Of a stretch of DNA of 58,221 nucleotides, positions 1 through 58,221 are shown piece by piece. Under the pieces are notes generated by a model, which made no database searches, was not told the DNA's origin, and saw only the letters and a list, made by a program, of their open reading frames with translations. The number at the start of each line of letters is the position of its first letter. Within the stretch, counting starts at the first letter, position 1. A program made the position numbers and the translations under genes. The DNA lies in contig JAGBDC010000012.1 of assembly GCA_017937705.1 (NCBI GenBank), positions 1-58,221 of the forward strand, written 5' to 3'. The DNA is from Alphaproteobacteria bacterium (GTDB lineage Bacteria; Pseudomonadota; Alphaproteobacteria; RF32; CAG-239).

Positions 1-1
1 A

Positions 2-883
2 TCATCATATAATAACACCGATAGCGGATTGGGTATAATAGATGTAGCTTATGAGGGAGAAGTTCATAAAACTTCGTTCTTCTTTGCCGAAAACAGCCAA
101 TACAGCAGTGGTTCATATACCGATAAGGCAATGTTCAACCCTTATTTATCGATGAACGAGGCTTATGGTGTTGAAAGTAAATTGAGTTTCGATAAACTTG
201 GTTTAAAAATGGGCTTTATGACCGGTGAAAACGGTTTATATGACGGCGATGAAGATTATAATGATAGCAACTTTGACAGTCGTTCATACGCATTCAATAC
301 CGAAGTTTCATATCAAATAAGTCCGAAATTTAATTTGTCAGCAGTTAGCGGTATGTTAGCGGAAGATGATGCAATGTTGGGCTTAAATGGTAGTGGTGCA
401 TTAGATGTCGGTGACAGCAATACATTTTATACCGGTGTAATGTTGTCATGGCAACCTAATGCTAAATGGAGTTTTGGCGGAGCATATTATCATGGTTGGA
501 CCGATGCGTCAGATGTTACCAACAGTATGATACGTACTTCTCGTTTAGCAAGCAGCAGCTTTGCATTGGACGGACATTATAATTTGAACAAAACCGATGT
601 AATCGGCTTCCAAATATCTTCACCGTTGCGTATTTATGACGGTCATGCTGATTTTAATATAGCAACCGGCAGAGATAATTATTCGGATAAGATATATCGA
701 GAAAATGTTCGAGCAGATTTGAAACCATCCGCAAGAGAATATAAATTTGCGATGTATCATAACCGAGAAATAAAAGAAGATGTTTTGTTTAAGGGTGAAA
801 TAGCAGTTCGCTTAAATCCGGAACATCAACAAGACGCAGAAACTGATTATCGCGCAATGTTCGGCTTGTCTTGGGCATTTTAA
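2..883 (+). CDS. autotransporter, C-terminal beta-barrel part (5' end outside window)
   Basis: The frame is open to the left edge with no stop, and the first possible start is only an internal TTG, so this is the 3' part of a longer gene. The translated 290-odd residues are rich in aromatic-alternating strands typical of an outer-membrane barrel and end in SWAF, with the C-terminal Phe expected of barrels inserted by the Bam complex. The last 110 residues contain a segment of the form GFQISSPLRI, then an arginine-containing loop, then a DLKPSAREY stretch. From memory this layout resembles the barrels of alphaproteobacterial subtilisin-type (S8) autotransporters, so the missing passenger may be a surface protease. 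That assignment is inference; the barrel itself is well supported. A strong terminator follows. Confidence 0.65.
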   Translation, partial: SSYNNTDSGLGIIDVAYEGEVHKTSFFFAENSQYSSGSYTDKAMFNPYLSMNEAYGVESKLSFDKLGLKMGFMTGENGLYDGDEDYNDSNFDSRSYAFNTEVSYQISPKFNLSAVSGMLAEDDAMLGLNGSGALDVGDSNTFYTGVMLSWQPNAKWSFGGAYYHGWTDASDVTNSMIRTSRLASSSFALDGHYNLNKTDVIGFQISSPLRIYDGHADFNIATGRDNYSDKIYRENVRADLKPSAREYKFAMYHNREIKEDVLFKGEIAVRLNPEHQQDAETDYRAMFGLSWAF

Positions 884-901
884 TCGATAATCAAAGCAAA
901 G

Positions 902-935
902 AAAAATACTCGCAGAAAACTGCGAGTATTTTTTT
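902..935 (+). terminator. Rho-independent terminator of the autotransporter gene
   Basis: An 11-bp perfect stem (905-915 with 920-930) extends by A-T pairs, has an AAAA loop and runs into a T tract. It lies 20 bases after the stop codon. Confidence 0.9.
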
Positions 936-1079
936 GTTACGTTTTTTGAGCAATGTCAAAATATGACAATAATGAAAAATGTCAACTTGTAAGACAGAAA
1001 GAATATGTGTAAACTTGATATATGATATGTAAAAAAAATTAGAAATTTTTGTGCTTGGTTTAGAAATAGGGGAGATGAT

Positions 1080-1190
1080 ATGTATGATTATATTTTAATT
1101 GGTTTTTGTATTTTTGTCTCTGTTGGTTTTATCTGTTCCTTATTCTCTGCCTCTAACGGACAAGATGATAAATGGGATGGTAAATATTGA
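1080..1190 (+). CDS. candidate 36-residue single-pass membrane protein
   Basis: This short frame starts at an ATG with a good Shine-Dalgarno (AGGGGAG at 1068-1074, five bases before the start). It encodes one hydrophobic segment, about residues 4-24 (YILIGFCIFVSVGFICSLFS), followed by a short hydrophilic tail ending DDKWDGKY. The ribosome site, hydrophobic helix and charged C-terminus together suggest a real small protein. No family is recognised. It stands alone in the 474-base gap between the autotransporter terminator and the phage-like remnant, and may belong to either. Confidence is limited because a frame this short can occur by chance in AT-rich DNA. Confidence 0.45.
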   Translation: MYDYILIGFCIFVSVGFICSLFSASNGQDDKWDGKY

Positions 1191-1357
1191 ATATTTGTCG
1201 AGAAAATAAAAGACCACTAGCAACTTATCTGCTAATGGTAATTTATAAGAGCTTGCAAACGGTAGGAATATCTCCTTCGTTATTATAACTAACAGCGAAA
1301 CTATATAATATTATGATATTGTAGTCGACTATTATAATCTATGCTCCTAGAAAAGCA

Positions 1358-3151
1358 TTGTCGGGTGCTACATTAGGAGCATCTGATTGGGCATTGCGTA
1401 AGCTTGGTGTTGGATATGAAGACACCGAGAACAGAATGGGCGAAGTGTCTCCGCTTGCTAAAGGATTGACTAAAGTCGGTGGCTTTGGTGCTGAATTAGG
1501 CGGTAATATTGGCGGTCTTGGTGGCGGATTAGTCAAAGCTTTAGCCGGAAAAGGATTAAAAGGCTTAAAGCTTGCTACTACTGCCGGAGGTATTGAGGGT
1601 GGTATTACCGGTGGTTTTAGTGGCGATACACTTGAAGAAGCCGGAACAAATGCTCTTCTCGGTTTAGGTGGTGGAGCTGCATTGCCTGTTGGTTTGCATT
1701 ATGGGGTAAAGGGTGCAAAGTGGATAGCAAGACCTTTAACCGATAAAGTTACACACTACATTGGCAAGAAAAAACTTGCAAAGCAGTTGGCTAAAACCGA
1801 CAGTTTTGAAGATGTTTCTTTAGGCAATGTTGATGATGATATTGCAACAAGATTAAATCAGGTAAGAAATGCTGAAAATGTTAGTCCGGTTGACAATTCA
1901 AGTGTTACCGTGCCATCAGGAAGTGTTGAACATATAGAACAAAGACGTATTATAAAAAATGGATATACTCCAGAAAAAACAGCTGATGTTGTTAATAAGG
2001 CTTTATTTGGTAAAAATCCACGTGTTATAAGAGGTAATATTCCAGAAAATCAAGTTATTTTTGATTCTTCTAATCCTGCAAACAAAGTTGTGGTAAGTAA
2101 AAACAATAACACGAAAGGTGTTTCTGTTATCACAGCCATGAAAGATAGAAAGTTAGGGAAATTAAATAAGAGGTCGGATGGACTGCCGTTCCCATCATCG
2201 GAAGCTAGCATCACGTCTGATGCCTCAACTGCAGTTGGCAGTAATCTTTCTGACCTTCGACCTCTTAATGCCAATAGTATAGCATCAAATACGCAAAATG
2301 TCAACTCTCCATTTAGTCGTTCTTTTATTGAGAGTTTGGCGGATATAGATAAAAGCACAAAAATGCGTAATGCTGTGCAATCAGGAGCAGAGGACTTATC
2401 TGAAAGAGCAAGAATATTATCAGACCAGTTAGAACATAGAAAAAACGGTATGTATAATAGTTCTCTTGAGGATTCGCTTACAATTCCCGAATTGAAAAGT
2501 GCAAAACAAAGCTATAACAGATTTATAACTGAAAACGGTGATAAAGTATTGCCGAGTGATGCTGTTGAGAAGTTTTATCAAGAAAATCCTATTGCTAAAG
2601 GAATGATTGAAAAAGCAAGAGAGATTAATCCGTCAGCATTTAAGGGTATTAAGCCGGGTAGTCTTGCTGAATTTGATGAACTAAAACGTTTGCTAAATGC
2701 AGAAAGCAAAAACGTTATGAGCGGAGAGTCTGCAAGTGTTAAAGATGCTTATAAAAGAGCAGGAAACGATCTGAAATCATTAATGGATAATAAGTTTAGT
2801 GGTTTTAGAGATGTTAACACTAATGTAGCAAAAGCGGAATCTGCTCAAGATATTTTTGAAAGCAAGCTTAAAAAAGGTTTAACCAAAGTCGGCGGTGCAA
2901 CAGTTTCTCCGTTTTGGAGTGGTTTATCAAGTCCGTTAGCTGCTGCGGGTATTGTTGGTAGTGCTTTTAGTCCTATGTCTTTAGCTTTGACGGCAGGAGG
3001 TCTTGGAGGTAAAGCTATTATGCGAAAAATGAGGAGAGATGCAGGAAGAAGAATTGCTGACGGTATCATAAGAACACCGATTGAGGTAAATATTAATCCT
3101 AATCTTTCGGCAGGCTTATCTACAACGGCTTTGAGTAATATGTTCAAATAA
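1358..3151 (+). CDS. probable phage structural or ejection protein, N-terminally truncated
   Basis: The only start available near the 5' end is a TTG without a convincing ribosome site. The frame continues upstream to a stop at 1322-1324 (in-frame residues STIIIYAPRKA), so the real N-terminus has probably been lost. The protein has Gly/Ala-rich, weakly hydrophobic stretches at about residues 38-110 and near 525-560. A basic globular region follows at about 195-275 (containing NPANKVVVSKNNN and GVSVITAMKDRKLGK), then a long helical segment. Gly/Ala-rich amphipathic tracts around helical regions are common in phage internal-virion, ejection and tape-measure proteins. The 195-275 region has the feel of nuclease-like domains embedded in such proteins, but I cannot name it. 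A tail-fibre-like fragment follows. Function is inferred, not recognised. Confidence 0.5.
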   Translation: MSGATLGASDWALRKLGVGYEDTENRMGEVSPLAKGLTKVGGFGAELGGNIGGLGGGLVKALAGKGLKGLKLATTAGGIEGGITGGFSGDTLEEAGTNALLGLGGGAALPVGLHYGVKGAKWIARPLTDKVTHYIGKKKLAKQLAKTDSFEDVSLGNVDDDIATRLNQVRNAENVSPVDNSSVTVPSGSVEHIEQRRIIKNGYTPEKTADVVNKALFGKNPRVIRGNIPENQVIFDSSNPANKVVVSKNNNTKGVSVITAMKDRKLGKLNKRSDGLPFPSSEASITSDASTAVGSNLSDLRPLNANSIASNTQNVNSPFSRSFIESLADIDKSTKMRNAVQSGAEDLSERARILSDQLEHRKNGMYNSSLEDSLTIPELKSAKQSYNRFITENGDKVLPSDAVEKFYQENPIAKGMIEKAREINPSAFKGIKPGSLAEFDELKRLLNAESKNVMSGESASVKDAYKRAGNDLKSLMDNKFSGFRDVNTNVAKAESAQDIFESKLKKGLTKVGGATVSPFWSGLSSPLAAAGIVGSAFSPMSLALTAGGLGGKAIMRKMRRDAGRRIADGIIRTPIEVNINPNLSAGLSTTALSNMFK

Positions 3152-3175
3152 GGGAGCGAAATGCTCCCTTTTTTT
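3150..3175 (+). terminator. terminator after the phage-like gene
   Basis: The stem AAGGGAGC (3150-3157) pairs with GCTCCCTT (3163-3170), with a 5-base loop and a T tract. It overlaps the stop codon of the preceding frame. Confidence 0.85.
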
Positions 3176-3189
3176 ATGGGAAAAATAAA

Positions 3190-3459
3190 ATGGCAGATAC
3201 TAATTTAATTTATCCTTATACTTTTGAGGGCGGTAAAAAAGCCGTTGCTTCAGAAGTTAATGCTAACTTTGATGCGGTTAGAATGTTCGCTAACGGTATT
3301 AATGCGACTTTAAGCGATATTCAGACGGCAATAGCGGATTTGAAGAAGAAAACGACTAGGGAGATGTTTGACATCTACTTCAGTATTACGGGGGAAACTT
3401 GTAGATTTCAACTTATTAAAATTAAAGCAAATATCTTTGTTGTTGCATTTTTTGTTTAA
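3190..3459 (+). CDS. phage tail-fibre-like N-terminal fragment
   Basis: The 89-residue protein begins with a sequence of the form IYPYTFEGGKKAVASEVNAN, followed by FDAVR. This resembles the virion-attachment end of phage tail fibre or tail spike proteins (proline, then F-x-G-x3-A-x-A-x-EVN-x-NF). After about residue 57 (DLKKK) the sequence turns into an unrelated hydrophobic tail and stops, so the distal fibre appears to be deleted. Together with the truncated gene upstream it marks a decayed prophage rather than a working one. The ribosome site is poor. It is adjacent to yqeY, the first core gene, so this is the right-hand limit of the foreign material. Confidence 0.5.
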   Translation: MADTNLIYPYTFEGGKKAVASEVNANFDAVRMFANGINATLSDIQTAIADLKKKTTREMFDIYFSITGETCRFQLIKIKANIFVVAFFV

Positions 3460-3504
3460 TGAGTATATTTTTTTATAAAATTTATGAGTTAACAGGAGAT
3501 AAAA

Positions 3505-3960
3505 ATGTTAAGAGAAGATATCCAAAATGCTATTAAAGAAGCAATGAAAAATCACGAAACCATAAAATTGAGTACAGCTCGTATGATTTTGGCCGGAATT
3601 AAGGAAAAAGATGTTGATGCCCGTGGTAAAGGAAAAGAATGTGCTGCCGAAGCAGATTTAATGTCTATGATGCAAACAATGATTAAACAACGTCAAGAAT
3701 CTGCTAAAATGTATCGTGAAGCAAATCGTTCGGAATTAGCGGAAAAAGAAGAAGGTGAAATAGTAATTATTCAAGGATTTTTACCTAAACAAATGAGTGA
3801 AGCAGAAGTAGATACCGCAATCAATAATATTATTGCCGAGCTCAATGCTACATCTATGAAAGATATGGGAGCAGTTATGGCAAAATTGCGTGAAACTTAT
3901 GCCGGACAAATGGATTTTGGCGCTGCAAGCGGAAAAATTAAAGCTGCATTAAACAAGTAA
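3505..3960 (+). CDS. yqeY: GatB/YqeY domain protein
   Basis: This 151-residue protein is full length for the YqeY family. The N-terminal helical part (LREDIQNAIKEAMKN, then STARMILAGIKEKDVDARGK) and the C-terminal part (FLPKQMSEAEV, then MGAVMAKLRETYAGQMDF) are family hallmarks. YqeY resembles the tail domain of the amidotransferase subunit GatB and is thought to act on tRNA; its exact role is not settled. An AGGAG site precedes the ATG. The stop lies 6 bases before dnaG, so the two are probably co-transcribed, and yqeY-dnaG-rpoD is a familiar order in alphaproteobacteria. Confidence 0.92.
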   Translation: MLREDIQNAIKEAMKNHETIKLSTARMILAGIKEKDVDARGKGKECAAEADLMSMMQTMIKQRQESAKMYREANRSELAEKEEGEIVIIQGFLPKQMSEAEVDTAINNIIAELNATSMKDMGAVMAKLRETYAGQMDFGAASGKIKAALNK

Positions 3961-3966
3961 GAAATA

Positions 3967-5772
3967 ATGGAAAACACAGACTTTTATCGTTTTTTAGATG
4001 AAGTTCGCTCTAAAATATCTATTGTTGATGTTGTTGGAGCGAAGGTTAAGCTCGTTCGCAAAAATCGAGAATATACCGGTCTGTGTCCTTTTCATAATGA
4101 AAAAACGCCATCTTTTACAGTTAATGAAGCAAAAGGTTTTTATCATTGCTTCGGTTGCGGAGCACATGGTGATATAATCAAATTTGAAATGGAAGCCAAC
4201 GGACTTCCATTTATGGATGCTGTAACCAAGTTAGCAAATAAAGCCGGATTAAAAGTTCCCAAATTTAATAAAGAAAATGAGGAAGAGGCAAAGCATCGCA
4301 GTTCTTGGTTTGAGATTATGGAACTGGCTGTCGGATTTTTTGAAAAAAATCTGTTTTTGCCCGATGGAGCAGAAGCTCTCAATTATCTCACATCTCGAGG
4401 CTTTGATGAAGATATAATTAAAAAGTTTAGATTGGGATATGCTCCGGATAATAACGGATTGCGAGCCTATTTGGCATCTAAAAATGTTTCGGAAAGCGAT
4501 ATGATAGAACTCGGATTAGCTGTTCTTTCCGAAAAAAATTCTAAAGTTTATGACTTTTTCCGCAATCGTGTAATGATACCGATTATTGACAAACGTAATC
4601 GCACAATCGGTTTCGGGGGAAGAGTGATGGGTAAAGAAGAGCCTAAATATCTCAATTCTCCGGAAACTCCCATATTTAATAAACGCAAAATTTTATATAA
4701 TTTGAATTATGCTCGTGACAAGGCTTATGAACACAAAAGAATTATTGTGTGTGAAGGTTATATGGATGTTATTGCACAATCAAAGTTCGGTTTTGACTAT
4801 GCGGTTGCTCCGTTAGGAACAGCTTTGACCGAAGACCAAATACAAGAGGCATGGAAAATTTGCCCTGAACCGACATTGTGTTTTGACGGAGATAGTGCAG
4901 GTATAAGAGCTGCTGTTCGTTCCGTGGATAGGGTTTTGCCGATATTAAAGCCCGGATATTCTTTGAAATATGTGTTTTTACCCGACAAAATGGATCCTGA
5001 TGAGTTTTTGAAATCAAAAGGGGCTGAAGAATATGAAAAAGCCATAACTTCAACAATGCCTTTAGCTGACTTATTGTGGAAAAAGAACTTGCAGGCGCAA
5101 CCTATTGATACTCCGGAACAAAAGGCTAAATTTGAAAAAAATATTTATGAAGAAATAGCAAAGATTACTGATGAAAAAGTTCGCGGATATTATCTTCAAG
5201 ATATAAAAAATCGTATATATGCCGAATTGCGAGGTGGTGCATCTCCGAAGCCGTATGAGAATAAAAAAACTGCACCAAACTCCCGTCAACCGAAAAAGAA
5301 AGAAAATTTGGTTGTAAAATACGGACTAGATGAAAAAGTTGCTCGTTTTATTCTTTCTGCGTTTGTCTGTCATCCGGAGCTAATCAGCGAATTTGAAGAA
5401 AAAGTGAGTATGTTCGAAATTCCTGATATGGAGCTCAATGTTTTTTGGAATAAAATTACCGATATTTGTCAAGAAAATGAAAATTTGAATGCGGAAAGCT
5501 TTTGGCAAAAATTGGTTGATGAAAATATGGATAAATTTGCTTCTTCGCTTTGGGAAGTAAAAATGATAAAACAGCAAAAACCGTTTATCAGCAAATTGCG
5601 CGAAGAAATAAGTAATAAGATTATAGAAATACAGCTTGGACAAATTGAAAAAGATATAAAAGAATGTTTACGAATTATGGAAAACTCCGAGTCGTTTCCC
5701 GAAGATGTATTTGAACGATACGAAATGTTAAAAAAAGACCGAATATCACTACTCAGTGAAAAAAATGTTTAA
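3967..5772 (+). CDS. dnaG: DNA primase
   Basis: DnaG makes the RNA primers for DNA replication and works with the DnaB helicase. The 601-residue length is normal. The N-terminal zinc-binding domain has C40, H43, C61 and C64 (CPFH and CFGC). The TOPRIM catalytic core includes VCEGYMDV at about 262-269, with the catalytic Glu, and CFDGDSAG at about 305-312, with the metal-binding Asp pair. A helical C-terminal region of about 170 residues, beginning after a Lys/Pro-rich linker near residue 430, corresponds to the DnaB-interacting domain. It follows yqeY by 6 bases and precedes rpoD by about 170 bases. Confidence 0.98.
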   Translation: MENTDFYRFLDEVRSKISIVDVVGAKVKLVRKNREYTGLCPFHNEKTPSFTVNEAKGFYHCFGCGAHGDIIKFEMEANGLPFMDAVTKLANKAGLKVPKFNKENEEEAKHRSSWFEIMELAVGFFEKNLFLPDGAEALNYLTSRGFDEDIIKKFRLGYAPDNNGLRAYLASKNVSESDMIELGLAVLSEKNSKVYDFFRNRVMIPIIDKRNRTIGFGGRVMGKEEPKYLNSPETPIFNKRKILYNLNYARDKAYEHKRIIVCEGYMDVIAQSKFGFDYAVAPLGTALTEDQIQEAWKICPEPTLCFDGDSAGIRAAVRSVDRVLPILKPGYSLKYVFLPDKMDPDEFLKSKGAEEYEKAITSTMPLADLLWKKNLQAQPIDTPEQKAKFEKNIYEEIAKITDEKVRGYYLQDIKNRIYAELRGGASPKPYENKKTAPNSRQPKKKENLVVKYGLDEKVARFILSAFVCHPELISEFEEKVSMFEIPDMELNVFWNKITDICQENENLNAESFWQKLVDENMDKFASSLWEVKMIKQQKPFISKLREEISNKIIEIQLGQIEKDIKECLRIMENSESFPEDVFERYEMLKKDRISLLSEKNV

Positions 5773-5846
5773 TTTTATTAATACTCTAATCCATTGTTTT
5801 TGCAAGATTTATTTGAGTGTTGAAAGATTGTGTTTCAAACCATTTA

Positions 5847-5875
5847 TTGACAACGATGTAAATAATAAGTAAAAG
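5847..5875 (+). promoter_or_regulatory. possible rpoD promoter
   Basis: A perfect TTGACA (5847-5852) is followed after 17 bases by TAAAAG (5870-5875), a weak -10. Downstream, a short dyad GTCC-TTATAACA-GGAC (5897-5912) lies in the leader. The -35 is convincing, the -10 is not. Confidence 0.35.
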
Positions 5876-5940
5876 GAACACGCTAGCAATTTATTTGTCC
5901 TTATAACAGGACATCAAAAATCGATTTTTTGGGAAAAAGA

Positions 5941-8019
5941 ATGTCAGAAACAGATAATCAAGATTTTTACGAATCCGGTGCAGGAGATGCGCCGTTGATT
6001 GACAGCCTCGGCAGTGCAGTTAAACGTATTGTTGAAAAGGGAAAAACCCGCGGTTATATTACCGTAGAAGAACTGAACAAAGCTCTTCCTTCCGATAAAG
6101 AATCATCTGAACATATCGAAGATATTATGGCCGAAATTTCAGATCTTGGCATAAGCATCATTTCTGAGTCAGATGCTGACAGTTTTGAGCAAGAGGAAGC
6201 AGAAGACAGTTCAGATGATTATGATGAATCCGGTAATTTTGATGAAAAAGATATGGGACGGTACGATGATCCCGTTCGTATGTATCTTAAAGAAATGGGA
6301 AGCGTTGAATTGCTTTCTCGTGAAGGCGAAATCGCAATAGCAAAACGTATCGAAGCCGGAAAAACCGTTATGATTGACGGATTGTGCGAAAGTCCGATGA
6401 CTATTAAAGCAATCGCAACTTGGAGAGATGATTTAGTCAGCGGAAAAATGCAGCTCCGTGATGTTGTTGATTTGGAAATGATGTATGGCGACGATCCGGA
6501 AGCTATGGATTTTGATGAAGAAGAGACCGCAGTTGTCGATTTAGATAAGGTTACGGCTGAAATTGCCGATAAAGAGAATAATCTCGATGATCTAGATGAA
6601 GATTTAGATCAAGACATTGATTTGGAAGATACCGTTGACACTAATTCGGATGATGTAGATGACATCGATGATAAAGACGAAACAGATGAGGACGGGGATG
6701 ATGTATCAGATGTTGACGGCGGAGATGATGAAGAGGTCGGAAGCCATACTTCTGCATCCATTACTTCTATGGAAGAAGCTCTTTGGGAACCTGTTCTTGA
6801 AATTTTAAACAAAATATCAAGCTACTATGATGATTTGAAAAAAATCCAAAATCAAAGAGTTCAGGCTATAATTTCAGGTCAAACAATTAAGCCGACTTTG
6901 GAGAAAAAATATTCTCAAATCAAAAAAGAACTGGTTGAGTTAATGAGTTCAATTCATCTAAACAGCAGTAGAATTGAACAACTCGTAGAACAGCTTAATG
7001 AATTGAATAAGCGTTTAATGGGACTTGAGGGTAAATTGTTACGTTATGCCTTGGCATGCAAAATTAAACGTGAAGACTTTTTGGCCGAATATCAACAATC
7101 CGAATTGTCACCAAATTGGTTGGAAAATGTATCTCGCAAAAAAGATAAACATTGGCAAGAGTTTGTTACCAAATATGGTGTTGAAATTGTTGAATTACGT
7201 GACAGTGTAGCACAAATGGCTCAAGAATGCGGTTTGCCGATTAATGAATATCGCCGTATGGTTGATACGATTAAAAAAGGCGAAAGAGAAGCAGACAGAG
7301 CTAAAAAAGAAATGATTGAAGCAAACTTGCGTTTGGTTATCTCAATCGCTAAAAAATATACAAACAGAGGTTTACAATTCCTTGACCTTATTCAAGAAGG
7401 AAATATCGGCTTGATGAAAGCGGTTGATAAATTTGAATATCGTCGCGGATATAAGTTTTCAACTTATGCTACTTGGTGGATAAGACAAGCAATAACACGT
7501 TCAATCGCAGATCAGGCTCGTACAATTCGTATTCCTGTTCACATGATTGAAACAATTAACAAGCTTGTTCGTACATCTCGCCAAATGTTGGCAGAAATGG
7601 GACGTGAGCCTGTTCCCGAGGAATTGGCTGCTCGTTTGTCTATGCCTCTTGAAAAAGTTCGCAAAGTTATGAAAATTGCTAAAGAACCGGTTAGTTTAGA
7701 ATCTCCTGTAGGTGATGAAGATGATTCATCTCTCGGCGATTTTATTCCGGACGAGAGTGCATTACAACCGCTTGATTCTGCAATTCATTCAAATTTGAAA
7801 GAAACTTGTACTCGTATTCTTTCTTCTTTAACCGCTAGAGAAGAGCGTGTATTGAGAATGCGTTTCGGTATCGGTATGAATACAGATCATACCTTGGAAG
7901 AAGTAGGGCAACAATTTAATGTTACTCGTGAGCGTATTCGTCAAATTGAAGCTAAGGCTTTGAGAAAATTGAAGCATCCGAGCCGTTCACGCAAACTGCG
8001 TTCTTTCTTGGATCAATAA
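5941..8019 (+). CDS. rpoD: RNA polymerase primary sigma factor (sigma-70)
   Basis: The start chosen is the ATG at 5941 (MSETDNQ), with GGGA six bases upstream; a TTG four codons earlier also lies in frame. The product is about 692 residues. Region 1.1 is at the N-terminus and region 1.2 reads [22 protein letters not shown]. An acidic non-conserved insert of about 70 residues (roughly 185-260, nearly all Asp and Glu) follows. Regions 2-4 close the protein: [17 protein letters not shown], then [19 protein letters not shown] in region 2, and the helix-turn-helix [18 protein letters not shown] in region 4. It directs the polymerase to TTGACA/TATAAT promoters like those seen elsewhere in the window. 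A terminator follows directly. Confidence 0.98.
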
Positions 8020-8027
8020 ATATTTTC

Positions 8028-8058
8028 ATCTCCCCGATTTTTTCGGGGAGATATTTTT
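8028..8058 (+). terminator. rpoD terminator
   Basis: The 10-bp stem ATCTCCCCGA (8028-8037) pairs with TCGGGGAGAT (8043-8052), with a 5-base T loop and a T tract after it. Confidence 0.92.
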
Positions 8059-8081
8059 ATAAGGCAGAAAAAGGTAAAAAT

Positions 8082-8521
8082 ATGATACAATACAATCAAG
8101 CAGATATTGAAACAATGATAATCAGCGCTCAAGCAAGGGATAAATCCCGTTTACAAGAATTGATCGTTTTGCACATCTTTCGAGATATAAGAAAATAGGT
8201 ATAGCAAATTGTGCGGGAGTGCAAAAGTATGCGGAAAATCTGATGAGAATTTTGGTATCAGAGGGGTTTGAAGTATTTAGCATCAACTGTAAACAAAGCG
8301 GATTAAAAGGAGAAGAATTATCAACAGAGCTTAATGGTCCCAGTTGCGACCCTGTTTCACAGGCTGAATATTTAAATCAATGTCAAACCGACATCAATAT
8401 AAAAGTAGGGTTGTGTTTGGGACATGGCTTGTTGTTTAGCAAACATTCTCAAGCACCGGTAACCACTTTTCTTGTTAAAGACTTTGCTACCGAACACAAA
8501 ACAGTCGAGTGTTTAGTATAA
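8082..8521 (+). pseudogene. DUF1847-family protein broken by a single-base frameshift
   Basis: Two overlapping frames together give one protein. The first starts at ATG 8082 (MIQYNQADIE) and is open to a TAG at 8196-8198. The second carries RYKKIGIANCAGVQKYAENL and continues to 8521. One extra T in the TTTT run at about 8167-8170 would join them through IVFAHLSRYKKIGIANC. The joined product matches the DUF1847 pattern as I know it: an IGIA-x-C motif, then CK-x2-G, C-x-P-x2-QAEYLN, NI-x-VGLCLGHG-x-LF and APVTT-x-LVKD. These proteins are thought to bind metal; their function is unknown. The Cys-rich N-terminus of longer relatives is absent. The break may be genuine decay or a sequencing error in a homopolymer. 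The GTG at 8219 is not a credible start. Confidence 0.75.
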
Positions 8522-8526
8522 TATGT

Positions 8527-8555
8527 TTGACAAAAATAAACAAAAGTGTTATTGT
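8527..8555 (+). promoter_or_regulatory. strong sigma-70 promoter for the secreted orphan
   Basis: TTGACA (8527-8532), a 17-base spacer and TATTGT (8550-8555). It sits immediately after the DUF1847 stop and 33 bases before the next start. Confidence 0.75.
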
Positions 8556-8587
8556 ACGAACTATATTTTTTATAGGAGTTTGCAATC

Positions 8588-9559
8588 ATGGGATTACGCA
8601 CTTGGTTTCTTTCTACAGCTGCCGTAATAGGTTTAAGTAGCGGTGTTCAAGCTCAAGAAATAAGCGGAAAACAAGATGCCCCTGAAGGGCATAAAATTGA
8701 GTTACAAGAAGCTCCCAGGCAAACTAATGCTGTTGATGAGTTGATAACCGGAGAATATAAAGGTATAAATTTTGAGGTTGTTCACTCAACTTATCAAGTT
8801 AATCCCGTTAGCAAAAAAGACAGCATTTTATATCACAAAATGATAGAAAATACGGCTGAACGTAACAATTGGCCGATTATGGTAGCTGAAAATGTATCTT
8901 CTCGAGCTGTTGCTTTCAATATGATATACAAATATTCTCGAGATGACATGAAAGCAGTTTTTTTCGAACAAGATAGAAAATTTACCAATAAATTGTCTGA
9001 TGATTTAGAATATATAGATAAAAATGGTGCTGAAGCCTATATGAACAATATTCTCAAACCGGGGGCTAAAAAGACAATTGATTTTGACAATGTCAGAGCA
9101 CAAACACAACAAAAATATACTACTCCGAGCGGTATAACATATTCTTTCGATAAAGAGGGACGCATTGCCATGCAAGGTAATGTCGGAGGGCATTATATTA
9201 GTAGACTATTACCAAGATATGAGAGTGAGAGATCCTCGAAAACTTCTCCTACCGGCTTCTATATGGCATATATCAATGATAAGGGATATTATCAATGCGG
9301 AGGAAGTATCGCTCAAACCCCTAATGCTGCCAGAATGACAGAGACACGTAAACTTCAACAAATTTATATGTATGACGAAATTTGCAAAGATTTACAAAAC
9401 AGAATGAGCAACGGTGAAGAGTTGTCTTCTTTTGAAAAAGCATTTATGGAAAGACATCATCAACAGCTGAAAAAACGCGGAATTGTGCATGATGAAAAAG
9501 GAAATATGACTTTAAGTCAACAGGCTCCTATGAAGAATAAATCTCGTGGCAGAAGTTAA
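8588..9559 (+). CDS. secreted protein of unknown function, 323 residues
   Basis: The protein starts with a classic signal peptide (about residues 1-22, hydrophobic core FLSTAAVIGLSS, cleavage after VQA). AGGAG lies nine bases before the ATG and a consensus promoter lies upstream. The mature part is hydrophilic and mixed alpha/beta. A C-terminal helical, basic tail (EKAFMERHHQQLKKRG) ends in KNKSRGRS. Only two cysteines are seen in the mature protein (near YYQCGGS and DEICKD), which could form a disulphide in the periplasm. No family is recognised. Its stop codon abuts the convergent recG stop with no gap and no obvious terminator between them. Periplasmic or extracellular location is the only functional statement that can be supported. 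Confidence 0.8.
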   Translation: MGLRTWFLSTAAVIGLSSGVQAQEISGKQDAPEGHKIELQEAPRQTNAVDELITGEYKGINFEVVHSTYQVNPVSKKDSILYHKMIENTAERNNWPIMVAENVSSRAVAFNMIYKYSRDDMKAVFFEQDRKFTNKLSDDLEYIDKNGAEAYMNNILKPGAKKTIDFDNVRAQTQQKYTTPSGITYSFDKEGRIAMQGNVGGHYISRLLPRYESERSSKTSPTGFYMAYINDKGYYQCGGSIAQTPNAARMTETRKLQQIYMYDEICKDLQNRMSNGEELSSFEKAFMERHHQQLKKRGIVHDEKGNMTLSQQAPMKNKSRGRS

Positions 9560-11638
9560 TTATCCGGCCAGATAGGTTTTTACCGCATCATCTTTTTCAA
9601 ACAAATAGAGTAATGTTCTCAGTGCTTCTCCTCGTGGGGATTTTAAATCTATATCTTGTTCAATAATTATTTTTGCATCTTTGTTTGCTGTAATGAGTAG
9701 TTTTTGATGAACTGACATATCAGCTATTTTAAAGTTAGAAAAACCTGATTGTTTAGTACCTAAAATTTCTCCGCTTCCTCGCAATTTCAAATCTTCTTCC
9801 GCAATTAAAAATCCATCTTCGGTATCTTTCATAATTTTAAGTCTGGCACGGGCTGTGTCACTCAAAGGAAAACCGTATAACAACAAACAACTGGCGGCAG
9901 AGTTTCCTCTTTTAACACGCCCGCGTAACTGGTGTAATTGTGCTAATCCGAAACGTTCAGCATGTTCGATTATTATAATAGTAGCTTCGGGAACATTAAC
10001 CCCAACTTCAATTACGGTAGTTGCAACCAACAGATTTATCTTACCGCTTTTGAATTGTTCCATTATTTCATCTTTTTGTTTTTCTTTCATTTTACCGTGA
10101 ATAATTCCGACCTTGTCGCCAAAAATATCTTGCAGATATTTAAAACGTTTTTCTGCAGCTGCAAGATCAATTTTTTCGGACTCTTCCACCAAAGGGCAAA
10201 CCCAATAAGCTCTGGTCTCATTATCTAATTTTGATTTTAATGCTGCAATAATGTCATCAGCTTTATTAAGAGGCATAACTCTTGTGTCAACCGGTTTACG
10301 TCCTTCAGGAAGTTGAGTTATTTTTGAATATTCCATATCTCCGAAGGCGGTTAAAATTAAACTTCTAGGTATAGGAGTTGCAGTCATAACCAAAATATCA
10401 GCTTTGTTTCCTTTGTTTGCCAAATTAAGCCGTTGATGAACTCCGAAACGATGTTGCTCATCAATAATTACGCAAGCTAAATCTTTAAAAGTAACATCTT
10501 CGACGAACAAAGCATGAGTACCGATTAAAATATCAATTTTTCCATCCGCCAAATCTTGTATAATTGCGGCTCTTGTTTTGCCTTTGGTTTTTCCAATTAA
10601 AAGTTCAGCTCTTATTCCTATTGTTTCACAAATGGGAGCAATGCTTTCAAAATGTTGTTTGGCTAAAATTTCGGTGGGAGCCATGATTGTAGCTTGATAC
10701 CCGCATTCTACGGCATTTAGCATTGTTAATAGAGCAACGATGGTCTTCCCGCTCCCTACATCTCCCTGTAACAAACGTAACATTCTGCTGTCAGATGATT
10801 GATCAGCAAAAATTTCTTTCAATACCGTTTCTTGAGCATCAGTTAGTTTGAAGGGAAGGGCATCTATTACTTTTTTACGCAAAAGCCCGTTTCCCGCAAT
10901 TTTACGCCCTTTTTGTTTTTTTACTTTTTGGCGAACAATAGCCAAGGCTAATTGATTGGCAAGCAGTTCGTCATAAGCAAGACGTGTTCTTGATAGAGAT
11001 GTTGGCAATAAATCGTTCATATTTTTAGGATTATGAACATCAATAATGGCCTGATTAAAAGATGGAAACTTATTTTGTTTCAAAAAAACAGGTTCTTGCC
11101 ATTCTGCCAGTATCGGTATACGTTGCAAGGCTTGATTTGTAAGTTTATTTATAAACTTGTTGCTAATTCCCGCAGTTAAACCGTAAACAGGTTCATATTG
11201 CGGTATTTCATTGAGATTTTTAGTAATATAATCGGGATGGCTCATTTGTAAGATATTATTAAATTTTTCAACTTTTCCGCTGATATAACGCTTTTCGCCT
11301 ACCGGAAGATTTTTTTCAATAGATGTTTCATAAACCTTGAAAAAACATAAGGAAATCTGTTCTCCGATTTCATCTTCCGCCCATACTCGGTAAGGTTGGC
11401 TTTTTCTTTGTGGAGTAATATGTTCAATGATTTTAACACAAAATGTATTTACTTCTCCGATAGTAGCATTTTTAAGTGAATTTTTAAGTTCTCTTTTGAT
11501 GAGAGAATGCGGAAAATGCCATATAGCATCTCCTATTTTGTTTATTCCGAGGTTTGCAAGCAATTTTGCCGTTTTATCTCCTACACCGGAAATGTTGGTA
11601 ATATTAGAAAACAAAGGAAACAAAAAAGACGGACGCAT
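9560..11638 (-). CDS. recG: ATP-dependent DNA helicase RecG
   Basis: RecG remodels stalled replication forks and Holliday junctions. At 692 residues it is full length. An N-terminal helix-hairpin-helix/wedge region (ISGVGDKTAKLLANLGI) and OB-fold are followed by the two RecA-like motor domains. The Walker A motif is GDVGSGKT, the DEAH-box variant is DEQH (IIDEQHRFG), and motif III is ATPIPRS. The C-terminal RecG signature follows (HQLRGRVKRG, then LRGSGEILGTKQSG). It is divergent from mfd across an 83-base gap and its 3' end abuts the gene at 8588-9559. Confidence 0.97.
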   Translation of the reverse strand: MRPSFLFPLFSNITNISGVGDKTAKLLANLGINKIGDAIWHFPHSLIKRELKNSLKNATIGEVNTFCVKIIEHITPQRKSQPYRVWAEDEIGEQISLCFFKVYETSIEKNLPVGEKRYISGKVEKFNNILQMSHPDYITKNLNEIPQYEPVYGLTAGISNKFINKLTNQALQRIPILAEWQEPVFLKQNKFPSFNQAIIDVHNPKNMNDLLPTSLSRTRLAYDELLANQLALAIVRQKVKKQKGRKIAGNGLLRKKVIDALPFKLTDAQETVLKEIFADQSSDSRMLRLLQGDVGSGKTIVALLTMLNAVECGYQATIMAPTEILAKQHFESIAPICETIGIRAELLIGKTKGKTRAAIIQDLADGKIDILIGTHALFVEDVTFKDLACVIIDEQHRFGVHQRLNLANKGNKADILVMTATPIPRSLILTAFGDMEYSKITQLPEGRKPVDTRVMPLNKADDIIAALKSKLDNETRAYWVCPLVEESEKIDLAAAEKRFKYLQDIFGDKVGIIHGKMKEKQKDEIMEQFKSGKINLLVATTVIEVGVNVPEATIIIIEHAERFGLAQLHQLRGRVKRGNSAASCLLLYGFPLSDTARARLKIMKDTEDGFLIAEEDLKLRGSGEILGTKQSGFSNFKIADMSVHQKLLITANKDAKIIIEQDIDLKSPRGEALRTLLYLFEKDDAVKTYLAG

Positions 11639-11659
11639 TGCACAAAACCTTAAAATTTG

Positions 11660-11687
11660 TTGCTATTAATAACTAATTGTATATATT
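11660..11687 (+). promoter_or_regulatory. probable mfd promoter
   Basis: TTGCTA (11660-11665), a 16-base spacer and TATATT (11682-11687), in the short recG/mfd divergent gap. Confidence 0.55.
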
Positions 11688-11721
11688 TTCAGAATAGATG
11701 TAAATAACAAGATGAAAAAAT

Positions 11722-14700
11722 ATGTTTAGCCGGTTAAAAAAAATTAGTTCTAAAATTAAATCGCTGTCTTCCATTGTTGACGGGAGCGAAGCTTTTGTCA
11801 TAAAACAACTATATGAAAACGGCTCATCGGATATCCTTTATATTGCTTCAGACGGCAGCACTATGGAGCAAATTGCATCAGTATTACGGTATATACTTCC
11901 CGATGTAAATGTTTTAACTTTTCCTGCTTGGGATACTGTTCCGTATGATAGAATATCTCCAAATGTCAATATAGTAGCAGAACGAGTTAATGTTTTAGCT
12001 CACTTAGCACATAATCCTTCAAATAAAAAAAATCGCATAATTTTGACCAGTGTAGGTTCTGCAATACAAAAGTTGCCGCCTAAAAAAGTGTTTCTAAACT
12101 CCGTAAAACATATAAAAGTTGGTGGTGAACTAAGTTTTACTAGTTTCTTGCATTATGCTTCGGTTAACGGATATACCAGAGTTGAACAAGTTATGGAACC
12201 AGGGGAATATGCTGTAAGAGGAGATATTTTAGATATTTTTCCTGTCGGCACGGACAATCCTTTACGTATTGACTTGTTCGGTGATGAAGTTGAAAAAATA
12301 AGAACATTCGATGTTTTATCTCAACGAACAACCGGTGAAAAAGAATACTATACGTTTCAAGCGGCAGGTGAAGTTGTATTAGACGAAAATACGGTTAAAA
12401 ACTTTCGTTCAAACTATCGTGAAAGCTTTGGTGTTGCTACCAAAAATGATGAAATTTATGAAGCAATTTCCAATTCTAAAAAATATATGGGAATGGAAAA
12501 CTGGTTGCCATTTTTTTATGAAGAAAAATTGCCGTCAATATTTGACTATGTTCCTCAAGCTACAATAGTTTTCGGGCGAAATTTTGAAACAGCATTAAAG
12601 TCAAAAAATGACAGTATTATCGATCATTATCAGGCAAGATTAGAAGCTTTAAGTATAAAAAACAACAATAAAGAGGTTGATAATTATCGACCGGTTTCTC
12701 CCGAATTGATGTTTATGCGTATTGAAGAAATTATGCCTAAAGCAAACATTATGTTCAATAGTTTGAATATGCCGGACAGCGATGATAATATTGATATAAA
12801 AACTGTTCCGGTACGGGATTTTTCATCAGCTAAAAATATAAATCCGTCACAAGTTTATACCGAGTTATCAAATACATTAATTGAGTATGGAAAGTTAAAG
12901 CGTATAATTTGCTGCTATTCAGCCGGTTCTCGAGAGCGTATTTTTACACTATTAAATGAAAGTTGCGGAGAAAAAATAAATTTGTCTTTCGCCGAAAACT
13001 GGAAAGAAGCAGAGCAAAAATCGCAAACAAGTGTAGTGCTTGCAATTATTAATATTCCTCACGGTTTTAGAACAGATAGTTATTATTTTGTTTCTGAACA
13101 AGATATTTTAGGTCCTAAACAAAATCGTCGCAATTATAAAAAAGTAACTTCAAAAGACTTTATTGCAGATGTTTCGTCATTAAATATCGGAGAACTTGTA
13201 GTTCACTTAGAACACGGAATAGGGCGTTTTATGGGACTGGAAAATATTTCTGCCGGCGGTGCGGATCATGATTGCTTAAAAATTATATATGCCAATGATG
13301 ATAAACTGTTTGTTCCGGTTGAAAATATTGAGATGGTATCTCGTTACGGAGCTGATGATGAAAACATTCAACTTGACACTTTAGGCGGTGTCGCATGGGA
13401 AGCTAAAAAGGCTAAAGTTAAAAAACGTATAAAAGAATTAGCTGAAAAACTCATTGCCATTGCCGCTAGAAGACAATTAAAGAAAGCTGAGTGTTTTATT
13501 GCATCAGACGGAATATACGATGAATTTTGTTCAAATTTTCCGTATAATGAAACTGATGACCAACTTAATGCAATTGCCGATGTCCTAGGCGATTTAGGAG
13601 CAGGTATTCCTATGGATAGGCTAGTTTGCGGAGATGTAGGATTTGGAAAAACCGAGGTAGCATTACGAGCTGCATTTACAGTGGCCATGTCCGGAGGGCA
13701 AGTTGCATTAATTGTTCCTACTACTATTTTGGCCCGTCAGCACTATCTGAATTTCAAGCAAAGAATGGGCGGTTTCCCTCTGCGTGTAGGAATGTTATCT
13801 CGTTTAACCACAGTAACCGAAGCCAGAAAAATAAAAGCAGGTATGAAAGATGGTTCTGTTGATATTGTAATCGGTACTCATGCTTTATTAGCAGATAATG
13901 TGGAATTTAATAATTTAGGACTTTTAATAATAGATGAGGAACAACATTTTGGAGTAGCACACAAAGAAAAATTGAAATCCTTAAAAGATGATGTTCATGT
14001 TCTTACATTGACGGCAACTCCAATCCCAAGAACATTACAACTATCATTAACCGGAGTAAAGCAACTGAGTATAATTGCCACACCTCCTGTTGACAGATTA
14101 GCGGCTCGAACTTTTGTTATGCCCTTCGATAGAGTAATGATAAAAGAGGCGATATATCGAGAAAAATATAGAGGAGGACAAACATTTTTCGTATGTCCCA
14201 GAGTTTCGGATATACCAGAGATTCAAAAAACATTACAAGAGCTTGCTCCTGATGCCAAAGTTTTGGTTGCTCATGGGCAAATGCCGGTAAAACAGTTGGA
14301 AGATGTTATAAATGATTTCGTAGATAAAAAAGCCGATATTTTGCTATCAACTACAATTATTGAATCCGGTATTGATATGCCGAGTGTAAATACAATGATA
14401 GTGCATCGCTCAGATATGTTCGGATTGGCTCAACTTTATCAATTACGAGGCCGTATCGGACGTTCAAAGGTTAGAGGATATTGCTATTTCACCATTCCGC
14501 AACAAAAGATGCTCAAACCGGTTGCCGAACGCCGCTTAAATATATTGCAAGCATTGGACAGTTTAGGAGCAGGGTTCTCTTTAGCCAGTCATGATATGGA
14601 TATTCGCGGTTCCGGCAATGTTTTGGGAGAAGAACAATCAGGACATATTAAAGATGTCGGTATTGCTTTGTATCATCACATGCTCGAAGAAGAAATTACT

Positions 14701-15186
14701 CGTATTAAAAATGGTGAAGCTATAGAAGAAAAAGCCTCTCAAGAATGGAGCCCGCAAATTATAACCGGTGTTCCGATTATGATATCCGAAAAATATGTCC
14801 GTGATTTGGGAGTGCGTTTAGGATTATACAAACGCATAGGTTCATTGGAAAACACAGATGCTTTATTAGATATGAGAGAAGAGCTTGTTGATAGATTTGG
14901 TCCCATACCGCAAGAAGTTGAAAACTTGCTTAAAACAGTAGAAATAAAACAACTATGTCGACAGGCTAATATTGAAAGAATTGACGCCGGAGCCAAAGGT
15001 TTTATTATAGGTTTTTATGAAAACAAATTCAAATATCCGGAAAAACTTGTTAATATGATTGCCTGTTCAGGAGGAGCCATAAAAGTAAGACCTGACCAGA
15101 AAATTTTCATATCTCGAGATTTAGAAAATTATGCCAAACGCTTGGAAACAATAAAAGATTTTGTAATGAAATTGTTGTGTTTATAA
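11722..15186 (+). CDS. mfd: transcription-repair coupling factor Mfd
   Basis: Mfd pushes stalled RNA polymerase off DNA lesions and recruits UvrA. The 1154-residue product has the expected modules. A UvrB-like N-terminal module contains GEYAVRGDILDIFP. The polymerase-interacting domain is near residue 490 (GELVVHLEHGIGRFMG). The RecG-like motor has Walker A GDVGFGKT (about 637-644), DEEQHFG (about 738) and ATPIPRT, followed by the TRG motif region (QLYQLRGRIGRS) and a C-terminal domain. It is slightly larger than recG's motor homologue on the opposite strand. Only 12 bases separate its stop from the glycosyltransferase gene downstream, so read-through into that gene is likely. Confidence 0.98.
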   Translation: MFSRLKKISSKIKSLSSIVDGSEAFVIKQLYENGSSDILYIASDGSTMEQIASVLRYILPDVNVLTFPAWDTVPYDRISPNVNIVAERVNVLAHLAHNPSNKKNRIILTSVGSAIQKLPPKKVFLNSVKHIKVGGELSFTSFLHYASVNGYTRVEQVMEPGEYAVRGDILDIFPVGTDNPLRIDLFGDEVEKIRTFDVLSQRTTGEKEYYTFQAAGEVVLDENTVKNFRSNYRESFGVATKNDEIYEAISNSKKYMGMENWLPFFYEEKLPSIFDYVPQATIVFGRNFETALKSKNDSIIDHYQARLEALSIKNNNKEVDNYRPVSPELMFMRIEEIMPKANIMFNSLNMPDSDDNIDIKTVPVRDFSSAKNINPSQVYTELSNTLIEYGKLKRIICCYSAGSRERIFTLLNESCGEKINLSFAENWKEAEQKSQTSVVLAIINIPHGFRTDSYYFVSEQDILGPKQNRRNYKKVTSKDFIADVSSLNIGELVVHLEHGIGRFMGLENISAGGADHDCLKIIYANDDKLFVPVENIEMVSRYGADDENIQLDTLGGVAWEAKKAKVKKRIKELAEKLIAIAARRQLKKAECFIASDGIYDEFCSNFPYNETDDQLNAIADVLGDLGAGIPMDRLVCGDVGFGKTEVALRAAFTVAMSGGQVALIVPTTILARQHYLNFKQRMGGFPLRVGMLSRLTTVTEARKIKAGMKDGSVDIVIGTHALLADNVEFNNLGLLIIDEEQHFGVAHKEKLKSLKDDVHVLTLTATPIPRTLQLSLTGVKQLSIIATPPVDRLAARTFVMPFDRVMIKEAIYREKYRGGQTFFVCPRVSDIPEIQKTLQELAPDAKVLVAHGQMPVKQLEDVINDFVDKKADILLSTTIIESGIDMPSVNTMIVHRSDMFGLAQLYQLRGRIGRSKVRGYCYFTIPQQKMLKPVAERRLNILQALDSLGAGFSLASHDMDIRGSGNVLGEEQSGHIKDVGIALYHHMLEEEITRIKNGEAIEEKASQEWSPQIITGVPIMISEKYVRDLGVRLGLYKRIGSLENTDALLDMREELVDRFGPIPQEVENLLKTVEIKQLCRQANIERIDAGAKGFIIGFYENKFKYPEKLVNMIACSGGAIKVRPDQKIFISRDLENYAKRLETIKDFVMKLLCL

Positions 15187-15198
15187 GGAGAAAGATAA

Positions 15199-17001
15199 AT
15201 GAAAATATTTTATAAAAAAGAAACAAATAAACACACTAAATACTATTTTTTAGGAATACAACTGCTTAACAGAAGAAAAAATAAAACAGATTATCAAGAA
15301 CAAATAGATATAATAAGCAAAAAAATCGATAATACTAAAACTTTGACTTATAATATATATAAATCTATGCATTACAACGAGTTAGCTAAAATACATCACC
15401 CTTTGATTTTTTCTAAATATAAGGATATAAACAAAGGAAAAAGTGTTGTTTTATATGCTTGTGGGCCATCAGCAAAATATTTTGAGAAAATAAAAGATGC
15501 TGTATATGTAGGTATAAACAGAGCTATTTATGCTACGGATATAAAGTTTAGTCAAATTTTTATGCACGATAAGCAAATGATTGAAGAAAATGAAGAACTT
15601 CTTGCTAATTATCCTGCAGATAAATTTTGTGGTTTTCATACATCAGATGAATTATTTAAACAATACGGAATAACACCGGAATTAGCCAATAAAATAGGTG
15701 GGAAAATATTTTTCATTTCAAATCCATGGTTAATAGGAGTAGATAATAATTGTCAAGACATTGTGAATCCGGATATTACTAAAGGTTATTTTTTTGATAG
15801 AGGTACAGTTTTTTCAGCTTTACAATTTATTCTTTATACCAATCCCGCAAAAATATATTTAGTCGGTAATGATTGCACGGAGGACGGACATTTTTATTCT
15901 GAAAACGGCGAGAAAAATTCATTGATTAAATCTCTAAAAGATTATTGGATAAAATTTTCCCATTTTGCTAAGATGTTTTATCCCGATATCGAAATAATAT
16001 CAATAAACCCTGTTGAACTAAAAGGTTTATTTAAAGACGAATATACTCAAAGTTTTTTGAATAAACAAAAAGAAATTTCTCTGTCTAAAAAGAAATTAAA
16101 TGTAAATGTGATCGAAACAATCTGGATTAATCAATCAGATGAAGATGAATTGTATTTATTATTAAAATCAAATATAAACTCAAAGAAATATGAAGAAATA
16201 CCTCATAAATGTTTGCTCATATATTTGTCTTTACTCATACAAAATAATGCCTCAAACGTAGAAATTCAAAATGTATTGAAAAATTATATTGCAATTCACG
16301 GAACTATGGATATATTTCGCTATCCGATAGTTGCTAAAATTATAAAAGAACAAAATATCACAGATGAACAAATAGAAAAAACAGTTTTTGTATGGGATAA
16401 AATAAACGAGGAAAAAAGATTAACAAATTTCGAAAATTATATTAAAAACAAAACAATAGCCATTGTTGGAAATAGTGGTTGCCAAATAGGAAAAAACAAA
16501 GGAGAAGAGATAGATGCACATGATATTGTTATAAGGTGCAACAATTATCCGAGTGATGAAAAATATCACAATGATTATGGTAAGAAAACTAATGTATGGG
16601 TTAGAAATTCGGCAAAAAGCTGCATTCACAGAGACGATATTTCTTCCTATGATTATGTAATATGGAAAGATGATTTTTCGCATTTTCCTATTCGAGAAAA
16701 CTTTTTGGATATTATGTATGATTATATGAAAGGATACCCGAATAAGCTATTGTATATAAATAATAAATATTATGATAGTCTAAAAAAACAAGCAGGTGTA
16801 CATCAGCCTACTTCGGGTTGTATCATTATTTGGATGTTATATCAAATATTAGGAAGTTTTAAAAACATTGATATATACGGCTTTTCATTTTTAACAAATG
16901 ACAAAACTGATAACGGCCATTATTTTGACGATATAAAGTTTAGTTTTCATGATATTGATTTTGAAAGAGATTTTTTATTTAACTTATATCAAAAAAGCTA
17001 A
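15199..17001 (+). CDS. two-domain glycosyltransferase: Maf/GT42-like domain fused to GT29 sialyltransferase
   Basis: The 600-residue product has two nucleotide-sugar-type domains joined by a helical linker (about 275-410). The C-terminal domain carries all four sialylmotifs of family GT29. Motif L is at about 420-455 (IAIVGNSG, then EEIDAHDIVIRCNNYPSD). Motif S is at about 537-563 (PTSGCIIIW, then IDIYGFSF). Motif III is HYFD at about 574, and motif VS is H584 with E589 (HDIDFE). The N-terminal domain (about 82-270) has ACGPSAKYF, then INRA, and GTVFSALQF ahead of KIYLVGNDCTEDGHFY. This pattern resembles DUF115/Maf nonulosonate transferases and GT42 sialyltransferases. There is no signal peptide. 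Likely role: attaching sialic-acid-like sugars to a surface glycan or protein. Its 3' end overlaps the convergent neuA by 18 bases. Domain two is secure; domain one is less so. Confidence 0.85.
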   Translation: MKIFYKKETNKHTKYYFLGIQLLNRRKNKTDYQEQIDIISKKIDNTKTLTYNIYKSMHYNELAKIHHPLIFSKYKDINKGKSVVLYACGPSAKYFEKIKDAVYVGINRAIYATDIKFSQIFMHDKQMIEENEELLANYPADKFCGFHTSDELFKQYGITPELANKIGGKIFFISNPWLIGVDNNCQDIVNPDITKGYFFDRGTVFSALQFILYTNPAKIYLVGNDCTEDGHFYSENGEKNSLIKSLKDYWIKFSHFAKMFYPDIEIISINPVELKGLFKDEYTQSFLNKQKEISLSKKKLNVNVIETIWINQSDEDELYLLLKSNINSKKYEEIPHKCLLIYLSLLIQNNASNVEIQNVLKNYIAIHGTMDIFRYPIVAKIIKEQNITDEQIEKTVFVWDKINEEKRLTNFENYIKNKTIAIVGNSGCQIGKNKGEEIDAHDIVIRCNNYPSDEKYHNDYGKKTNVWVRNSAKSCIHRDDISSYDYVIWKDDFSHFPIRENFLDIMYDYMKGYPNKLLYINNKYYDSLKKQAGVHQPTSGCIIIWMLYQILGSFKNIDIYGFSFLTNDKTDNGHYFDDIKFSFHDIDFERDFLFNLYQKS

Positions 17002-17667
17002 TCTTTTGTTAAGCTCGTCAACATCTTGTTGCGTATCAATATCGAGTGCATAATATTCATCAATAACAAACGGAATCTCATTTTCATTTAATATAGTTGC
17101 ATTGTTTATCAAATTGAGATTGTTGATATATACGGAACCGGCAATTTTATAATATTGTTTGAAATCCTGACTGCGAATATCACTGCTTTTGTTTAATATT
17201 TTGCACAAATTCCCCTCATTATCGATATATCGAATAAATTCGGGAGTTATTGTTGATTTTATTACGGTAATTAATGAAGTTTCTTTTTCAAAATATTTGA
17301 TTAAAGCTTCATCAATAATATTTTCAGGACGTAAAGGAAAAGTTGGTTGCAACAAAACAACCGCATCATATTTTTGTTTTAGCAATGATAGTTCATATAT
17401 TATAGCATCAACAATTCTTGCATTGTCATCTGATAAATTCTTTGGTCGTAACTCATTTACTATACAGTCATTCTTTCTTGCGATTTCTAATATTTCTTCG
17501 GAATCGGAACTTACAAATATATCATCTATCATTGAAGAACTTTTTGCACAATCAACAGAGTGCATAAATAATGGTTTTCCGTTAACAGATAACAAATTTT
17601 TATGAGGTACCCTTTTAGAGCCTATTCTTGCGGGAATAAAAGCTATTATTTTTTTATTATTATACAC
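16984..17667 (-). CDS. neuA: CMP-nonulosonate cytidylyltransferase (CMP-sialic acid synthetase type)
   Basis: The 227-residue enzyme has the family signature at its N-terminus (IPARIGSKRVPHKN), with the Arg/Lys residues that bind CTP. Downstream blocks are VSSDSEEI, VLLQPTFPLR and the C-terminal ALDIDTQQDVDE, with the metal-binding Asp pair. It activates a nonulosonic acid (sialic, legionaminic or similar) as the CMP-sugar, the donor for sialyltransferases such as the one opposite. It starts with GTG. The G of that start is shared with the TAG stop of neuB (TAGTG), so translation is coupled. The sequence alone cannot say which nine-carbon sugar it uses. The 3' end overlaps the GT29 gene by 18 bases, tail to tail. 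Confidence 0.93.
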   Translation of the reverse strand: MYNNKKIIAFIPARIGSKRVPHKNLLSVNGKPLFMHSVDCAKSSSMIDDIFVSSDSEEILEIARKNDCIVNELRPKNLSDDNARIVDAIIYELSLLKQKYDAVVLLQPTFPLRPENIIDEALIKYFEKETSLITVIKSTITPEFIRYIDNEGNLCKILNKSSDIRSQDFKQYYKIAGSVYINNLNLINNATILNENEIPFVIDEYYALDIDTQQDVDELNKRLAFLI

Positions 17668-18707
17668 TACTCAATCCAATCAAATTCCAAATGTTGTCCG
17701 GCTTCTACATTTCTCAACAATTTTTTACCGATTATTTTATCTATGTCAGAAGCTAAAATGCCGGTTAAATAAGGTCGTTGAGTTTTCAAATCTTCTTTTC
17801 TTATAATGTGTCCGATTGATAAATTGTGTTTTGCTACCAATGTTGAAAATGCAAATTCAATAGTTACTTTTTCTTCTTTGCAAGCTTCCTTATGTCCGCC
17901 ACGCATAAGAGCGATTTCTGCAGAATCTTTTATTAAATTACGACATTCTTGTTCATCCATTGAACAAACAATATCTTCACCATATCTTGATTTTGTATCT
18001 GTAAAATGTCTTTCTAAAACAGATGCTCCGATAGCCGTTGCTGCTAAGCAAGCTAAATTACTCAAGCTATGGTCGGATAAACCTATAATTTCGCCTTCAA
18101 ATTCTTTTTTTAGCTCCTCTAAAGCGCCTAAACGTACCAAGTTACTGGGGGTAGGGTATAAATTTGTTGTATGCAATAAAACAAAGTTGTTATGATATTG
18201 CCTTATACAATTAACAGCCTTTTTTATAGCTTGAATATCGTTCATACCGGTTGATAATATAATCGGTTTGTTTTTTGATGCTACATAACTTACAAATTCA
18301 TAGTTGTTCATTTCTCCCGAACCTATTTTATATGCCGGAACATTCATTTTTTCCAATCTGTCAACAGCTGCAAAGGAAAAGGGAGTTGATATAAAAATCA
18401 TATTTTGTTTTTCAACATATTCTTTTAATTTGATTTCATCTTCTTCAGACAAAGCACATCTGGACATAATGTCGTATATAGAATAAGAAGAATTTCCCGG
18501 TATGGCCTTTTTGGCCAAAGGGCTCATTTCCTCATCAGGAATATGTGTTTGATGTTTTATAACTTCAACACCGGCTCGTTTGGCCGCATCAACCATCTCC
18601 ATAGCTGTTTTCAGGCAACCATTATGATTAATTCCTATTTCGGCTATCACTAATGGCGGATAATCCTGTCCTATTTTTCTTTCGTTAATTTCTATATATT
18701 TATTCAT
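17667..18707 (-). CDS. neuB: N-acetylneuraminate (or related nonulosonate) synthase
   Basis: NeuB condenses phosphoenolpyruvate with an N-acetylated hexose to make the nine-carbon sugar. The 346-residue length is normal. The TIM-barrel part shows AEIGINHNG, VIKHQTHIPDEEM, the FSTP-like box ISTPFSFAAVDRLE, KIGSGEMNNY and ILSTGMN, followed by GLSDHSLS and ERHFTDTK. The C-terminal antifreeze-like SAF domain follows from about residue 285 (SLVAKHNLSIGHIIRKEDL, then GKKLLRNVEAG). It is coupled to neuA by a one-base overlap. No epimerase (neuC) is seen in the window, so the hexose substrate must be made elsewhere. Confidence 0.95.
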   Translation of the reverse strand: MNKYIEINERKIGQDYPPLVIAEIGINHNGCLKTAMEMVDAAKRAGVEVIKHQTHIPDEEMSPLAKKAIPGNSSYSIYDIMSRCALSEEDEIKLKEYVEKQNMIFISTPFSFAAVDRLEKMNVPAYKIGSGEMNNYEFVSYVASKNKPIILSTGMNDIQAIKKAVNCIRQYHNNFVLLHTTNLYPTPSNLVRLGALEELKKEFEGEIIGLSDHSLSNLACLAATAIGASVLERHFTDTKSRYGEDIVCSMDEQECRNLIKDSAEIALMRGGHKEACKEEKVTIEFAFSTLVAKHNLSIGHIIRKEDLKTQRPYLTGILASDIDKIIGKKLLRNVEAGQHLEFDWIE

Positions 18708-18741
18708 AATGAAATCCTACTATAACAAAATGTGTAAATAT

Positions 18742-18775
18742 AAAAAAAGGGGAATAAATAACCGATTTTCCCCTT
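18742..18775 (-). terminator. terminator of the DUF192 gene
   Basis: On the minus strand AAGGGGAA pairs with TTCCCCTT (plus-strand arms 18747-18754 and 18768-18775), followed by a run of seven or more T. It separates the DUF192 gene from neuB, so neuBA should have its own promoter in the roughly 35 bases that remain. I see only weak candidates there. Confidence 0.8.
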
Positions 18776-18796
18776 CTTTTAAAAGTCATCGGAAAA

Positions 18797-19429
18797 TTAA
18801 TCCAAAATCACAGGCTTATTTTCTTCTTCGTTATTTTCTTCAGAAGGTTTTACTTCTTCAACAGAATCTGTTTCTTCTTCATCTGTGTCTTCAACTTCAG
18901 TTTCTTCTTCTGTTGTTTCCTCATCGCTTTCATCTTCTGCGATAGCTTCTGTTTTTGCGATTTCTTCCGGAGTAATTACTTCTTTGAACCATTCATGTTT
19001 TACCATATCGCCGATTTTTATACCATGTTTCTTTACATCTCCGCCATTAACCTCTAAAACAGAATATGCAGGATATGGGGGGACAATCAGTTTTTCAGAT
19101 TCCGGTTCTGCATTTTCATAAATCCAGAATATCATACCTTCTTCGTCGATGAATAACATATCAAGAGATATTTTGGTATCTTTCATCCACATCGCAGAAC
19201 GTGAATTAGCTCCCAAACTACCGAGAGCAAAAAGCATACCGGAGTTTTCATCCAATTTTTCTCTATTCATAAGTCCGGTTGACATTTCTTCTTTAGTTTG
19301 TGCCAATTCGACCTTATAAGCAGCTTTTTCTCCGTTTATATCTGTGATGGTCAATTCATTGTGCTTATTAAATTTAGAACAAGCAACAACTGCTAACAAC
19401 ATCATCGTAATTTTAAATATTTTCGGCAT
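18797..19429 (-). CDS. DUF192-domain lipoprotein with a long acidic tail
   Basis: The protein is 210 residues. A short N-terminal hydrophobic segment ends in a lipobox-like AVVACS, so it is probably a lipoprotein. Residues about 35-150 form a DUF192 domain (VELAQTKEEMSTGLMNRE, then MWMKDTKISLDMLFID, VLEVNGG). This family is widespread, small and of unknown function. The last roughly 60 residues are almost entirely Glu, Asp, Thr and Ser, a low-complexity extension absent from typical DUF192 proteins. GGAG precedes the ATG, a plausible promoter lies at 19464-19491 on the same strand, and the gene ends at its own terminator. Confidence 0.85.
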   Translation of the reverse strand: MPKIFKITMMLLAVVACSKFNKHNELTITDINGEKAAYKVELAQTKEEMSTGLMNREKLDENSGMLFALGSLGANSRSAMWMKDTKISLDMLFIDEEGMIFWIYENAEPESEKLIVPPYPAYSVLEVNGGDVKKHGIKIGDMVKHEWFKEVITPEEIAKTEAIAEDESDEETTEEETEVEDTDEEETDSVEEVKPSEENNEEENKPVILD

Positions 19430-19463
19430 ATTTTTTACTCCTTTCGTTCGTAACTGATAATAT

Positions 19464-19491
19464 AGTATAACAATGTTTACATTATTACAAA
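19464..19491 (-). promoter_or_regulatory. probable promoter of the DUF192 gene
   Basis: On the minus strand, TTTGTA (19491-19486), 16 bases, TATACT (19469-19464). Confidence 0.5.
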
Positions 19492-19528
19492 TATTTTTTA
19501 AAAGTTTTTAATTTTATTATTTTTATTC

Positions 19529-19557
19529 TTGTCAATATTTTATAATTACGATATGAA
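19529..19557 (+). promoter_or_regulatory. probable promoter of the OmpA-like gene and recJ
   Basis: TTGTCA (19529-19534), 17 bases, TATGAA (19552-19557), 32 bases before the start codon. Confidence 0.5.
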
Positions 19558-19589
19558 TTAATAAGTTCAAGAGAAAAGAGGGATTTAAC

Positions 19590-20309
19590 ATGTCAAATAG
19601 GTTTAAATTTGTAGGTATGATAACTTTATGTGCGATATTGTCTGCTTGTGCAACAGCAGAGGTTGCACCGAAAACAAAAACAGAAAAAGAAGCTCATTAC
19701 CAACCTTTACACAAAATTTCTTCAAGTAAAACAATTGCTTCAGATACTAAAAACATTAACTATGACGAAAAAACAACAACAACAGTTGCTAAAGTTCCGG
19801 TAATGCCTGAATTGAGAGACGAAACAGCAGATAAAGCTCCGGTAAAAAAAGTTGTAAAAATAACGGAAGAAAAAAAAGGGGTTATCGAAAAACCAAAAGT
19901 AAAAAAAGCAATTCCCATAATTCGTAAACCTGTTGCTAAAAAAGCTCCAACCATAAACTACCAAATTGCAAATATTTTGTTTGCCAACGGAAGTTCTTCT
20001 GTAGATGCTTCATATAATGCAGAAATTCAAAAAATTGCAAAATTGGCGAAAAAACACGATGCTACAATCCGAGTTTATGGCTATGCTTCAAGCAGAACAA
20101 AAGATACAGACATTGTTTCTCATAAATTAGCTAATTTTAAGGTATCATTAAAAAGAGCTGAAAGTGTTGCTGCAGCTTTGCACAAAGCAGGAGTGAAACA
20201 AGAAAATATAACAATAGAAGCTCTTTCTGACAGTCGTCCATTATATAGCGAAGCTATGCCGGAAGGCGAACGCTTAAATCGTCGAGCCGAAGTATATATC
20301 AGCTATTAA
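19590..20309 (+). CDS. OmpA-family peptidoglycan-associated lipoprotein
   Basis: The 239-residue protein begins with a lipoprotein signal (ITLCAILSACAT, lipobox LSAC with the modified Cys near residue 19). A Lys/Thr/Pro-rich linker follows to about residue 125. The C-terminal OmpA-like domain (about 127-239) shows NILFANGSSSVDASYNAEI, IRVYGYASSR, then LSLKRAESVAAAL-type and NRRAEVYI blocks. The family binds the diaminopimelate of peptidoglycan and tethers the outer membrane to the wall. It is not PAL itself, because no tol genes are adjacent. It lies 18 bases upstream of recJ and probably shares its promoter. Confidence 0.88.
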   Translation: MSNRFKFVGMITLCAILSACATAEVAPKTKTEKEAHYQPLHKISSSKTIASDTKNINYDEKTTTTVAKVPVMPELRDETADKAPVKKVVKITEEKKGVIEKPKVKKAIPIIRKPVAKKAPTINYQIANILFANGSSSVDASYNAEIQKIAKLAKKHDATIRVYGYASSRTKDTDIVSHKLANFKVSLKRAESVAAALHKAGVKQENITIEALSDSRPLYSEAMPEGERLNRRAEVYISY

Positions 20310-20327
20310 CTTTTAAGGAATAAATTA

Positions 20328-22097
20328 GTGGAGATTGATTTTTTGACAACAAAGTCTCTAAACGGTAATCTGTGGCGTTTTTCAAAAACAGATGAGCGTT
20401 TAGTGGAAATGATTGCTCAAAAATATAATCTCCCTTTTTTTATCGCCAAAATTCTTGCGGACAGACAAATTCCTGTTGATGAAATTCCTCATTTTCTCAA
20501 TCCTAAAATACAAAATTTAATGCCTGATCCATATTGTATGAAAGATATGGAAAAGGCGACAATTAGAATAGCTCAAGCCATAATTGATAAACAAAAAATT
20601 GCTATCATCGGAGACTATGATGTAGATGGTGCGACATCATCATCTTTATTACGCTTGTTTTTAGAAAATGTAGGTAATAATCCGATGATACATATTCCCG
20701 ACAGAGAAGAGGGATACGGACCAAGCCGAAAAGCAATAGATGATTTTTTATCACAAGGTGCCGAATTGCTGATTACTGCCGATTGCGGTACAACGGCTTT
20801 TGATGTATTTGATTATGCAAAAGAAAAAAACTTGCCGGTAATTGTTTTAGATCACCACGAGGCAGAAACTAAACTTCCTGATGTATATGCTTTAGTCAAT
20901 CCCAAAAGATTGGATGAAAGTGATGAAAATCCATATTTGAAATATATGGCAGCAGTGGGCGTTGTTTTTATGACCATAGTTGCTGTTAACAGATATTTAC
21001 GAAATAATGATTTTTATAAAAAAGAAATAAAAGAACCTGATTTAAAAAATTTTCTGGATATAGTTGCATTAGGGACGGTTTGTGATGTGGTTCCGTTATT
21101 AGGATTAAACAGGGCCTTTGTACGTTCCGGATTAGATATATTTGCAAAAAAACAAAATGTTGGTATCAATGCATTGATAGAAAAATCTTCTATAAAAGAT
21201 GAAATTACATCATATCACTTGGGATATGTTCTCGGACCTCGTATAAATGCCGGCGGACGAGTAGGGGATTCTTCACTGGGCAACAAACTTCTCTGTTGTA
21301 AAGATAAAAAACAAGCACAACAGATAGCCGAAGAGTTAGATACATGCAATACTCAACGCAAAGAAATAGAAAATTATGTTTTGTTACAAGCAATGGAAAT
21401 TTTAGAGGGAACACCACAAGAATATCCCATGGCTTTCGTTTATGGTAATGACTGGCATCAAGGGGTTATCGGAATTGTTGCCGGAAAGCTCAAAGAACGT
21501 TACAATTTACCTTCTTTCGTAATGTCGATAGAAAGTGATGAGGTGAAAGGCTCTGCTCGTTCAATATCCGGTCTTGATATCGGAGCATTAATTATGTCTG
21601 CAAAAGAAAAAGGGATTTTAACTAAAGGCGGCGGACACATAATGGCGGCAGGTTTTTCATTGAACGAAGATAAAATTGAAGATTTTAGGAAGTTTGCCGG
21701 AGAATATATTTCAAAAAACATTAAAGACGAATCATTAACTCCAACTATCAATATTGAGGGGATAGTAGATGTTTCGGCGGTAAATGTCGATATTATAAAA
21801 TATATAGAAAGTCTTGAACCATTCGGAGCAAGCAATAGTGAACCGAAGATAATGTTGACAAATGCTTTGTTGTCAAAAGCAGATATCGTCGGCTCCGGAC
21901 ATATTCGATGCATATTTACCTCTATGAATGGAGGATATCTAAAAGCAATGGCTTTTCGAGCAGCAGATAATGAAATGGGAAAAGCGTTGTTAAAAGGCAA
22001 GGGACAATGTTTTAATCTGGTAGGGTTATTAAGAAACAATACTTGGCAAAATATTACTACCCCGCAATTTATAATTGATGATGCTATGAGGATATAA
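20328..22097 (+). CDS. recJ: single-stranded-DNA-specific exonuclease RecJ
   Basis: RecJ degrades single-stranded DNA 5' to 3' in recombination and mismatch repair. The start is GTG with AAGGA eight bases before it. The 589-residue product has the DHH-family motifs: GDYDVDGATSS, ITADCGTTA, LDHHEAE, the downstream GPRINAGGR, and the DHHA1 block GGGHIMAAGFS. The following gene begins one base after its stop. Confidence 0.96.
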   Translation: MEIDFLTTKSLNGNLWRFSKTDERLVEMIAQKYNLPFFIAKILADRQIPVDEIPHFLNPKIQNLMPDPYCMKDMEKATIRIAQAIIDKQKIAIIGDYDVDGATSSSLLRLFLENVGNNPMIHIPDREEGYGPSRKAIDDFLSQGAELLITADCGTTAFDVFDYAKEKNLPVIVLDHHEAETKLPDVYALVNPKRLDESDENPYLKYMAAVGVVFMTIVAVNRYLRNNDFYKKEIKEPDLKNFLDIVALGTVCDVVPLLGLNRAFVRSGLDIFAKKQNVGINALIEKSSIKDEITSYHLGYVLGPRINAGGRVGDSSLGNKLLCCKDKKQAQQIAEELDTCNTQRKEIENYVLLQAMEILEGTPQEYPMAFVYGNDWHQGVIGIVAGKLKERYNLPSFVMSIESDEVKGSARSISGLDIGALIMSAKEKGILTKGGGHIMAAGFSLNEDKIEDFRKFAGEYISKNIKDESLTPTINIEGIVDVSAVNVDIIKYIESLEPFGASNSEPKIMLTNALLSKADIVGSGHIRCIFTSMNGGYLKAMAFRAADNEMGKALLKGKGQCFNLVGLLRNNTWQNITTPQFIIDDAMRI

Positions 22098-22098
22098 C

Positions 22099-22821
22099 AT
22101 GAATAAAGAACGTTCTGAAGAAGTTTATAAAAGAGCAGAAAGAATGAAGCAATCTGTTCAAAACACACAAGAAAAACAACATGGTTTCATGCAATTAGGC
22201 GCAAAATTAAGAGCATATTTCTTCACCGGAATATTGGTAACGGCACCGATTGCCGTAACATTTTATGTTGCATATAAAATTATTGAGTGGGTTGACGGAG
22301 GAGTAAATAATCTTTTACCTCCGCAAATAAAAGAATATTATGACAATTTACCATATACAATTCCGGGATTAGGTATCATAATTTTAGCATTGTTTATGAC
22401 CTTAATCGGTATGTTTGCAGCTGGTTTTGTCGGTGATTTTTTTGTTCGGCTTGGAGAATGGGTGGTTAGAAAAATTCCATTAATATCAAGCATCTATTCA
22501 CTATTAAAAAAAGTTTTTGAAACTTTTTTATCTAACAAAAGTTCTGCTTTCAAAAAAGTTGTGTTGTTGGAATATCCGCGCAAAGGTATCTGGATTTTGG
22601 GTTTGGTAAGTACAGATACCGAAGGAGAGGTTAAAGATATACTGAAAACAGATATGCTTAATGTCTTTATTCCTACAACTCCTAACCCGACATCAGGTTT
22701 TTTAATTTTTGTTCCGGTAAAAGATGTAATATTCTTAGATATGTCGGTTGAAGAAGCATTAAAATTTATTATTTCGGGCGGAATTGTATCTCCGGAGAAA
22801 ATGAAAAAAATAAAAAAATAA
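22099..22821 (+). CDS. DUF502-family membrane protein
   Basis: The 240-residue protein has two transmembrane helices, about residues 35-57 (YFFTGILVTAPIAVTFYVAY) and 83-110 (TIPGLGIIILALFMTLIGMFA). A cytoplasmic/periplasmic part follows with PLISSIYSLLKKVFET, VLLEYPRKGIWILGLVS and PTTPNPTSGFLIFVPVKDV, which are the hallmarks of DUF502. Its function is unknown. It sits one base after recJ and probably belongs to that operon. Confidence 0.9.
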   Translation: MNKERSEEVYKRAERMKQSVQNTQEKQHGFMQLGAKLRAYFFTGILVTAPIAVTFYVAYKIIEWVDGGVNNLLPPQIKEYYDNLPYTIPGLGIIILALFMTLIGMFAAGFVGDFFVRLGEWVVRKIPLISSIYSLLKKVFETFLSNKSSAFKKVVLLEYPRKGIWILGLVSTDTEGEVKDILKTDMLNVFIPTTPNPTSGFLIFVPVKDVIFLDMSVEEALKFIISGGIVSPEKMKKIKK

Positions 22822-22842
22822 TGCTTGCATTTTGTTATAAAA

Positions 22843-22945
22843 TATAATACATTGCAACCACTTCTGGGAATGAGGATACTTTTGTATCCCTTTTCTCTTT
22901 GAAAATAAGAGAAAATACCGGGACAATAATGTAAATAACAAATTT
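22843..22945 (+). promoter_or_regulatory. rpsD promoter element and hairpin-rich leader
   Basis: A TATAAT hexamer lies at 22843-22848 with no good -35. The leader that would follow holds two hairpins: GGATA-CTTTTG-TATCC (about 22874-22889), and TTTTCTCTT (about 22890-22898) with AAGAGAAAA (about 22906-22914) across a 7-base loop. Ribosomal protein S4 regulates its own mRNA in other bacteria by binding structured leaders, so autoregulation here is possible. The first hairpin followed by T-rich sequence could instead act as a terminator for the DUF502 gene. Confidence 0.4.
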
Positions 22946-22957
22946 AAGGAAAATTAA

Positions 22958-23572
22958 ATGAAAAGTATTGTAAATGCAAAGAAAAAGATTGCACGCAGTC
23001 TTCATGCAAACCTCTGGGGCGATCCGAAAAGCCCATTATTAAAACGTGAATATGGTCCGGGTCAACATGGCGCAAGAAAGAAAAAATTGACCGACTATGG
23101 TACACAATTACAAGCAAAACAAAGATTGAAGAACTACTACGGTAACGTTTCTGAAAAGCAATTCTTCAAATATTATGAAGAAGCTATTCGTCGTCGTGGT
23201 GACGCAGCTGAAAACTTGGTTGGTATTTTGGAATCTCGTTTGGACAACTTGGTATATAAATCAAAATTTGTTCCGACAATTTTCGCTGCTCGTCAATTTG
23301 TAAACCATGGTCATATCTTGGTAAACGGCAAAAGAGTTAACATTCCTTCTTATATGGTTAAAGTTGGTGATGTTATTTCCGTAAGAGAAAAATCTAAACA
23401 AATCAACATGGTTGTTTCTGCATTAGAATCAAGCATTCATGAAACACCTGCTTACTTAGAAGTTGATACCAAGAAAATGGAAGCAAAATATACATTTGTT
23501 CCTAAATTTGAAGACATTCCTTATGCTTCTATGATGGAACCAAACTTGGTTATCGAATTTTACTCAAGATAA
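22958..23572 (+). CDS. rpsD: 30S ribosomal protein S4
   Basis: At 204 residues it is full length. The N-terminus lacks the zinc cysteines and has the usual [16 protein letters not shown]-type stretch. The S4 RNA-binding domain is in the middle ([16 protein letters not shown], then [18 protein letters not shown]). It ends VIEFYSR, as S4 proteins do. It stands alone with its own leader and terminator, not in the rpsM-rpsK-rpoA cluster, as is common in alphaproteobacteria. Confidence 0.98.
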
Positions 23573-23598
23573 TAGTTTTATTATCATTGAAAGAAAAG

Positions 23599-23628
23599 CC
23601 TCAAGATTGTGCAATCTTGAGGTTTTTT
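23599..23628 (+). terminator. rpsD terminator
   Basis: A perfect 10-bp stem CCTCAAGATT (23599-23608) pairs with AATCTTGAGG (23613-23622), with a 4-base loop and six T. Confidence 0.95.
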
Positions 23629-23690
23629 GCTTTAAATATATAATATATTTGTTTATACTGAAAAAAACAATTTATGATTAAGGTAATACC

Positions 23691-25787
23691 ATGAATGATT
23701 TTGAACGCAAAGAACCTAGTTTTGATAAAGTTGTAATGGAGTCAACAAAAACTCCACAGCCAAATGCGCAACCTCCGGCACAAAGATATCGTCGACGTAA
23801 AATAAAAAAACACCCGTTTTTATATTATTGGCTCAATTTAATATTTTTTAGTGTAATAGGAATATCTTTGCTTGCAAGTAATTTTGTTCTATTTGCTTCT
23901 GCCGGTGCCGGAAACGTGTTTAGCGCATTTCCGATGATGCGTCCTGAAGTTTTGACTTCATTGATTATAATTGCAGCTGTTACCTTTTTTATCTATTTTT
24001 GTTTTTCCGGTTTTGTCATGATGATGAGCCTCATTTCTGCCGGAATAATGTATATGTTCAGCTCGGCAATGTTTGCTCATTTTGCAAATTTCAGTTCAGC
24101 AGCTGAAACCACAGGTCACTCGGAAACCTATATATCATTAGCCTTAGCTTTTATTACATTTGTTGTTTTGTTTTTTAGCAATAAAAAAATTCGCTTTTTT
24201 ATTGCTTGTTCAGCTGCATTTTTGTTTGGTGCAGTGATGATGCATCAAAATTATGATAAACCGGAATTTAAGATTGAAGAAAAAACATCAATGAATAGCG
24301 ATTCCGAAAAAGGGCAAAAGATAATTAATATTATGATGCCTAATCTTCCGGCTTACGGATACATTGCCAGCTTAGAAGATAAAGAAGCAGGAAAAGCTTA
24401 TCGAGACCAATTAAAAGAAGTTATGTTGGGATTTTATGCTAAATATGGCTTTAAACTTTATCCTAATTCCTATGTATCCGGTAGCAATCCTTATATTAAT
24501 GCGGCCGACAGTTTGAATTATAAGGTTCCTGTAAATCTTTTGGACAATTTGCAAACACAAGTTATGAAGGATAGCTATTGGCAATTCAAAAATCGTAATG
24601 CTTTTGAAGCATATCTAAAAAACAGTAAGATGATAGACGATTATCAGGCTAAAGATTACAAGATAAGTGCTTATCAATCTCACGGAATAAATTTATGCCG
24701 CAAAAATAACAAAGATAATGTGTATCGTTGCGTTACCAAAATTACCAGTCCCGCAACATTAGATAGTCCCATATATTCAGTGTTTGACAGAGCTTATGTG
24801 CTTATGGCTCAATGGATAGAAGAAAGCGGATGGTTGAAACACGGTCCTGAAACTTTATATAAAGGGCTAAAATCTATTTATGACCCGTCTGAAACCCCGA
24901 TAGTCGGTATGTCATATAATGGTTTGTATATTGTAGATTCATTGCAACAGCTTGATATTGCTATGGAAAATATTGCAGAAGACAGAGGTGATAACGCCTA
25001 TTTCATATATTTAGATATGCCCTCCGAAATGTTTATATATGACGATATGTGTAAACTTAAGAGTATAGGTGAATGGCTGCCTAAAAATAATAAAGAATGG
25101 GTAGGGCGCCGTAAAGTGGTTGAAAAACGTAATGCATATTTCAAACAAACGATGTGTGCATACGGTAAACTGGGGCAGTTTATGCAAAATCTTCAAAAAG
25201 CAGGAGAACTTGATAATACAACCGTAATTATACAAGGATTAAGCGGTATGGATGATTTGTTGGGCGAAAAAGATGCAACATTAGTTCAAAACTTTATGAA
25301 CGGAAAAATGGCTTCGGTAGCAATATATTCTCCTGAAAGCAAAAAATTCACCATTAACAGAATGATATGTTCAATTCCGGATATATTAAATCAGCAATTT
25401 AATGGCGAAAATTGCGAAGAATTTAAGGGGGTTAGCTCTTCTAAAACTACCAAAAAAGCGATTAGAGATAAACTAAACTCTGTACCTTATAACAACAATG
25501 TGGCCCAAAAATCTTTCCAAAGATATAATGATTGGTCAAGAATGTGGAATCAAAATAATTTCCAAAGCTTGGCTAAACTTCCCACAAAGGCTACAGGATT
25601 ATTGCCGGAAGAAGTTGTTATCCGTAAACAACCGGAAATGTTACCTTTAGAAGAAAAAACTATTGAAGGTCAAAAGATTATGGAAGGGCAAGTAAATGTT
25701 GCACCTGAAGCAAAGGTTGAATCTTTGTCAGAAATGAGTAAAGAACCGGTACCTTTAGAGGAAACAAAAGAAGTTGTTACACAATAA
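23691..25787 (+). CDS. membrane protein with a degenerate sulfatase/phosphoethanolamine-transferase-like domain
   Basis: The 698-residue protein has a basic N-terminal cytoplasmic segment (RYRRRKIKKH) and about five transmembrane helices (residues roughly 45-200). A large periplasmic domain follows. Blocks such as FYAKYGFKLYPNSYVSGSNP, YWQFKNRNAF, then YKISAYQSHGINLC and NAYFIYLDMPSEMFIYDDMC follow the order seen in membrane-bound alkaline-phosphatase-superfamily enzymes. Later, DNTTVIIQGLSGMDD stands where active members have a DNT-x-hydrophobic stretch ending in GDHG, so the metal-binding Asp-His pair is missing. A Pro/Glu-rich tail closes the protein. It may be a pseudoenzyme with a structural or regulatory envelope role. 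Its last 14 bases overlap the yejE start. The family assignment is by pattern only. Confidence 0.55.
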   Translation: MNDFERKEPSFDKVVMESTKTPQPNAQPPAQRYRRRKIKKHPFLYYWLNLIFFSVIGISLLASNFVLFASAGAGNVFSAFPMMRPEVLTSLIIIAAVTFFIYFCFSGFVMMMSLISAGIMYMFSSAMFAHFANFSSAAETTGHSETYISLALAFITFVVLFFSNKKIRFFIACSAAFLFGAVMMHQNYDKPEFKIEEKTSMNSDSEKGQKIINIMMPNLPAYGYIASLEDKEAGKAYRDQLKEVMLGFYAKYGFKLYPNSYVSGSNPYINAADSLNYKVPVNLLDNLQTQVMKDSYWQFKNRNAFEAYLKNSKMIDDYQAKDYKISAYQSHGINLCRKNNKDNVYRCVTKITSPATLDSPIYSVFDRAYVLMAQWIEESGWLKHGPETLYKGLKSIYDPSETPIVGMSYNGLYIVDSLQQLDIAMENIAEDRGDNAYFIYLDMPSEMFIYDDMCKLKSIGEWLPKNNKEWVGRRKVVEKRNAYFKQTMCAYGKLGQFMQNLQKAGELDNTTVIIQGLSGMDDLLGEKDATLVQNFMNGKMASVAIYSPESKKFTINRMICSIPDILNQQFNGENCEEFKGVSSSKTTKKAIRDKLNSVPYNNNVAQKSFQRYNDWSRMWNQNNFQSLAKLPTKATGLLPEEVVIRKQPEMLPLEEKTIEGQKIMEGQVNVAPEAKVESLSEMSKEPVPLEETKEVVTQ

Positions 25788-26787
25788 TACCATAAAACAT
25801 TTTAAGCAGAACAAAAGAGCTTATTACTCAGCTCTTTTGTTTGCCGTTATTATGGTTTTAAGTCTTTTTTCCGAATTCATTGCAAATGATAATCCCTTGA
25901 TTGTATCATATAAAAATAAACTTTATTTTCCGATATTTCAAACTTATACCGATGCAGATTTCGGTGGTGATTTTCCTACACCGGCAGACTATAAAGATGA
26001 ATTTATAATCAATAATATTAAAAATAACGGTTGGATGATAATGCCGATTATTCCATTTTCTTTTAATACGGTTGATTTTTTTATGAAAACTCCGACACCG
26101 GCTCCTCCCAGTAAACAACATTGGTTGGGAACAGACGATGAGGGGCGTGATATATTAGCCAGAATACTTTACGGCATCCGTTTGTCAGTAGCATTTGCTT
26201 TTGTTTTAACCGTATTTTCTTCAATAATAGGCATTATTGCCGGTGCTGTTCAAGGATATTTCGGCGGAAAAACAGATATTATAATGCAGAGATTTATTGA
26301 AATTTGGGAATCTTTACCGCAACTATTCATACTTATCATTGTCGCCAGTATGTTTATTCCCACTTTTTGGAGCTTATTAATTATTCTTCTGTTTTTCTCT
26401 TGGACATCACTAACAGGTATGGTTCGAGCAGAATTTATGCGTACTCGTAATTTTGAATTTGTAAAAGCAGCCAAAGTATTGGGAGTAAGCAACTGGAGAA
26501 TTATATATCGCCATATTTTGCCTAATGCAGTGGTTGCAACAATAACTTTTGTGCCTTTTCTTATCTCCGAAGCCATTGTTGCTCTAACAGCGCTCGATTT
26601 TCTCGGTTTAGGCTTATCTCATGAATATCCGTCTCTCGGCGATCTGGTCAGACAAGGAAAAGATAATTTACAAGCTCCTTGGATAGGCATTTCTATATTT
26701 ATTGTTCTTTCTACTCTATTGACTTTGTTGATTTTTATAGGTGAGGGGGTGCGTGATGCACTTGACACCAGAAAGGAACAACGATGA
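25774..26787 (+). CDS. yejE: ABC peptide transporter permease, YejE/OppC type
   Basis: The inner-membrane permease is 337 residues with about six helices. The N-terminus (NKRAYYSALLFAVIMVLSLFSEF, given here as helix 1 at about 14-33) and the motif HWLGTDDEGRDILAR are specific to the YejE/OppC group. The EAA cytoplasmic loop is at AAKVLGVSNWRIIYRHILPN. The best start is a TTG inside the preceding gene (14-base overlap), because the conserved N-terminal helix begins only a few residues later and no ATG precedes it. It overlaps yejF by ATGA. The usual partner permease (yejB) and the binding protein (yejA) are not adjacent. Confidence 0.9.
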   Translation: MLHNNTIKHFKQNKRAYYSALLFAVIMVLSLFSEFIANDNPLIVSYKNKLYFPIFQTYTDADFGGDFPTPADYKDEFIINNIKNNGWMIMPIIPFSFNTVDFFMKTPTPAPPSKQHWLGTDDEGRDILARILYGIRLSVAFAFVLTVFSSIIGIIAGAVQGYFGGKTDIIMQRFIEIWESLPQLFILIIVASMFIPTFWSLLIILLFFSWTSLTGMVRAEFMRTRNFEFVKAAKVLGVSNWRIIYRHILPNAVVATITFVPFLISEAIVALTALDFLGLGLSHEYPSLGDLVRQGKDNLQAPWIGISIFIVLSTLLTLLIFIGEGVRDALDTRKEQR

Positions 26788-28328
26788 ATATATTAGAAGT
26801 AAAAAATCTTAATATTGCTGTTTCCGATGGGCGAAAAGTAGTAGATGATGTTAGTTTTGAGCTAAAAAAAGGAGAAATACTTGGAATAGTAGGGGAGTCA
26901 GGTTCCGGAAAATCATTAACTTCGCTGTCTGTTTTAGGACTTTTTCCGCATCTTGACGGTACTTCAATTAGAATATCTGATAAAGAAATGGCTCACAATG
27001 GCGAAGAAGATTGGAGAGCAGTCAGAGGAAATAAAATCGGTTTTATTTTTCAAGAACCGATGTCTTCACTAAATCCGTTGCATACTATAGGAAAACAAAT
27101 TACCGAAACCATAATATTACATCAAAATGTTTCCCCGCAAGAAGCAAAAACAAAAGCTCTGGAATTGTTGAAATTAGTCGGTGTAGAAAATCGGCTTAAC
27201 GCATATCCTTTTGAACTGTCAGGAGGACAACGACAAAGAGTGATGATTGCAATGGCTGTCGCAAACAATCCGGAAATTTTGATTGCAGATGAGCCAACAA
27301 CAGCACTTGATGTAACCGTTCAAGAACAAATCATCGCACTATTACTGGATTTGCGAAAAAAACTTGATATGTCTGTAATTTTCATTAGTCACGATTTATC
27401 AGTTATACGTAAAATAGCAGATAGAGTTTTGGTAATGAAAGACGGAAAAATCATAGAAAGAGGTATAACGGAAAAGATATTTAATCATCCTGAAAATGAT
27501 TATACAAAAACTTTAATTAACTCTGTTAATATTTTGAAAAATATAAATAAAACAAGTGATGAGAATGTATTGGATGTTAAAAACATAAAAGTATCTTTTC
27601 CGATTAAAAAGAATTTTTTCGGTAAAGTAACCGAAATGCTAAATGCCGTAAATGATGTATCTTTTAGTCTTAATAAAGGGCAAACATTAGGTATAGTAGG
27701 GGAATCTGGTTCCGGAAAAAGTACATTAGGATTATCGTTAGTCGGACTTAATAAATATAGTGGAGATTTTCTTTATTGCAATAAAACGATAACTTCGTAT
27801 AAGAGCAGGGAGCTTTGTAAAGAAATACAGATTGTTTTTCAAGATCCATATAATTCTTTAAATCCTCGTATGAATGTAGAAGACATAATTAGCGAAGGAT
27901 TGATGGTAAATTATCCTAATATGAGAAAAGAAGAACGCAAAAACAAAGTGTTGTCAGTACTAAGAGAAGTCGGTTTATCTTCCAAAGATATGCAGAAATA
28001 TCCTCATCAATTTTCCGGCGGACAGCGACAAAGAATAGCTATTGCCAGAGCACTTATTTTAGAGCCTAAATTATTGATTTTAGATGAACCTACATCTGCG
28101 CTCGATGTAACAATTCAGGCTCAAGTGCTAAAGTTATTGCAAGATATTCAAAATAAAAGAAATATAAGCTACATATTTATATCTCACGATATGAAAGCGG
28201 TTAGAGCTATGTCTGACAAGGTTATTGTTATGAAAAACGGACAGATTGTCGAACAAGGAACGACCGAGGATATATTTAACAATCCGCAACAAAACTACAC
28301 CAAGCAACTGATATCCGCCGCTTTGTAA
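26784..28328 (+). CDS. yejF: ABC peptide transporter, fused double ATPase YejF
   Basis: The 514-residue protein has two complete ATP-binding cassettes in tandem. The first shows Walker A GESGSGKS (about residue 36), signature LSGGQRQR and Walker B ILIADEPTTALD. The second shows Walker A GESGSGKST (about 306), signature FSGGQRQR and LLILDEPTSALD. The linker near residue 245-265 resembles the C-terminal region of OppD/F-like ATPases. It powers a peptide importer; YejABEF in other bacteria takes up peptides such as microcins. The start overlaps the yejE stop by four bases. Confidence 0.94.
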   Translation: MNILEVKNLNIAVSDGRKVVDDVSFELKKGEILGIVGESGSGKSLTSLSVLGLFPHLDGTSIRISDKEMAHNGEEDWRAVRGNKIGFIFQEPMSSLNPLHTIGKQITETIILHQNVSPQEAKTKALELLKLVGVENRLNAYPFELSGGQRQRVMIAMAVANNPEILIADEPTTALDVTVQEQIIALLLDLRKKLDMSVIFISHDLSVIRKIADRVLVMKDGKIIERGITEKIFNHPENDYTKTLINSVNILKNINKTSDENVLDVKNIKVSFPIKKNFFGKVTEMLNAVNDVSFSLNKGQTLGIVGESGSGKSTLGLSLVGLNKYSGDFLYCNKTITSYKSRELCKEIQIVFQDPYNSLNPRMNVEDIISEGLMVNYPNMRKEERKNKVLSVLREVGLSSKDMQKYPHQFSGGQRQRIAIARALILEPKLLILDEPTSALDVTIQAQVLKLLQDIQNKRNISYIFISHDMKAVRAMSDKVIVMKNGQIVEQGTTEDIFNNPQQNYTKQLISAAL

Positions 28329-28635
28329 GGAAAAGCTAAAGATACAAGTACAGAAAAGTCAAGAATATGGCTATATGTCCTATTATATTCTTAGTTGCTA
28401 TGCATATTTATTAAGAATTAAGTTTACTATGTAAATATCCCTTATAAAAACTCATCATACCAGATAAGCTTCAAACATATTATCATTTTATATCAACCCG
28501 TTATGAAAATAAATTAAACTATACATAATATAGATTATGCGACAAATATGTGTAATATTTTAGGGGAGTCCTCTCTATCATAAAGCACATAAAATTGTTT
28601 GATTTTATACAATCTGAATTTGTTGACTTTGTAAA
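28329..28635. other. 307-base gap with no gene seen
   Basis: Neither strand has an open frame with a ribosome site. A weak dyad AAGAATAT/ATATTCTT (28361-28368 and 28385-28392) lacks a T tract. The two flanking genes point toward this gap. Confidence 0.6.
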
Positions 28636-29328
28636 CTAATTGACACCATTTATTATATTTGCAATTTGTACAATCTCTGACGGATTTATAATATGCGGCA
28701 AATCGTCAATTCTAAATGCTTTCACGTTTATATTGTGTTTTTTGAGCCAGTCTAATGAGAAATTCAAAGTTTTGTATTGAACAGTGACATCATCTTTTCC
28801 ATGAAACATATAAACATTTGGATATGAATACAATTCTTTTTCTAAACAATCTTTTCCTGCAACAATTCCTGATAAAGCTATACAGCCCCCTACTTTTTGT
28901 TTTCTGCTCAAAGAAGTATATATTGCCATCATCGCCCCTTGAGAAAAACCGATAATGTAGGTATTTTCATCATTTATGCCATATAATGCCTGTATCTCAT
29001 CAATAAATGTATTCATTTCGGAAGCGTGCACCGAAAGCTGTTCTCCGGCTGCATTATATATTGCAACAACTTCGTCTATCGGAGTATTAGGATTGCGTCT
29101 TTTATGCTCTTTATCATGTTCCGAGACATTGTACCACTCTCTTACATTATTGTTTTTTCTTATTTTATTTGATTGTGGTGTAACTATAACCGCATTTTTT
29201 ATCAATGCAGATAAAATGGTTGCTTCGGCCAAAACTCCATTCATTGAACTTCGATATCCATGAATAAAAATGACCAGTTTATCAGGATTATGAATATTTC
29301 CATAACTTTTAAACTGATAAACCGGCAT
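28636..29328 (-). CDS. alpha/beta hydrolase, phospholipase/carboxylesterase family
   Basis: The 230-residue cytosolic protein has no signal peptide. The oxyanion region is IFIHGYRSS, the nucleophile elbow is GFSQGAMMA (catalytic Ser), the acid is in FHGKDDVTV and the catalytic His is in DDLPHII. These are the features of the carboxylesterase/phospholipase group (Abhydrolase_2, YpfH-like). Substrate unknown; family members hydrolyse short acyl esters. It lies 18 bases downstream of parC and is probably co-transcribed with recO and parC. Confidence 0.88.
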   Translation of the reverse strand: MPVYQFKSYGNIHNPDKLVIFIHGYRSSMNGVLAEATILSALIKNAVIVTPQSNKIRKNNNVREWYNVSEHDKEHKRRNPNTPIDEVVAIYNAAGEQLSVHASEMNTFIDEIQALYGINDENTYIIGFSQGAMMAIYTSLSRKQKVGGCIALSGIVAGKDCLEKELYSYPNVYMFHGKDDVTVQYKTLNFSLDWLKKHNINVKAFRIDDLPHIINPSEIVQIANIINGVN

Positions 29329-29346
29329 TTTAACATATTCCTCTAT

Positions 29347-31566
29347 CTAGTTGAAAAACTTATTGTTTTTAGGAAACCCAAAGGGTACAAGCTTTCCTAT
29401 TTGTCCCCTGTGTCCTAACCATGTCAAAAGATTGGTTTCATTTCCGATACCACCGGATCGATTAAAGCTAAATCCATCAGCTTCATTGAAGAACTGAATA
29501 TCGGATAATCCGCCATCCTTATATTTTTGCAAAATAACTCCGTGGCCGCGAGCCATTGTCGGAATTTCTTCAGTCTTGAAAACTAACAATTTTCTGTTTT
29601 CTCCGACCACGGCAACCATATCACCGTTAACTTTCACGCAAAATGTTGCTTTTTCCTTGTCAGCTACATTCATAATTTTGCGTCCGTTTTTGGTTTGGGC
29701 AATAATATGGTTTTCGTCGACAATAAAACCTCTTCCGATATTCGAAGCTAATAAATATGATGCTTTGGGCTCAAATACAAACATTGTAACCACGTTATCG
29801 TTATTAGCTATATCAACCATCAAACGCAACGGTTGACCAAAACCACGTCCGGTAGGAACATCATTTGCAGAAATATTGAAGAATTTTCCTGAACTGTCTA
29901 AAATTACTATTTTATCAGTTGTTTGAGCATGTATTGCAATCGCTAATTCGTCATCATCCTTAAATTTGAAGTCACCTTTTAAGTCCGAGTGTCCTTTTAA
30001 TCCCCTAATCCACCCTTTTTGTGACAAGATAATTGTTATAGGTTCTTTTTCGATTAAGGCTTCAATAGGAACTTCTACCATTTCGGCAACTTCAGAAAAC
30101 TCGGTTCTCCGACGGCCTAATGCAGTTTTTTTGCCAAATTTTTCTTTAGTATTTTTGACCTCTTCCGCAATCGCAATCCATTGTTTTTCTTCACTTGCTA
30201 ACAAACTTTCCAATCCATTTTTCTCATTGGTTAAGTCGTCAAACTCTTCACGAATTTGACTTTCTTCCAATCTGCGCAATGAACGAAGTTTCATATTTAA
30301 AATCGCTTCTGCTTGATTTTCGGTCAGAGAAAACTCTTTCATCATAACGGTTTTAGGTTCATCTTCGTTACGAATAATTTCAATAATTCTATCTAAATTT
30401 AAGAAAGCGATTAAATATCCCGATAAAATTTCCAATCTGTAATTAATTTTATCTAAACGGAAATTTGTTCTTCTAATCAAAACATTATGGCGATGATTGA
30501 GATATTCGCGTAAAACTTCTTTAATACTCATAACTCTTGGAACACCATCAGAATCAAGCACGTTCATATTCATATTAAAACGGCTTTCTAAATCTGTTTG
30601 TTTGAATAAATGTTCCATCAATAAATTTGCATCAACAGTTCTGCTTTTCGGTTCTAAAACAATACGAACATCTTGTGCCGATTCATCTCTGATATCGTTT
30701 AATAGAGGGATCTTTTTATTTATCAGAAGTTCCGCAATTTTCTCAACTAATTTTGCTTTTTGGACCATATACGGAATCTCGGTTATAACAATCTGATATT
30801 GTCCGTGTCCAAGGTCTTCTTTTTCCCACTTAGCTCTAATTCTGAAAGTTCCCTTACCTGTCGTGTAAGAAGTTAAAATTGTTGAAAATTTATCAACAAT
30901 AACTCCTCCGGTAGGAAAATCAGGACCTTTAATTCTTTTGACTAAGGGTTCAATTTCACATTGAGGATTTTCGATTAAATACAACAATGCATCACAAATT
31001 TCGCTCAAATTATGAGGAGGAATATTAGTTGCCATACCAACAGCAATACCTGACGTTCCGTTACATAGCAAATTTGGAACTGCTGCAGGCATAACTAACG
31101 GCTCACTTTCTTCTCCATCGTATGTATCCATAAAATCAACAGCATTGTCGTTTAAGCCCTCCATTAAGGCCATTGCAAAGTCGGTTAACCTTGCTTCGGT
31201 ATAACGCATGGCAGCAGGGCCATCGCCGTCAATATTACCAAAGTTCCCCTGCCCGTCAACCAACGGATATCTTACTGAAAAATCTTGAGCTAAACGAGCC
31301 ATAGCCCCATAAACGGCACTATCTCCATGGGGGTGATATTTACCGATAACATCACCGACAACACGAGCACACTTCTTAAAACCGGCTTTAGGATCCAAGT
31401 GTAATTGACGCATAGCATACATCAAGCGACGATGAACCGGCTTAAGTCCGTCCCTAACATCGGGAAGCGAGCGAGACACAATAGTCGACATAGCATAAGA
31501 CAAATATCTTTTGCTCAATTCTTCGGCTAATTGCACATCTTTTATTTTTTGTTCAATTTCAGACAT
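29347..31566 (-). CDS. parC: DNA topoisomerase IV subunit A
   Basis: ParC carries the DNA-cleaving Tyr of topoisomerase IV, which unlinks daughter chromosomes. At 739 residues it is short of GyrA and matches ParC. The N-terminal region has [19 protein letters not shown] and [21 protein letters not shown]. The active-site region is [10 protein letters not shown] with the Tyr. The C-terminal beta-pinwheel (about 500-739) lacks a clear GyrA box. It starts 8 bases after the recO stop. Confidence 0.94.
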
Positions 31567-31574
31567 TTTTTCTC

Positions 31575-32327
31575 TTACAAATCTAGATTTTCCAACAAAC
31601 TAGCACGGTTTGTCGGAAATTTCAAGCTGTGGATTTGAAAAAAGTTTTTATTGAGGAAAAAAGCGGTCATCTTTAGCAAATCCGCCACTTTACAACTATT
31701 CGGATTATAATTTTTATCCACAATAAAGTGAGGATATAAGAATAGTCTGTCTTTATAAGGTTCACCCGATTCTTTACATACAGCTTTTCCGCTCTTAGGT
31801 GAAACATATTCTAAATCATCTGTTTTTCCGGTGTCGGCACATTCACTTAAATCAAGCCCTATTCCCAAATATTCAAGCAAATAAAACTCAAAAAAAGCAT
31901 AATGAACAAGCCAGTTTTCTTGATTTATAAGTTGAAAAAAACTGTCTATGTAATAATAAAATCGTTCTAAATTTTCGTTTTCTTGCAAACAAGCAACACA
32001 TAAAGAACACATTGCTGACAAAGCAGACAATTTTTGCGGATTATTCATAAAATTTACGGCAACCGGTTGTATCATTTCTGTTTTGAAAGACAGCATATTT
32101 TCTTCAATTCGAGCATAAGCATCAATACGAATAAGATTTCCAAGTTGATAAATACCTAAATTTTTCTTGCTCATTCCGCCTTTTACAAAACCGGTCAAAA
32201 GACCATGACATTTAGAGACAACAGTAACTATTACGGAGTTTTCTCCGTATTTTCTTAAATTTACTATATATCCTTCATCTACAAACTGCATGTAAATATT
32301 GTTAATTGGAAAAGTTAATTTTAGCAA
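31575..32327 (-). CDS. recO: DNA repair protein RecO
   Basis: RecO helps load RecA on gapped DNA with RecF and RecR. The 250-residue product has an N-terminal OB-fold ([20 protein letters not shown], then [11 protein letters not shown]). A helical domain follows with [16 protein letters not shown] and [20 protein letters not shown]-like blocks. ATG is at 32327, but the N-terminus up to FVDEGYIVN is longer than usual; the Met before QFVDEG (about 12 residues in) is an alternative start. It is the first gene of the recO-parC-esterase run. Confidence 0.88.
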
Positions 32328-32344
32328 GTATTATTTAAAAAACA

Positions 32345-32377
32345 GGAACCCCCTCTCTCATCTAAGAGAAAGGGGGG
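32345..32377 (-). terminator. GC-rich hairpin, probable terminator of the 130-residue gene
   Basis: CCCCC-TCTCT (32349-32358) pairs with AGAGAAA-GGGGG (about 32366-32377) with a small bulge. On the minus strand it is followed by TTCCTGTTTTTTAAA. It is unusually GC-rich for this genome. Confidence 0.6.
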
Positions 32378-32401
32378 AATCTTCTGCAGAAACCGGCGGA
32401 A

Positions 32402-32794
32402 TTATTTTTCCCAAGGTTTCTTCTCCGGAGCTTTGTAGTAAACGACCTTGTGCTTGCACATACTGGTCTCGCGGAACTCGAATTCCTTCTCATTGGCACT
32501 CAAGGTGATAACTGTTCTCTCCGGATTGATTTTGCGGGAGATAAGAATCTGTTCACCGTCTGGGTACTCGAAAACTGAACCAGGGAATACGCTCCAAGCC
32601 TCATCGTTCTTAGCGAGCTCAATCTTGTTGCCGGTACGAAGGTCGGTGTATGAACCATCCTCATTCTTAACAGCAGGAACAAACATCGCAAGATATGGAC
32701 TGTCAAAGTCTCCGTAATGGAGCTGGCTGCATCCGCAATGTGCTTTCTCACGTACGATAACTACTAAACTCTGATTTTTTGCAATTTCTTTCAT
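32402..32794 (-). CDS. 130-residue protein of unknown function, compositionally foreign
   Basis: The frame is long, with a consensus promoter (TTGACA, 17 bases, TATATT at 32878-32850) and a terminator-like hairpin after it, so it is a real transcription unit. By hand count 32461-32580 is 47% G+C, against 37% in the adjacent kdsA stretch 33001-33060, and its codons favour C and G at third positions. There is no Shine-Dalgarno before the ATG; the leader is AT-rich. The protein has four Cys, including CGC near residue 20 and an Asp/Glu-rich middle, and ends in CKHKVVYYKAPEKKPWEK. No signal peptide or helix is seen. No family is recognised. Recent horizontal acquisition is inferred. Confidence 0.65.
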   Translation of the reverse strand: MKEIAKNQSLVVIVREKAHCGCSQLHYGDFDSPYLAMFVPAVKNEDGSYTDLRTGNKIELAKNDEAWSVFPGSVFEYPDGEQILISRKINPERTVITLSANEKEFEFRETSMCKHKVVYYKAPEKKPWEK

Positions 32795-32849
32795 AAAGCA
32801 AATTTTTTATTTGGTTAATATTTATAGAATAATCGATTATCTGATACAG

Positions 32850-32878
32850 AATATACCTCTTTTTGTTTATTTTGTCAA
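32850..32878 (-). promoter_or_regulatory. consensus promoter of the 130-residue gene
   Basis: On the minus strand, TTGACA (32878-32873), a 17-base spacer and TATATT (32855-32850). Confidence 0.8.
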
Positions 32879-32892
32879 CATCTTTTTGTCAA

Positions 32893-32925
32893 AAAAAGAG
32901 GATTTTTTTTATAAACCCTCTTTTT
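32893..32925 (-). terminator. kdsA operon terminator
   Basis: On the minus strand AAAAAGAGG (32925-32917) pairs with CCTCTTTTT (32901-32893) and runs into T residues. It lies about 25 bases after the kdsA stop. Confidence 0.75.
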
Positions 32926-32950
32926 GTTATTATTTTTTATAAAATATGTC

Positions 32951-33784
32951 TTATTTCATAGCTTTTCTAATTCTGTCAAATTCCATCAAATTAGCAACTA
33001 CACTCTTCATATCTTTCAAATACATACTGTTCGGACCATCTGACAATGCTTTATCAGGATTATCATGTGTTTCCATAAATACGGCAGCAACACCTACGGC
33101 AACAGCTGCTCTGGCTAAAACCGGAGCTAATTCACGATTTCCGCCGGTGGAACCGCCTAAACCACCCGGTTGTTGAACAGAGTGTGTGGCATCAAAAATA
33201 ACCGGACAACCTGTATCAGCAGCCATTTGCGGGAAAGAACGCATATCGGTAACAAGAGTGTTGTAACCAAAAGATGTTCCTCTTTCGGTTAAACATACGT
33301 TGTCATTTCCCGAATCTACTGCTTTCATGACCAAGTGTTTAACATCCCATGGAGCTAAAAATTGTCCTTTTTTGATATTAACAACTTTACCTGTTTTTGC
33401 AGCTGCAACAACCAAATCTGTTTGACGACACAAGAAAGCCGGAATTTGCAAAACATCCACATATTCGGCAGCAATTTCACATTGTGCACATTCGTGAACA
33501 TCAGTTAAAATCGGACAATCATATAACTTTTTAATTTCCTCGAAAGTTCTCATACCTTCTTCGATTCCCACACCACGTGCAGATTTGATAGAAGTACGAT
33601 TCGCTTTATCAAAAGAAGCTTTGAAAATATAGTTAATTCCCAACTCTTTAGTGATTTCTACTAAAGTACCGGCAATATCAATGGCATGTTGACGGCTTTC
33701 GATTTGACATGGACCTGAAATGAGAGCTATCGGTAATTCGTTACCGATTTCAAAATCTTTAATTTTAATTTTCTTCTGTTCCAT
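32951..33784 (-). CDS. kdsA: 3-deoxy-D-manno-octulosonate 8-phosphate synthase
   Basis: KdsA joins phosphoenolpyruvate to arabinose 5-phosphate to make KDO-8-phosphate, the inner-core sugar of LPS. The start chosen is ATG at 33784 (MEQKKIKIKD), because AAAGGA lies 9 bases upstream; an in-frame TTG five codons earlier would place that site inside the gene. About 277 residues. Motifs: ALISGPCQIESR, FKASFDKANRTS, GTSFGYNTLVTDMRS, FDATHSVQQPGG. It ends the tpiA-secG-pyrG-pagP-kdsA run and follows pagP closely. Confidence 0.97.
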   Translation of the reverse strand: MEQKKIKIKDFEIGNELPIALISGPCQIESRQHAIDIAGTLVEITKELGINYIFKASFDKANRTSIKSARGVGIEEGMRTFEEIKKLYDCPILTDVHECAQCEIAAEYVDVLQIPAFLCRQTDLVVAAAKTGKVVNIKKGQFLAPWDVKHLVMKAVDSGNDNVCLTERGTSFGYNTLVTDMRSFPQMAADTGCPVIFDATHSVQQPGGLGGSTGGNRELAPVLARAAVAVGVAAVFMETHDNPDKALSDGPNSMYLKDMKSVVANLMEFDRIRKAMK

Positions 33785-33802
33785 AGTTTTTCCTTTCAAA
33801 AA

Positions 33803-34354
33803 TTAAAAAGTATATTTTAACCACATAAATAATACGTTTCCATCATTTTTAACACCCGGTACATAAGCCGCTTGTAATGATGCGTTTTTATAAGTTATAC
33901 CTGCAACCGGCAACGGAAGAGGAACAGGAATATAACTGTATTCATGGCGTTGAGTTACACCGATTGTATAACCTGCTCCCAATTTCCAATCTCCGCTGTC
34001 GGAAATATCCCAGTTATATTGATAAGCATATCCTATCATTGTTTCTAAATAGAAGTTAGAATCTTTGAATGCCATAGCATATAAACCATGCCATTCATTA
34101 CCTTTCCAAATTCCTTTACCTAAACCGAAACCCCATGCTTCTTCATTATATTTATCCAAATGTTTGTCATCATAGGTCAAACGATTATGCCACGCATAAA
34201 ACGGAACATAAGCATCCCAACGACCACAATGCCAAGTATCTGAAATATTAATCTTTAAATCTTCATACCATTCGCTAAAACTCCAAGCTTTTGCATCTGT
34301 TGTGAATACAGAAATTAAAACAGCTAACGGTAATACATATTTTATAAGTCTCAT
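33803..34354 (-). CDS. pagP: lipid A palmitoyltransferase PagP
   Basis: PagP is an outer-membrane barrel enzyme that moves a palmitate from phospholipids to lipid A, which helps resist host antimicrobial peptides. The 183-residue protein has a signal peptide ending AKA (residue 23). The conserved blocks are WDAYVPFYAWHNRLTYD, DKYNEEAWGFGLGK, then EWHGLYAMAFKDSNFY and the strand VPGVKNDGNVLFMWLKYTF. The catalytic residues known for the family are all present: H56, D98 and S99. It ends in Phe, as barrels do. It lies 8 bases after pyrG and a few bases before kdsA's ribosome site, so it is wedged inside an operon that in most relatives runs pyrG-kdsA. Confidence 0.95.
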   Translation of the reverse strand: MRLIKYVLPLAVLISVFTTDAKAWSFSEWYEDLKINISDTWHCGRWDAYVPFYAWHNRLTYDDKHLDKYNEEAWGFGLGKGIWKGNEWHGLYAMAFKDSNFYLETMIGYAYQYNWDISDSGDWKLGAGYTIGVTQRHEYSYIPVPLPLPVAGITYKNASLQAAYVPGVKNDGNVLFMWLKYTF

Positions 34355-34362
34355 TTTTTCCT

Positions 34363-36009
34363 CTATATTAATCTACTATTATCAATTGCCGCCTTAACAA
34401 ACGCAACAAATAACGGGTGCGGTTCAAACGGTTTGGATTTTAATTCCGGATGGAACTGAACACCAATAAACCACGGATGATCGGAAATTTCAACTATTTC
34501 CGGTAACTTACCATCAGGAGATTTTCCGACAATATTCATTCCGGCTTTTTTTAATACAGGTTCATACTTGATATTAACTTCATAGCGGTGGCGATGTCTT
34601 TCGCTTATTTCCTTACCGCCGTATATTTGAAAACACTTTGATTTTTCATCTAAAACAGTAGGGTAAGCACCTAAACGCATAGTTCCGCCTAAATCTCCGT
34701 CTTTATGACGAATCTGTTTGGCTCCATCTTTATCCCATTCGGTCATCAAACCGACAACAGCTTCGCAATCATCAGATAATTCACTGCTGTTAGCATTTTT
34801 AATTCCGGCAACATTACGTATGGTTTCAATTACGGCCATTTGCATACCGAAGCATATACCTAAATAGGGAATATTATGTTCACGAGCATATTTTGCTGCC
34901 AAAATTTTTCCTTCTGTTCCCCTATTTCCGAAACCTCCGGGGACTAAAATCGCACTGACATCATTCAAATGATTTTCGGCTCCGTCTCTTTCTAAGTCTT
35001 CAGCATCTAACCATTTGATTTTAACCTTAAATTGGTTGGCAATACCGCCGTGAGTCAAAGCTTCGGCAATAGATTTATATGCTTCTTGAAGTTGATATTT
35101 TCCAACAATCGCAATCTTAACTTCACCTTCGGGATTTTGTACAATATTAGCTATTTTTTCCCATTTGCTTAAATCTGCTTTTGCAGATGTATCAAGGTGA
35201 AAATATTTACAAACTTCAATATCTAATCCCTCTGCCGAATAAGCCAATGGAACGTGATAAATAGACTTTGCATCCAATGCTGCAATTACACATTCTTCTC
35301 TTACATTACAGAATAATGCTATTTTACGCTTTTCGTTTTGCGGAATTTCAATTTGAGAACGACAAAGCAAAATATCGGGCTGAATACCATATTCTTGCAG
35401 TTGCTTAACTGAGTGTTGGGTCGGTTTGGTTTTTAATTCTCCTGCAGTAGGAATATATGGTAACAATGTGAGATGAACAAACATTGTTCTGTCTCGTCCC
35501 AATTCATAGGCTAATTGACGAATTGCCTCCAAATATGGTTGTCCCTCAATATCACCTACTGTTCCGCCGATTTCACACAAAATAAAATCTTCATCGGTAA
35601 CATTACCTAAAATCACATTTTTAATTTCATTTGTAACATGAGGAATTACCTGTATTGTTGCCCCCAAATAATCTCCTCTGCGTTCTTTATCCAGAACACG
35701 TTGGTATATTTTACCGCTGGTGACACTGTCATATTTCGTTGCCGGAATACCGGAAAAACGTTCATAGTGCCCTAAATCTAAATCAGCTTCCGTTCCATCG
35801 TCAGTAACATATACTTCGCCATGTTGACAAGGATTCATTGTTCCGGGGTCAACATTTAAGTAGGGATCAAGTTTTCTCAATCTTACTTTATATCCTCTTG
35901 CTTGCAATAAAGCAGCTAAAGAAGCTGAAGCCAATCCCTTTCCAAGTGACGATACGACACCGCCGGTTATAAATATAAATTTTGTATTACCATTTGAAAT
36001 TACAGACAT
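34363..36009 (-). CDS. pyrG: CTP synthase
   Basis: PyrG aminates UTP to CTP using glutamine. The 548-residue protein has the synthase domain first ([13 protein letters not shown] with the P-loop, then [35 protein letters not shown]). The class I glutamine amidotransferase domain follows with the nucleophile in LGICFGMQM and the His-Glu pair in VQFHPELKS. It supplies CTP for, among other things, CMP-sugar activation by NeuA and by the KDO pathway. Confidence 0.98.
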
Positions 36010-36043
36010 TTTAAAATATACCTACTCTTCTTTAAAAGTGACA

Positions 36044-36073
36044 AGGACACCTTAGCATTTTCTAAGGTGTCCT
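36044..36073 (-). terminator. hairpin between secG and pyrG
   Basis: A perfect 11-bp stem AGGACACCTTA (36044-36054) pairs with TAAGGTGTCCT (36063-36073), with an 8-base loop. On the minus strand the following T tract is weak (TTGTCACTTTT), so it may act as an attenuator rather than a full stop. Confidence 0.6.
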
Positions 36074-36098
36074 GCTATTTTCGTTAAAACGATCATAT

Positions 36099-36419
36099 TT
36101 ACTTCTCTGCAACCGGAGCTGAAGGAACAGCCGGAACAGATTGTTCAGCCGGAGCTTGTTCTAAAATAGATTTAACTTCACTGTTTGTATTAGCTTTATA
36201 ATATAAAGACAAAGACATACTTGTAATAAAGAACAATGTAGCTAAAATAGCAGTTGCTTTAGTTAAAAAATTACCGGTACCACGAGCTGTTAAAAAGCTG
36301 GAAGCACCATTACCACCGCCTAATCCGTCAAGTGCACCGCCCGAAGAACGTTGCAACAAAATGAAAGCTACCAAAAAAATGGCAATAAGCAAATGTGATA
36401 CTAATAAAACTGTACTCAT
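36099..36419 (-). CDS. secG: preprotein translocase subunit SecG
   Basis: The 106-residue protein has two membrane helices (about 4-22 and 53-73). Between them lies the SecG loop LLQRSSGGALDGLGGG, which continues with SSFLTARGTGNFLTKAT. An Ala/Pro-rich tail follows (APAEQSVPAVPSAP). It assists SecYE in secretion. Its place between tpiA and pyrG is conserved in proteobacteria. Confidence 0.95.
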   Translation of the reverse strand: MSTVLLVSHLLIAIFLVAFILLQRSSGGALDGLGGGNGASSFLTARGTGNFLTKATAILATLFFITSMSLSLYYKANTNSEVKSILEQAPAEQSVPAVPSAPVAEK

Positions 36420-36434
36420 TTTAATTTCCTTTTA

Positions 36435-37193
36435 TTAACAAACAGACTTCGCAATAGCCAAGAAATCGTCGGCTTTAAGGCTAGCACCACCAATTAAAGC
36501 ACCATCAACATCAGGCAAAGACAAAAATTCTTTAGCATTGCTCGGTTTTACCGAACCACCATACAAGATACGCATTCTATTTGCAACACCTTTTCCGAGT
36601 TTTTTAGCCAAAACTTTTCTTACTGCTGCATGAACTTCTTCAACATCTTCAGCTGTCGGAGTTTTACCGGTACCGATTGCCCAAACAGGTTCATAAGCAA
36701 TAACGGTGTTTGAAGCATCGGCATTATCAGGTACGGATCCCATAATTTGTTTTGAACAAACATCAATGGTTTTTCCTTCATCTCTTTGTTGTTCTGTTTC
36801 GCCGATACAAATAATGGTCTTCAAACCGTTTTCGTATGCAGCAACAGCCTTCTTTGCAACCAATTCATTGCTTTCCTTATGATCAGCACGACGTTCGGAG
36901 TGACCGAGAATCACATAACCGCATCCTAAATCTTTCAACATTGCAGGACTGATATCTCCGGTATGTGCCCCCTTAACTGCAAAATGTGCATCTTGTGCCC
37001 CGAGAGCAACTTTTGCACCGCGCAAGGCTTTTTTAACCGAATAAAGTAAAGTAAACGGGGGGCAAACAACAAATTCACACGCAGGTTTACCCAGAGCTTT
37101 AACTTGTGAAGCTACTGATTTTGCGAGATTTACACCGTCCTGCAACTGTCCGTTCATCTTCCAGTTGCCGGCAATCATAATTTTTCTGGCCAT
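36435..37193 (-). CDS. tpiA: triose-phosphate isomerase
   Basis: The start chosen is ATG at 37193 (MARKIMIAGNWKMNG), with GAGGA nine bases upstream. An in-frame ATG at 37217 lies only about 8 bases from the predicted transcript start and would add an unusual leader. About 252 residues. The catalytic residues sit in NWKMNG (Lys), ILGHSERR (His) and AYEPVWAIGTG (Glu), and the phosphate loop is YGGSVKPSNA. It interconverts dihydroxyacetone phosphate and glyceraldehyde 3-phosphate. Confidence 0.97.
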   Translation of the reverse strand: MARKIMIAGNWKMNGQLQDGVNLAKSVASQVKALGKPACEFVVCPPFTLLYSVKKALRGAKVALGAQDAHFAVKGAHTGDISPAMLKDLGCGYVILGHSERRADHKESNELVAKKAVAAYENGLKTIICIGETEQQRDEGKTIDVCSKQIMGSVPDNADASNTVIAYEPVWAIGTGKTPTAEDVEEVHAAVRKVLAKKLGKGVANRMRILYGGSVKPSNAKEFLSLPDVDGALIGGASLKADDFLAIAKSVC

Positions 37194-37231
37194 AATTTTA
37201 TCCTCTAAAGTTAACATATTGCCTCTCTTTT

Positions 37232-37260
37232 AACATACTAAAAAATTTTTTTCCAGTTAA
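37232..37260 (-). promoter_or_regulatory. probable promoter of the tpiA-kdsA operon
   Basis: On the minus strand TTAACT (37260-37255), 17 bases, TATGTT (37237-37232). It is divergent from the ppiD promoter. Confidence 0.5.
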
Positions 37261-37289
37261 AAAAACTTTTCAACACTAATATTTTGTAA

Positions 37290-37317
37290 TTGCATAAAAT
37301 CATAAATCTATTATATT
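37290..37317 (+). promoter_or_regulatory. probable ppiD-like promoter
   Basis: TTGCAT (37290-37295), 16 bases, TATATT (37312-37317), about 35 bases before the start codon. Confidence 0.55.
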
Positions 37318-37352
37318 GAGACGCAGTTATAATTAAAAGGATGGTAATAAAT

Positions 37353-39188
37353 ATGATTACTAAATTGAGAAAAGCTCAAGATTCTTGGGCAGCCAAAGTA
37401 GTTTTGGCATTAACGGCATTGAGTTTTATGTCATTATTCGGTGTTTCCGGATATTTAAATAGTGCGGCAGAGAATCCTGCTGTTATTAAGGTTAATGATA
37501 ACGGATTAAGTCTTGCCGAATTTAATCAACAGGTAGATGAACAAATAAGAATCGCTCGTCGTCTTTTTGGTGACAATATTGAAGTAACCGACGAAATCAG
37601 AAATTCTATTGCATCAGAACTGGTTCAAAAAAACTTAAGCGAAATGATTGTAAAAGAAATTGCCGGAGCGAAAAAAATATATGTAAGTGACAATTTGGTT
37701 CGTAACATTATTTTTTCACAACCACAGTTTCGTGATGAAAACGGAAAATTCAATCGTGCTGCTTTTCAAAACTTTTTGAGCACTACAAATTGGAGCGAAC
37801 AAAAATATATAAATATGATTCGCAATGATATTGTTAAAAGCTTTTTGATAACCAATCCGATTAACAATATCAAAGTTTCAAAAACGATGGCAGATTTGGT
37901 AGCTAAAGCCGAAAGTCAACGTAAAATTTTCAAATATATTGAAATTGATTCTGCTGAAATGAAAATTGACAGAGAAATCAGCAATGAGGAAGTCGAACAA
38001 TATTATGAAGATTTCAGTTCGGAATTTATCAATCCTGAAACCAGAGATATCAGTGTTATCGATTTGACTTTTGAAGATATTGCCAAACAAGTAGAAGTTT
38101 CAGAAGAAGAAGTTACCGAGTTTTATAATGCTAATATTGAAAATTTTGAAACTCCGGAAACTCGCGAAGTTTTACAAATTCTATCAGCCGATAAAGAAAC
38201 TGCACAAAAAGCTGCCGATTTGGTAAAATCAGGGGCTGATTTCTATGAAACTGCAGAAACCGTTGCAGAACAAAACAAAGAAGATACAGAGTTCGGTTTT
38301 GTTTCTAAAGATATGCTTATTGAAGATATTGCCGAAGGTGTATTTAGTGCTCATAAAGGAGATATTGTCGGTCCGATAGAATCCGAACTCGGTTGGCATG
38401 TCATTAAAGTAAAGGATATTAAAGCCGGTTCTAAAACTGATGAAAATGTTGCTCGTAAGCAAATTGTTGAGGCTATTAAAACCGAAAAAGCTTATGAAAC
38501 AGCTTATGACGTTACAAAAGAAATAGAAGACAAATTGGGTGCAGGAGCATCGTTAGAAGATGTTGCTAAAGATTTGTCTTTAAGCATCAAAACAATTAAA
38601 GGTGTTAAAGATACCGATTCTGCTTCTTATGCAGAAACAGCCTTCTCTTATAATAAAGATGAAATTAGCCAAGCTGTCGAAAACGACAATGGTTTTGTTT
38701 TTGTACGAGTTGACAATATTGTAGAAGCACATCAACAAGATATCGCTACCGCAACTCCCAAAATTAAGATTTTCTGGGAAGAAAGTGAAAAATCTGCAAT
38801 AGCACAAGAAGTTATTCAAGACGTTATGAACGACATTGAAAACGGTGATAAAATTGATGATGTTGCAAATCGTTACAAACTTAAGTTGACAACGACAGAA
38901 GCTCTTACTCGCAGTCAATCTTTTGCTGATTTATCGCAATCTCAAATGATAGAATTGTTTAATGACAAACTAAATGTTGCCAAACAATTTACTTTTGGAA
39001 ATAAAACAGTTATTGCTATGGCTGTGAAAGATGCTAAAGCCAAAGAAATGAGTGATGAAGATATGGATATTATCAATCGTCGTATTAGTATTGATATTAA
39101 CCAAGAAGCTTCAACACAACTCATCAACAGCTATGGAAATAATTATGATGTTAGAGTAAAATATCGTCAATTAGGGTTAGCTGATTAA
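37353..39188 (+). CDS. ppiD: PpiD-like periplasmic folding chaperone/peptidyl-prolyl isomerase
   Basis: The start chosen is ATG at 37353 (MITKLRKAQDS). AAAAGG ends right at an upstream ATG (37341), which leaves that start without a usable spacing. The product is about 611 residues. One N-terminal anchor helix (about residues 12-33, WAAKVVLALTALSFMSLFG) tethers it to the inner membrane. A SurA/PpiD-type N-terminal chaperone domain follows (KVNDNGLSLAEFNQQVDEQ, then QPQFRDENGKFNRAAFQ). A parvulin-type isomerase domain lies around residues 255-360 (TREVLQILSADKETAQKAADL, then GVFSAHKGDIVGPIESELGW and HVIKV). It helps fold newly exported envelope proteins. It has its own terminator. Confidence 0.9.
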   Translation: MITKLRKAQDSWAAKVVLALTALSFMSLFGVSGYLNSAAENPAVIKVNDNGLSLAEFNQQVDEQIRIARRLFGDNIEVTDEIRNSIASELVQKNLSEMIVKEIAGAKKIYVSDNLVRNIIFSQPQFRDENGKFNRAAFQNFLSTTNWSEQKYINMIRNDIVKSFLITNPINNIKVSKTMADLVAKAESQRKIFKYIEIDSAEMKIDREISNEEVEQYYEDFSSEFINPETRDISVIDLTFEDIAKQVEVSEEEVTEFYNANIENFETPETREVLQILSADKETAQKAADLVKSGADFYETAETVAEQNKEDTEFGFVSKDMLIEDIAEGVFSAHKGDIVGPIESELGWHVIKVKDIKAGSKTDENVARKQIVEAIKTEKAYETAYDVTKEIEDKLGAGASLEDVAKDLSLSIKTIKGVKDTDSASYAETAFSYNKDEISQAVENDNGFVFVRVDNIVEAHQQDIATATPKIKIFWEESEKSAIAQEVIQDVMNDIENGDKIDDVANRYKLKLTTTEALTRSQSFADLSQSQMIELFNDKLNVAKQFTFGNKTVIAMAVKDAKAKEMSDEDMDIINRRISIDINQEASTQLINSYGNNYDVRVKYRQLGLAD

Positions 39189-39203
39189 TTTGACTTGTTC
39201 AAC

Positions 39204-39236
39204 AAAAAATCCCGAGAAAATTTCTCGGGATTTTTT
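39204..39236 (+). terminator. ppiD terminator
   Basis: AAAAAATCCCGAGAAA pairs with TTTCTCGGGATTTTTT (core arms about 39209-39219 and 39221-39231), a near-perfect stem with a T tract. It also faces the tRNA-Gly gene on the other strand. Confidence 0.92.
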
Positions 39237-39244
39237 AATATATA

Positions 39245-39318
39245 TGGAGCGAGTAACGGTAATCGAACCCGCATTTAAAGCTTGGGAAGCTCTCATTCTA
39301 CCATTGAATTATACTCGC
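39245..39318 (-). tRNA. tRNA-Gly (anticodon CCC)
   Basis: On the minus strand the acceptor arm GCGAGTA pairs with TACTCGC, with encoded CCA. The anticodon loop TTCCCAA on stem AGAGC/GCTTT gives CCC, and the T arm is GCGGGTTCGATTACCGT-like. 74 bases. Confidence 0.92.
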
Positions 39319-39415
39319 TTTACTGGAGAACAGTTTACTATCAAAAAGATGATAAAATCAATAAAAAAATTAGTTTCGTCCCATAACAAAGTTTGAAATC
39401 TGTCAAAAAAAGAAC

Positions 39416-39443
39416 TTGCTTTTTATATCGTATCGTTTAACTT
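39416..39443 (+). promoter_or_regulatory. possible promoter of the structured RNA
   Basis: TTGCTT (39416-39421), 16 bases, TAACTT (39438-39443). Transcription would begin at about 39450, just at the first hairpin. Confidence 0.4.
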
Positions 39444-39452
39444 AAAAAACAA

Positions 39453-39667
39453 GGCAGGTTGGTGTCTGCCCCGAGGGTTCGAAGCCTCATCTATGGTTGC
39501 CAATACCATTGGCGTAAAAACTCCTTCTGGTCTGTTGACTGGAAGGAGGCTAATAAGTTTATATACGGGATAAGTGTATGCTTATACCCGTTTTGAATCA
39601 ATATGCCCACTATTCCATAGAATAGCTTCGAACTTCCAGTCGCCTTTGCACCAAGGCGATTTTTTAT
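39453..39667 (+). ncRNA. structured RNA of unknown class ending in a terminator, upstream of a methyltransferase
   Basis: About 215 bases with no open frame but many complementary segments. Hairpins: GGCAG/CTGCC (39453-57 and 39466-70); GCCAAT/ATTGGC (39499-504 and 39508-13); CTCCTTC/GAAGGAG (39521-27 and 39542-48); ACGGGATAAG with CTTATACCCGT (39565-74 and 39581-91, one bulge). Long-range helices: GTTCGAAGC (39477-85) with GCTTCGAAC (39625-33), stacking on CTATGG (39491-96) with CCATAG (39615-20). A further GACTGGAAG (39537-45) pairs with CTTCCAGTC (39633-41). This last helix would form a pseudoknot and compete with the third hairpin and with the base of the terminator. The terminator is TCGCCTT/AAGGCGA (39640-46 and 39653-59) plus TTTTTT. 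It ends 13 bases before the methyltransferase start, so it may be an attenuating leader or a separate small RNA. Known classes I can recall do not fit. Confidence 0.6.
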
Positions 39668-39680
39668 TGGGAAGAAAACT

Positions 39681-40718
39681 ATGGGTACAGGAAATAAATA
39701 CCTAACAAAAGCAAAAGATATAAAAGACGATGAGTTTTATACGGGATATGAAGATATCAAAAAAGAGTTGATTAACTATGCTAAATATTTTAGAGGAAAA
39801 GTCATTTATTGCAACTGCGATGACCATAACGGAATCGGCTTAGGAACTCCTAAATCTAATTTTTTGAAATATCTGGCAGATAATTTTGAGGCTTTCAAAA
39901 TCAAAAAAGTTATCGCTACTCACTACGAAAAAGATAAAGACACTTCAACAATGTATATTTTAGATAAGGACAATACCGGCGACGGTATTGCCTGTTTTGA
40001 AGATATTGCAGAAATACCCATGAAAGGAAACGGCGATTTTAGAAGTGATGAATGTATTGAGTTGCTTAAGCAAGCAGATATTGTTATTACTAACCCGCCC
40101 TTTTCATTATTTAGAGAATACGTGACTCAATTAATGGAATATAAAAAGAAATTTTTGATTATAGGTAATAAAAATGCCTTATCATATAAAGATATCTTTT
40201 CACTTATAAAATATAACAAAGTATGGTTAGGATATAATTCTCCAAGCGATTTTACATACAAAGGAGAACCAACAAAAAAAATCACAGGATTAACCAGATG
40301 GTTTACCAATATTGAAAACAGCAAAAGAAATGAAAAATTAAATACCGGTAAAAAATATTACGGATATGAAGAAATGTATCCTAAATATGATAACTATGAT
40401 GCCATAAATGTTGATAAAGTAAATGATATACCAATGGATTATTACGGAGTTATGGGAGTACCAATAACCTTTTTAGATAAATATAACCCTGAACAATTTG
40501 AAATTACAGGAATAACAAAAACATGGTTTGGAGGAGCTTCAAAAATATACCCGAAACAGATACAAATTGATAAAAACGGCAACAGAAAAGAAGTTTCAAA
40601 ATTAAATGACGGAGCAACATTAGAAGTTAATCAAATAAATAATCAAACATATTATGAAGTTGCTGGCAAAAAATATATTCAATTATACGCTCGTATTTTA
40701 ATCAAAAGGAAACAATAA
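39681..40718 (+). CDS. EcoRI-type adenine-specific DNA methyltransferase
   Basis: The 345-residue protein resembles the EcoRI methylase family. A DDEFYTGYEDIKKEL motif near the N-terminus is followed by VIYCNCDDHNG (an AdoMet-binding region near residue 50). The catalytic NPPF is at residues 138-141 (DIVITNPPFSLF), the N6-adenine signature. A C-terminal region holds DYYGVMGVPITFLDKYNPEQ and a basic end. It should methylate a DNA recognition sequence to protect it. It starts 13 bases after the terminator of the structured RNA. The nuclease gene follows by 2 bases, so the two form one operon. The restriction target cannot be read from the sequence. Confidence 0.9.
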   Translation: MGTGNKYLTKAKDIKDDEFYTGYEDIKKELINYAKYFRGKVIYCNCDDHNGIGLGTPKSNFLKYLADNFEAFKIKKVIATHYEKDKDTSTMYILDKDNTGDGIACFEDIAEIPMKGNGDFRSDECIELLKQADIVITNPPFSLFREYVTQLMEYKKKFLIIGNKNALSYKDIFSLIKYNKVWLGYNSPSDFTYKGEPTKKITGLTRWFTNIENSKRNEKLNTGKKYYGYEEMYPKYDNYDAINVDKVNDIPMDYYGVMGVPITFLDKYNPEQFEITGITKTWFGGASKIYPKQIQIDKNGNRKEVSKLNDGATLEVNQINNQTYYEVAGKKYIQLYARILIKRKQ

Positions 40719-40719
40719 A

Positions 40720-41943
40720 ATGACTATGAAAACATCACAACCGCTCATTACAATTAGAGATTTAGTTAAGGGCTATCAGGATAACGGCGAAAAAGGAGTT
40801 GTCGCTTATGGCGGCAAACTAAACGTTCGTCCTGCTTATCAACGTGCTTTCGTTTATAATCCCGACGACAGGGATAGAGTTATGCTCTCCGTTTATAACA
40901 ATATGCCCTTAAACAGCATATATTGGGCAATCAATCCCGACGGTAGTTATGAAGTTATTGACGGACAGCAAAGGATAATGTCTATATGTCAATTTATTAC
41001 CAATGATGACGGTTACGGCAACCCTATTGCTATTGATTTTAACGGCAGAAATACACAAACATTTGAGGGACTATCTGCTGATAAGCAAAAAGATATTTTA
41101 GATTATAAATTACAAGTTTATGTTTGCGACGGAACCGATGACGAAAAACTGGACTGGTTTCATACCATAAATATTGCCGGCAAACAAATGACAAACCAAG
41201 AATTATTAAATGCAAATTATACCGGACAATGGCTAACTTCTGCGAAACAATTTTTCTCAAAGAAAAATAATAATGAAGCTATCGCCATTGCATATTATAA
41301 TAATGATGATAAAAAAACTTTATTAAATCTTTCTGCCGATAGAGTTTTAGGAGATATGGGAAGTTTGGGAGAAAAAGCAAATCGCCAACTGTTATTAGAA
41401 CTTGCTCTAAATTGGTGTATAAATGCCAATCCGTTGGAATATGTGCAAATTAAGGACTATATGGGAAAACATCGTTTTGATAACGATGCCAGAGAGCTTA
41501 TTGAATATTTTAAAAGAGTAATTGACTGGGTAAAGCATACCTTTATAAATTATCGTAATGATATGAAAGGACTGGATTGGGGAATATTATATAATTCTTA
41601 TCATCACATAAATTTTGATGCGAAAAAAATTGAAGAAAAACTAAAATATCTCTACGATTTATACGATACCGACCCTGACGGATTAAAGAAAAAAGGGTTT
41701 TATGAATATTGTCTGTCTGATGACCGAACTCTTATTTGGCATCGAGCCTTTAGTGATAAGCAGAAAAAACAAGCTTATGAAAATCAAGGTAAAAAATGTG
41801 CTAAATGTCGTAAACATTTTCCGTTAAATAAGCTTGACGGGCATCATAAAAAGGCTTTTGCAGACGGCGGAGAAACAACCATTGCCAACTGTGTAATGCT
41901 TTGCGAAAACTGTCATGCAGATTTTCACGCTCAAAAAAGATAA
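40720..41943 (+). CDS. DUF262-HNH nuclease (GmrS/GmrD-like)
   Basis: The 407-residue protein has an N-terminal DUF262 (ParB/sulfiredoxin-like nucleotidase) domain with NVRPAYQRAFVYNPDDRDRV, YEVIDGQQR (D81 to R85) and FHTINIAGKQMTNQELLNA. A C-terminal HNH nuclease has C360 and C363 (CAKC), the catalytic DGHHKK near 373-378, then C395 and C398 with H399 (CENCHADFH). DUF262-HNH fusions include single-chain type IV restriction enzymes of the GmrSD kind, which normally cut modified DNA and need no methylase. Here an EcoRI-type methylase is coupled two bases upstream, so it may act as the restriction partner. AAAGGA precedes the ATG by 9 bases. A terminator follows. Confidence 0.9.
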   Translation: MTMKTSQPLITIRDLVKGYQDNGEKGVVAYGGKLNVRPAYQRAFVYNPDDRDRVMLSVYNNMPLNSIYWAINPDGSYEVIDGQQRIMSICQFITNDDGYGNPIAIDFNGRNTQTFEGLSADKQKDILDYKLQVYVCDGTDDEKLDWFHTINIAGKQMTNQELLNANYTGQWLTSAKQFFSKKNNNEAIAIAYYNNDDKKTLLNLSADRVLGDMGSLGEKANRQLLLELALNWCINANPLEYVQIKDYMGKHRFDNDARELIEYFKRVIDWVKHTFINYRNDMKGLDWGILYNSYHHINFDAKKIEEKLKYLYDLYDTDPDGLKKKGFYEYCLSDDRTLIWHRAFSDKQKKQAYENQGKKCAKCRKHFPLNKLDGHHKKAFADGGETTIANCVMLCENCHADFHAQKR

Positions 41944-41969
41944 ACATTTTCGATGTTTTCTTCACAAAC

Positions 41970-41999
41970 AAAAAGCTTCTCTTTTTAGAGAAGCTTTTT
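41970..41999 (+). terminator. terminator of the methyltransferase/nuclease operon
   Basis: The 12-bp stem AAAAGCTTCTCT (41971-41982) pairs with AGAGAAGCTTTT (41987-41998), with a TTTT loop. It is A/T-flanked on both sides and so could work for both strands (tRNA-His faces it). Confidence 0.9.
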
Positions 42000-42002
42000 A
42001 TA

Positions 42003-42080
42003 TGGGGCGGATGATCGGATTCGAACCGACGACACCCGGTACCACAAACCGGTGCTCTAACCAACTGAGCTACATCCGCC
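42003..42080 (-). tRNA. tRNA-His (anticodon GTG)
   Basis: On the minus strand, GGCGGATGTAGCTCAG opens the 5' end, with the extra 5' G opposite C73 and encoded CCA. The anticodon loop TTGTGGT gives GTG. 78 bases. Confidence 0.95.
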
Positions 42081-42131
42081 ATCGGCTGTATGAGTTTTTA
42101 CAAAATATATTTCCTGCTGTCAAGTAAAATA

Positions 42132-43961
42132 TTAACGATGAAACAATTTATCTATATCTTTTAACTTTAACTCTACATAAGTTGGTCTGCCGTGATTACA
42201 TTGCCCGGAATTTGGAGTATTTTCCATTTCTCGCAATAATCGATTCATTTCTGCCAAATTCAAGCTTCGCCCTGCTCTTACCGAACCATGACAAGCCATG
42301 GTTGCACAAATGTGGTTTATTTTTTCTTCTAATGCAAAATCTTTGCCCCATTCTTGAATTTGTTCAGCCAAATTATGAATTAAAGTCTTGACATCACAAT
42401 CTCCGATAATTGCCGGAATTTCTCTTACAATTATCGCTGTTGAGCCAAACTCTTCAACAATCAAACCTAATCCGGTCATTTGTTCGGCATTTTCAAGTAA
42501 CGCATTTTTTTCGGATAAACTTAAATCTACAACTTCAGGAATTAGAAGCATCTGCGTTTGAGTTTTATCTTTCGTCGCTAATGCTGATTTAAATTTTTCC
42601 ATAACAATACGCTCATGTGCGGCATGTTGGTCAACAATAACTATACTGTCTTCAGTTTGAGAAATTATATAGGTATTGTGGAACTGAGCTTTTGCCTGCC
42701 CTAATACACCGACATCATTTTCTGATATATCTGCAACTTCTTCAGTTTTAACCGAAAATATATTATTCATTTCCGGAATAATGTTACTGTCAATTTTTCT
42801 TCTTATCGGTGCTGTTGGTCGATATAATGAATGAGATTGTGGCAAAGAACAATCAACTCTCACATTTTCTCTCAAAAACATAGTATTTTCCATTGGAAAA
42901 TCTGCGTTTTTAATATCTTTTTCTATTATCTTATCCCAATCGGTTAATTGAGCGGTTTCCATACTGCCTTTTGAAATAGCATTACGAACGGCACTGATTA
43001 ACAATCCTCTTACAGCATTATTATCATAAAAACGAACTTCTGCTTTTGTCGGATGAACATTAACATCAACCAAGTCGGGACTAATATCAAAGAATAAGGC
43101 ACAAACAGGATATCTGCCTATTTCTAAAACTCCCTGATATGCTGCTTTTAATGCCCCTAATAAGGTCTTATCTCTGACCGGACGATTATTTACAAACAAA
43201 TATTGCGACAATGAATTGGCTTTACTATATGTCGGCAAACTGACAAAACCACTGATTGTTAACTCGTCTTTTTGTGCATCAATTAATAGTGAATTTTCAC
43301 CAAACTCACGCCCCATAACATCGCTGATTCGTTTAAGTCTGGCATCGAACAACTCCCCTTGACATGAATTCAAAGCAATACGCTTTTTCTTATCATCATA
43401 TAAATAAAAAGAAATAGCGGGATTAGCCAAAGCAATTCTGTTTATAATATCAACACATTGAGCTGTTTCACTGGCTCCGGTTTTCAAAAACTTCAAACGA
43501 GCAGGAGTTGCATAAAATAAATCTCTTACTTCTACCGTAGTTCCCTTGTTTGCCGCCACCGGTACCGGTGATTTAATTTCTCCGCCTAACACCTCAATTT
43601 TCCACGCATTTTCAGAATCTGCAGTTCTTGATGTGATAGATAATTTAGCTACTGAAGCTATCGAAGGCAAAGCTTCGCCTCTAAAACCCAGAAAGTTGAT
43701 ATGAAATAAATCATCATCGGGCAATTTTGATGTTGCGTGTCTTTCTATTGCTAACATCAAATCATTTTCGTTCATTCCTTTTCCGTTATCGGATATAGAA
43801 ATAAGACTCTTACCGCCATCGACCAGAGTAACTTCAACAGAAGTCGCTCCGGCATCAATGGCGTTTTCTACCAATTCCTTTACAACCGATGCCGGACGTT
43901 CGATAACTTCACCGGCAGCAATTTGATTTACCAGATTATTCGGTAGAATTCTTATTCCCAT
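42132..43961 (-). CDS. mutL: DNA mismatch repair protein MutL
   Basis: MutL links mismatch recognition by MutS to strand incision. The 609-residue product has the GHKL ATPase motifs near the N-terminus (ENAIDAGATSV, SISDNGKGM, GFRGEALPSI) and the LFVNNRPV and VHPTKAEVRF blocks of the transducer domain. The C-terminal endonuclease motif DQHAxxExxxxE is present (D444, then HAAHE, with the second Glu), so it is the type that nicks DNA itself and needs no MutH. The predicted start at 43961 (MGIRILPNN) is typical. Confidence 0.96.
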   Translation of the reverse strand: MGIRILPNNLVNQIAAGEVIERPASVVKELVENAIDAGATSVEVTLVDGGKSLISISDNGKGMNENDLMLAIERHATSKLPDDDLFHINFLGFRGEALPSIASVAKLSITSRTADSENAWKIEVLGGEIKSPVPVAANKGTTVEVRDLFYATPARLKFLKTGASETAQCVDIINRIALANPAISFYLYDDKKKRIALNSCQGELFDARLKRISDVMGREFGENSLLIDAQKDELTISGFVSLPTYSKANSLSQYLFVNNRPVRDKTLLGALKAAYQGVLEIGRYPVCALFFDISPDLVDVNVHPTKAEVRFYDNNAVRGLLISAVRNAISKGSMETAQLTDWDKIIEKDIKNADFPMENTMFLRENVRVDCSLPQSHSLYRPTAPIRRKIDSNIIPEMNNIFSVKTEEVADISENDVGVLGQAKAQFHNTYIISQTEDSIVIVDQHAAHERIVMEKFKSALATKDKTQTQMLLIPEVVDLSLSEKNALLENAEQMTGLGLIVEEFGSTAIIVREIPAIIGDCDVKTLIHNLAEQIQEWGKDFALEEKINHICATMACHGSVRAGRSLNLAEMNRLLREMENTPNSGQCNHGRPTYVELKLKDIDKLFHR

Positions 43962-43969
43962 AATATCTC

Positions 43970-45610
43970 CTATTTACGGATTTTCTTTATCAAGCTAATC
44001 AAATTAGAAGTTGAACTATCATGCTTGTTATAAGCATTTCCTTGCAATTCGGGAAGAATACTCAAAGCCATTTGTTTTCCGAGTTCCACACCCATTTGAT
44101 CGAAAGAATCAATATTCCAGATAATACCCTGAACAAACACTTTATGTTCATACATGGCAACCAGCATACCCAAAGTATATGGGTCAACTTTTTTAACAAT
44201 AATAGTATTTGTAGGTCTGTTTCCCGGAAAACTCTTATAACGTTTCAAAGCTTTTACTTCATCGGCATTCTTACCTGATTTAGCAAGTTCTTCTGCTGCC
44301 TCTTCAACCGTTTTACCTCTCATCATAGCTTCGCCTTGAGCTAAAGCGTTTGCAACTAAAATTTCGTGATGTTCACCAATTTCATTATGCGAAATAGCCG
44401 GAACAATAAAATCTAACGGAACAATGTTGGTTCCTTGGTGCAACAGTTGGAAAAACGAATGCTGAACATCTGTTCCCGCACCACCGAAAATAATCGGACC
44501 GGTAGAATATTTGATAAATTTATTATCAATATCAACCGATTTACCATTACTTTCCATATCTAATTGTTGCAAATATTTCGGCAAGGAACGTAAATCCTGA
44601 TCATAAGGAATAACGCCATATTCTTTGAAACCAAAGAAATTATTATACCATATACCGAGCAAAGCCATGATAACCGGAATATTTTTTTCAAATTCAGTAT
44701 TTCTGAAGTGTAAATCCATGGCATTTGCACCCTCGAGCATTTTTTCGAAGTTTTCCATGCCAACCATCAATGCAATTGAAATTCCGACAGCTGACCACAT
44801 AGAATATCTGCCACCGACAAAATTCCAAAAACCGAACATATTATCAGTGTTGATTCCAAATTTAGAAACTTCAGTCGCATTTGTGGAAACCGCAATAAAA
44901 TGTTTGGCAACGGCATGTTCTCCTAACGCATCAATCAACCATTTGCGACAGGTACGAGCATTGGTTAATGTTTCGATAGTGGTAAAAGTTTTTGAAACAA
45001 CAACAAACAATGTTGTTTCGGGATCAACAGAGCTCAAAACATCTTCACAAGCAGAACCGTCAATATTGGAAATAAAGTAGCAATTCATGTCTTTCGCCCA
45101 ATATTCTTTTAATGCGGTGGTCGCCATATAAGGTCCTAAATCAGAACCACCGATACCGATATTTACAATATTTGTAAGCTTTTTGCCGGTAGCTCCCTTA
45201 AATTCACCAAAACGAACCGCATCAGTAAACTTTTTAACTTTTGCCAATACTTCATTAATCTCGGGCATAACGTCTTTATTATCAACATATATCGGCGTAT
45301 TTTGGCGATTACGCAAAGCTACATGTAAAACTGCTCTATTTTCTGTTATATTGATTTTTTCACCGGAAAACATTGCTTCAATTTTTTCTTTTAAATTAAC
45401 TTCTTTAGCCAAATCTAAAAGATAGCGCATAGATTTTTCATCTATTCTGTTTTTAGAATAGTCAAAATACAAATTTTCCAAATTAAGAGTATATTTGCTG
45501 GCTCTGTCTTTATCTTTGGCAAACAAATCCTTCATTTCATCGTTTTTGTGCCAACGATAATAAGAAGTAAGTTTTTTCCAAGCAGAAGTTTTGTTAACCG
45601 GTTTATTCAT
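43970..45610 (-). CDS. pgi: glucose-6-phosphate isomerase
   Basis: At 546 residues it is the long bacterial form. Motifs: IGIGGSDLGPYMATTALK, then FVVVSKTFTTIETL, GGRYSMWSAVGIS, HQGTNIVPLDFI and the C-terminal GVELGKQMA. It interconverts glucose 6-phosphate and fructose 6-phosphate. Its stop is 8 bases from the mutL start. Confidence 0.97.
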   Translation of the reverse strand: MNKPVNKTSAWKKLTSYYRWHKNDEMKDLFAKDKDRASKYTLNLENLYFDYSKNRIDEKSMRYLLDLAKEVNLKEKIEAMFSGEKINITENRAVLHVALRNRQNTPIYVDNKDVMPEINEVLAKVKKFTDAVRFGEFKGATGKKLTNIVNIGIGGSDLGPYMATTALKEYWAKDMNCYFISNIDGSACEDVLSSVDPETTLFVVVSKTFTTIETLTNARTCRKWLIDALGEHAVAKHFIAVSTNATEVSKFGINTDNMFGFWNFVGGRYSMWSAVGISIALMVGMENFEKMLEGANAMDLHFRNTEFEKNIPVIMALLGIWYNNFFGFKEYGVIPYDQDLRSLPKYLQQLDMESNGKSVDIDNKFIKYSTGPIIFGGAGTDVQHSFFQLLHQGTNIVPLDFIVPAISHNEIGEHHEILVANALAQGEAMMRGKTVEEAAEELAKSGKNADEVKALKRYKSFPGNRPTNTIIVKKVDPYTLGMLVAMYEHKVFVQGIIWNIDSFDQMGVELGKQMALSILPELQGNAYNKHDSSTSNLISLIKKIRK

Positions 45611-45624
45611 ATTCAGTTCCTTTC

Positions 45625-47019
45625 TTATTTTGTTTTGCCCAAATTAATCATAATTAATTTTTCAGGCGAAAAATATTTTTTAGCAACAAGATTAACTCGT
45701 TCTAAAGTAACATTTTCAATGTATTGATTGCGTTTTTGTAAAAAATCAATTCCTAAATTTTCGTTTTGCATTTGTGCTAAAATTGCAGAAAATACTGTTA
45801 TATCGGCAAAACGCAAATTATATGAACTTTGTAAATAATTTTTAGCTAAACGAAGTTCTTTTTCACTAATTCCCTCCGTTCCCATTTTTTGCCATTCGGC
45901 AATAAAAATATCTTTCATTTTTGATAAATTTTCGGGAGTTGTTGAAAATCCCCCTTGAATTAACGGACAAGCATTTAACAAAGACAATCCGGTATATGCA
46001 CCATAAGTAAGTCCTTCTTCTTCTCTGGCAGATTTATTTATACGAGAATTTAACCCTGCTCCGCCAAATATGTAGTTTGCAATATACAACGGATAAAAGT
46101 CTTTATTTTGCCTTGCAACACTCGGAGCCGTAACCGAAGTGATTACTTGCGGCAAATGCTCTTCATAAATATCCGTATTGGAATTTGAATAGTCAATTTC
46201 AGGATTTTGTATTTCTTTAATATCGTTTCCTGCAGGTAATTTAGCAAAAATATCATCTATAATTTTAGTAGCTTCATTTTCGCTGACATCACCGACAATA
46301 CCTATGTGAAGCGATTTTCTGGTTAAATTATTTTTTACATAATCTAACAAATCACTTTTTTTCAAAGAACTGACATCTTTTTTAGTGCCAATGGTCAAAT
46401 ATGAATACGGATGTTTTCCAAACAATAATTTTCGCTGAACTTCGTCCAATCTGGCCGCCGGTTTTTCTTGCAAATAATCTATCGTTTGTAATATTTCTTT
46501 TTTCAACCTTTCTATATCAGAATTGTCAAATCGAGGAGCAGACATCACATCTTGCAAAAGTTTTACGGCTTCCGGTAAATTCTCTTTTGTTGTTAACATT
46601 TCTCCGGAAAAATCATCTTTTTCGGCTTGAAAACTTATAGAAACCGCAAGATTTGCCAGTTTTTCCTTGAACTCTTTGCTATCTAATTTTCCCGAACCTT
46701 CAACCAACATTCCGGCGACCAGATTTGCAATTCCTTTTTTCCCTTGTTTGTCGTATGCCGAACCTCGGTTAGCAAAGATAAAATTCATACTGACAATCGG
46801 ATTAGTATTATCAGAAACCAAATAGGCTCTTATTTTACTTTCCGGAGCAATAATTTCCCTAACTTCGGCACTAAATTCGCTCTTTAATTCTGTCTGCTCA
46901 ACAATTTCTTGCGGATTAAATTTTGTATAATAAACAAAAAATGCAGCAACAACCGCAACTATAGACAACCATAGCCATTTTTTGTTACGTTTTCTAACCG
47001 AATAAGGCTTACGGCTCAT
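45625..47019 (-). CDS. M16 peptidase-family protein without the zinc site
   Basis: The 464-residue protein has one N-terminal membrane anchor (about residues 14-32) behind a basic KRNKK stretch. The two M16 halves are recognisable (SMNFIFANRGSAYDKQGKKG, and the C-terminal LTYGAYTGLS). The zinc motif HxxEH is replaced by ANLVAGMLVEGSG, so it cannot cut peptides alone. Such proteins pair with an active partner, here the gene just upstream (4-base overlap). The pair is probably a periplasmic processing protease. Confidence 0.88.
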   Translation of the reverse strand: MSRKPYSVRKRNKKWLWLSIVAVVAAFFVYYTKFNPQEIVEQTELKSEFSAEVREIIAPESKIRAYLVSDNTNPIVSMNFIFANRGSAYDKQGKKGIANLVAGMLVEGSGKLDSKEFKEKLANLAVSISFQAEKDDFSGEMLTTKENLPEAVKLLQDVMSAPRFDNSDIERLKKEILQTIDYLQEKPAARLDEVQRKLLFGKHPYSYLTIGTKKDVSSLKKSDLLDYVKNNLTRKSLHIGIVGDVSENEATKIIDDIFAKLPAGNDIKEIQNPEIDYSNSNTDIYEEHLPQVITSVTAPSVARQNKDFYPLYIANYIFGGAGLNSRINKSAREEEGLTYGAYTGLSLLNACPLIQGGFSTTPENLSKMKDIFIAEWQKMGTEGISEKELRLAKNYLQSSYNLRFADITVFSAILAQMQNENLGIDFLQKRNQYIENVTLERVNLVAKKYFSPEKLIMINLGKTK

Positions 47020-48350
47020 TTTTTATCTCCTTTTTTAACCAAAGGTTCCGCAATAGCTTCAACATAAGATGATTGCAACAAATCGGCAGCGGCCTTTTTT
47101 ACTTCTGACAATTTTACGTTTTTTATGTTTTCGGCAAAATTATCCACTTCTTCCGCACTCATTCCCGAACCTATCATATTGGCCACAACACCTACTGCGT
47201 CTGCAGGATTATCTTTGGCATAAACAAGTCCTGCCAATATTTTGTTTTTAGTGTTTTTTAGTTTGTCTTCATCAAATTTTTTGATAGCGACAGAAACAGC
47301 TTCCGCAAAATCTTCTTTCACATCATCAACTTTGTTTTCTGCCGTAGGAATAAAAGAAAAAGTAAAACTTCCGCTTCCGTAAGAAGTGGCATCGTATGAA
47401 GTAGAAACGGCAGTAGCAACATTATCTTCAACAACCAATTTATTATGCAAATATGATGTTTCGTCTTCGCCTAAATATTTTGACAATATCATATAAGCAT
47501 AAATAACTTTTTTATCACTTAAATAGTTGGGAGCCTTATATTTACGAAGCCAACGAGATATTTCTATTTTAGGAAGTTGCATACGGATATTGATAATATT
47601 TTTAGTATCCAAAATCTCCGGCTGACGATCGTTAACAATGTTTTTTGCCGGAATTTGACCATAATATTTTTCGGCCAATTCATAAGCTTTTTCCGGTTTT
47701 ATATCTCCGGCAATAATCAAAATTGCATTATCGGGAGAATAAAAACGATTGTAAATGTCATACACATCTTTTTTAGTCAGACTCAAGATTTCTTCTTCTG
47801 TTCCCGTAATCGGGCGACTATAAGGATGTTCTTGCCAAAAAGCTCGTTGAACTGCTTCATTAAACTTATATAATGGATTGTTTTCAACCACTTGTTTACG
47901 TTCTTGATAAACAATTTTTTGTTCTTTTTCAAAAGCTTCGTCGCTTATCTTTAAGTTTTGCATACGGTCAGATTCAAGAAACATTGCAAGTTCTAAACGA
48001 CTTATATCAACAAACTGATGATATGCTGTAAAATTTTGTGAGGTATAGGCATTGCTGGAAGCTCCGTTTTCTTCCATAATCTTGTTAAAGTCGTCGCCTT
48101 TTATTTTTTTTGTTCCACGAAACATTAAATGTTCCAAAAGATGTGCAGAACCGCCCTTTCCCGCTCTTTCATCAGAAGCACCGACCTTATATAGAACCAT
48201 GTGCTTTGCTATCGGAACCTTATGATTTGGTACAACAATTAACTTCAATCCGTTATTTAGTATGTATTCTTTCAGACCGAACAATTCCGCCTTTGCCGAG
48301 AAAGACATAAGCAAACAAAAACCAAAAAATAAAACTCCGATTTTTTTCAA
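47016..48350 (-). CDS. M16 zinc peptidase, active subunit
   Basis: The start chosen is TTG at 48350, after a ribosome site (GGAG) at the end of the lipoprotein gene. An apparent longer N-terminus reads through that gene and lacks a signal peptide. From the TTG, a signal peptide runs to about residue 21 (VLFFGFCLLMSFSAKA). The zinc-binding motif HLLEH is at residues 70-74, and the rest shows RSSYEEALGYKQ-like and YNRFYSPDNAILIIAGDI blocks of the family. About 444 residues. It is coupled to the inactive subunit. Confidence 0.9.
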   Translation of the reverse strand: MKKIGVLFFGFCLLMSFSAKAELFGLKEYILNNGLKLIVVPNHKVPIAKHMVLYKVGASDERAGKGGSAHLLEHLMFRGTKKIKGDDFNKIMEENGASSNAYTSQNFTAYHQFVDISRLELAMFLESDRMQNLKISDEAFEKEQKIVYQERKQVVENNPLYKFNEAVQRAFWQEHPYSRPITGTEEEILSLTKKDVYDIYNRFYSPDNAILIIAGDIKPEKAYELAEKYYGQIPAKNIVNDRQPEILDTKNIINIRMQLPKIEISRWLRKYKAPNYLSDKKVIYAYMILSKYLGEDETSYLHNKLVVEDNVATAVSTSYDATSYGSGSFTFSFIPTAENKVDDVKEDFAEAVSVAIKKFDEDKLKNTKNKILAGLVYAKDNPADAVGVVANMIGSGMSAEEVDNFAENIKNVKLSEVKKAAADLLQSSYVEAIAEPLVKKGDKK

Positions 48351-48354
48351 AATA

Positions 48355-48549
48355 TTACTCCTGTTCTGTTTTGCTTTGAGCCATAGGAACAACCGGACGC
48401 AAATTAAAGTTAGGAGGCAAAACCAATTCTTCTTTCGCTGTTGCCTGACTTGCATCGGGAGTTTTCTTTTCTAATCCCAAGTCTTTTTTACTCATTCCGC
48501 AAGCGGTTGCAAGCATTGCAAAAGCAATTATAAACAAAATTTTTTTCAT
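48355..48549 (-). CDS. DUF3035-like small lipoprotein
   Basis: The 64-residue protein has a lipoprotein signal (AFAMLATACGM, Cys near residue 17). A short tail follows with PDASQATAKEELVLPPNFNLRP, given as two parts around ELVLPPNFNLRP. The phrase LVLPPNF-x-LRP is typical of alphaproteobacterial DUF3035 lipoproteins, which are thought to belong to the outer-membrane assembly machinery; here only a short version is present. It starts with ATGA overlapping the lspA stop, so lspA, this gene and the M16 pair form one operon. Confidence 0.75.
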   Translation of the reverse strand: MKKILFIIAFAMLATACGMSKKDLGLEKKTPDASQATAKEELVLPPNFNLRPVVPMAQSKTEQE

Positions 48550-49022
48550 TTTTTATCAACTCCTTTTTTATTAAAAAACAGACCGTCAATCAAAATTATT
48601 ATCGCACCGACACAAATTGCACTGTCTGCTAAATTAAATGCCGGCCAATGATGTCCGAACAAATGAAAATCCAAAAAATCAAAAACGGCACCAATTCTTA
48701 TTCTGTCAATAACATTGCCTAGTGCTCCGCCGATAATCAATCCCAGAGCAATTTGTAACATACGAGATTGTTCTTTTTTAAGCCACCATAAAAGCCCGAC
48801 AACAACCGATATGGCGATTGTCGATAAAACAATGACACCGATTGCACCGCTGTCACTGAACATTGAAAAACTTACACCGGTATTCCAAGCGTTAACAATA
48901 TTAAAAAACGGGGTGATTTCAATATTTCTGTATGTTTCGAGAACATGCTCCAGAATCCAGTATTTTGACAACTGGTCTAAAACTATTACTGCAAATGCAA
49001 TACTAAGGCCTATAAGCATCAT
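48546..49022 (-). CDS. lspA: lipoprotein signal peptidase (signal peptidase II)
   Basis: LspA removes signal peptides from lipoproteins after lipid attachment. The 158-residue membrane protein has four helices. The catalytic Asp pair lies in GNVIDRIRIGAVFDF and FNLADSAICVGA. Its presence beside the small lipoprotein gene, and the other lipoproteins in this window, is consistent with a standard Lgt-LspA-Lnt pathway. Confidence 0.96.
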   Translation of the reverse strand: MMLIGLSIAFAVIVLDQLSKYWILEHVLETYRNIEITPFFNIVNAWNTGVSFSMFSDSGAIGVIVLSTIAISVVVGLLWWLKKEQSRMLQIALGLIIGGALGNVIDRIRIGAVFDFLDFHLFGHHWPAFNLADSAICVGAIIILIDGLFFNKKGVDKK

Positions 49023-49106
49023 ATACTCCTTGCTTTTTTCAACGCCATTATATGATTTTTTGTTTTTGATAAAAGCTTAAAATACAACATATACAAAGAA
49101 AATTTA

Positions 49107-49658
49107 TTATTTTTCGCAAATTTTGTAACTTAACTTGATATTATTATCTAAATCTTTCCACAAAAATTCGCCATTTTCAAAAATTATATATCCGTGCCAA
49201 GAATCATTTTTAGGTAAAGATAACGAACCGGGGTTTATATATGTATATGTCTCATGCTCTACACAAGCCGGAATATGAGTATGTCCGTTTATCAAAATAT
49301 CTCCCTTGTAGAGCGGAGGAAGGTTGTTTTCGTTATAAATATGTCCATGTGAGGCAAATATAGAAACGCCGTTTTCCGCCAAAATGGTATAATCTGCCAT
49401 AATCGGAAATTCTAACACCATCTGATCAACTTCAGCATCACAATTTCCCCGTACGCAAACAATCTGTTCTTTCATTGAATTCAGCACATCAACAACATCT
49501 TTAGGACTATATTCATAAGTTAAGTCATTACGAGGTCCATGATATAAAATATCGCCTAATAACAATAATCTGTCAGCATTTTCTCTTTTATAAGCTTCTA
49601 ACAGTTTGCGGCAATAATAGGCTGAGCCGTGAATATCCGAAGCAATAATCCATTTCAT
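49107..49658 (-). CDS. yfcE: YfcE-type phosphodiesterase
   Basis: This 183-residue calcineurin-like metallophosphoesterase shows the metal ligands in order: IIASDIHGS, LLLGDILYHGPRN, VRGNCDAEVD, SHGHIYNEN and NGHTHIPA. GDILYHGPRN is the YfcE/MJ0936 pattern. It hydrolyses phosphodiesters in vitro; its cellular role is not settled. It lies 11 bases after mgtE and is probably co-transcribed. Confidence 0.88.
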   Translation of the reverse strand: MKWIIASDIHGSAYYCRKLLEAYKRENADRLLLLGDILYHGPRNDLTYEYSPKDVVDVLNSMKEQIVCVRGNCDAEVDQMVLEFPIMADYTILAENGVSIFASHGHIYNENNLPPLYKGDILINGHTHIPACVEHETYTYINPGSLSLPKNDSWHGYIIFENGEFLWKDLDNNIKLSYKICEK

Positions 49659-49669
49659 TTGAAAAAATC

Positions 49670-51097
49670 CTAAAACAAAAGAAGTTTAGCTAATCCTAAA
49701 AATATAAAATATCCGCCGGTATCGGTACAAGCAAACAAAAGTACCCCCGAGGAAATAGCCGGATCAACTTTGCATTTGTTCAAAGTTAAAGGAATTAAGA
49801 TTCCGGCCAAACTTGCTACCACCAAATTGCAAAGCATTGCTAAGGCTATTATATAGCTTAACATAACTTGTTCAGGTCGCCAAAAATATACCGCTAAACC
49901 GATAAGAAAAGCAAATAATGTTCCGTTGCAAAGTCCAACCATAAATTCTTTGCCAATCATTCGCAAAGTATTGCTTGAGGTTAACTCTTTAGTTGCTAAA
50001 GAACGCACAACAACCGCTAAAGTTTGTTGTCCCGTCGTTCCTCCCATAGAAGCTACTATCGGCATTAGTACCGCCAAAACAGATAGTTGAGCAATCATAT
50101 CCTGAAAACCGCCAACAACCGAAGCTGCAATCATAGTTACAAACAAATTAGTAACTAACCATACCGAACGAGATTTAAAAATGTCAAAAACCGAACGATA
50201 AACATCATTTGATTCGGCACCGGCAATCGCCATCATATCTTCACTGGCTTCTTCGTGGACAATTTCAACCACATCATCAATATTAATAACACCGATAAGT
50301 CGTCCTTTTGTATCAACTACCATAGCTGACATCCAACCATATTCTCTAAACATGTGAGCGACTTCTTCTTGGTCGGTATGAACGTCGACCGGAACGATTT
50401 CACCGTTCATAACCACATTTAATTTCAAATCTGGCTTTGCTCTAAGCAATTTATCCAACGTAATTTCACCGGTAGGACGCAAAGTTTTTTCATCAACCAA
50501 AAACACGGTATAGAACTCATCGGGCAATTCATCACTTGTAAGCAAAAACTGTCTGGCTTCTTTTACGGTCCAACTGTCCGGCATACTCACAAATTCGCGA
50601 GACATAATACGACCGGCCGAGTCTTCGGGATAGTTCAACGAAGATTGAACCTGATATTTCAATTCCGGATTTAAGTGTTGAATAATTTGGTCTTGTTCTT
50701 CATCATCCATATTTTCAAGAACTTCAACCGCATCGTCCGAATCCAACTCGTTAACGATTTTGACAATCTGATTTTCGTCGAGACTGTCTAACACTTGTTC
50801 TTGAACAACTTCGTTTAATTCCGGAATTACCGCAGGGTCAATTTTATCACCGATAATACTGACCAATTTGCGACGATGACTGATATCCAAAATTTCAATC
50901 AAACGAGCTAAATCATATTCATCAAGACCGGCAACAATCTTTTTTACGTGAATATCATCATCTTCGTTCAATCCGATAACAATCGAATTAACGAATTTTG
51001 GTCCTAAACCTAAATATGTTTGCTGATTTATGTGTTTTTTAGAGTTGCCGAATTTCTTTTTAGCTAAAGGTGTACGTTTCTTGGATTTCTTTTTCAT
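49670..51097 (-). CDS. mgtE: magnesium transporter MgtE
   Basis: The 475-residue protein has the N-domain of helical repeats (about 40-160), two CBS domains (about 170-300, AGRIMSREFVSMPDSWTV, then VDTKGRLIGVINIDDVVEI) and a five-helix channel at the C-terminus. The channel has the family motif MGGTTGQQTLAVVVRSLA. It imports Mg2+; the CBS domains sense cytoplasmic Mg2+ and gate the pore in known members. A basic N-terminal tail (KKKSKKRTPLAKKKF) is present. Confidence 0.95.
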   Translation of the reverse strand: MKKKSKKRTPLAKKKFGNSKKHINQQTYLGLGPKFVNSIVIGLNEDDDIHVKKIVAGLDEYDLARLIEILDISHRRKLVSIIGDKIDPAVIPELNEVVQEQVLDSLDENQIVKIVNELDSDDAVEVLENMDDEEQDQIIQHLNPELKYQVQSSLNYPEDSAGRIMSREFVSMPDSWTVKEARQFLLTSDELPDEFYTVFLVDEKTLRPTGEITLDKLLRAKPDLKLNVVMNGEIVPVDVHTDQEEVAHMFREYGWMSAMVVDTKGRLIGVINIDDVVEIVHEEASEDMMAIAGAESNDVYRSVFDIFKSRSVWLVTNLFVTMIAASVVGGFQDMIAQLSVLAVLMPIVASMGGTTGQQTLAVVVRSLATKELTSSNTLRMIGKEFMVGLCNGTLFAFLIGLAVYFWRPEQVMLSYIIALAMLCNLVVASLAGILIPLTLNKCKVDPAISSGVLLFACTDTGGYFIFLGLAKLLLF

Positions 51098-51164
51098 TTA
51101 ACCACCCTCCGCTAAAAAAAGATATTACATTGCTATATGGCAAACCTCATAGAATTTTAGAACT

Positions 51165-51250
51165 TGGTGCGGCTGAGAAGACTTGAACTTCCAAGAGCTT
51201 AGCTCATAACGACCTCAACGTTACGCGTTTACCAATTTCGCCACAGCCGC
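51165..51250 (-). tRNA. tRNA-Leu (anticodon GAG)
   Basis: On the minus strand GCGGCTG pairs with CAGCCGC, with encoded CCA. The anticodon loop TTGAGGT on stem TAACG/CGTTA gives GAG. The long variable arm (TGAGCTAAGCTCT) is the class II form expected of tRNA-Leu. 86 bases. Confidence 0.95.
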
Positions 51251-51312
51251 ACAATTATCATTTAGACAGACTTGATTTACCCCAGTTTAAAAAAATAATC
51301 AAGCTTTTTTTA

Positions 51313-51534
51313 TCATTTAAATATCATTTTTATAATTTTATTATAAGAATTAGTCATTTGTTGAACATCATCAAGCTTTTTTTCTGCATCTTCCACCACA
51401 GATAAAAGTTCATCAAGACTTGCTTCTTCTTCAATAAAGGGCTTTTTATCCTCTTTACTCACATCAATATCACCACATATTTTTCGCAATGTGTTTTGAT
51501 ATGAACTAAAGTCGTTTAACAGTTTGTTTTTCAT
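51313..51534 (-). CDS. 73-residue acidic helical protein of unknown function
   Basis: GGGGGA precedes the ATG at a good distance, so this is likely a real gene. The protein is short and largely helical, with an acidic middle (EEEASLDELLSVVEDAEKKL) that could form a coiled coil. It has no signal or membrane segment. No family is recognised. It lies between tRNA-Leu and the rsmB-like gene on the same strand. Confidence 0.6.
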   Translation of the reverse strand: MKNKLLNDFSSYQNTLRKICGDIDVSKEDKKPFIEEEASLDELLSVVEDAEKKLDDVQQMTNSYNKIIKMIFK

Positions 51535-51609
51535 ATTCCCCCATAATCATCAAAATAACTTTTATCAGATTCCTTTACATAAGGCAATATAATTTTCTTT
51601 GATTGTCTT

Positions 51610-52821
51610 TTAATTTCTCTCCAAAACTGCGATAAAAAAGCCGTCGGTTCCGGTAGTTAGCGGATTAAATTTAAGGCAATTATTATCAACAAAAGGATAT
51701 GGACTTTCTATTTTTTTATCCCAGATTGTTTGAATATCTATAAGAGAAAACTCTTTGTTTGTACTCAAAAACTTTGTTATTTGTTCGCTGTTTTCTTCTT
51801 CTAAAATTGAACAAGTAATATAAACAATTCTTCCGCCTTGTTTTACTTTTTTCGAAGCCAAATCCAACAAAGACGATTGTATTTCAACAATTTCAAGCAA
51901 TTTTTTTTCACTCAGTCTAAACTTTGCATCGGGACTTCTTCTCCAAGTACCGCTACCGGAACAAGGTGCATCAATAATAAAACGGTCATAATCCTGCCCT
52001 ACTTCTGCAGTTTTAACTGTTTTAATGTTGTTTGCTTGCAATCTTTTCATTCTCGGCAAAATCGCTTCTAATCTTCGCTCATCAATATCGTGAGCTTCTA
52101 TTTGTCCTTTGTTTTGCATTAAATATGATAAAGTCAAACTCTTACCGCCGGCACCGCAACAATAATCTATGACCTTATGCTCCGGTCGTACATCAGCTAA
52201 AATTGCGGCAATTTGCGAAGCTTCGTCTTGCGGTTCAATCAACCCGTCTTGAAAAGTAATGCAATTATTGAGATTGATACGTTCTTCTGCTCTAACTCCA
52301 ATCGGAGAAAAAGGCGTAGAAACAACATCAAATCCTTCATCTTTCATTTTTTTGATTATGGTTTCACGACTTCCGGCATTAATTCTAAAATCAGCTGTTG
52401 CTTGGCGGTTTAAGCTTTTTAGTAATTCAAAATCTTTTATCTTTTCAAAAAGCCACAGCGGACACTCCGCCTCAACGTCTTGCGGATATGGTATTTCCGG
52501 CAAATTATTAAGCCAATTTATTTCATCATCATCCAAAATCGGCATTCCGTATTGTCCGCCGCCAAAAACAACATCAAGATTCTTATTTTTTGCCCAAACA
52601 ATCATTATTTTACGAATATCCGTATCTTGAGCCTCAAATTCAAGACGGCGACGATGTCTGATGATATCCCAGACATTTTCAGAAATGAAACGTCTGTCTT
52701 TTGAACCGATATATCTTCTTTCTCTAAAATATGAGTTCAATATGTTATCAGCCGGTTGTTTATCACTAAAAACCTCTTTTATAACCTCAAATATAGCCTG
52801 ATAACGAGCGGATTCTTGCAT
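51610..52821 (-). CDS. RsmB/NOP2-type RNA m5C methyltransferase
   Basis: The 403-residue protein has AdoMet-binding motifs (VIDYCCGAGGKSLTLSYLM), the catalytic loops IDAPCSGSGTWRRSPDAKFR and YITCSILEEENSEQI (two Cys), and a C-terminal TDGFFIAVLE end. It lacks an N-terminal NusB-like domain but has a short helical start, as many alphaproteobacterial RsmB homologues do. It methylates C5 of a cytosine in rRNA or tRNA. Its ATG shares one base with the rlmE stop (TAATG). Confidence 0.88.
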   Translation of the reverse strand: MQESARYQAIFEVIKEVFSDKQPADNILNSYFRERRYIGSKDRRFISENVWDIIRHRRRLEFEAQDTDIRKIMIVWAKNKNLDVVFGGGQYGMPILDDDEINWLNNLPEIPYPQDVEAECPLWLFEKIKDFELLKSLNRQATADFRINAGSRETIIKKMKDEGFDVVSTPFSPIGVRAEERINLNNCITFQDGLIEPQDEASQIAAILADVRPEHKVIDYCCGAGGKSLTLSYLMQNKGQIEAHDIDERRLEAILPRMKRLQANNIKTVKTAEVGQDYDRFIIDAPCSGSGTWRRSPDAKFRLSEKKLLEIVEIQSSLLDLASKKVKQGGRIVYITCSILEEENSEQITKFLSTNKEFSLIDIQTIWDKKIESPYPFVDNNCLKFNPLTTGTDGFFIAVLERN

Positions 52822-53510
52822 TATTCCCCCTTAAATCCAATCGCAACCAAATATTCTTCCGGAGAAGTTTTTCTACTGGCATCAGGCTTAAAATGTGCAA
52901 CTTTAGCAAAACTTTTCTTTATTTGAGCTAAAAATTCGGCTTCGGCTCCACCCTTAAATACTTTTGCAATAAAAATTCCTCCTTCAGCCAAAACATCTTT
53001 AGCAAAATCGTATGCCAGTTCAACCAATGCTATAGTGCGTAAATGGTCTGTTTGTTGATGTCCGGTCGTGTTTGCAGCCATATCACTCATTACAATATCC
53101 GCTTTGCCGTTTAATAAAGCTTTTAGTTTGTCTGCGGCATCATCAGTTGTAAAGTCTTGCTGAATTAATGTAGCTCCGACTATCGGCTCTGTCGGCAAAA
53201 TATCAAGTCCGACGACCTGCCCTGTTCCCTTATTTCTTTGAACGGCGATTTGTGTCCAACCACCGGGGGCGCATCCTAAATCGACAATAGTTTTTCCTTT
53301 GCCTAAAAACTTAAATTTTTCATCTAATTGTATGAGCTTAAAAGCCGCACGAGAACGATAACCAACTCTTTGAGCCTCGGCAACATACGGGTCATTTAAT
53401 TGTCTTATCAACCATTTATTGGAAGATTTTTTACGATATTTTCCGGTTTTGAGCTTTACGGTCAAACCACGACGGGCCATAATCGAATTTGTACTTTTAG
53501 TTTGTGCCAT
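52821..53510 (-). CDS. rlmE: 23S rRNA 2'-O-ribose methyltransferase
   Basis: RlmE methylates U2552 of 23S rRNA and helps 50S assembly. The start chosen is ATG at 53510 (MAQTKSTNS), with GGAG eight bases upstream; an upstream GTG would add 11 residues that overlap the previous gene further. About 229 residues. Motifs: SRAAFKLIQLDEKFKF, VDLGCAPGGWTQIA, and SDMAANTTGHQQTDH. The catalytic K-D-K-E set is recognisable (Lys in SRAAFK, Asp in SDMAANT, Lys in FIAKVFKGG). Confidence 0.95.
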   Translation of the reverse strand: MAQTKSTNSIMARRGLTVKLKTGKYRKKSSNKWLIRQLNDPYVAEAQRVGYRSRAAFKLIQLDEKFKFLGKGKTIVDLGCAPGGWTQIAVQRNKGTGQVVGLDILPTEPIVGATLIQQDFTTDDAADKLKALLNGKADIVMSDMAANTTGHQQTDHLRTIALVELAYDFAKDVLAEGGIFIAKVFKGGAEAEFLAQIKKSFAKVAHFKPDASRKTSPEEYLVAIGFKGE

Positions 53511-54438
53511 TTTGCAACTCCATAACAATACCGTCAACTGCACTCTTTAGTGATGCGGTCATTTCTTTAGCACCCAAATCTTTGTATATTTGTGAAAAAA
53601 TAACACCTGCCGCATTAAATATATCTGCCCGAGACGGACCGACACAAGAATGATGTAATCTTTCATCAAACGGCATTTTTCTAACTTTTTCAATAGCCTT
53701 ATCAAATTCTGCAGTTTTGATTTTGAGTCCGTCAGCACGGTTACGATCATATTTTTCCCAACCATTTGCCAAATGAGCCAAACGAAGCGGTGTACTTGAG
53801 GTTGCCACAAAACAAACATCATCAATAATCTCATTTAATTTTGTTTCTTGTGCAAATTTTTTACTGTAGCTTGAAATTTCATTCGCTAAATTTTGAGCTT
53901 TTGTTTCATCAAAATCATTAAGTTCGAATTTTTCGGCAGAATTTCTGGCACCCCACGGAATCGATATCGTATGTAAAATTTTAGGATTTTCTTCTCTCGT
54001 GGCTAAGGTAATTTCGGTTGAACCTCCACCTAAATCATAGACCACAACATATTTTGCTTTTTCCTCTTTTGCATTGAGCATCGCACCTTTCAAATTGAGC
54101 ATTGCTTCTTCGTAACCGTCGATAACTTCTAACTTAATATTAGCTTGACGAGCTATCATATTCACAAAATCTGCACCGTTTTCAGCCATACGGCAAGCCG
54201 CCGTTGCAATAGCACGATATTTTGCAACATTGTGCTTATCCATTTGCATTTTGAAAGTACAAAAACACTCAATTCCACGTTTTATTGCTTCGTCGGTAAA
54301 ACGATTTTGGGCTGACATTCCTTCCCCCATACGTGTAGAAATGGCATTTTTATAAAGTGTCTTACCTTGGTTATCAACAATCAGTAAACGGCAAGAATTT
54401 GTTCCTAAATCAATTGCTGCTACGTTTTGTGTAGTCAT
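53497..54438 (-). CDS. Ppx/GppA family phosphatase, second copy
   Basis: The start chosen is ATG at 54438 (MTTQNVAAIDLGTNSCRLL), with GAGGA upstream, rather than a longer hydrophobic start. About 313 residues. It has the two Ppx/GppA phosphate-binding motifs (AIDLGTNSCRLLIVD and VYDLGGGSTEITLAT). It hydrolyses polyphosphate or pppGpp; which one is not determined. The coding sequence overlaps the upstream ppx gene by 29 bases and the rlmE start by 14. Confidence 0.88.
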   Translation of the reverse strand: MTTQNVAAIDLGTNSCRLLIVDNQGKTLYKNAISTRMGEGMSAQNRFTDEAIKRGIECFCTFKMQMDKHNVAKYRAIATAACRMAENGADFVNMIARQANIKLEVIDGYEEAMLNLKGAMLNAKEEKAKYVVVYDLGGGSTEITLATREENPKILHTISIPWGARNSAEKFELNDFDETKAQNLANEISSYSKKFAQETKLNEIIDDVCFVATSSTPLRLAHLANGWEKYDRNRADGLKIKTAEFDKAIEKVRKMPFDERLHHSCVGPSRADIFNAAGVIFSQIYKDLGAKEMTASLKSAVDGIVMELQNGTN

Positions 54439-55504
54439 GCTTATTATTCCTCTTATTACGACGATTATAAAAATTACGGTGACGAGGCTTATGCGAAACA
54501 TTATGCATCATATCAAGCAAAATTCCCTCTCTTATTCCTCTATCGGCAACCGTTATTTCCGATACCGGCCAAAACGAGCAAATTCCCTCAATAATTGCAC
54601 ATCCGGCCATTGTCAAATCAGCTTTTAACGGACCGATACAAGGGTGTTTTTTTCGTCCTTCAGTCCCCATTCTCCTGATTTTAGTGATAGAACGTGCCAA
54701 ATCTTCTTTAGTAATTGAAATTCCATCTACCGCAGAACGATTATATCTAGATAAATTAAGCTGAATAGCCCCTAAAACCGTAACAGTTCCGGAGGTCCCG
54801 ATAACTTGAATTTCTTGATTCCGAATGGCCTCAAATATATGATGTTTTTCTTCAAAGGTTTCCAAAATTTTGTGAGTGCGCTCAATAATAGTGTTATATG
54901 CCAAATTGGTCATGTCTTTATTCGGAAATGCCTCCGACACCGTAACCACACCATAGGGCAATGATACATAACCTTCAATAAATGTTTTCCCGCTGTTTGT
55001 TACTCTGGCTAAAGATATTTCGGTTGAACCGCCGCCGATATCAAAAACCAGCACTCGTTTAAGGTTTCGGTTTAATAATGGAACACAGCCGACAACGGCT
55101 AAACGAGCTTCTTCTTGAGAAGATATAATCTCGATATTAAGTCCGGTTTGTTTTTTTACTTCTGCCAAAAACTCTTTACAGTTATCAGCTCTGCGACAAG
55201 CCGCCGTAGCTACAAAACGAGAGCGATATATCGGCGCATATTCATTAATAACTTCAGAGCAAATTTTTAGTGCTCGAATTGTTCGTCTGGTTGCATCTTT
55301 GCTTAAACGATTGTCATTTATGATTCCTTCGCCCAAACGAGTTATACGAGAAAAAGTTTCAATTACACGAAAAGACGTAGGTGTCGGTGTGGCAATTACC
55401 AACCGACACGAATTTGTCCCTAAATCTATTGCTGCGTATGTTCGAGTTATTTCTTCATTTTTTCGCAGCTTGTCATACTTTTGCATTATTCTTTTATCGT
55501 TCAT
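54410..55504 (-). CDS. Ppx/GppA family phosphatase, first copy
   Basis: The start chosen is ATG at 55504 (MNDKRIMQKYD); a TTG three codons upstream is not needed. About 364 residues. It has AAIDLGTNSCRLVIAT and VFDIGGGSTEISLARV, the two phosphate-binding motifs, and a longer C-terminus than its neighbour. The basic tail (KPRHRNFYNRRNKRNNK) is unusual and could bind nucleic acid or polyphosphate. Only one Ppx-type gene is typical, so the tandem pair is a local duplication or a specialised pair. Confidence 0.88.
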   Translation of the reverse strand: MNDKRIMQKYDKLRKNEEITRTYAAIDLGTNSCRLVIATPTPTSFRVIETFSRITRLGEGIINDNRLSKDATRRTIRALKICSEVINEYAPIYRSRFVATAACRRADNCKEFLAEVKKQTGLNIEIISSQEEARLAVVGCVPLLNRNLKRVLVFDIGGGSTEISLARVTNSGKTFIEGYVSLPYGVVTVSEAFPNKDMTNLAYNTIIERTHKILETFEEKHHIFEAIRNQEIQVIGTSGTVTVLGAIQLNLSRYNRSAVDGISITKEDLARSITKIRRMGTEGRKKHPCIGPLKADLTMAGCAIIEGICSFWPVSEITVADRGIREGILLDMMHNVSHKPRHRNFYNRRNKRNNKHDYTKRSSN

Positions 55505-55575
55505 TTTGCACAAAAATCTATTTTTTGCCTATTGTGAACGATTTTAACAATTAGAGCAAGCATTTTTTATATAAT

Positions 55576-56694
<1,119 letters not shown>

Positions 56695-56790
56695 TTATTC
56701 ACTATGGAACGGAGTATTACATATAAGAAGTTACAAAAAGATTAATAAAAATAAAAAAATTTCGGCTATTTTTTGTTTAAAATAAAAATA

Positions 56791-56812
56791 AGCGTCCTTT
56801 TTACGGGACGCT
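56791..56812 (-). terminator. terminator of the 89-residue gene
   Basis: On the minus strand AGCGTCC (56812-56806) pairs with GGACGCT (56797-56791), with an 8-base loop. It is followed by TTATTTTTATTTT. Confidence 0.8.
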
Positions 56813-56840
56813 TTAGAATTAAAACCTTGGAAGACGGGAA

Positions 56841-57110
56841 TTATGAGGCCATAGCGAGTGCAAGCTTTGCACTGCGGGCTCTGTCGCGCTCAAGAGTTCT
56901 TCTTTTCTCTTCGGAACGGGACTTGCTGACCACCTTCACACTTCCATCGGATGCAAACTTGCAGCTGACCTTACCGACCTTGTTACCGGTTAACTTGCCG
57001 CGGAGTTCGTCGGATATGCCATGAGCGCTGATGTACTTTACGATCTTCTCTACTGCTTCACTTGTTACAAGGTGCCACTCGTTTGCGAGGTTTTTTGCTT
57101 TCTGAATCAT
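56841..57110 (-). CDS. 89-residue basic protein of unknown function, compositionally foreign
   Basis: This unit has no Shine-Dalgarno before its ATG (leader ...AATCTTAAAAGAT). A promoter-like TTGACT lies about 100 bases upstream and a terminator follows. Hand count gives 32 of 60 G+C for 56881-56940, against an AT-rich background; third codon positions are C/G-rich. The protein is helical at first (MIQKAKNLANEWHLVTSEAV), then basic and Ser-rich (VSKSRSEEKRRTLERDRARS). It has no signal or membrane segment. No family is recognised. It shares its composition and missing ribosome site with the gene at 32402-32794, but not its sequence. Confidence 0.65.
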   Translation of the reverse strand: MIQKAKNLANEWHLVTSEAVEKIVKYISAHGISDELRGKLTGNKVGKVSCKFASDGSVKVVSKSRSEEKRRTLERDRARSAKLALAMAS

Positions 57111-57221
57111 ATCTTTTAAGATTTAATGGTTTATAAAAATATCTAATGTAATCTCTTAACATTATTGGTTATCTCACATTTTTAGACAAAAGTCAATGGT
57201 TTTTTGTAAATTTTTTGGCGA

Positions 57222-57851
57222 TTATTTAATATTTTTTATAACCTCTTGAATTGGCTTATAACTTTTTCGGTGTTCCGGTGTAATTCCATATTGTTTTAAG
57301 CCTTCTATATGGGCTTTTGTACCATATCCGGCATTTTTTTCAAAGCCGTAATGCGGATATTTTTGCGCCAATTCCTTCATGATTCGGTCACGATAAACCT
57401 TAGCCACGATTGAAGCGGCAGAAATAGACAAAGATTTTGCATCTCCTTTTATTACATATTGAGCCGGACAAACAAAATTATTCGGAACACGATTTCCATC
57501 AATAATAGCAATATCCGGTTTTTGCGGTAGGTTTTCAGTGGCTCTCTTCATTGCTAAAAAAGTTGCCTGTAAAATATTAAGATTGTCAATTTCTTCACAA
57601 CTTGCTTGTCCAATCCCTATATATAGCTTTCCTTTTTGCTGTTCAGAAAAAAGTTCTTCAAAAAGCAATTCTCTTTTCTTTTCTGAAAGTTTTTTAGAAT
57701 CATCTAATCCATTTAGCAATATTGAAGATAGATTTTTATCCATGACAATAACCGCACCGGCAACAACAGGACCGGCCCATGGCCCTCTTCCTGCTTCATC
57801 AATACCAACAACTAAACCGTTAAATGAATTTTCAATTTCAAAATCAGGCAT
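57222..57851 (-). CDS. rnhB: ribonuclease HII
   Basis: RNase HII removes ribonucleotides and RNA primers from DNA. The 209-residue product has the catalytic acids in GIDEAGRGPWAGPVVAGA (D and E), DNLNILQAT, AIIDGN (D) and the SISAASIVAKVYRDR helix. The C-terminal motif AHIEGLKQYGITPEHR is also typical. It stands alone, with a gap of about 110 bases to the 89-residue gene. Confidence 0.96.
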   Translation of the reverse strand: MPDFEIENSFNGLVVGIDEAGRGPWAGPVVAGAVIVMDKNLSSILLNGLDDSKKLSEKKRELLFEELFSEQQKGKLYIGIGQASCEEIDNLNILQATFLAMKRATENLPQKPDIAIIDGNRVPNNFVCPAQYVIKGDAKSLSISAASIVAKVYRDRIMKELAQKYPHYGFEKNAGYGTKAHIEGLKQYGITPEHRKSYKPIQEVIKNIK

Positions 57852-57872
57852 TTATTTTCTCTTAAAAGTTCA

Positions 57873-58221
57873 CTACCAAGCGTAGTTTAGACCTATACCT
57901 AAAGAAGTTGCCTCATAATCTGAGCCGAAGGTATAATTAGCCCAGCCGTATGCTGACCAGTTGTCATTGAAACCATAGTTGCCGCCGATTTCAATTCTGC
58001 CCAAGGTTTTATCTTCTACCGTATCAACTTTACCAAGTTCGGTTACATCTATTTCATCTCCGTCAACCAAGGTTTGAACAACACTCGGTTTGATATATAA
58101 TGAGTAAAAACCATCGTCGGTATATTGAGTATGAGCAAATTTTGCTCCCGCTTCTATTTCAACTTGTTTCAAGTCGTTATATTCCACAGTTTTACCGGCA
58201 CTGTCGGTTGCATCATCATAA
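57873..58221 (-). CDS. autotransporter beta-barrel, C-terminal part (5' end outside window)
   Basis: The minus-strand frame is open to the right edge and the only nearby start is an internal GTG, so this is a partial gene. The 116 residues alternate aromatic and polar strands (FAHTQYTDDGFYSLYIKPSVV, then IEIGGNYGFNDNWSAYGWANYTFG) and end NYAW. This is typical of the outer-membrane autotransporter barrel of passenger-type adhesins, with a terminal aromatic residue (Trp). The passenger lies beyond the window. Its 3' end lies 21 bases from the rnhB start. Confidence 0.7.
   Translation of the reverse strand, partial: YDDATDSAGKTVEYNDLKQVEIEAGAKFAHTQYTDDGFYSLYIKPSVVQTLVDGDEIDVTELGKVDTVEDKTLGRIEIGGNYGFNDNWSAYGWANYTFGSDYEATSLGIGLNYAW

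Follow-up and report, generated by a model that had tools for sequence, protein, structure and literature searches.

The stretch of DNA analysed here, referred to as the window, comprises 58,221 nucleotides of an alphaproteobacterial contig and carries, on its forward strand, a structured leader RNA of 215 nt (39453 to 39667) followed by the genes of an EcoRI-type adenine DNA methyltransferase and a nuclease (Table 1). The minimum free energy of the RNA is -84.2 kcal/mol, compared with -54.2 +/- 4.2 kcal/mol for 200 dinucleotide shuffles, none of which equalled the native fold (z -7.21). Covariance model R1, which was built from sequences that include the window leader itself, matches it with 186.7 bits (E 5e-48).

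The architecture described in the initial annotation was located in the leader. The four or more local hairpins correspond to P1, P4, P5 and P6b, the alternative long-range helix of 9 bp is P7, and the clean terminator is present, with its T-run ending at 39667, 13 bases before the methylase ATG at 39681, as had been noted. The region was also described as lacking an open frame, and the five ORFs of 26-45 aa that overlap it in six frames include nothing credible. The two long-range helices had been given as 9 and 6 bp; P2 indeed has 9 bp, while P3 has 7 bp here rather than 6. P7 was said to compete with a hairpin and with the foot of the terminator, and its 5' strand is in fact common to P5, with four bases of its 3' strand lying in the foot. 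Two further conserved pairings, P2h and P8, were absent from that annotation; in the window, each overlaps its long-range partner (P2h/P2 and P8/P3) by one edge base. P6 has 3 bp in the window leader and is longer in other members. Its internal loop AATA/AATA (39551-39557 and 39599-39604) is nearly symmetric and belongs to the better-conserved unpaired parts, and from its conservation it is a candidate contact or binding site.

Table 1. Leader RNA, its helices, and the adjacent features of the window (pairing counts from alignment A4, described below)
Feature	Position	Strand	Observation
Putative promoter block TTGC...TTTAAC	39416..39441	+	immediately 5' of the RNA; similar block in restriction-system copies
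Structured leader RNA (whole)	39453..39667	+	fold z -7.2; R1 match; no Rfam match
P1 hairpin	39453-39457/39466-39470	+	97.7% paired; 6/6 aligned pairs changed on both sides
P2h hairpin GAGG/CCTC	39473-39476/39485-39488	+	P2 5' strand in loop; 100% paired, nearly invariant
P2, 9 bp	39477-39485/39625-39633	+	100% paired (96 rows); 6/6 counted pairs changed on both sides
P3, 7 bp	39490-39496/39615-39621	+	98.6% paired; 7/7 pairs changed on both sides
P4 hairpin, then GTAAAA	39499..39513	+	92.0% paired in 3 counted pairs
P5 hairpin	39521-39532/39537-39548	+	93.1% paired; mismatches mostly mid-helix; takes P7 5' strand in alternative state
P7 5' strand GACTGGAAG	39537..39545	+	100% of cells paired; 4/9 pairs changed on both sides
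P6	39548-39550/39605-39607	+	99.2% paired; 5/5 pairs changed on both sides (A4)
P6b hairpin inside P6	39565-39591	+	weakly conserved
P8 hairpin CTATT/AATAG	39610-39614/39621-39625	+	P3 3' strand in loop; 98.1% paired, mostly invariant (A4)
P7 3' strand CTTCCAGTC	39633..39641	+	CTTC can pair with GAGG (P2 extension); AGTC = terminator foot
Intrinsic terminator	stem 39638-39646/39653-39661, T-run to 39667	+	96.2% paired; 6/7 pairs changed on both sides
Ribosome-binding site GGGAAG	39669..39674	+	complementary to CTTCC of P7 3' strand
EcoRI-type adenine DNA methyltransferase, cargo gene 1	39681..40718	+	PF13651 EcoRI_methylase, E 3.5e-103
GmrSD_N (DUF262) + HNH nuclease, cargo gene 2	40720..41943	+	PF03235 E 1.2e-19, PF01844 E 2.5e-9

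Members and distribution of the leader family

By sequence comparison, the window leader is one member of a so far unnamed, multi-copy family of structured-RNA leaders. A DNA search of 153 genomes of the host's family returned seven more near-full-length or split homologues before restriction-modification genes, together with many short matches at other places, and all 12 short-match loci inspected (L009-L020) hold full elements of the same layout with other genes behind them. Alignment A2, consisting of 16 members, gave rise to model R1, and RNAalifold found 26 of its 52 pairs changed on both sides. R1 matches occur in 126 of the 153 genomes of the host's family (E<=0.01) and in 127 of 154 genomes of its order (E<=0.001). 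In a class sample of 337 genomes, 20 match, 16 of them outside the host's order, and the only two matches in a phylum sample of 398 genomes are both alphaproteobacterial. Across these samples, the family appears centred on one alphaproteobacterial order and patchy elsewhere in the class. The restriction version was found on five public contigs assigned to uncultured Alphaproteobacteria, Rhodospirillales, Rhodospirillaceae or a proteobacterium.

The number of copies per genome can be very high. The relative G109 has 97 R1 matches and the relative G080 at least 150 (150 of 150 scored candidates), both at E<=0.1, a threshold at which weak matches, either terminator-only or antisense shadows, may sit among them; all 55 copies inspected in stretches of these two genomes reach at least 72 bits. 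The host genome contains five clear copies among seven matches, the two left uncounted being one apparently terminator-only match and one antisense shadow. The elements collected for comparison number 218 and represent 210 distinct sequences, 55 of which come from the two high-copy genomes.

The Rfam search suggested in the initial annotation was carried out, and the window leader matches no family of Rfam 15, none even at E<=1. The same search on nine relatives' loci returned tRNAs only, and in two further loci a single match (E 4.9 and E 2.2, respectively) fell well short of the cut-offs. Identification with tmRNA or 6S RNA is rejected on the ground that neither model matches and that the leader is multi-copy and gene-linked. 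Plasmids yielded no leader match, viral contigs searched with one pattern yielded none, and a phage record contains one 31-base match to the window copy. An unannotated, 'UNVERIFIED' human-faecal record labelled 'Bacteriophage sp.' (L244 4001-4200) matches over 167 of 187 bases and carries a 760-aa autotransporter gene (PF03797) about 200 nt behind the element; it is probably a bacterial fragment.

Genes behind the leaders and the link to restriction systems

The elements lie directly before same-strand ORFs, as attenuator- or riboswitch-type leaders do. An ORF of at least 40 aa follows on the same strand within 120 nt in 186 of 191 elements and in 209 of the 218 of the larger set, leaving nine of 218 without one; the five such cases among the 191 include L145, the leading member of a tandem pair, and L100, which the contig end cuts off. 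Counted over distinct elements, 201 of 210 have an ORF behind them, and the median distance from leader to ORF is 28 nt. A stricter count, requiring an ATG-started ORF of at least 60 aa at 5-45 nt, is satisfied by 190 of 216 elements compared with 518 of 4320 random places (12%) in the same loci. On the 5' side, where 400 nt were examined, an ORF on the opposite strand is found at 73 of 191 elements. A distant alphaproteobacterium carries two tandem elements with no clear ORF behind (L226 2216-2671).

The cargo, as judged from sequence, consists largely of surface and secreted proteins, together with cytoplasmic and unknown ones. Of the 201 distinct proteins encoded downstream, a crude sequence rule assigns 160 to one of three export classes: 93 have a signal- or membrane-like N-terminus, 40 carry a pilin motif and 27 are lipoprotein-like. 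The other 41 belong to none; when G080 and G109 are set aside, 107 of 147 fall in these classes. Pfam was scanned with 102 representative downstream proteins, and among the best 25 of 63 families, the overlapping families OMP_b-brl (13), Opacity (12) and Surface_Ag_2 (10) are accompanied by Glycos_transf_2 (5), Glycos_transf_1 (4), Autotransporter (4), SHOCT (4), RgpF (3), PEGA (3), PilS (2), Bundlin (2) and EcoRI_methylase (1). In G109, a pilin-like gene stands behind 24 of 25 inspected copies, the remaining copy being cut by a contig end. In G080, about 28 of 30 copies precede related small secreted proteins, the one that was scanned being without a Pfam match. These genomes, of about 1.6 Mb each, hold very large families of small-secreted and pilin-like genes, dispersed and in both orientations (L083-L091; L092-L100). 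The five copies of the host precede the restriction pair, a beta-barrel-like protein, a lipoprotein-like protein, an HTH_3 regulator and a pilin-like protein, respectively. An HTH_3 (XRE-type) gene with a leader is present in the host (L233, C11) and in a genome outside the order (L223, L224), a hint from sequence that this regulator may be a conserved member of the gene set.

The link to methylase and nuclease genes is narrow. Among 32 scanned loci with EcoRI-type methylases, including three whose upstream DNA is too short for a leader to be seen, 5 carry it, and all five belong to the host's family; four further alphaproteobacterial methylase loci (L024, L026-L028) have no leader. Restriction-modification genes stand behind 7 of the 201 distinct ORF-linked copies. 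The initial reading of a cis-acting leader that limits methylase and nuclease expression is therefore upheld as to its cis-acting layout and abandoned as to a device specific to this gene pair. Absence of the element upstream of other copies of the operon, which had been named in advance as evidence against it, holds for most of the operon family, and a methylase-specific control RNA is rejected in view of the 5 of 32 methylase loci against the many other cargo genes.

Exchange of cargo behind a retained leader can be followed in the close relative G079 (L237). The DNA around the restriction genes of the window (39244-41943) is 95-99% identical there, both on the side of tRNA-Gly and the leader and on that of tRNA-His/mutL. 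At the same site, genes for N6_Mtase (605 aa) and Methylase_S (369 aa) proteins replace the methylase/nuclease pair, with identity stopping at the first codons and resuming where the nuclease gene ends. In addition, G079 has about 1.1 kb of extra DNA directly upstream of the tRNA-Gly gene. The two leaders show 18 differences; P2 and P3 account for 13 of these, with changes in either strand of both helices. Variation of this kind is also seen within genomes, where 28 of 30 copies in G080 and 23 of 25 in G109 have distinct P3 strands, all or nearly all of them still paired. Free drift explains the varied P3 strands, because P6b is equally variable (mean entropy 1.5-1.6 bits for both), and no diversifying selection of the sort expected of a private barcode was seen on P3 strands in these two genomes.

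Conserved pairings and ribosome-binding sites

Helix counts were based on alignment A4, consisting of 101 members, 96 of them distinct after five identical rows were merged. The pseudoknotted structure (P1, P2h, P2, P3, P4, P7, P6 and P8) is paired in 98.7% of cells, with 33 of 44 pairs changed on both sides, compared with 77.9% paired in shuffles and 37-46% with slid partners. Compensatory changes are present at every counted pair of P2 and P3, so the covariation in homologous loci on which the initial annotation had staked its claim is borne out, with the qualification that P2, P3, P5 and the terminator were counted on an alignment that had been fitted to these helices. P7, P2h and P8 lie outside the search model, which therefore gave no help to their pairing counts. 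P7 pairs without exception in the 96 distinct members of the alignment and shows covariation, a fixed-column count that is fair; the corresponding figure of 206 fully paired among 210 distinct elements takes the best 9-mer pair in each and is optimistic. The pairings P2h and P8, being almost invariant, are only weakly tested by such comparison.

The nested alternative (P2 extension, P5 and terminator) is paired in 96.6% of cells, with compensatory changes in P5 and in the terminator (A4), and a T-run of at least 5 T in 8 bases ends 212 of 218 elements and 204 of 210 distinct sequences. Two conserved and mutually exclusive sets of helices, one of which includes a terminator, are thus present as P5 plus terminator and as P7. 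Bases of P7 pair into both P5 and the terminator foot and vary together with both, a hallmark of two-state RNAs; the states may not be fully exclusive, since P7 might form alongside a shortened terminator. Nearest-neighbour energies for the window are -43.3 kcal/mol for P5 and terminator and -23.1 kcal/mol for P7, P6, P8 and P6b, with pseudoknots left out. Upstream, TTGAC occurs within 60 nt in 124 of 218 family members, and a promoter score of at least 9/12 is reached by 54% of members compared with 20% of shuffles; the window's own promoter block was missed by the scan at this threshold. An explanation by a leader peptide was discarded, as neither the start codon before GACTGGAAG nor a stop is conserved in sequences compared by eye.

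The 3' strand of P7 is also related to the ribosome-binding sites (RBSs) of the genes behind. The complement GGAAGTT of the conserved AACTTCC was found in the 22 nt before the start codon of 74 of the 186 leader genes, against 2 of the 421 other genes in the same loci, and the shorter GGAAG occurs in the RBSs of 99 and 16 genes of these two sets, respectively; in the distinct-sequence set, GGAAGTT occurs in 73 of 201 and the RBS classes are much alike. Where the leader strand reads CTTCC, the RBS has GGAAG in 103 of 187 members and GGAGG in 7. In the nine copies that read CCTCC, which lie outside the order and stem from few genomes, it has GGAGG in six and GGAAG in one. The association of RBS class with strand class (Fisher P 4e-6) is overstated, since the copies are related. 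Two CTCCC members, L168 and L179, have a matching GGGAG strand in P7 and the downstream sequences GAGAGTT and GGGAGTT, respectively, L168 being without a clear ORF at its RBS-like site; exceptions with CTCCC are L244, which has GGAAGTT, and the XRE copy of the host, which has GAGGTGGG. GGAAG is absent in 84 of the 187 CTTCC members, and 42 have none of the motifs. Clear exceptions to the rule are L212, L214, L215 and L219, the first two having retained a plain AGGAGA. Since CTTCC/CCTCC resembles an ordinary anti-Shine-Dalgarno sequence, some of this complementarity is to be expected, and translational control by the leader is plausible but secondary.

Proposed switch, rival explanations and related systems

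The comparison of family members establishes the two pairings and how they overlap, the terminator, the location ahead of a gene and, for about half of the genes, complementarity to the RBS. From these features, we infer a transcription start, a direction of switching, a signal, a step at the RBS and an action in the cell. The element probably represents a new RNA family whose members act in cis as 5' leaders and determine expression of the gene that follows, through transcription attenuation and perhaps also through translation control. Transcription would start just 5' of P1. In the OFF state, P5 and the full terminator would form, GAGG would hold CTTC, and transcription would end before the gene. 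In the ON state, GACTGGAAG would leave P5 and pair with CTTCCAGTC as P7, continuous with P6, and the pseudoknots P2 and P3/P8 would lock this arrangement; P7 would open the terminator foot and occupy the strand able to cover the RBS, allowing the gene to be transcribed and translated. OFF would be the default and the P7 state would need a stabiliser, because the P5-plus-terminator set is the more stable by nearest-neighbour energies. The reuse of the same switch before many surface, secreted and defence genes makes a shared cellular signal likely.

A wider interpretation, offered tentatively, is that of a genome-wide controller of surface genes, in which up to 150 or more copies in a single 1.6-Mb genome would subject pilins, outer-membrane and small secreted proteins, sugar transferases and restriction systems to one common signal sensed by RNA. 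It would operate by a three-way exchange of CTTCC among its own GGAAG, GAGG and the RBS, with private locking helices in each copy preventing cross-pairing. Such copy numbers are far above those usual for leader RNAs. If true, an undescribed RNA class would govern much of the cell surface in a group of mostly uncultured alphaproteobacteria, and the question of which signal precedes the display of pili, porins, glycans and defence systems would become testable, with the exclusive pairings offering exact pairing tests.

The stabiliser could be, instead of a small molecule, an RNA-binding protein or a modified transcription complex that binds the pseudoknotted core, in the manner of put, EAR and similar processive antitermination RNAs; this sub-case of the attenuation reading, whose odds overlap with it, is rather unlikely. 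The element is large and mostly helical, with few conserved unpaired bases outside AATA/AATA, GTAAAA and parts of the P1 loop, and surface operons form a gene set that would suit such control; there is, however, no protein candidate, and the local overlap of terminator and P7 already constitutes a simple switch. Alternatively, the product could be a terminated sRNA acting in trans, or in both cis and trans, with AACTTCC pairing to the GGAAGTT RBSs of other genes of the set. The promoter-like 5' flank, the strong terminator, a fold that could outlast release, and complementarity to RBSs common to much of the gene set agree with this. It is nevertheless improbable, as a free sRNA would not need to lie 5-45 nt before a same-strand gene, where 190 of 216 copies lie, and the RBS class tends to shift together with the adjacent leader.

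A mobile DNA element or recombination site (MITE-like, or a cassette end) with an incidental RNA fold would account for the dispersed matches in G080 (at least 150) and G109 (97) and for the swapping of cargo genes behind a retained leader. This is very unlikely in light of the compensatory changes that the terminator and each of the two exclusive RNA states display, the sense orientation of the leader to the following gene, and the lack of matches in plasmids and, with one pattern, in viral contigs. The genes behind the copies in the high-copy genomes are, moreover, related (24 of 24 ORFs of G109 have the pilin motif, and about 28 of 30 in G080 resemble one another), because of which leader and gene were probably duplicated together. 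A constitutive insulator, in which promoter and terminator block upstream read-through, or an mRNA-stabilising 5' structure is hardly credible: it fits the T-run terminator that ends 212 of 218 copies, yet, in the absence of regulation, a terminator placed behind a gene's adjacent promoter could do no more than silence that gene, and the conservation of the exclusive helix P7 would be left unexplained.

A 2017 paper reportedly presents 224 candidate RNAs; that survey stands outside the literature comparison, which covered titles and abstract openings and contained nothing recognisable as this leader. By keyword, PMC8040213 gave no hit for Azospirillum, Proteobacteria, pilin, outer membrane or restriction. 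Devices that control restriction-modification, such as C proteins and translational leaders, are alike in that the present leader would limit methylase and nuclease expression, and differ in that restriction systems are not its only cargo. The processive antitermination RNAs put and EAR are likewise structured and lie close to the 5' end of operons with surface or mobile functions. They let polymerase pass terminators, whereas the present element contains a single terminator, which overlaps one of its own pairings.

In the regulons of c-di-GMP riboswitches, one leader class precedes type IV pilins, surface proteins and lipoproteins, and the present family resembles the c-di-GMP-I/-II (GEMM) regulons in this respect. 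It differs in having no Rfam match to either class. GGDEF matches occur in 37 of 40 genomes, those in the host genus being weak, and the relative G011 has 10 leader matches (E<=0.01) and no detectable GGDEF domain, which makes c-di-GMP less likely as the signal. With respect to transcription-attenuation riboswitches in general, the family stands apart in lacking a known ligand or Rfam match and in having locking helices P2 and P3 whose sequence is free and differs in most copies of a genome, while it shares with them the 5' leader position, a conserved pseudoknotted domain, the overlap of a terminator with an alternative helix, complementarity to the RBS and occurrence before many operons.
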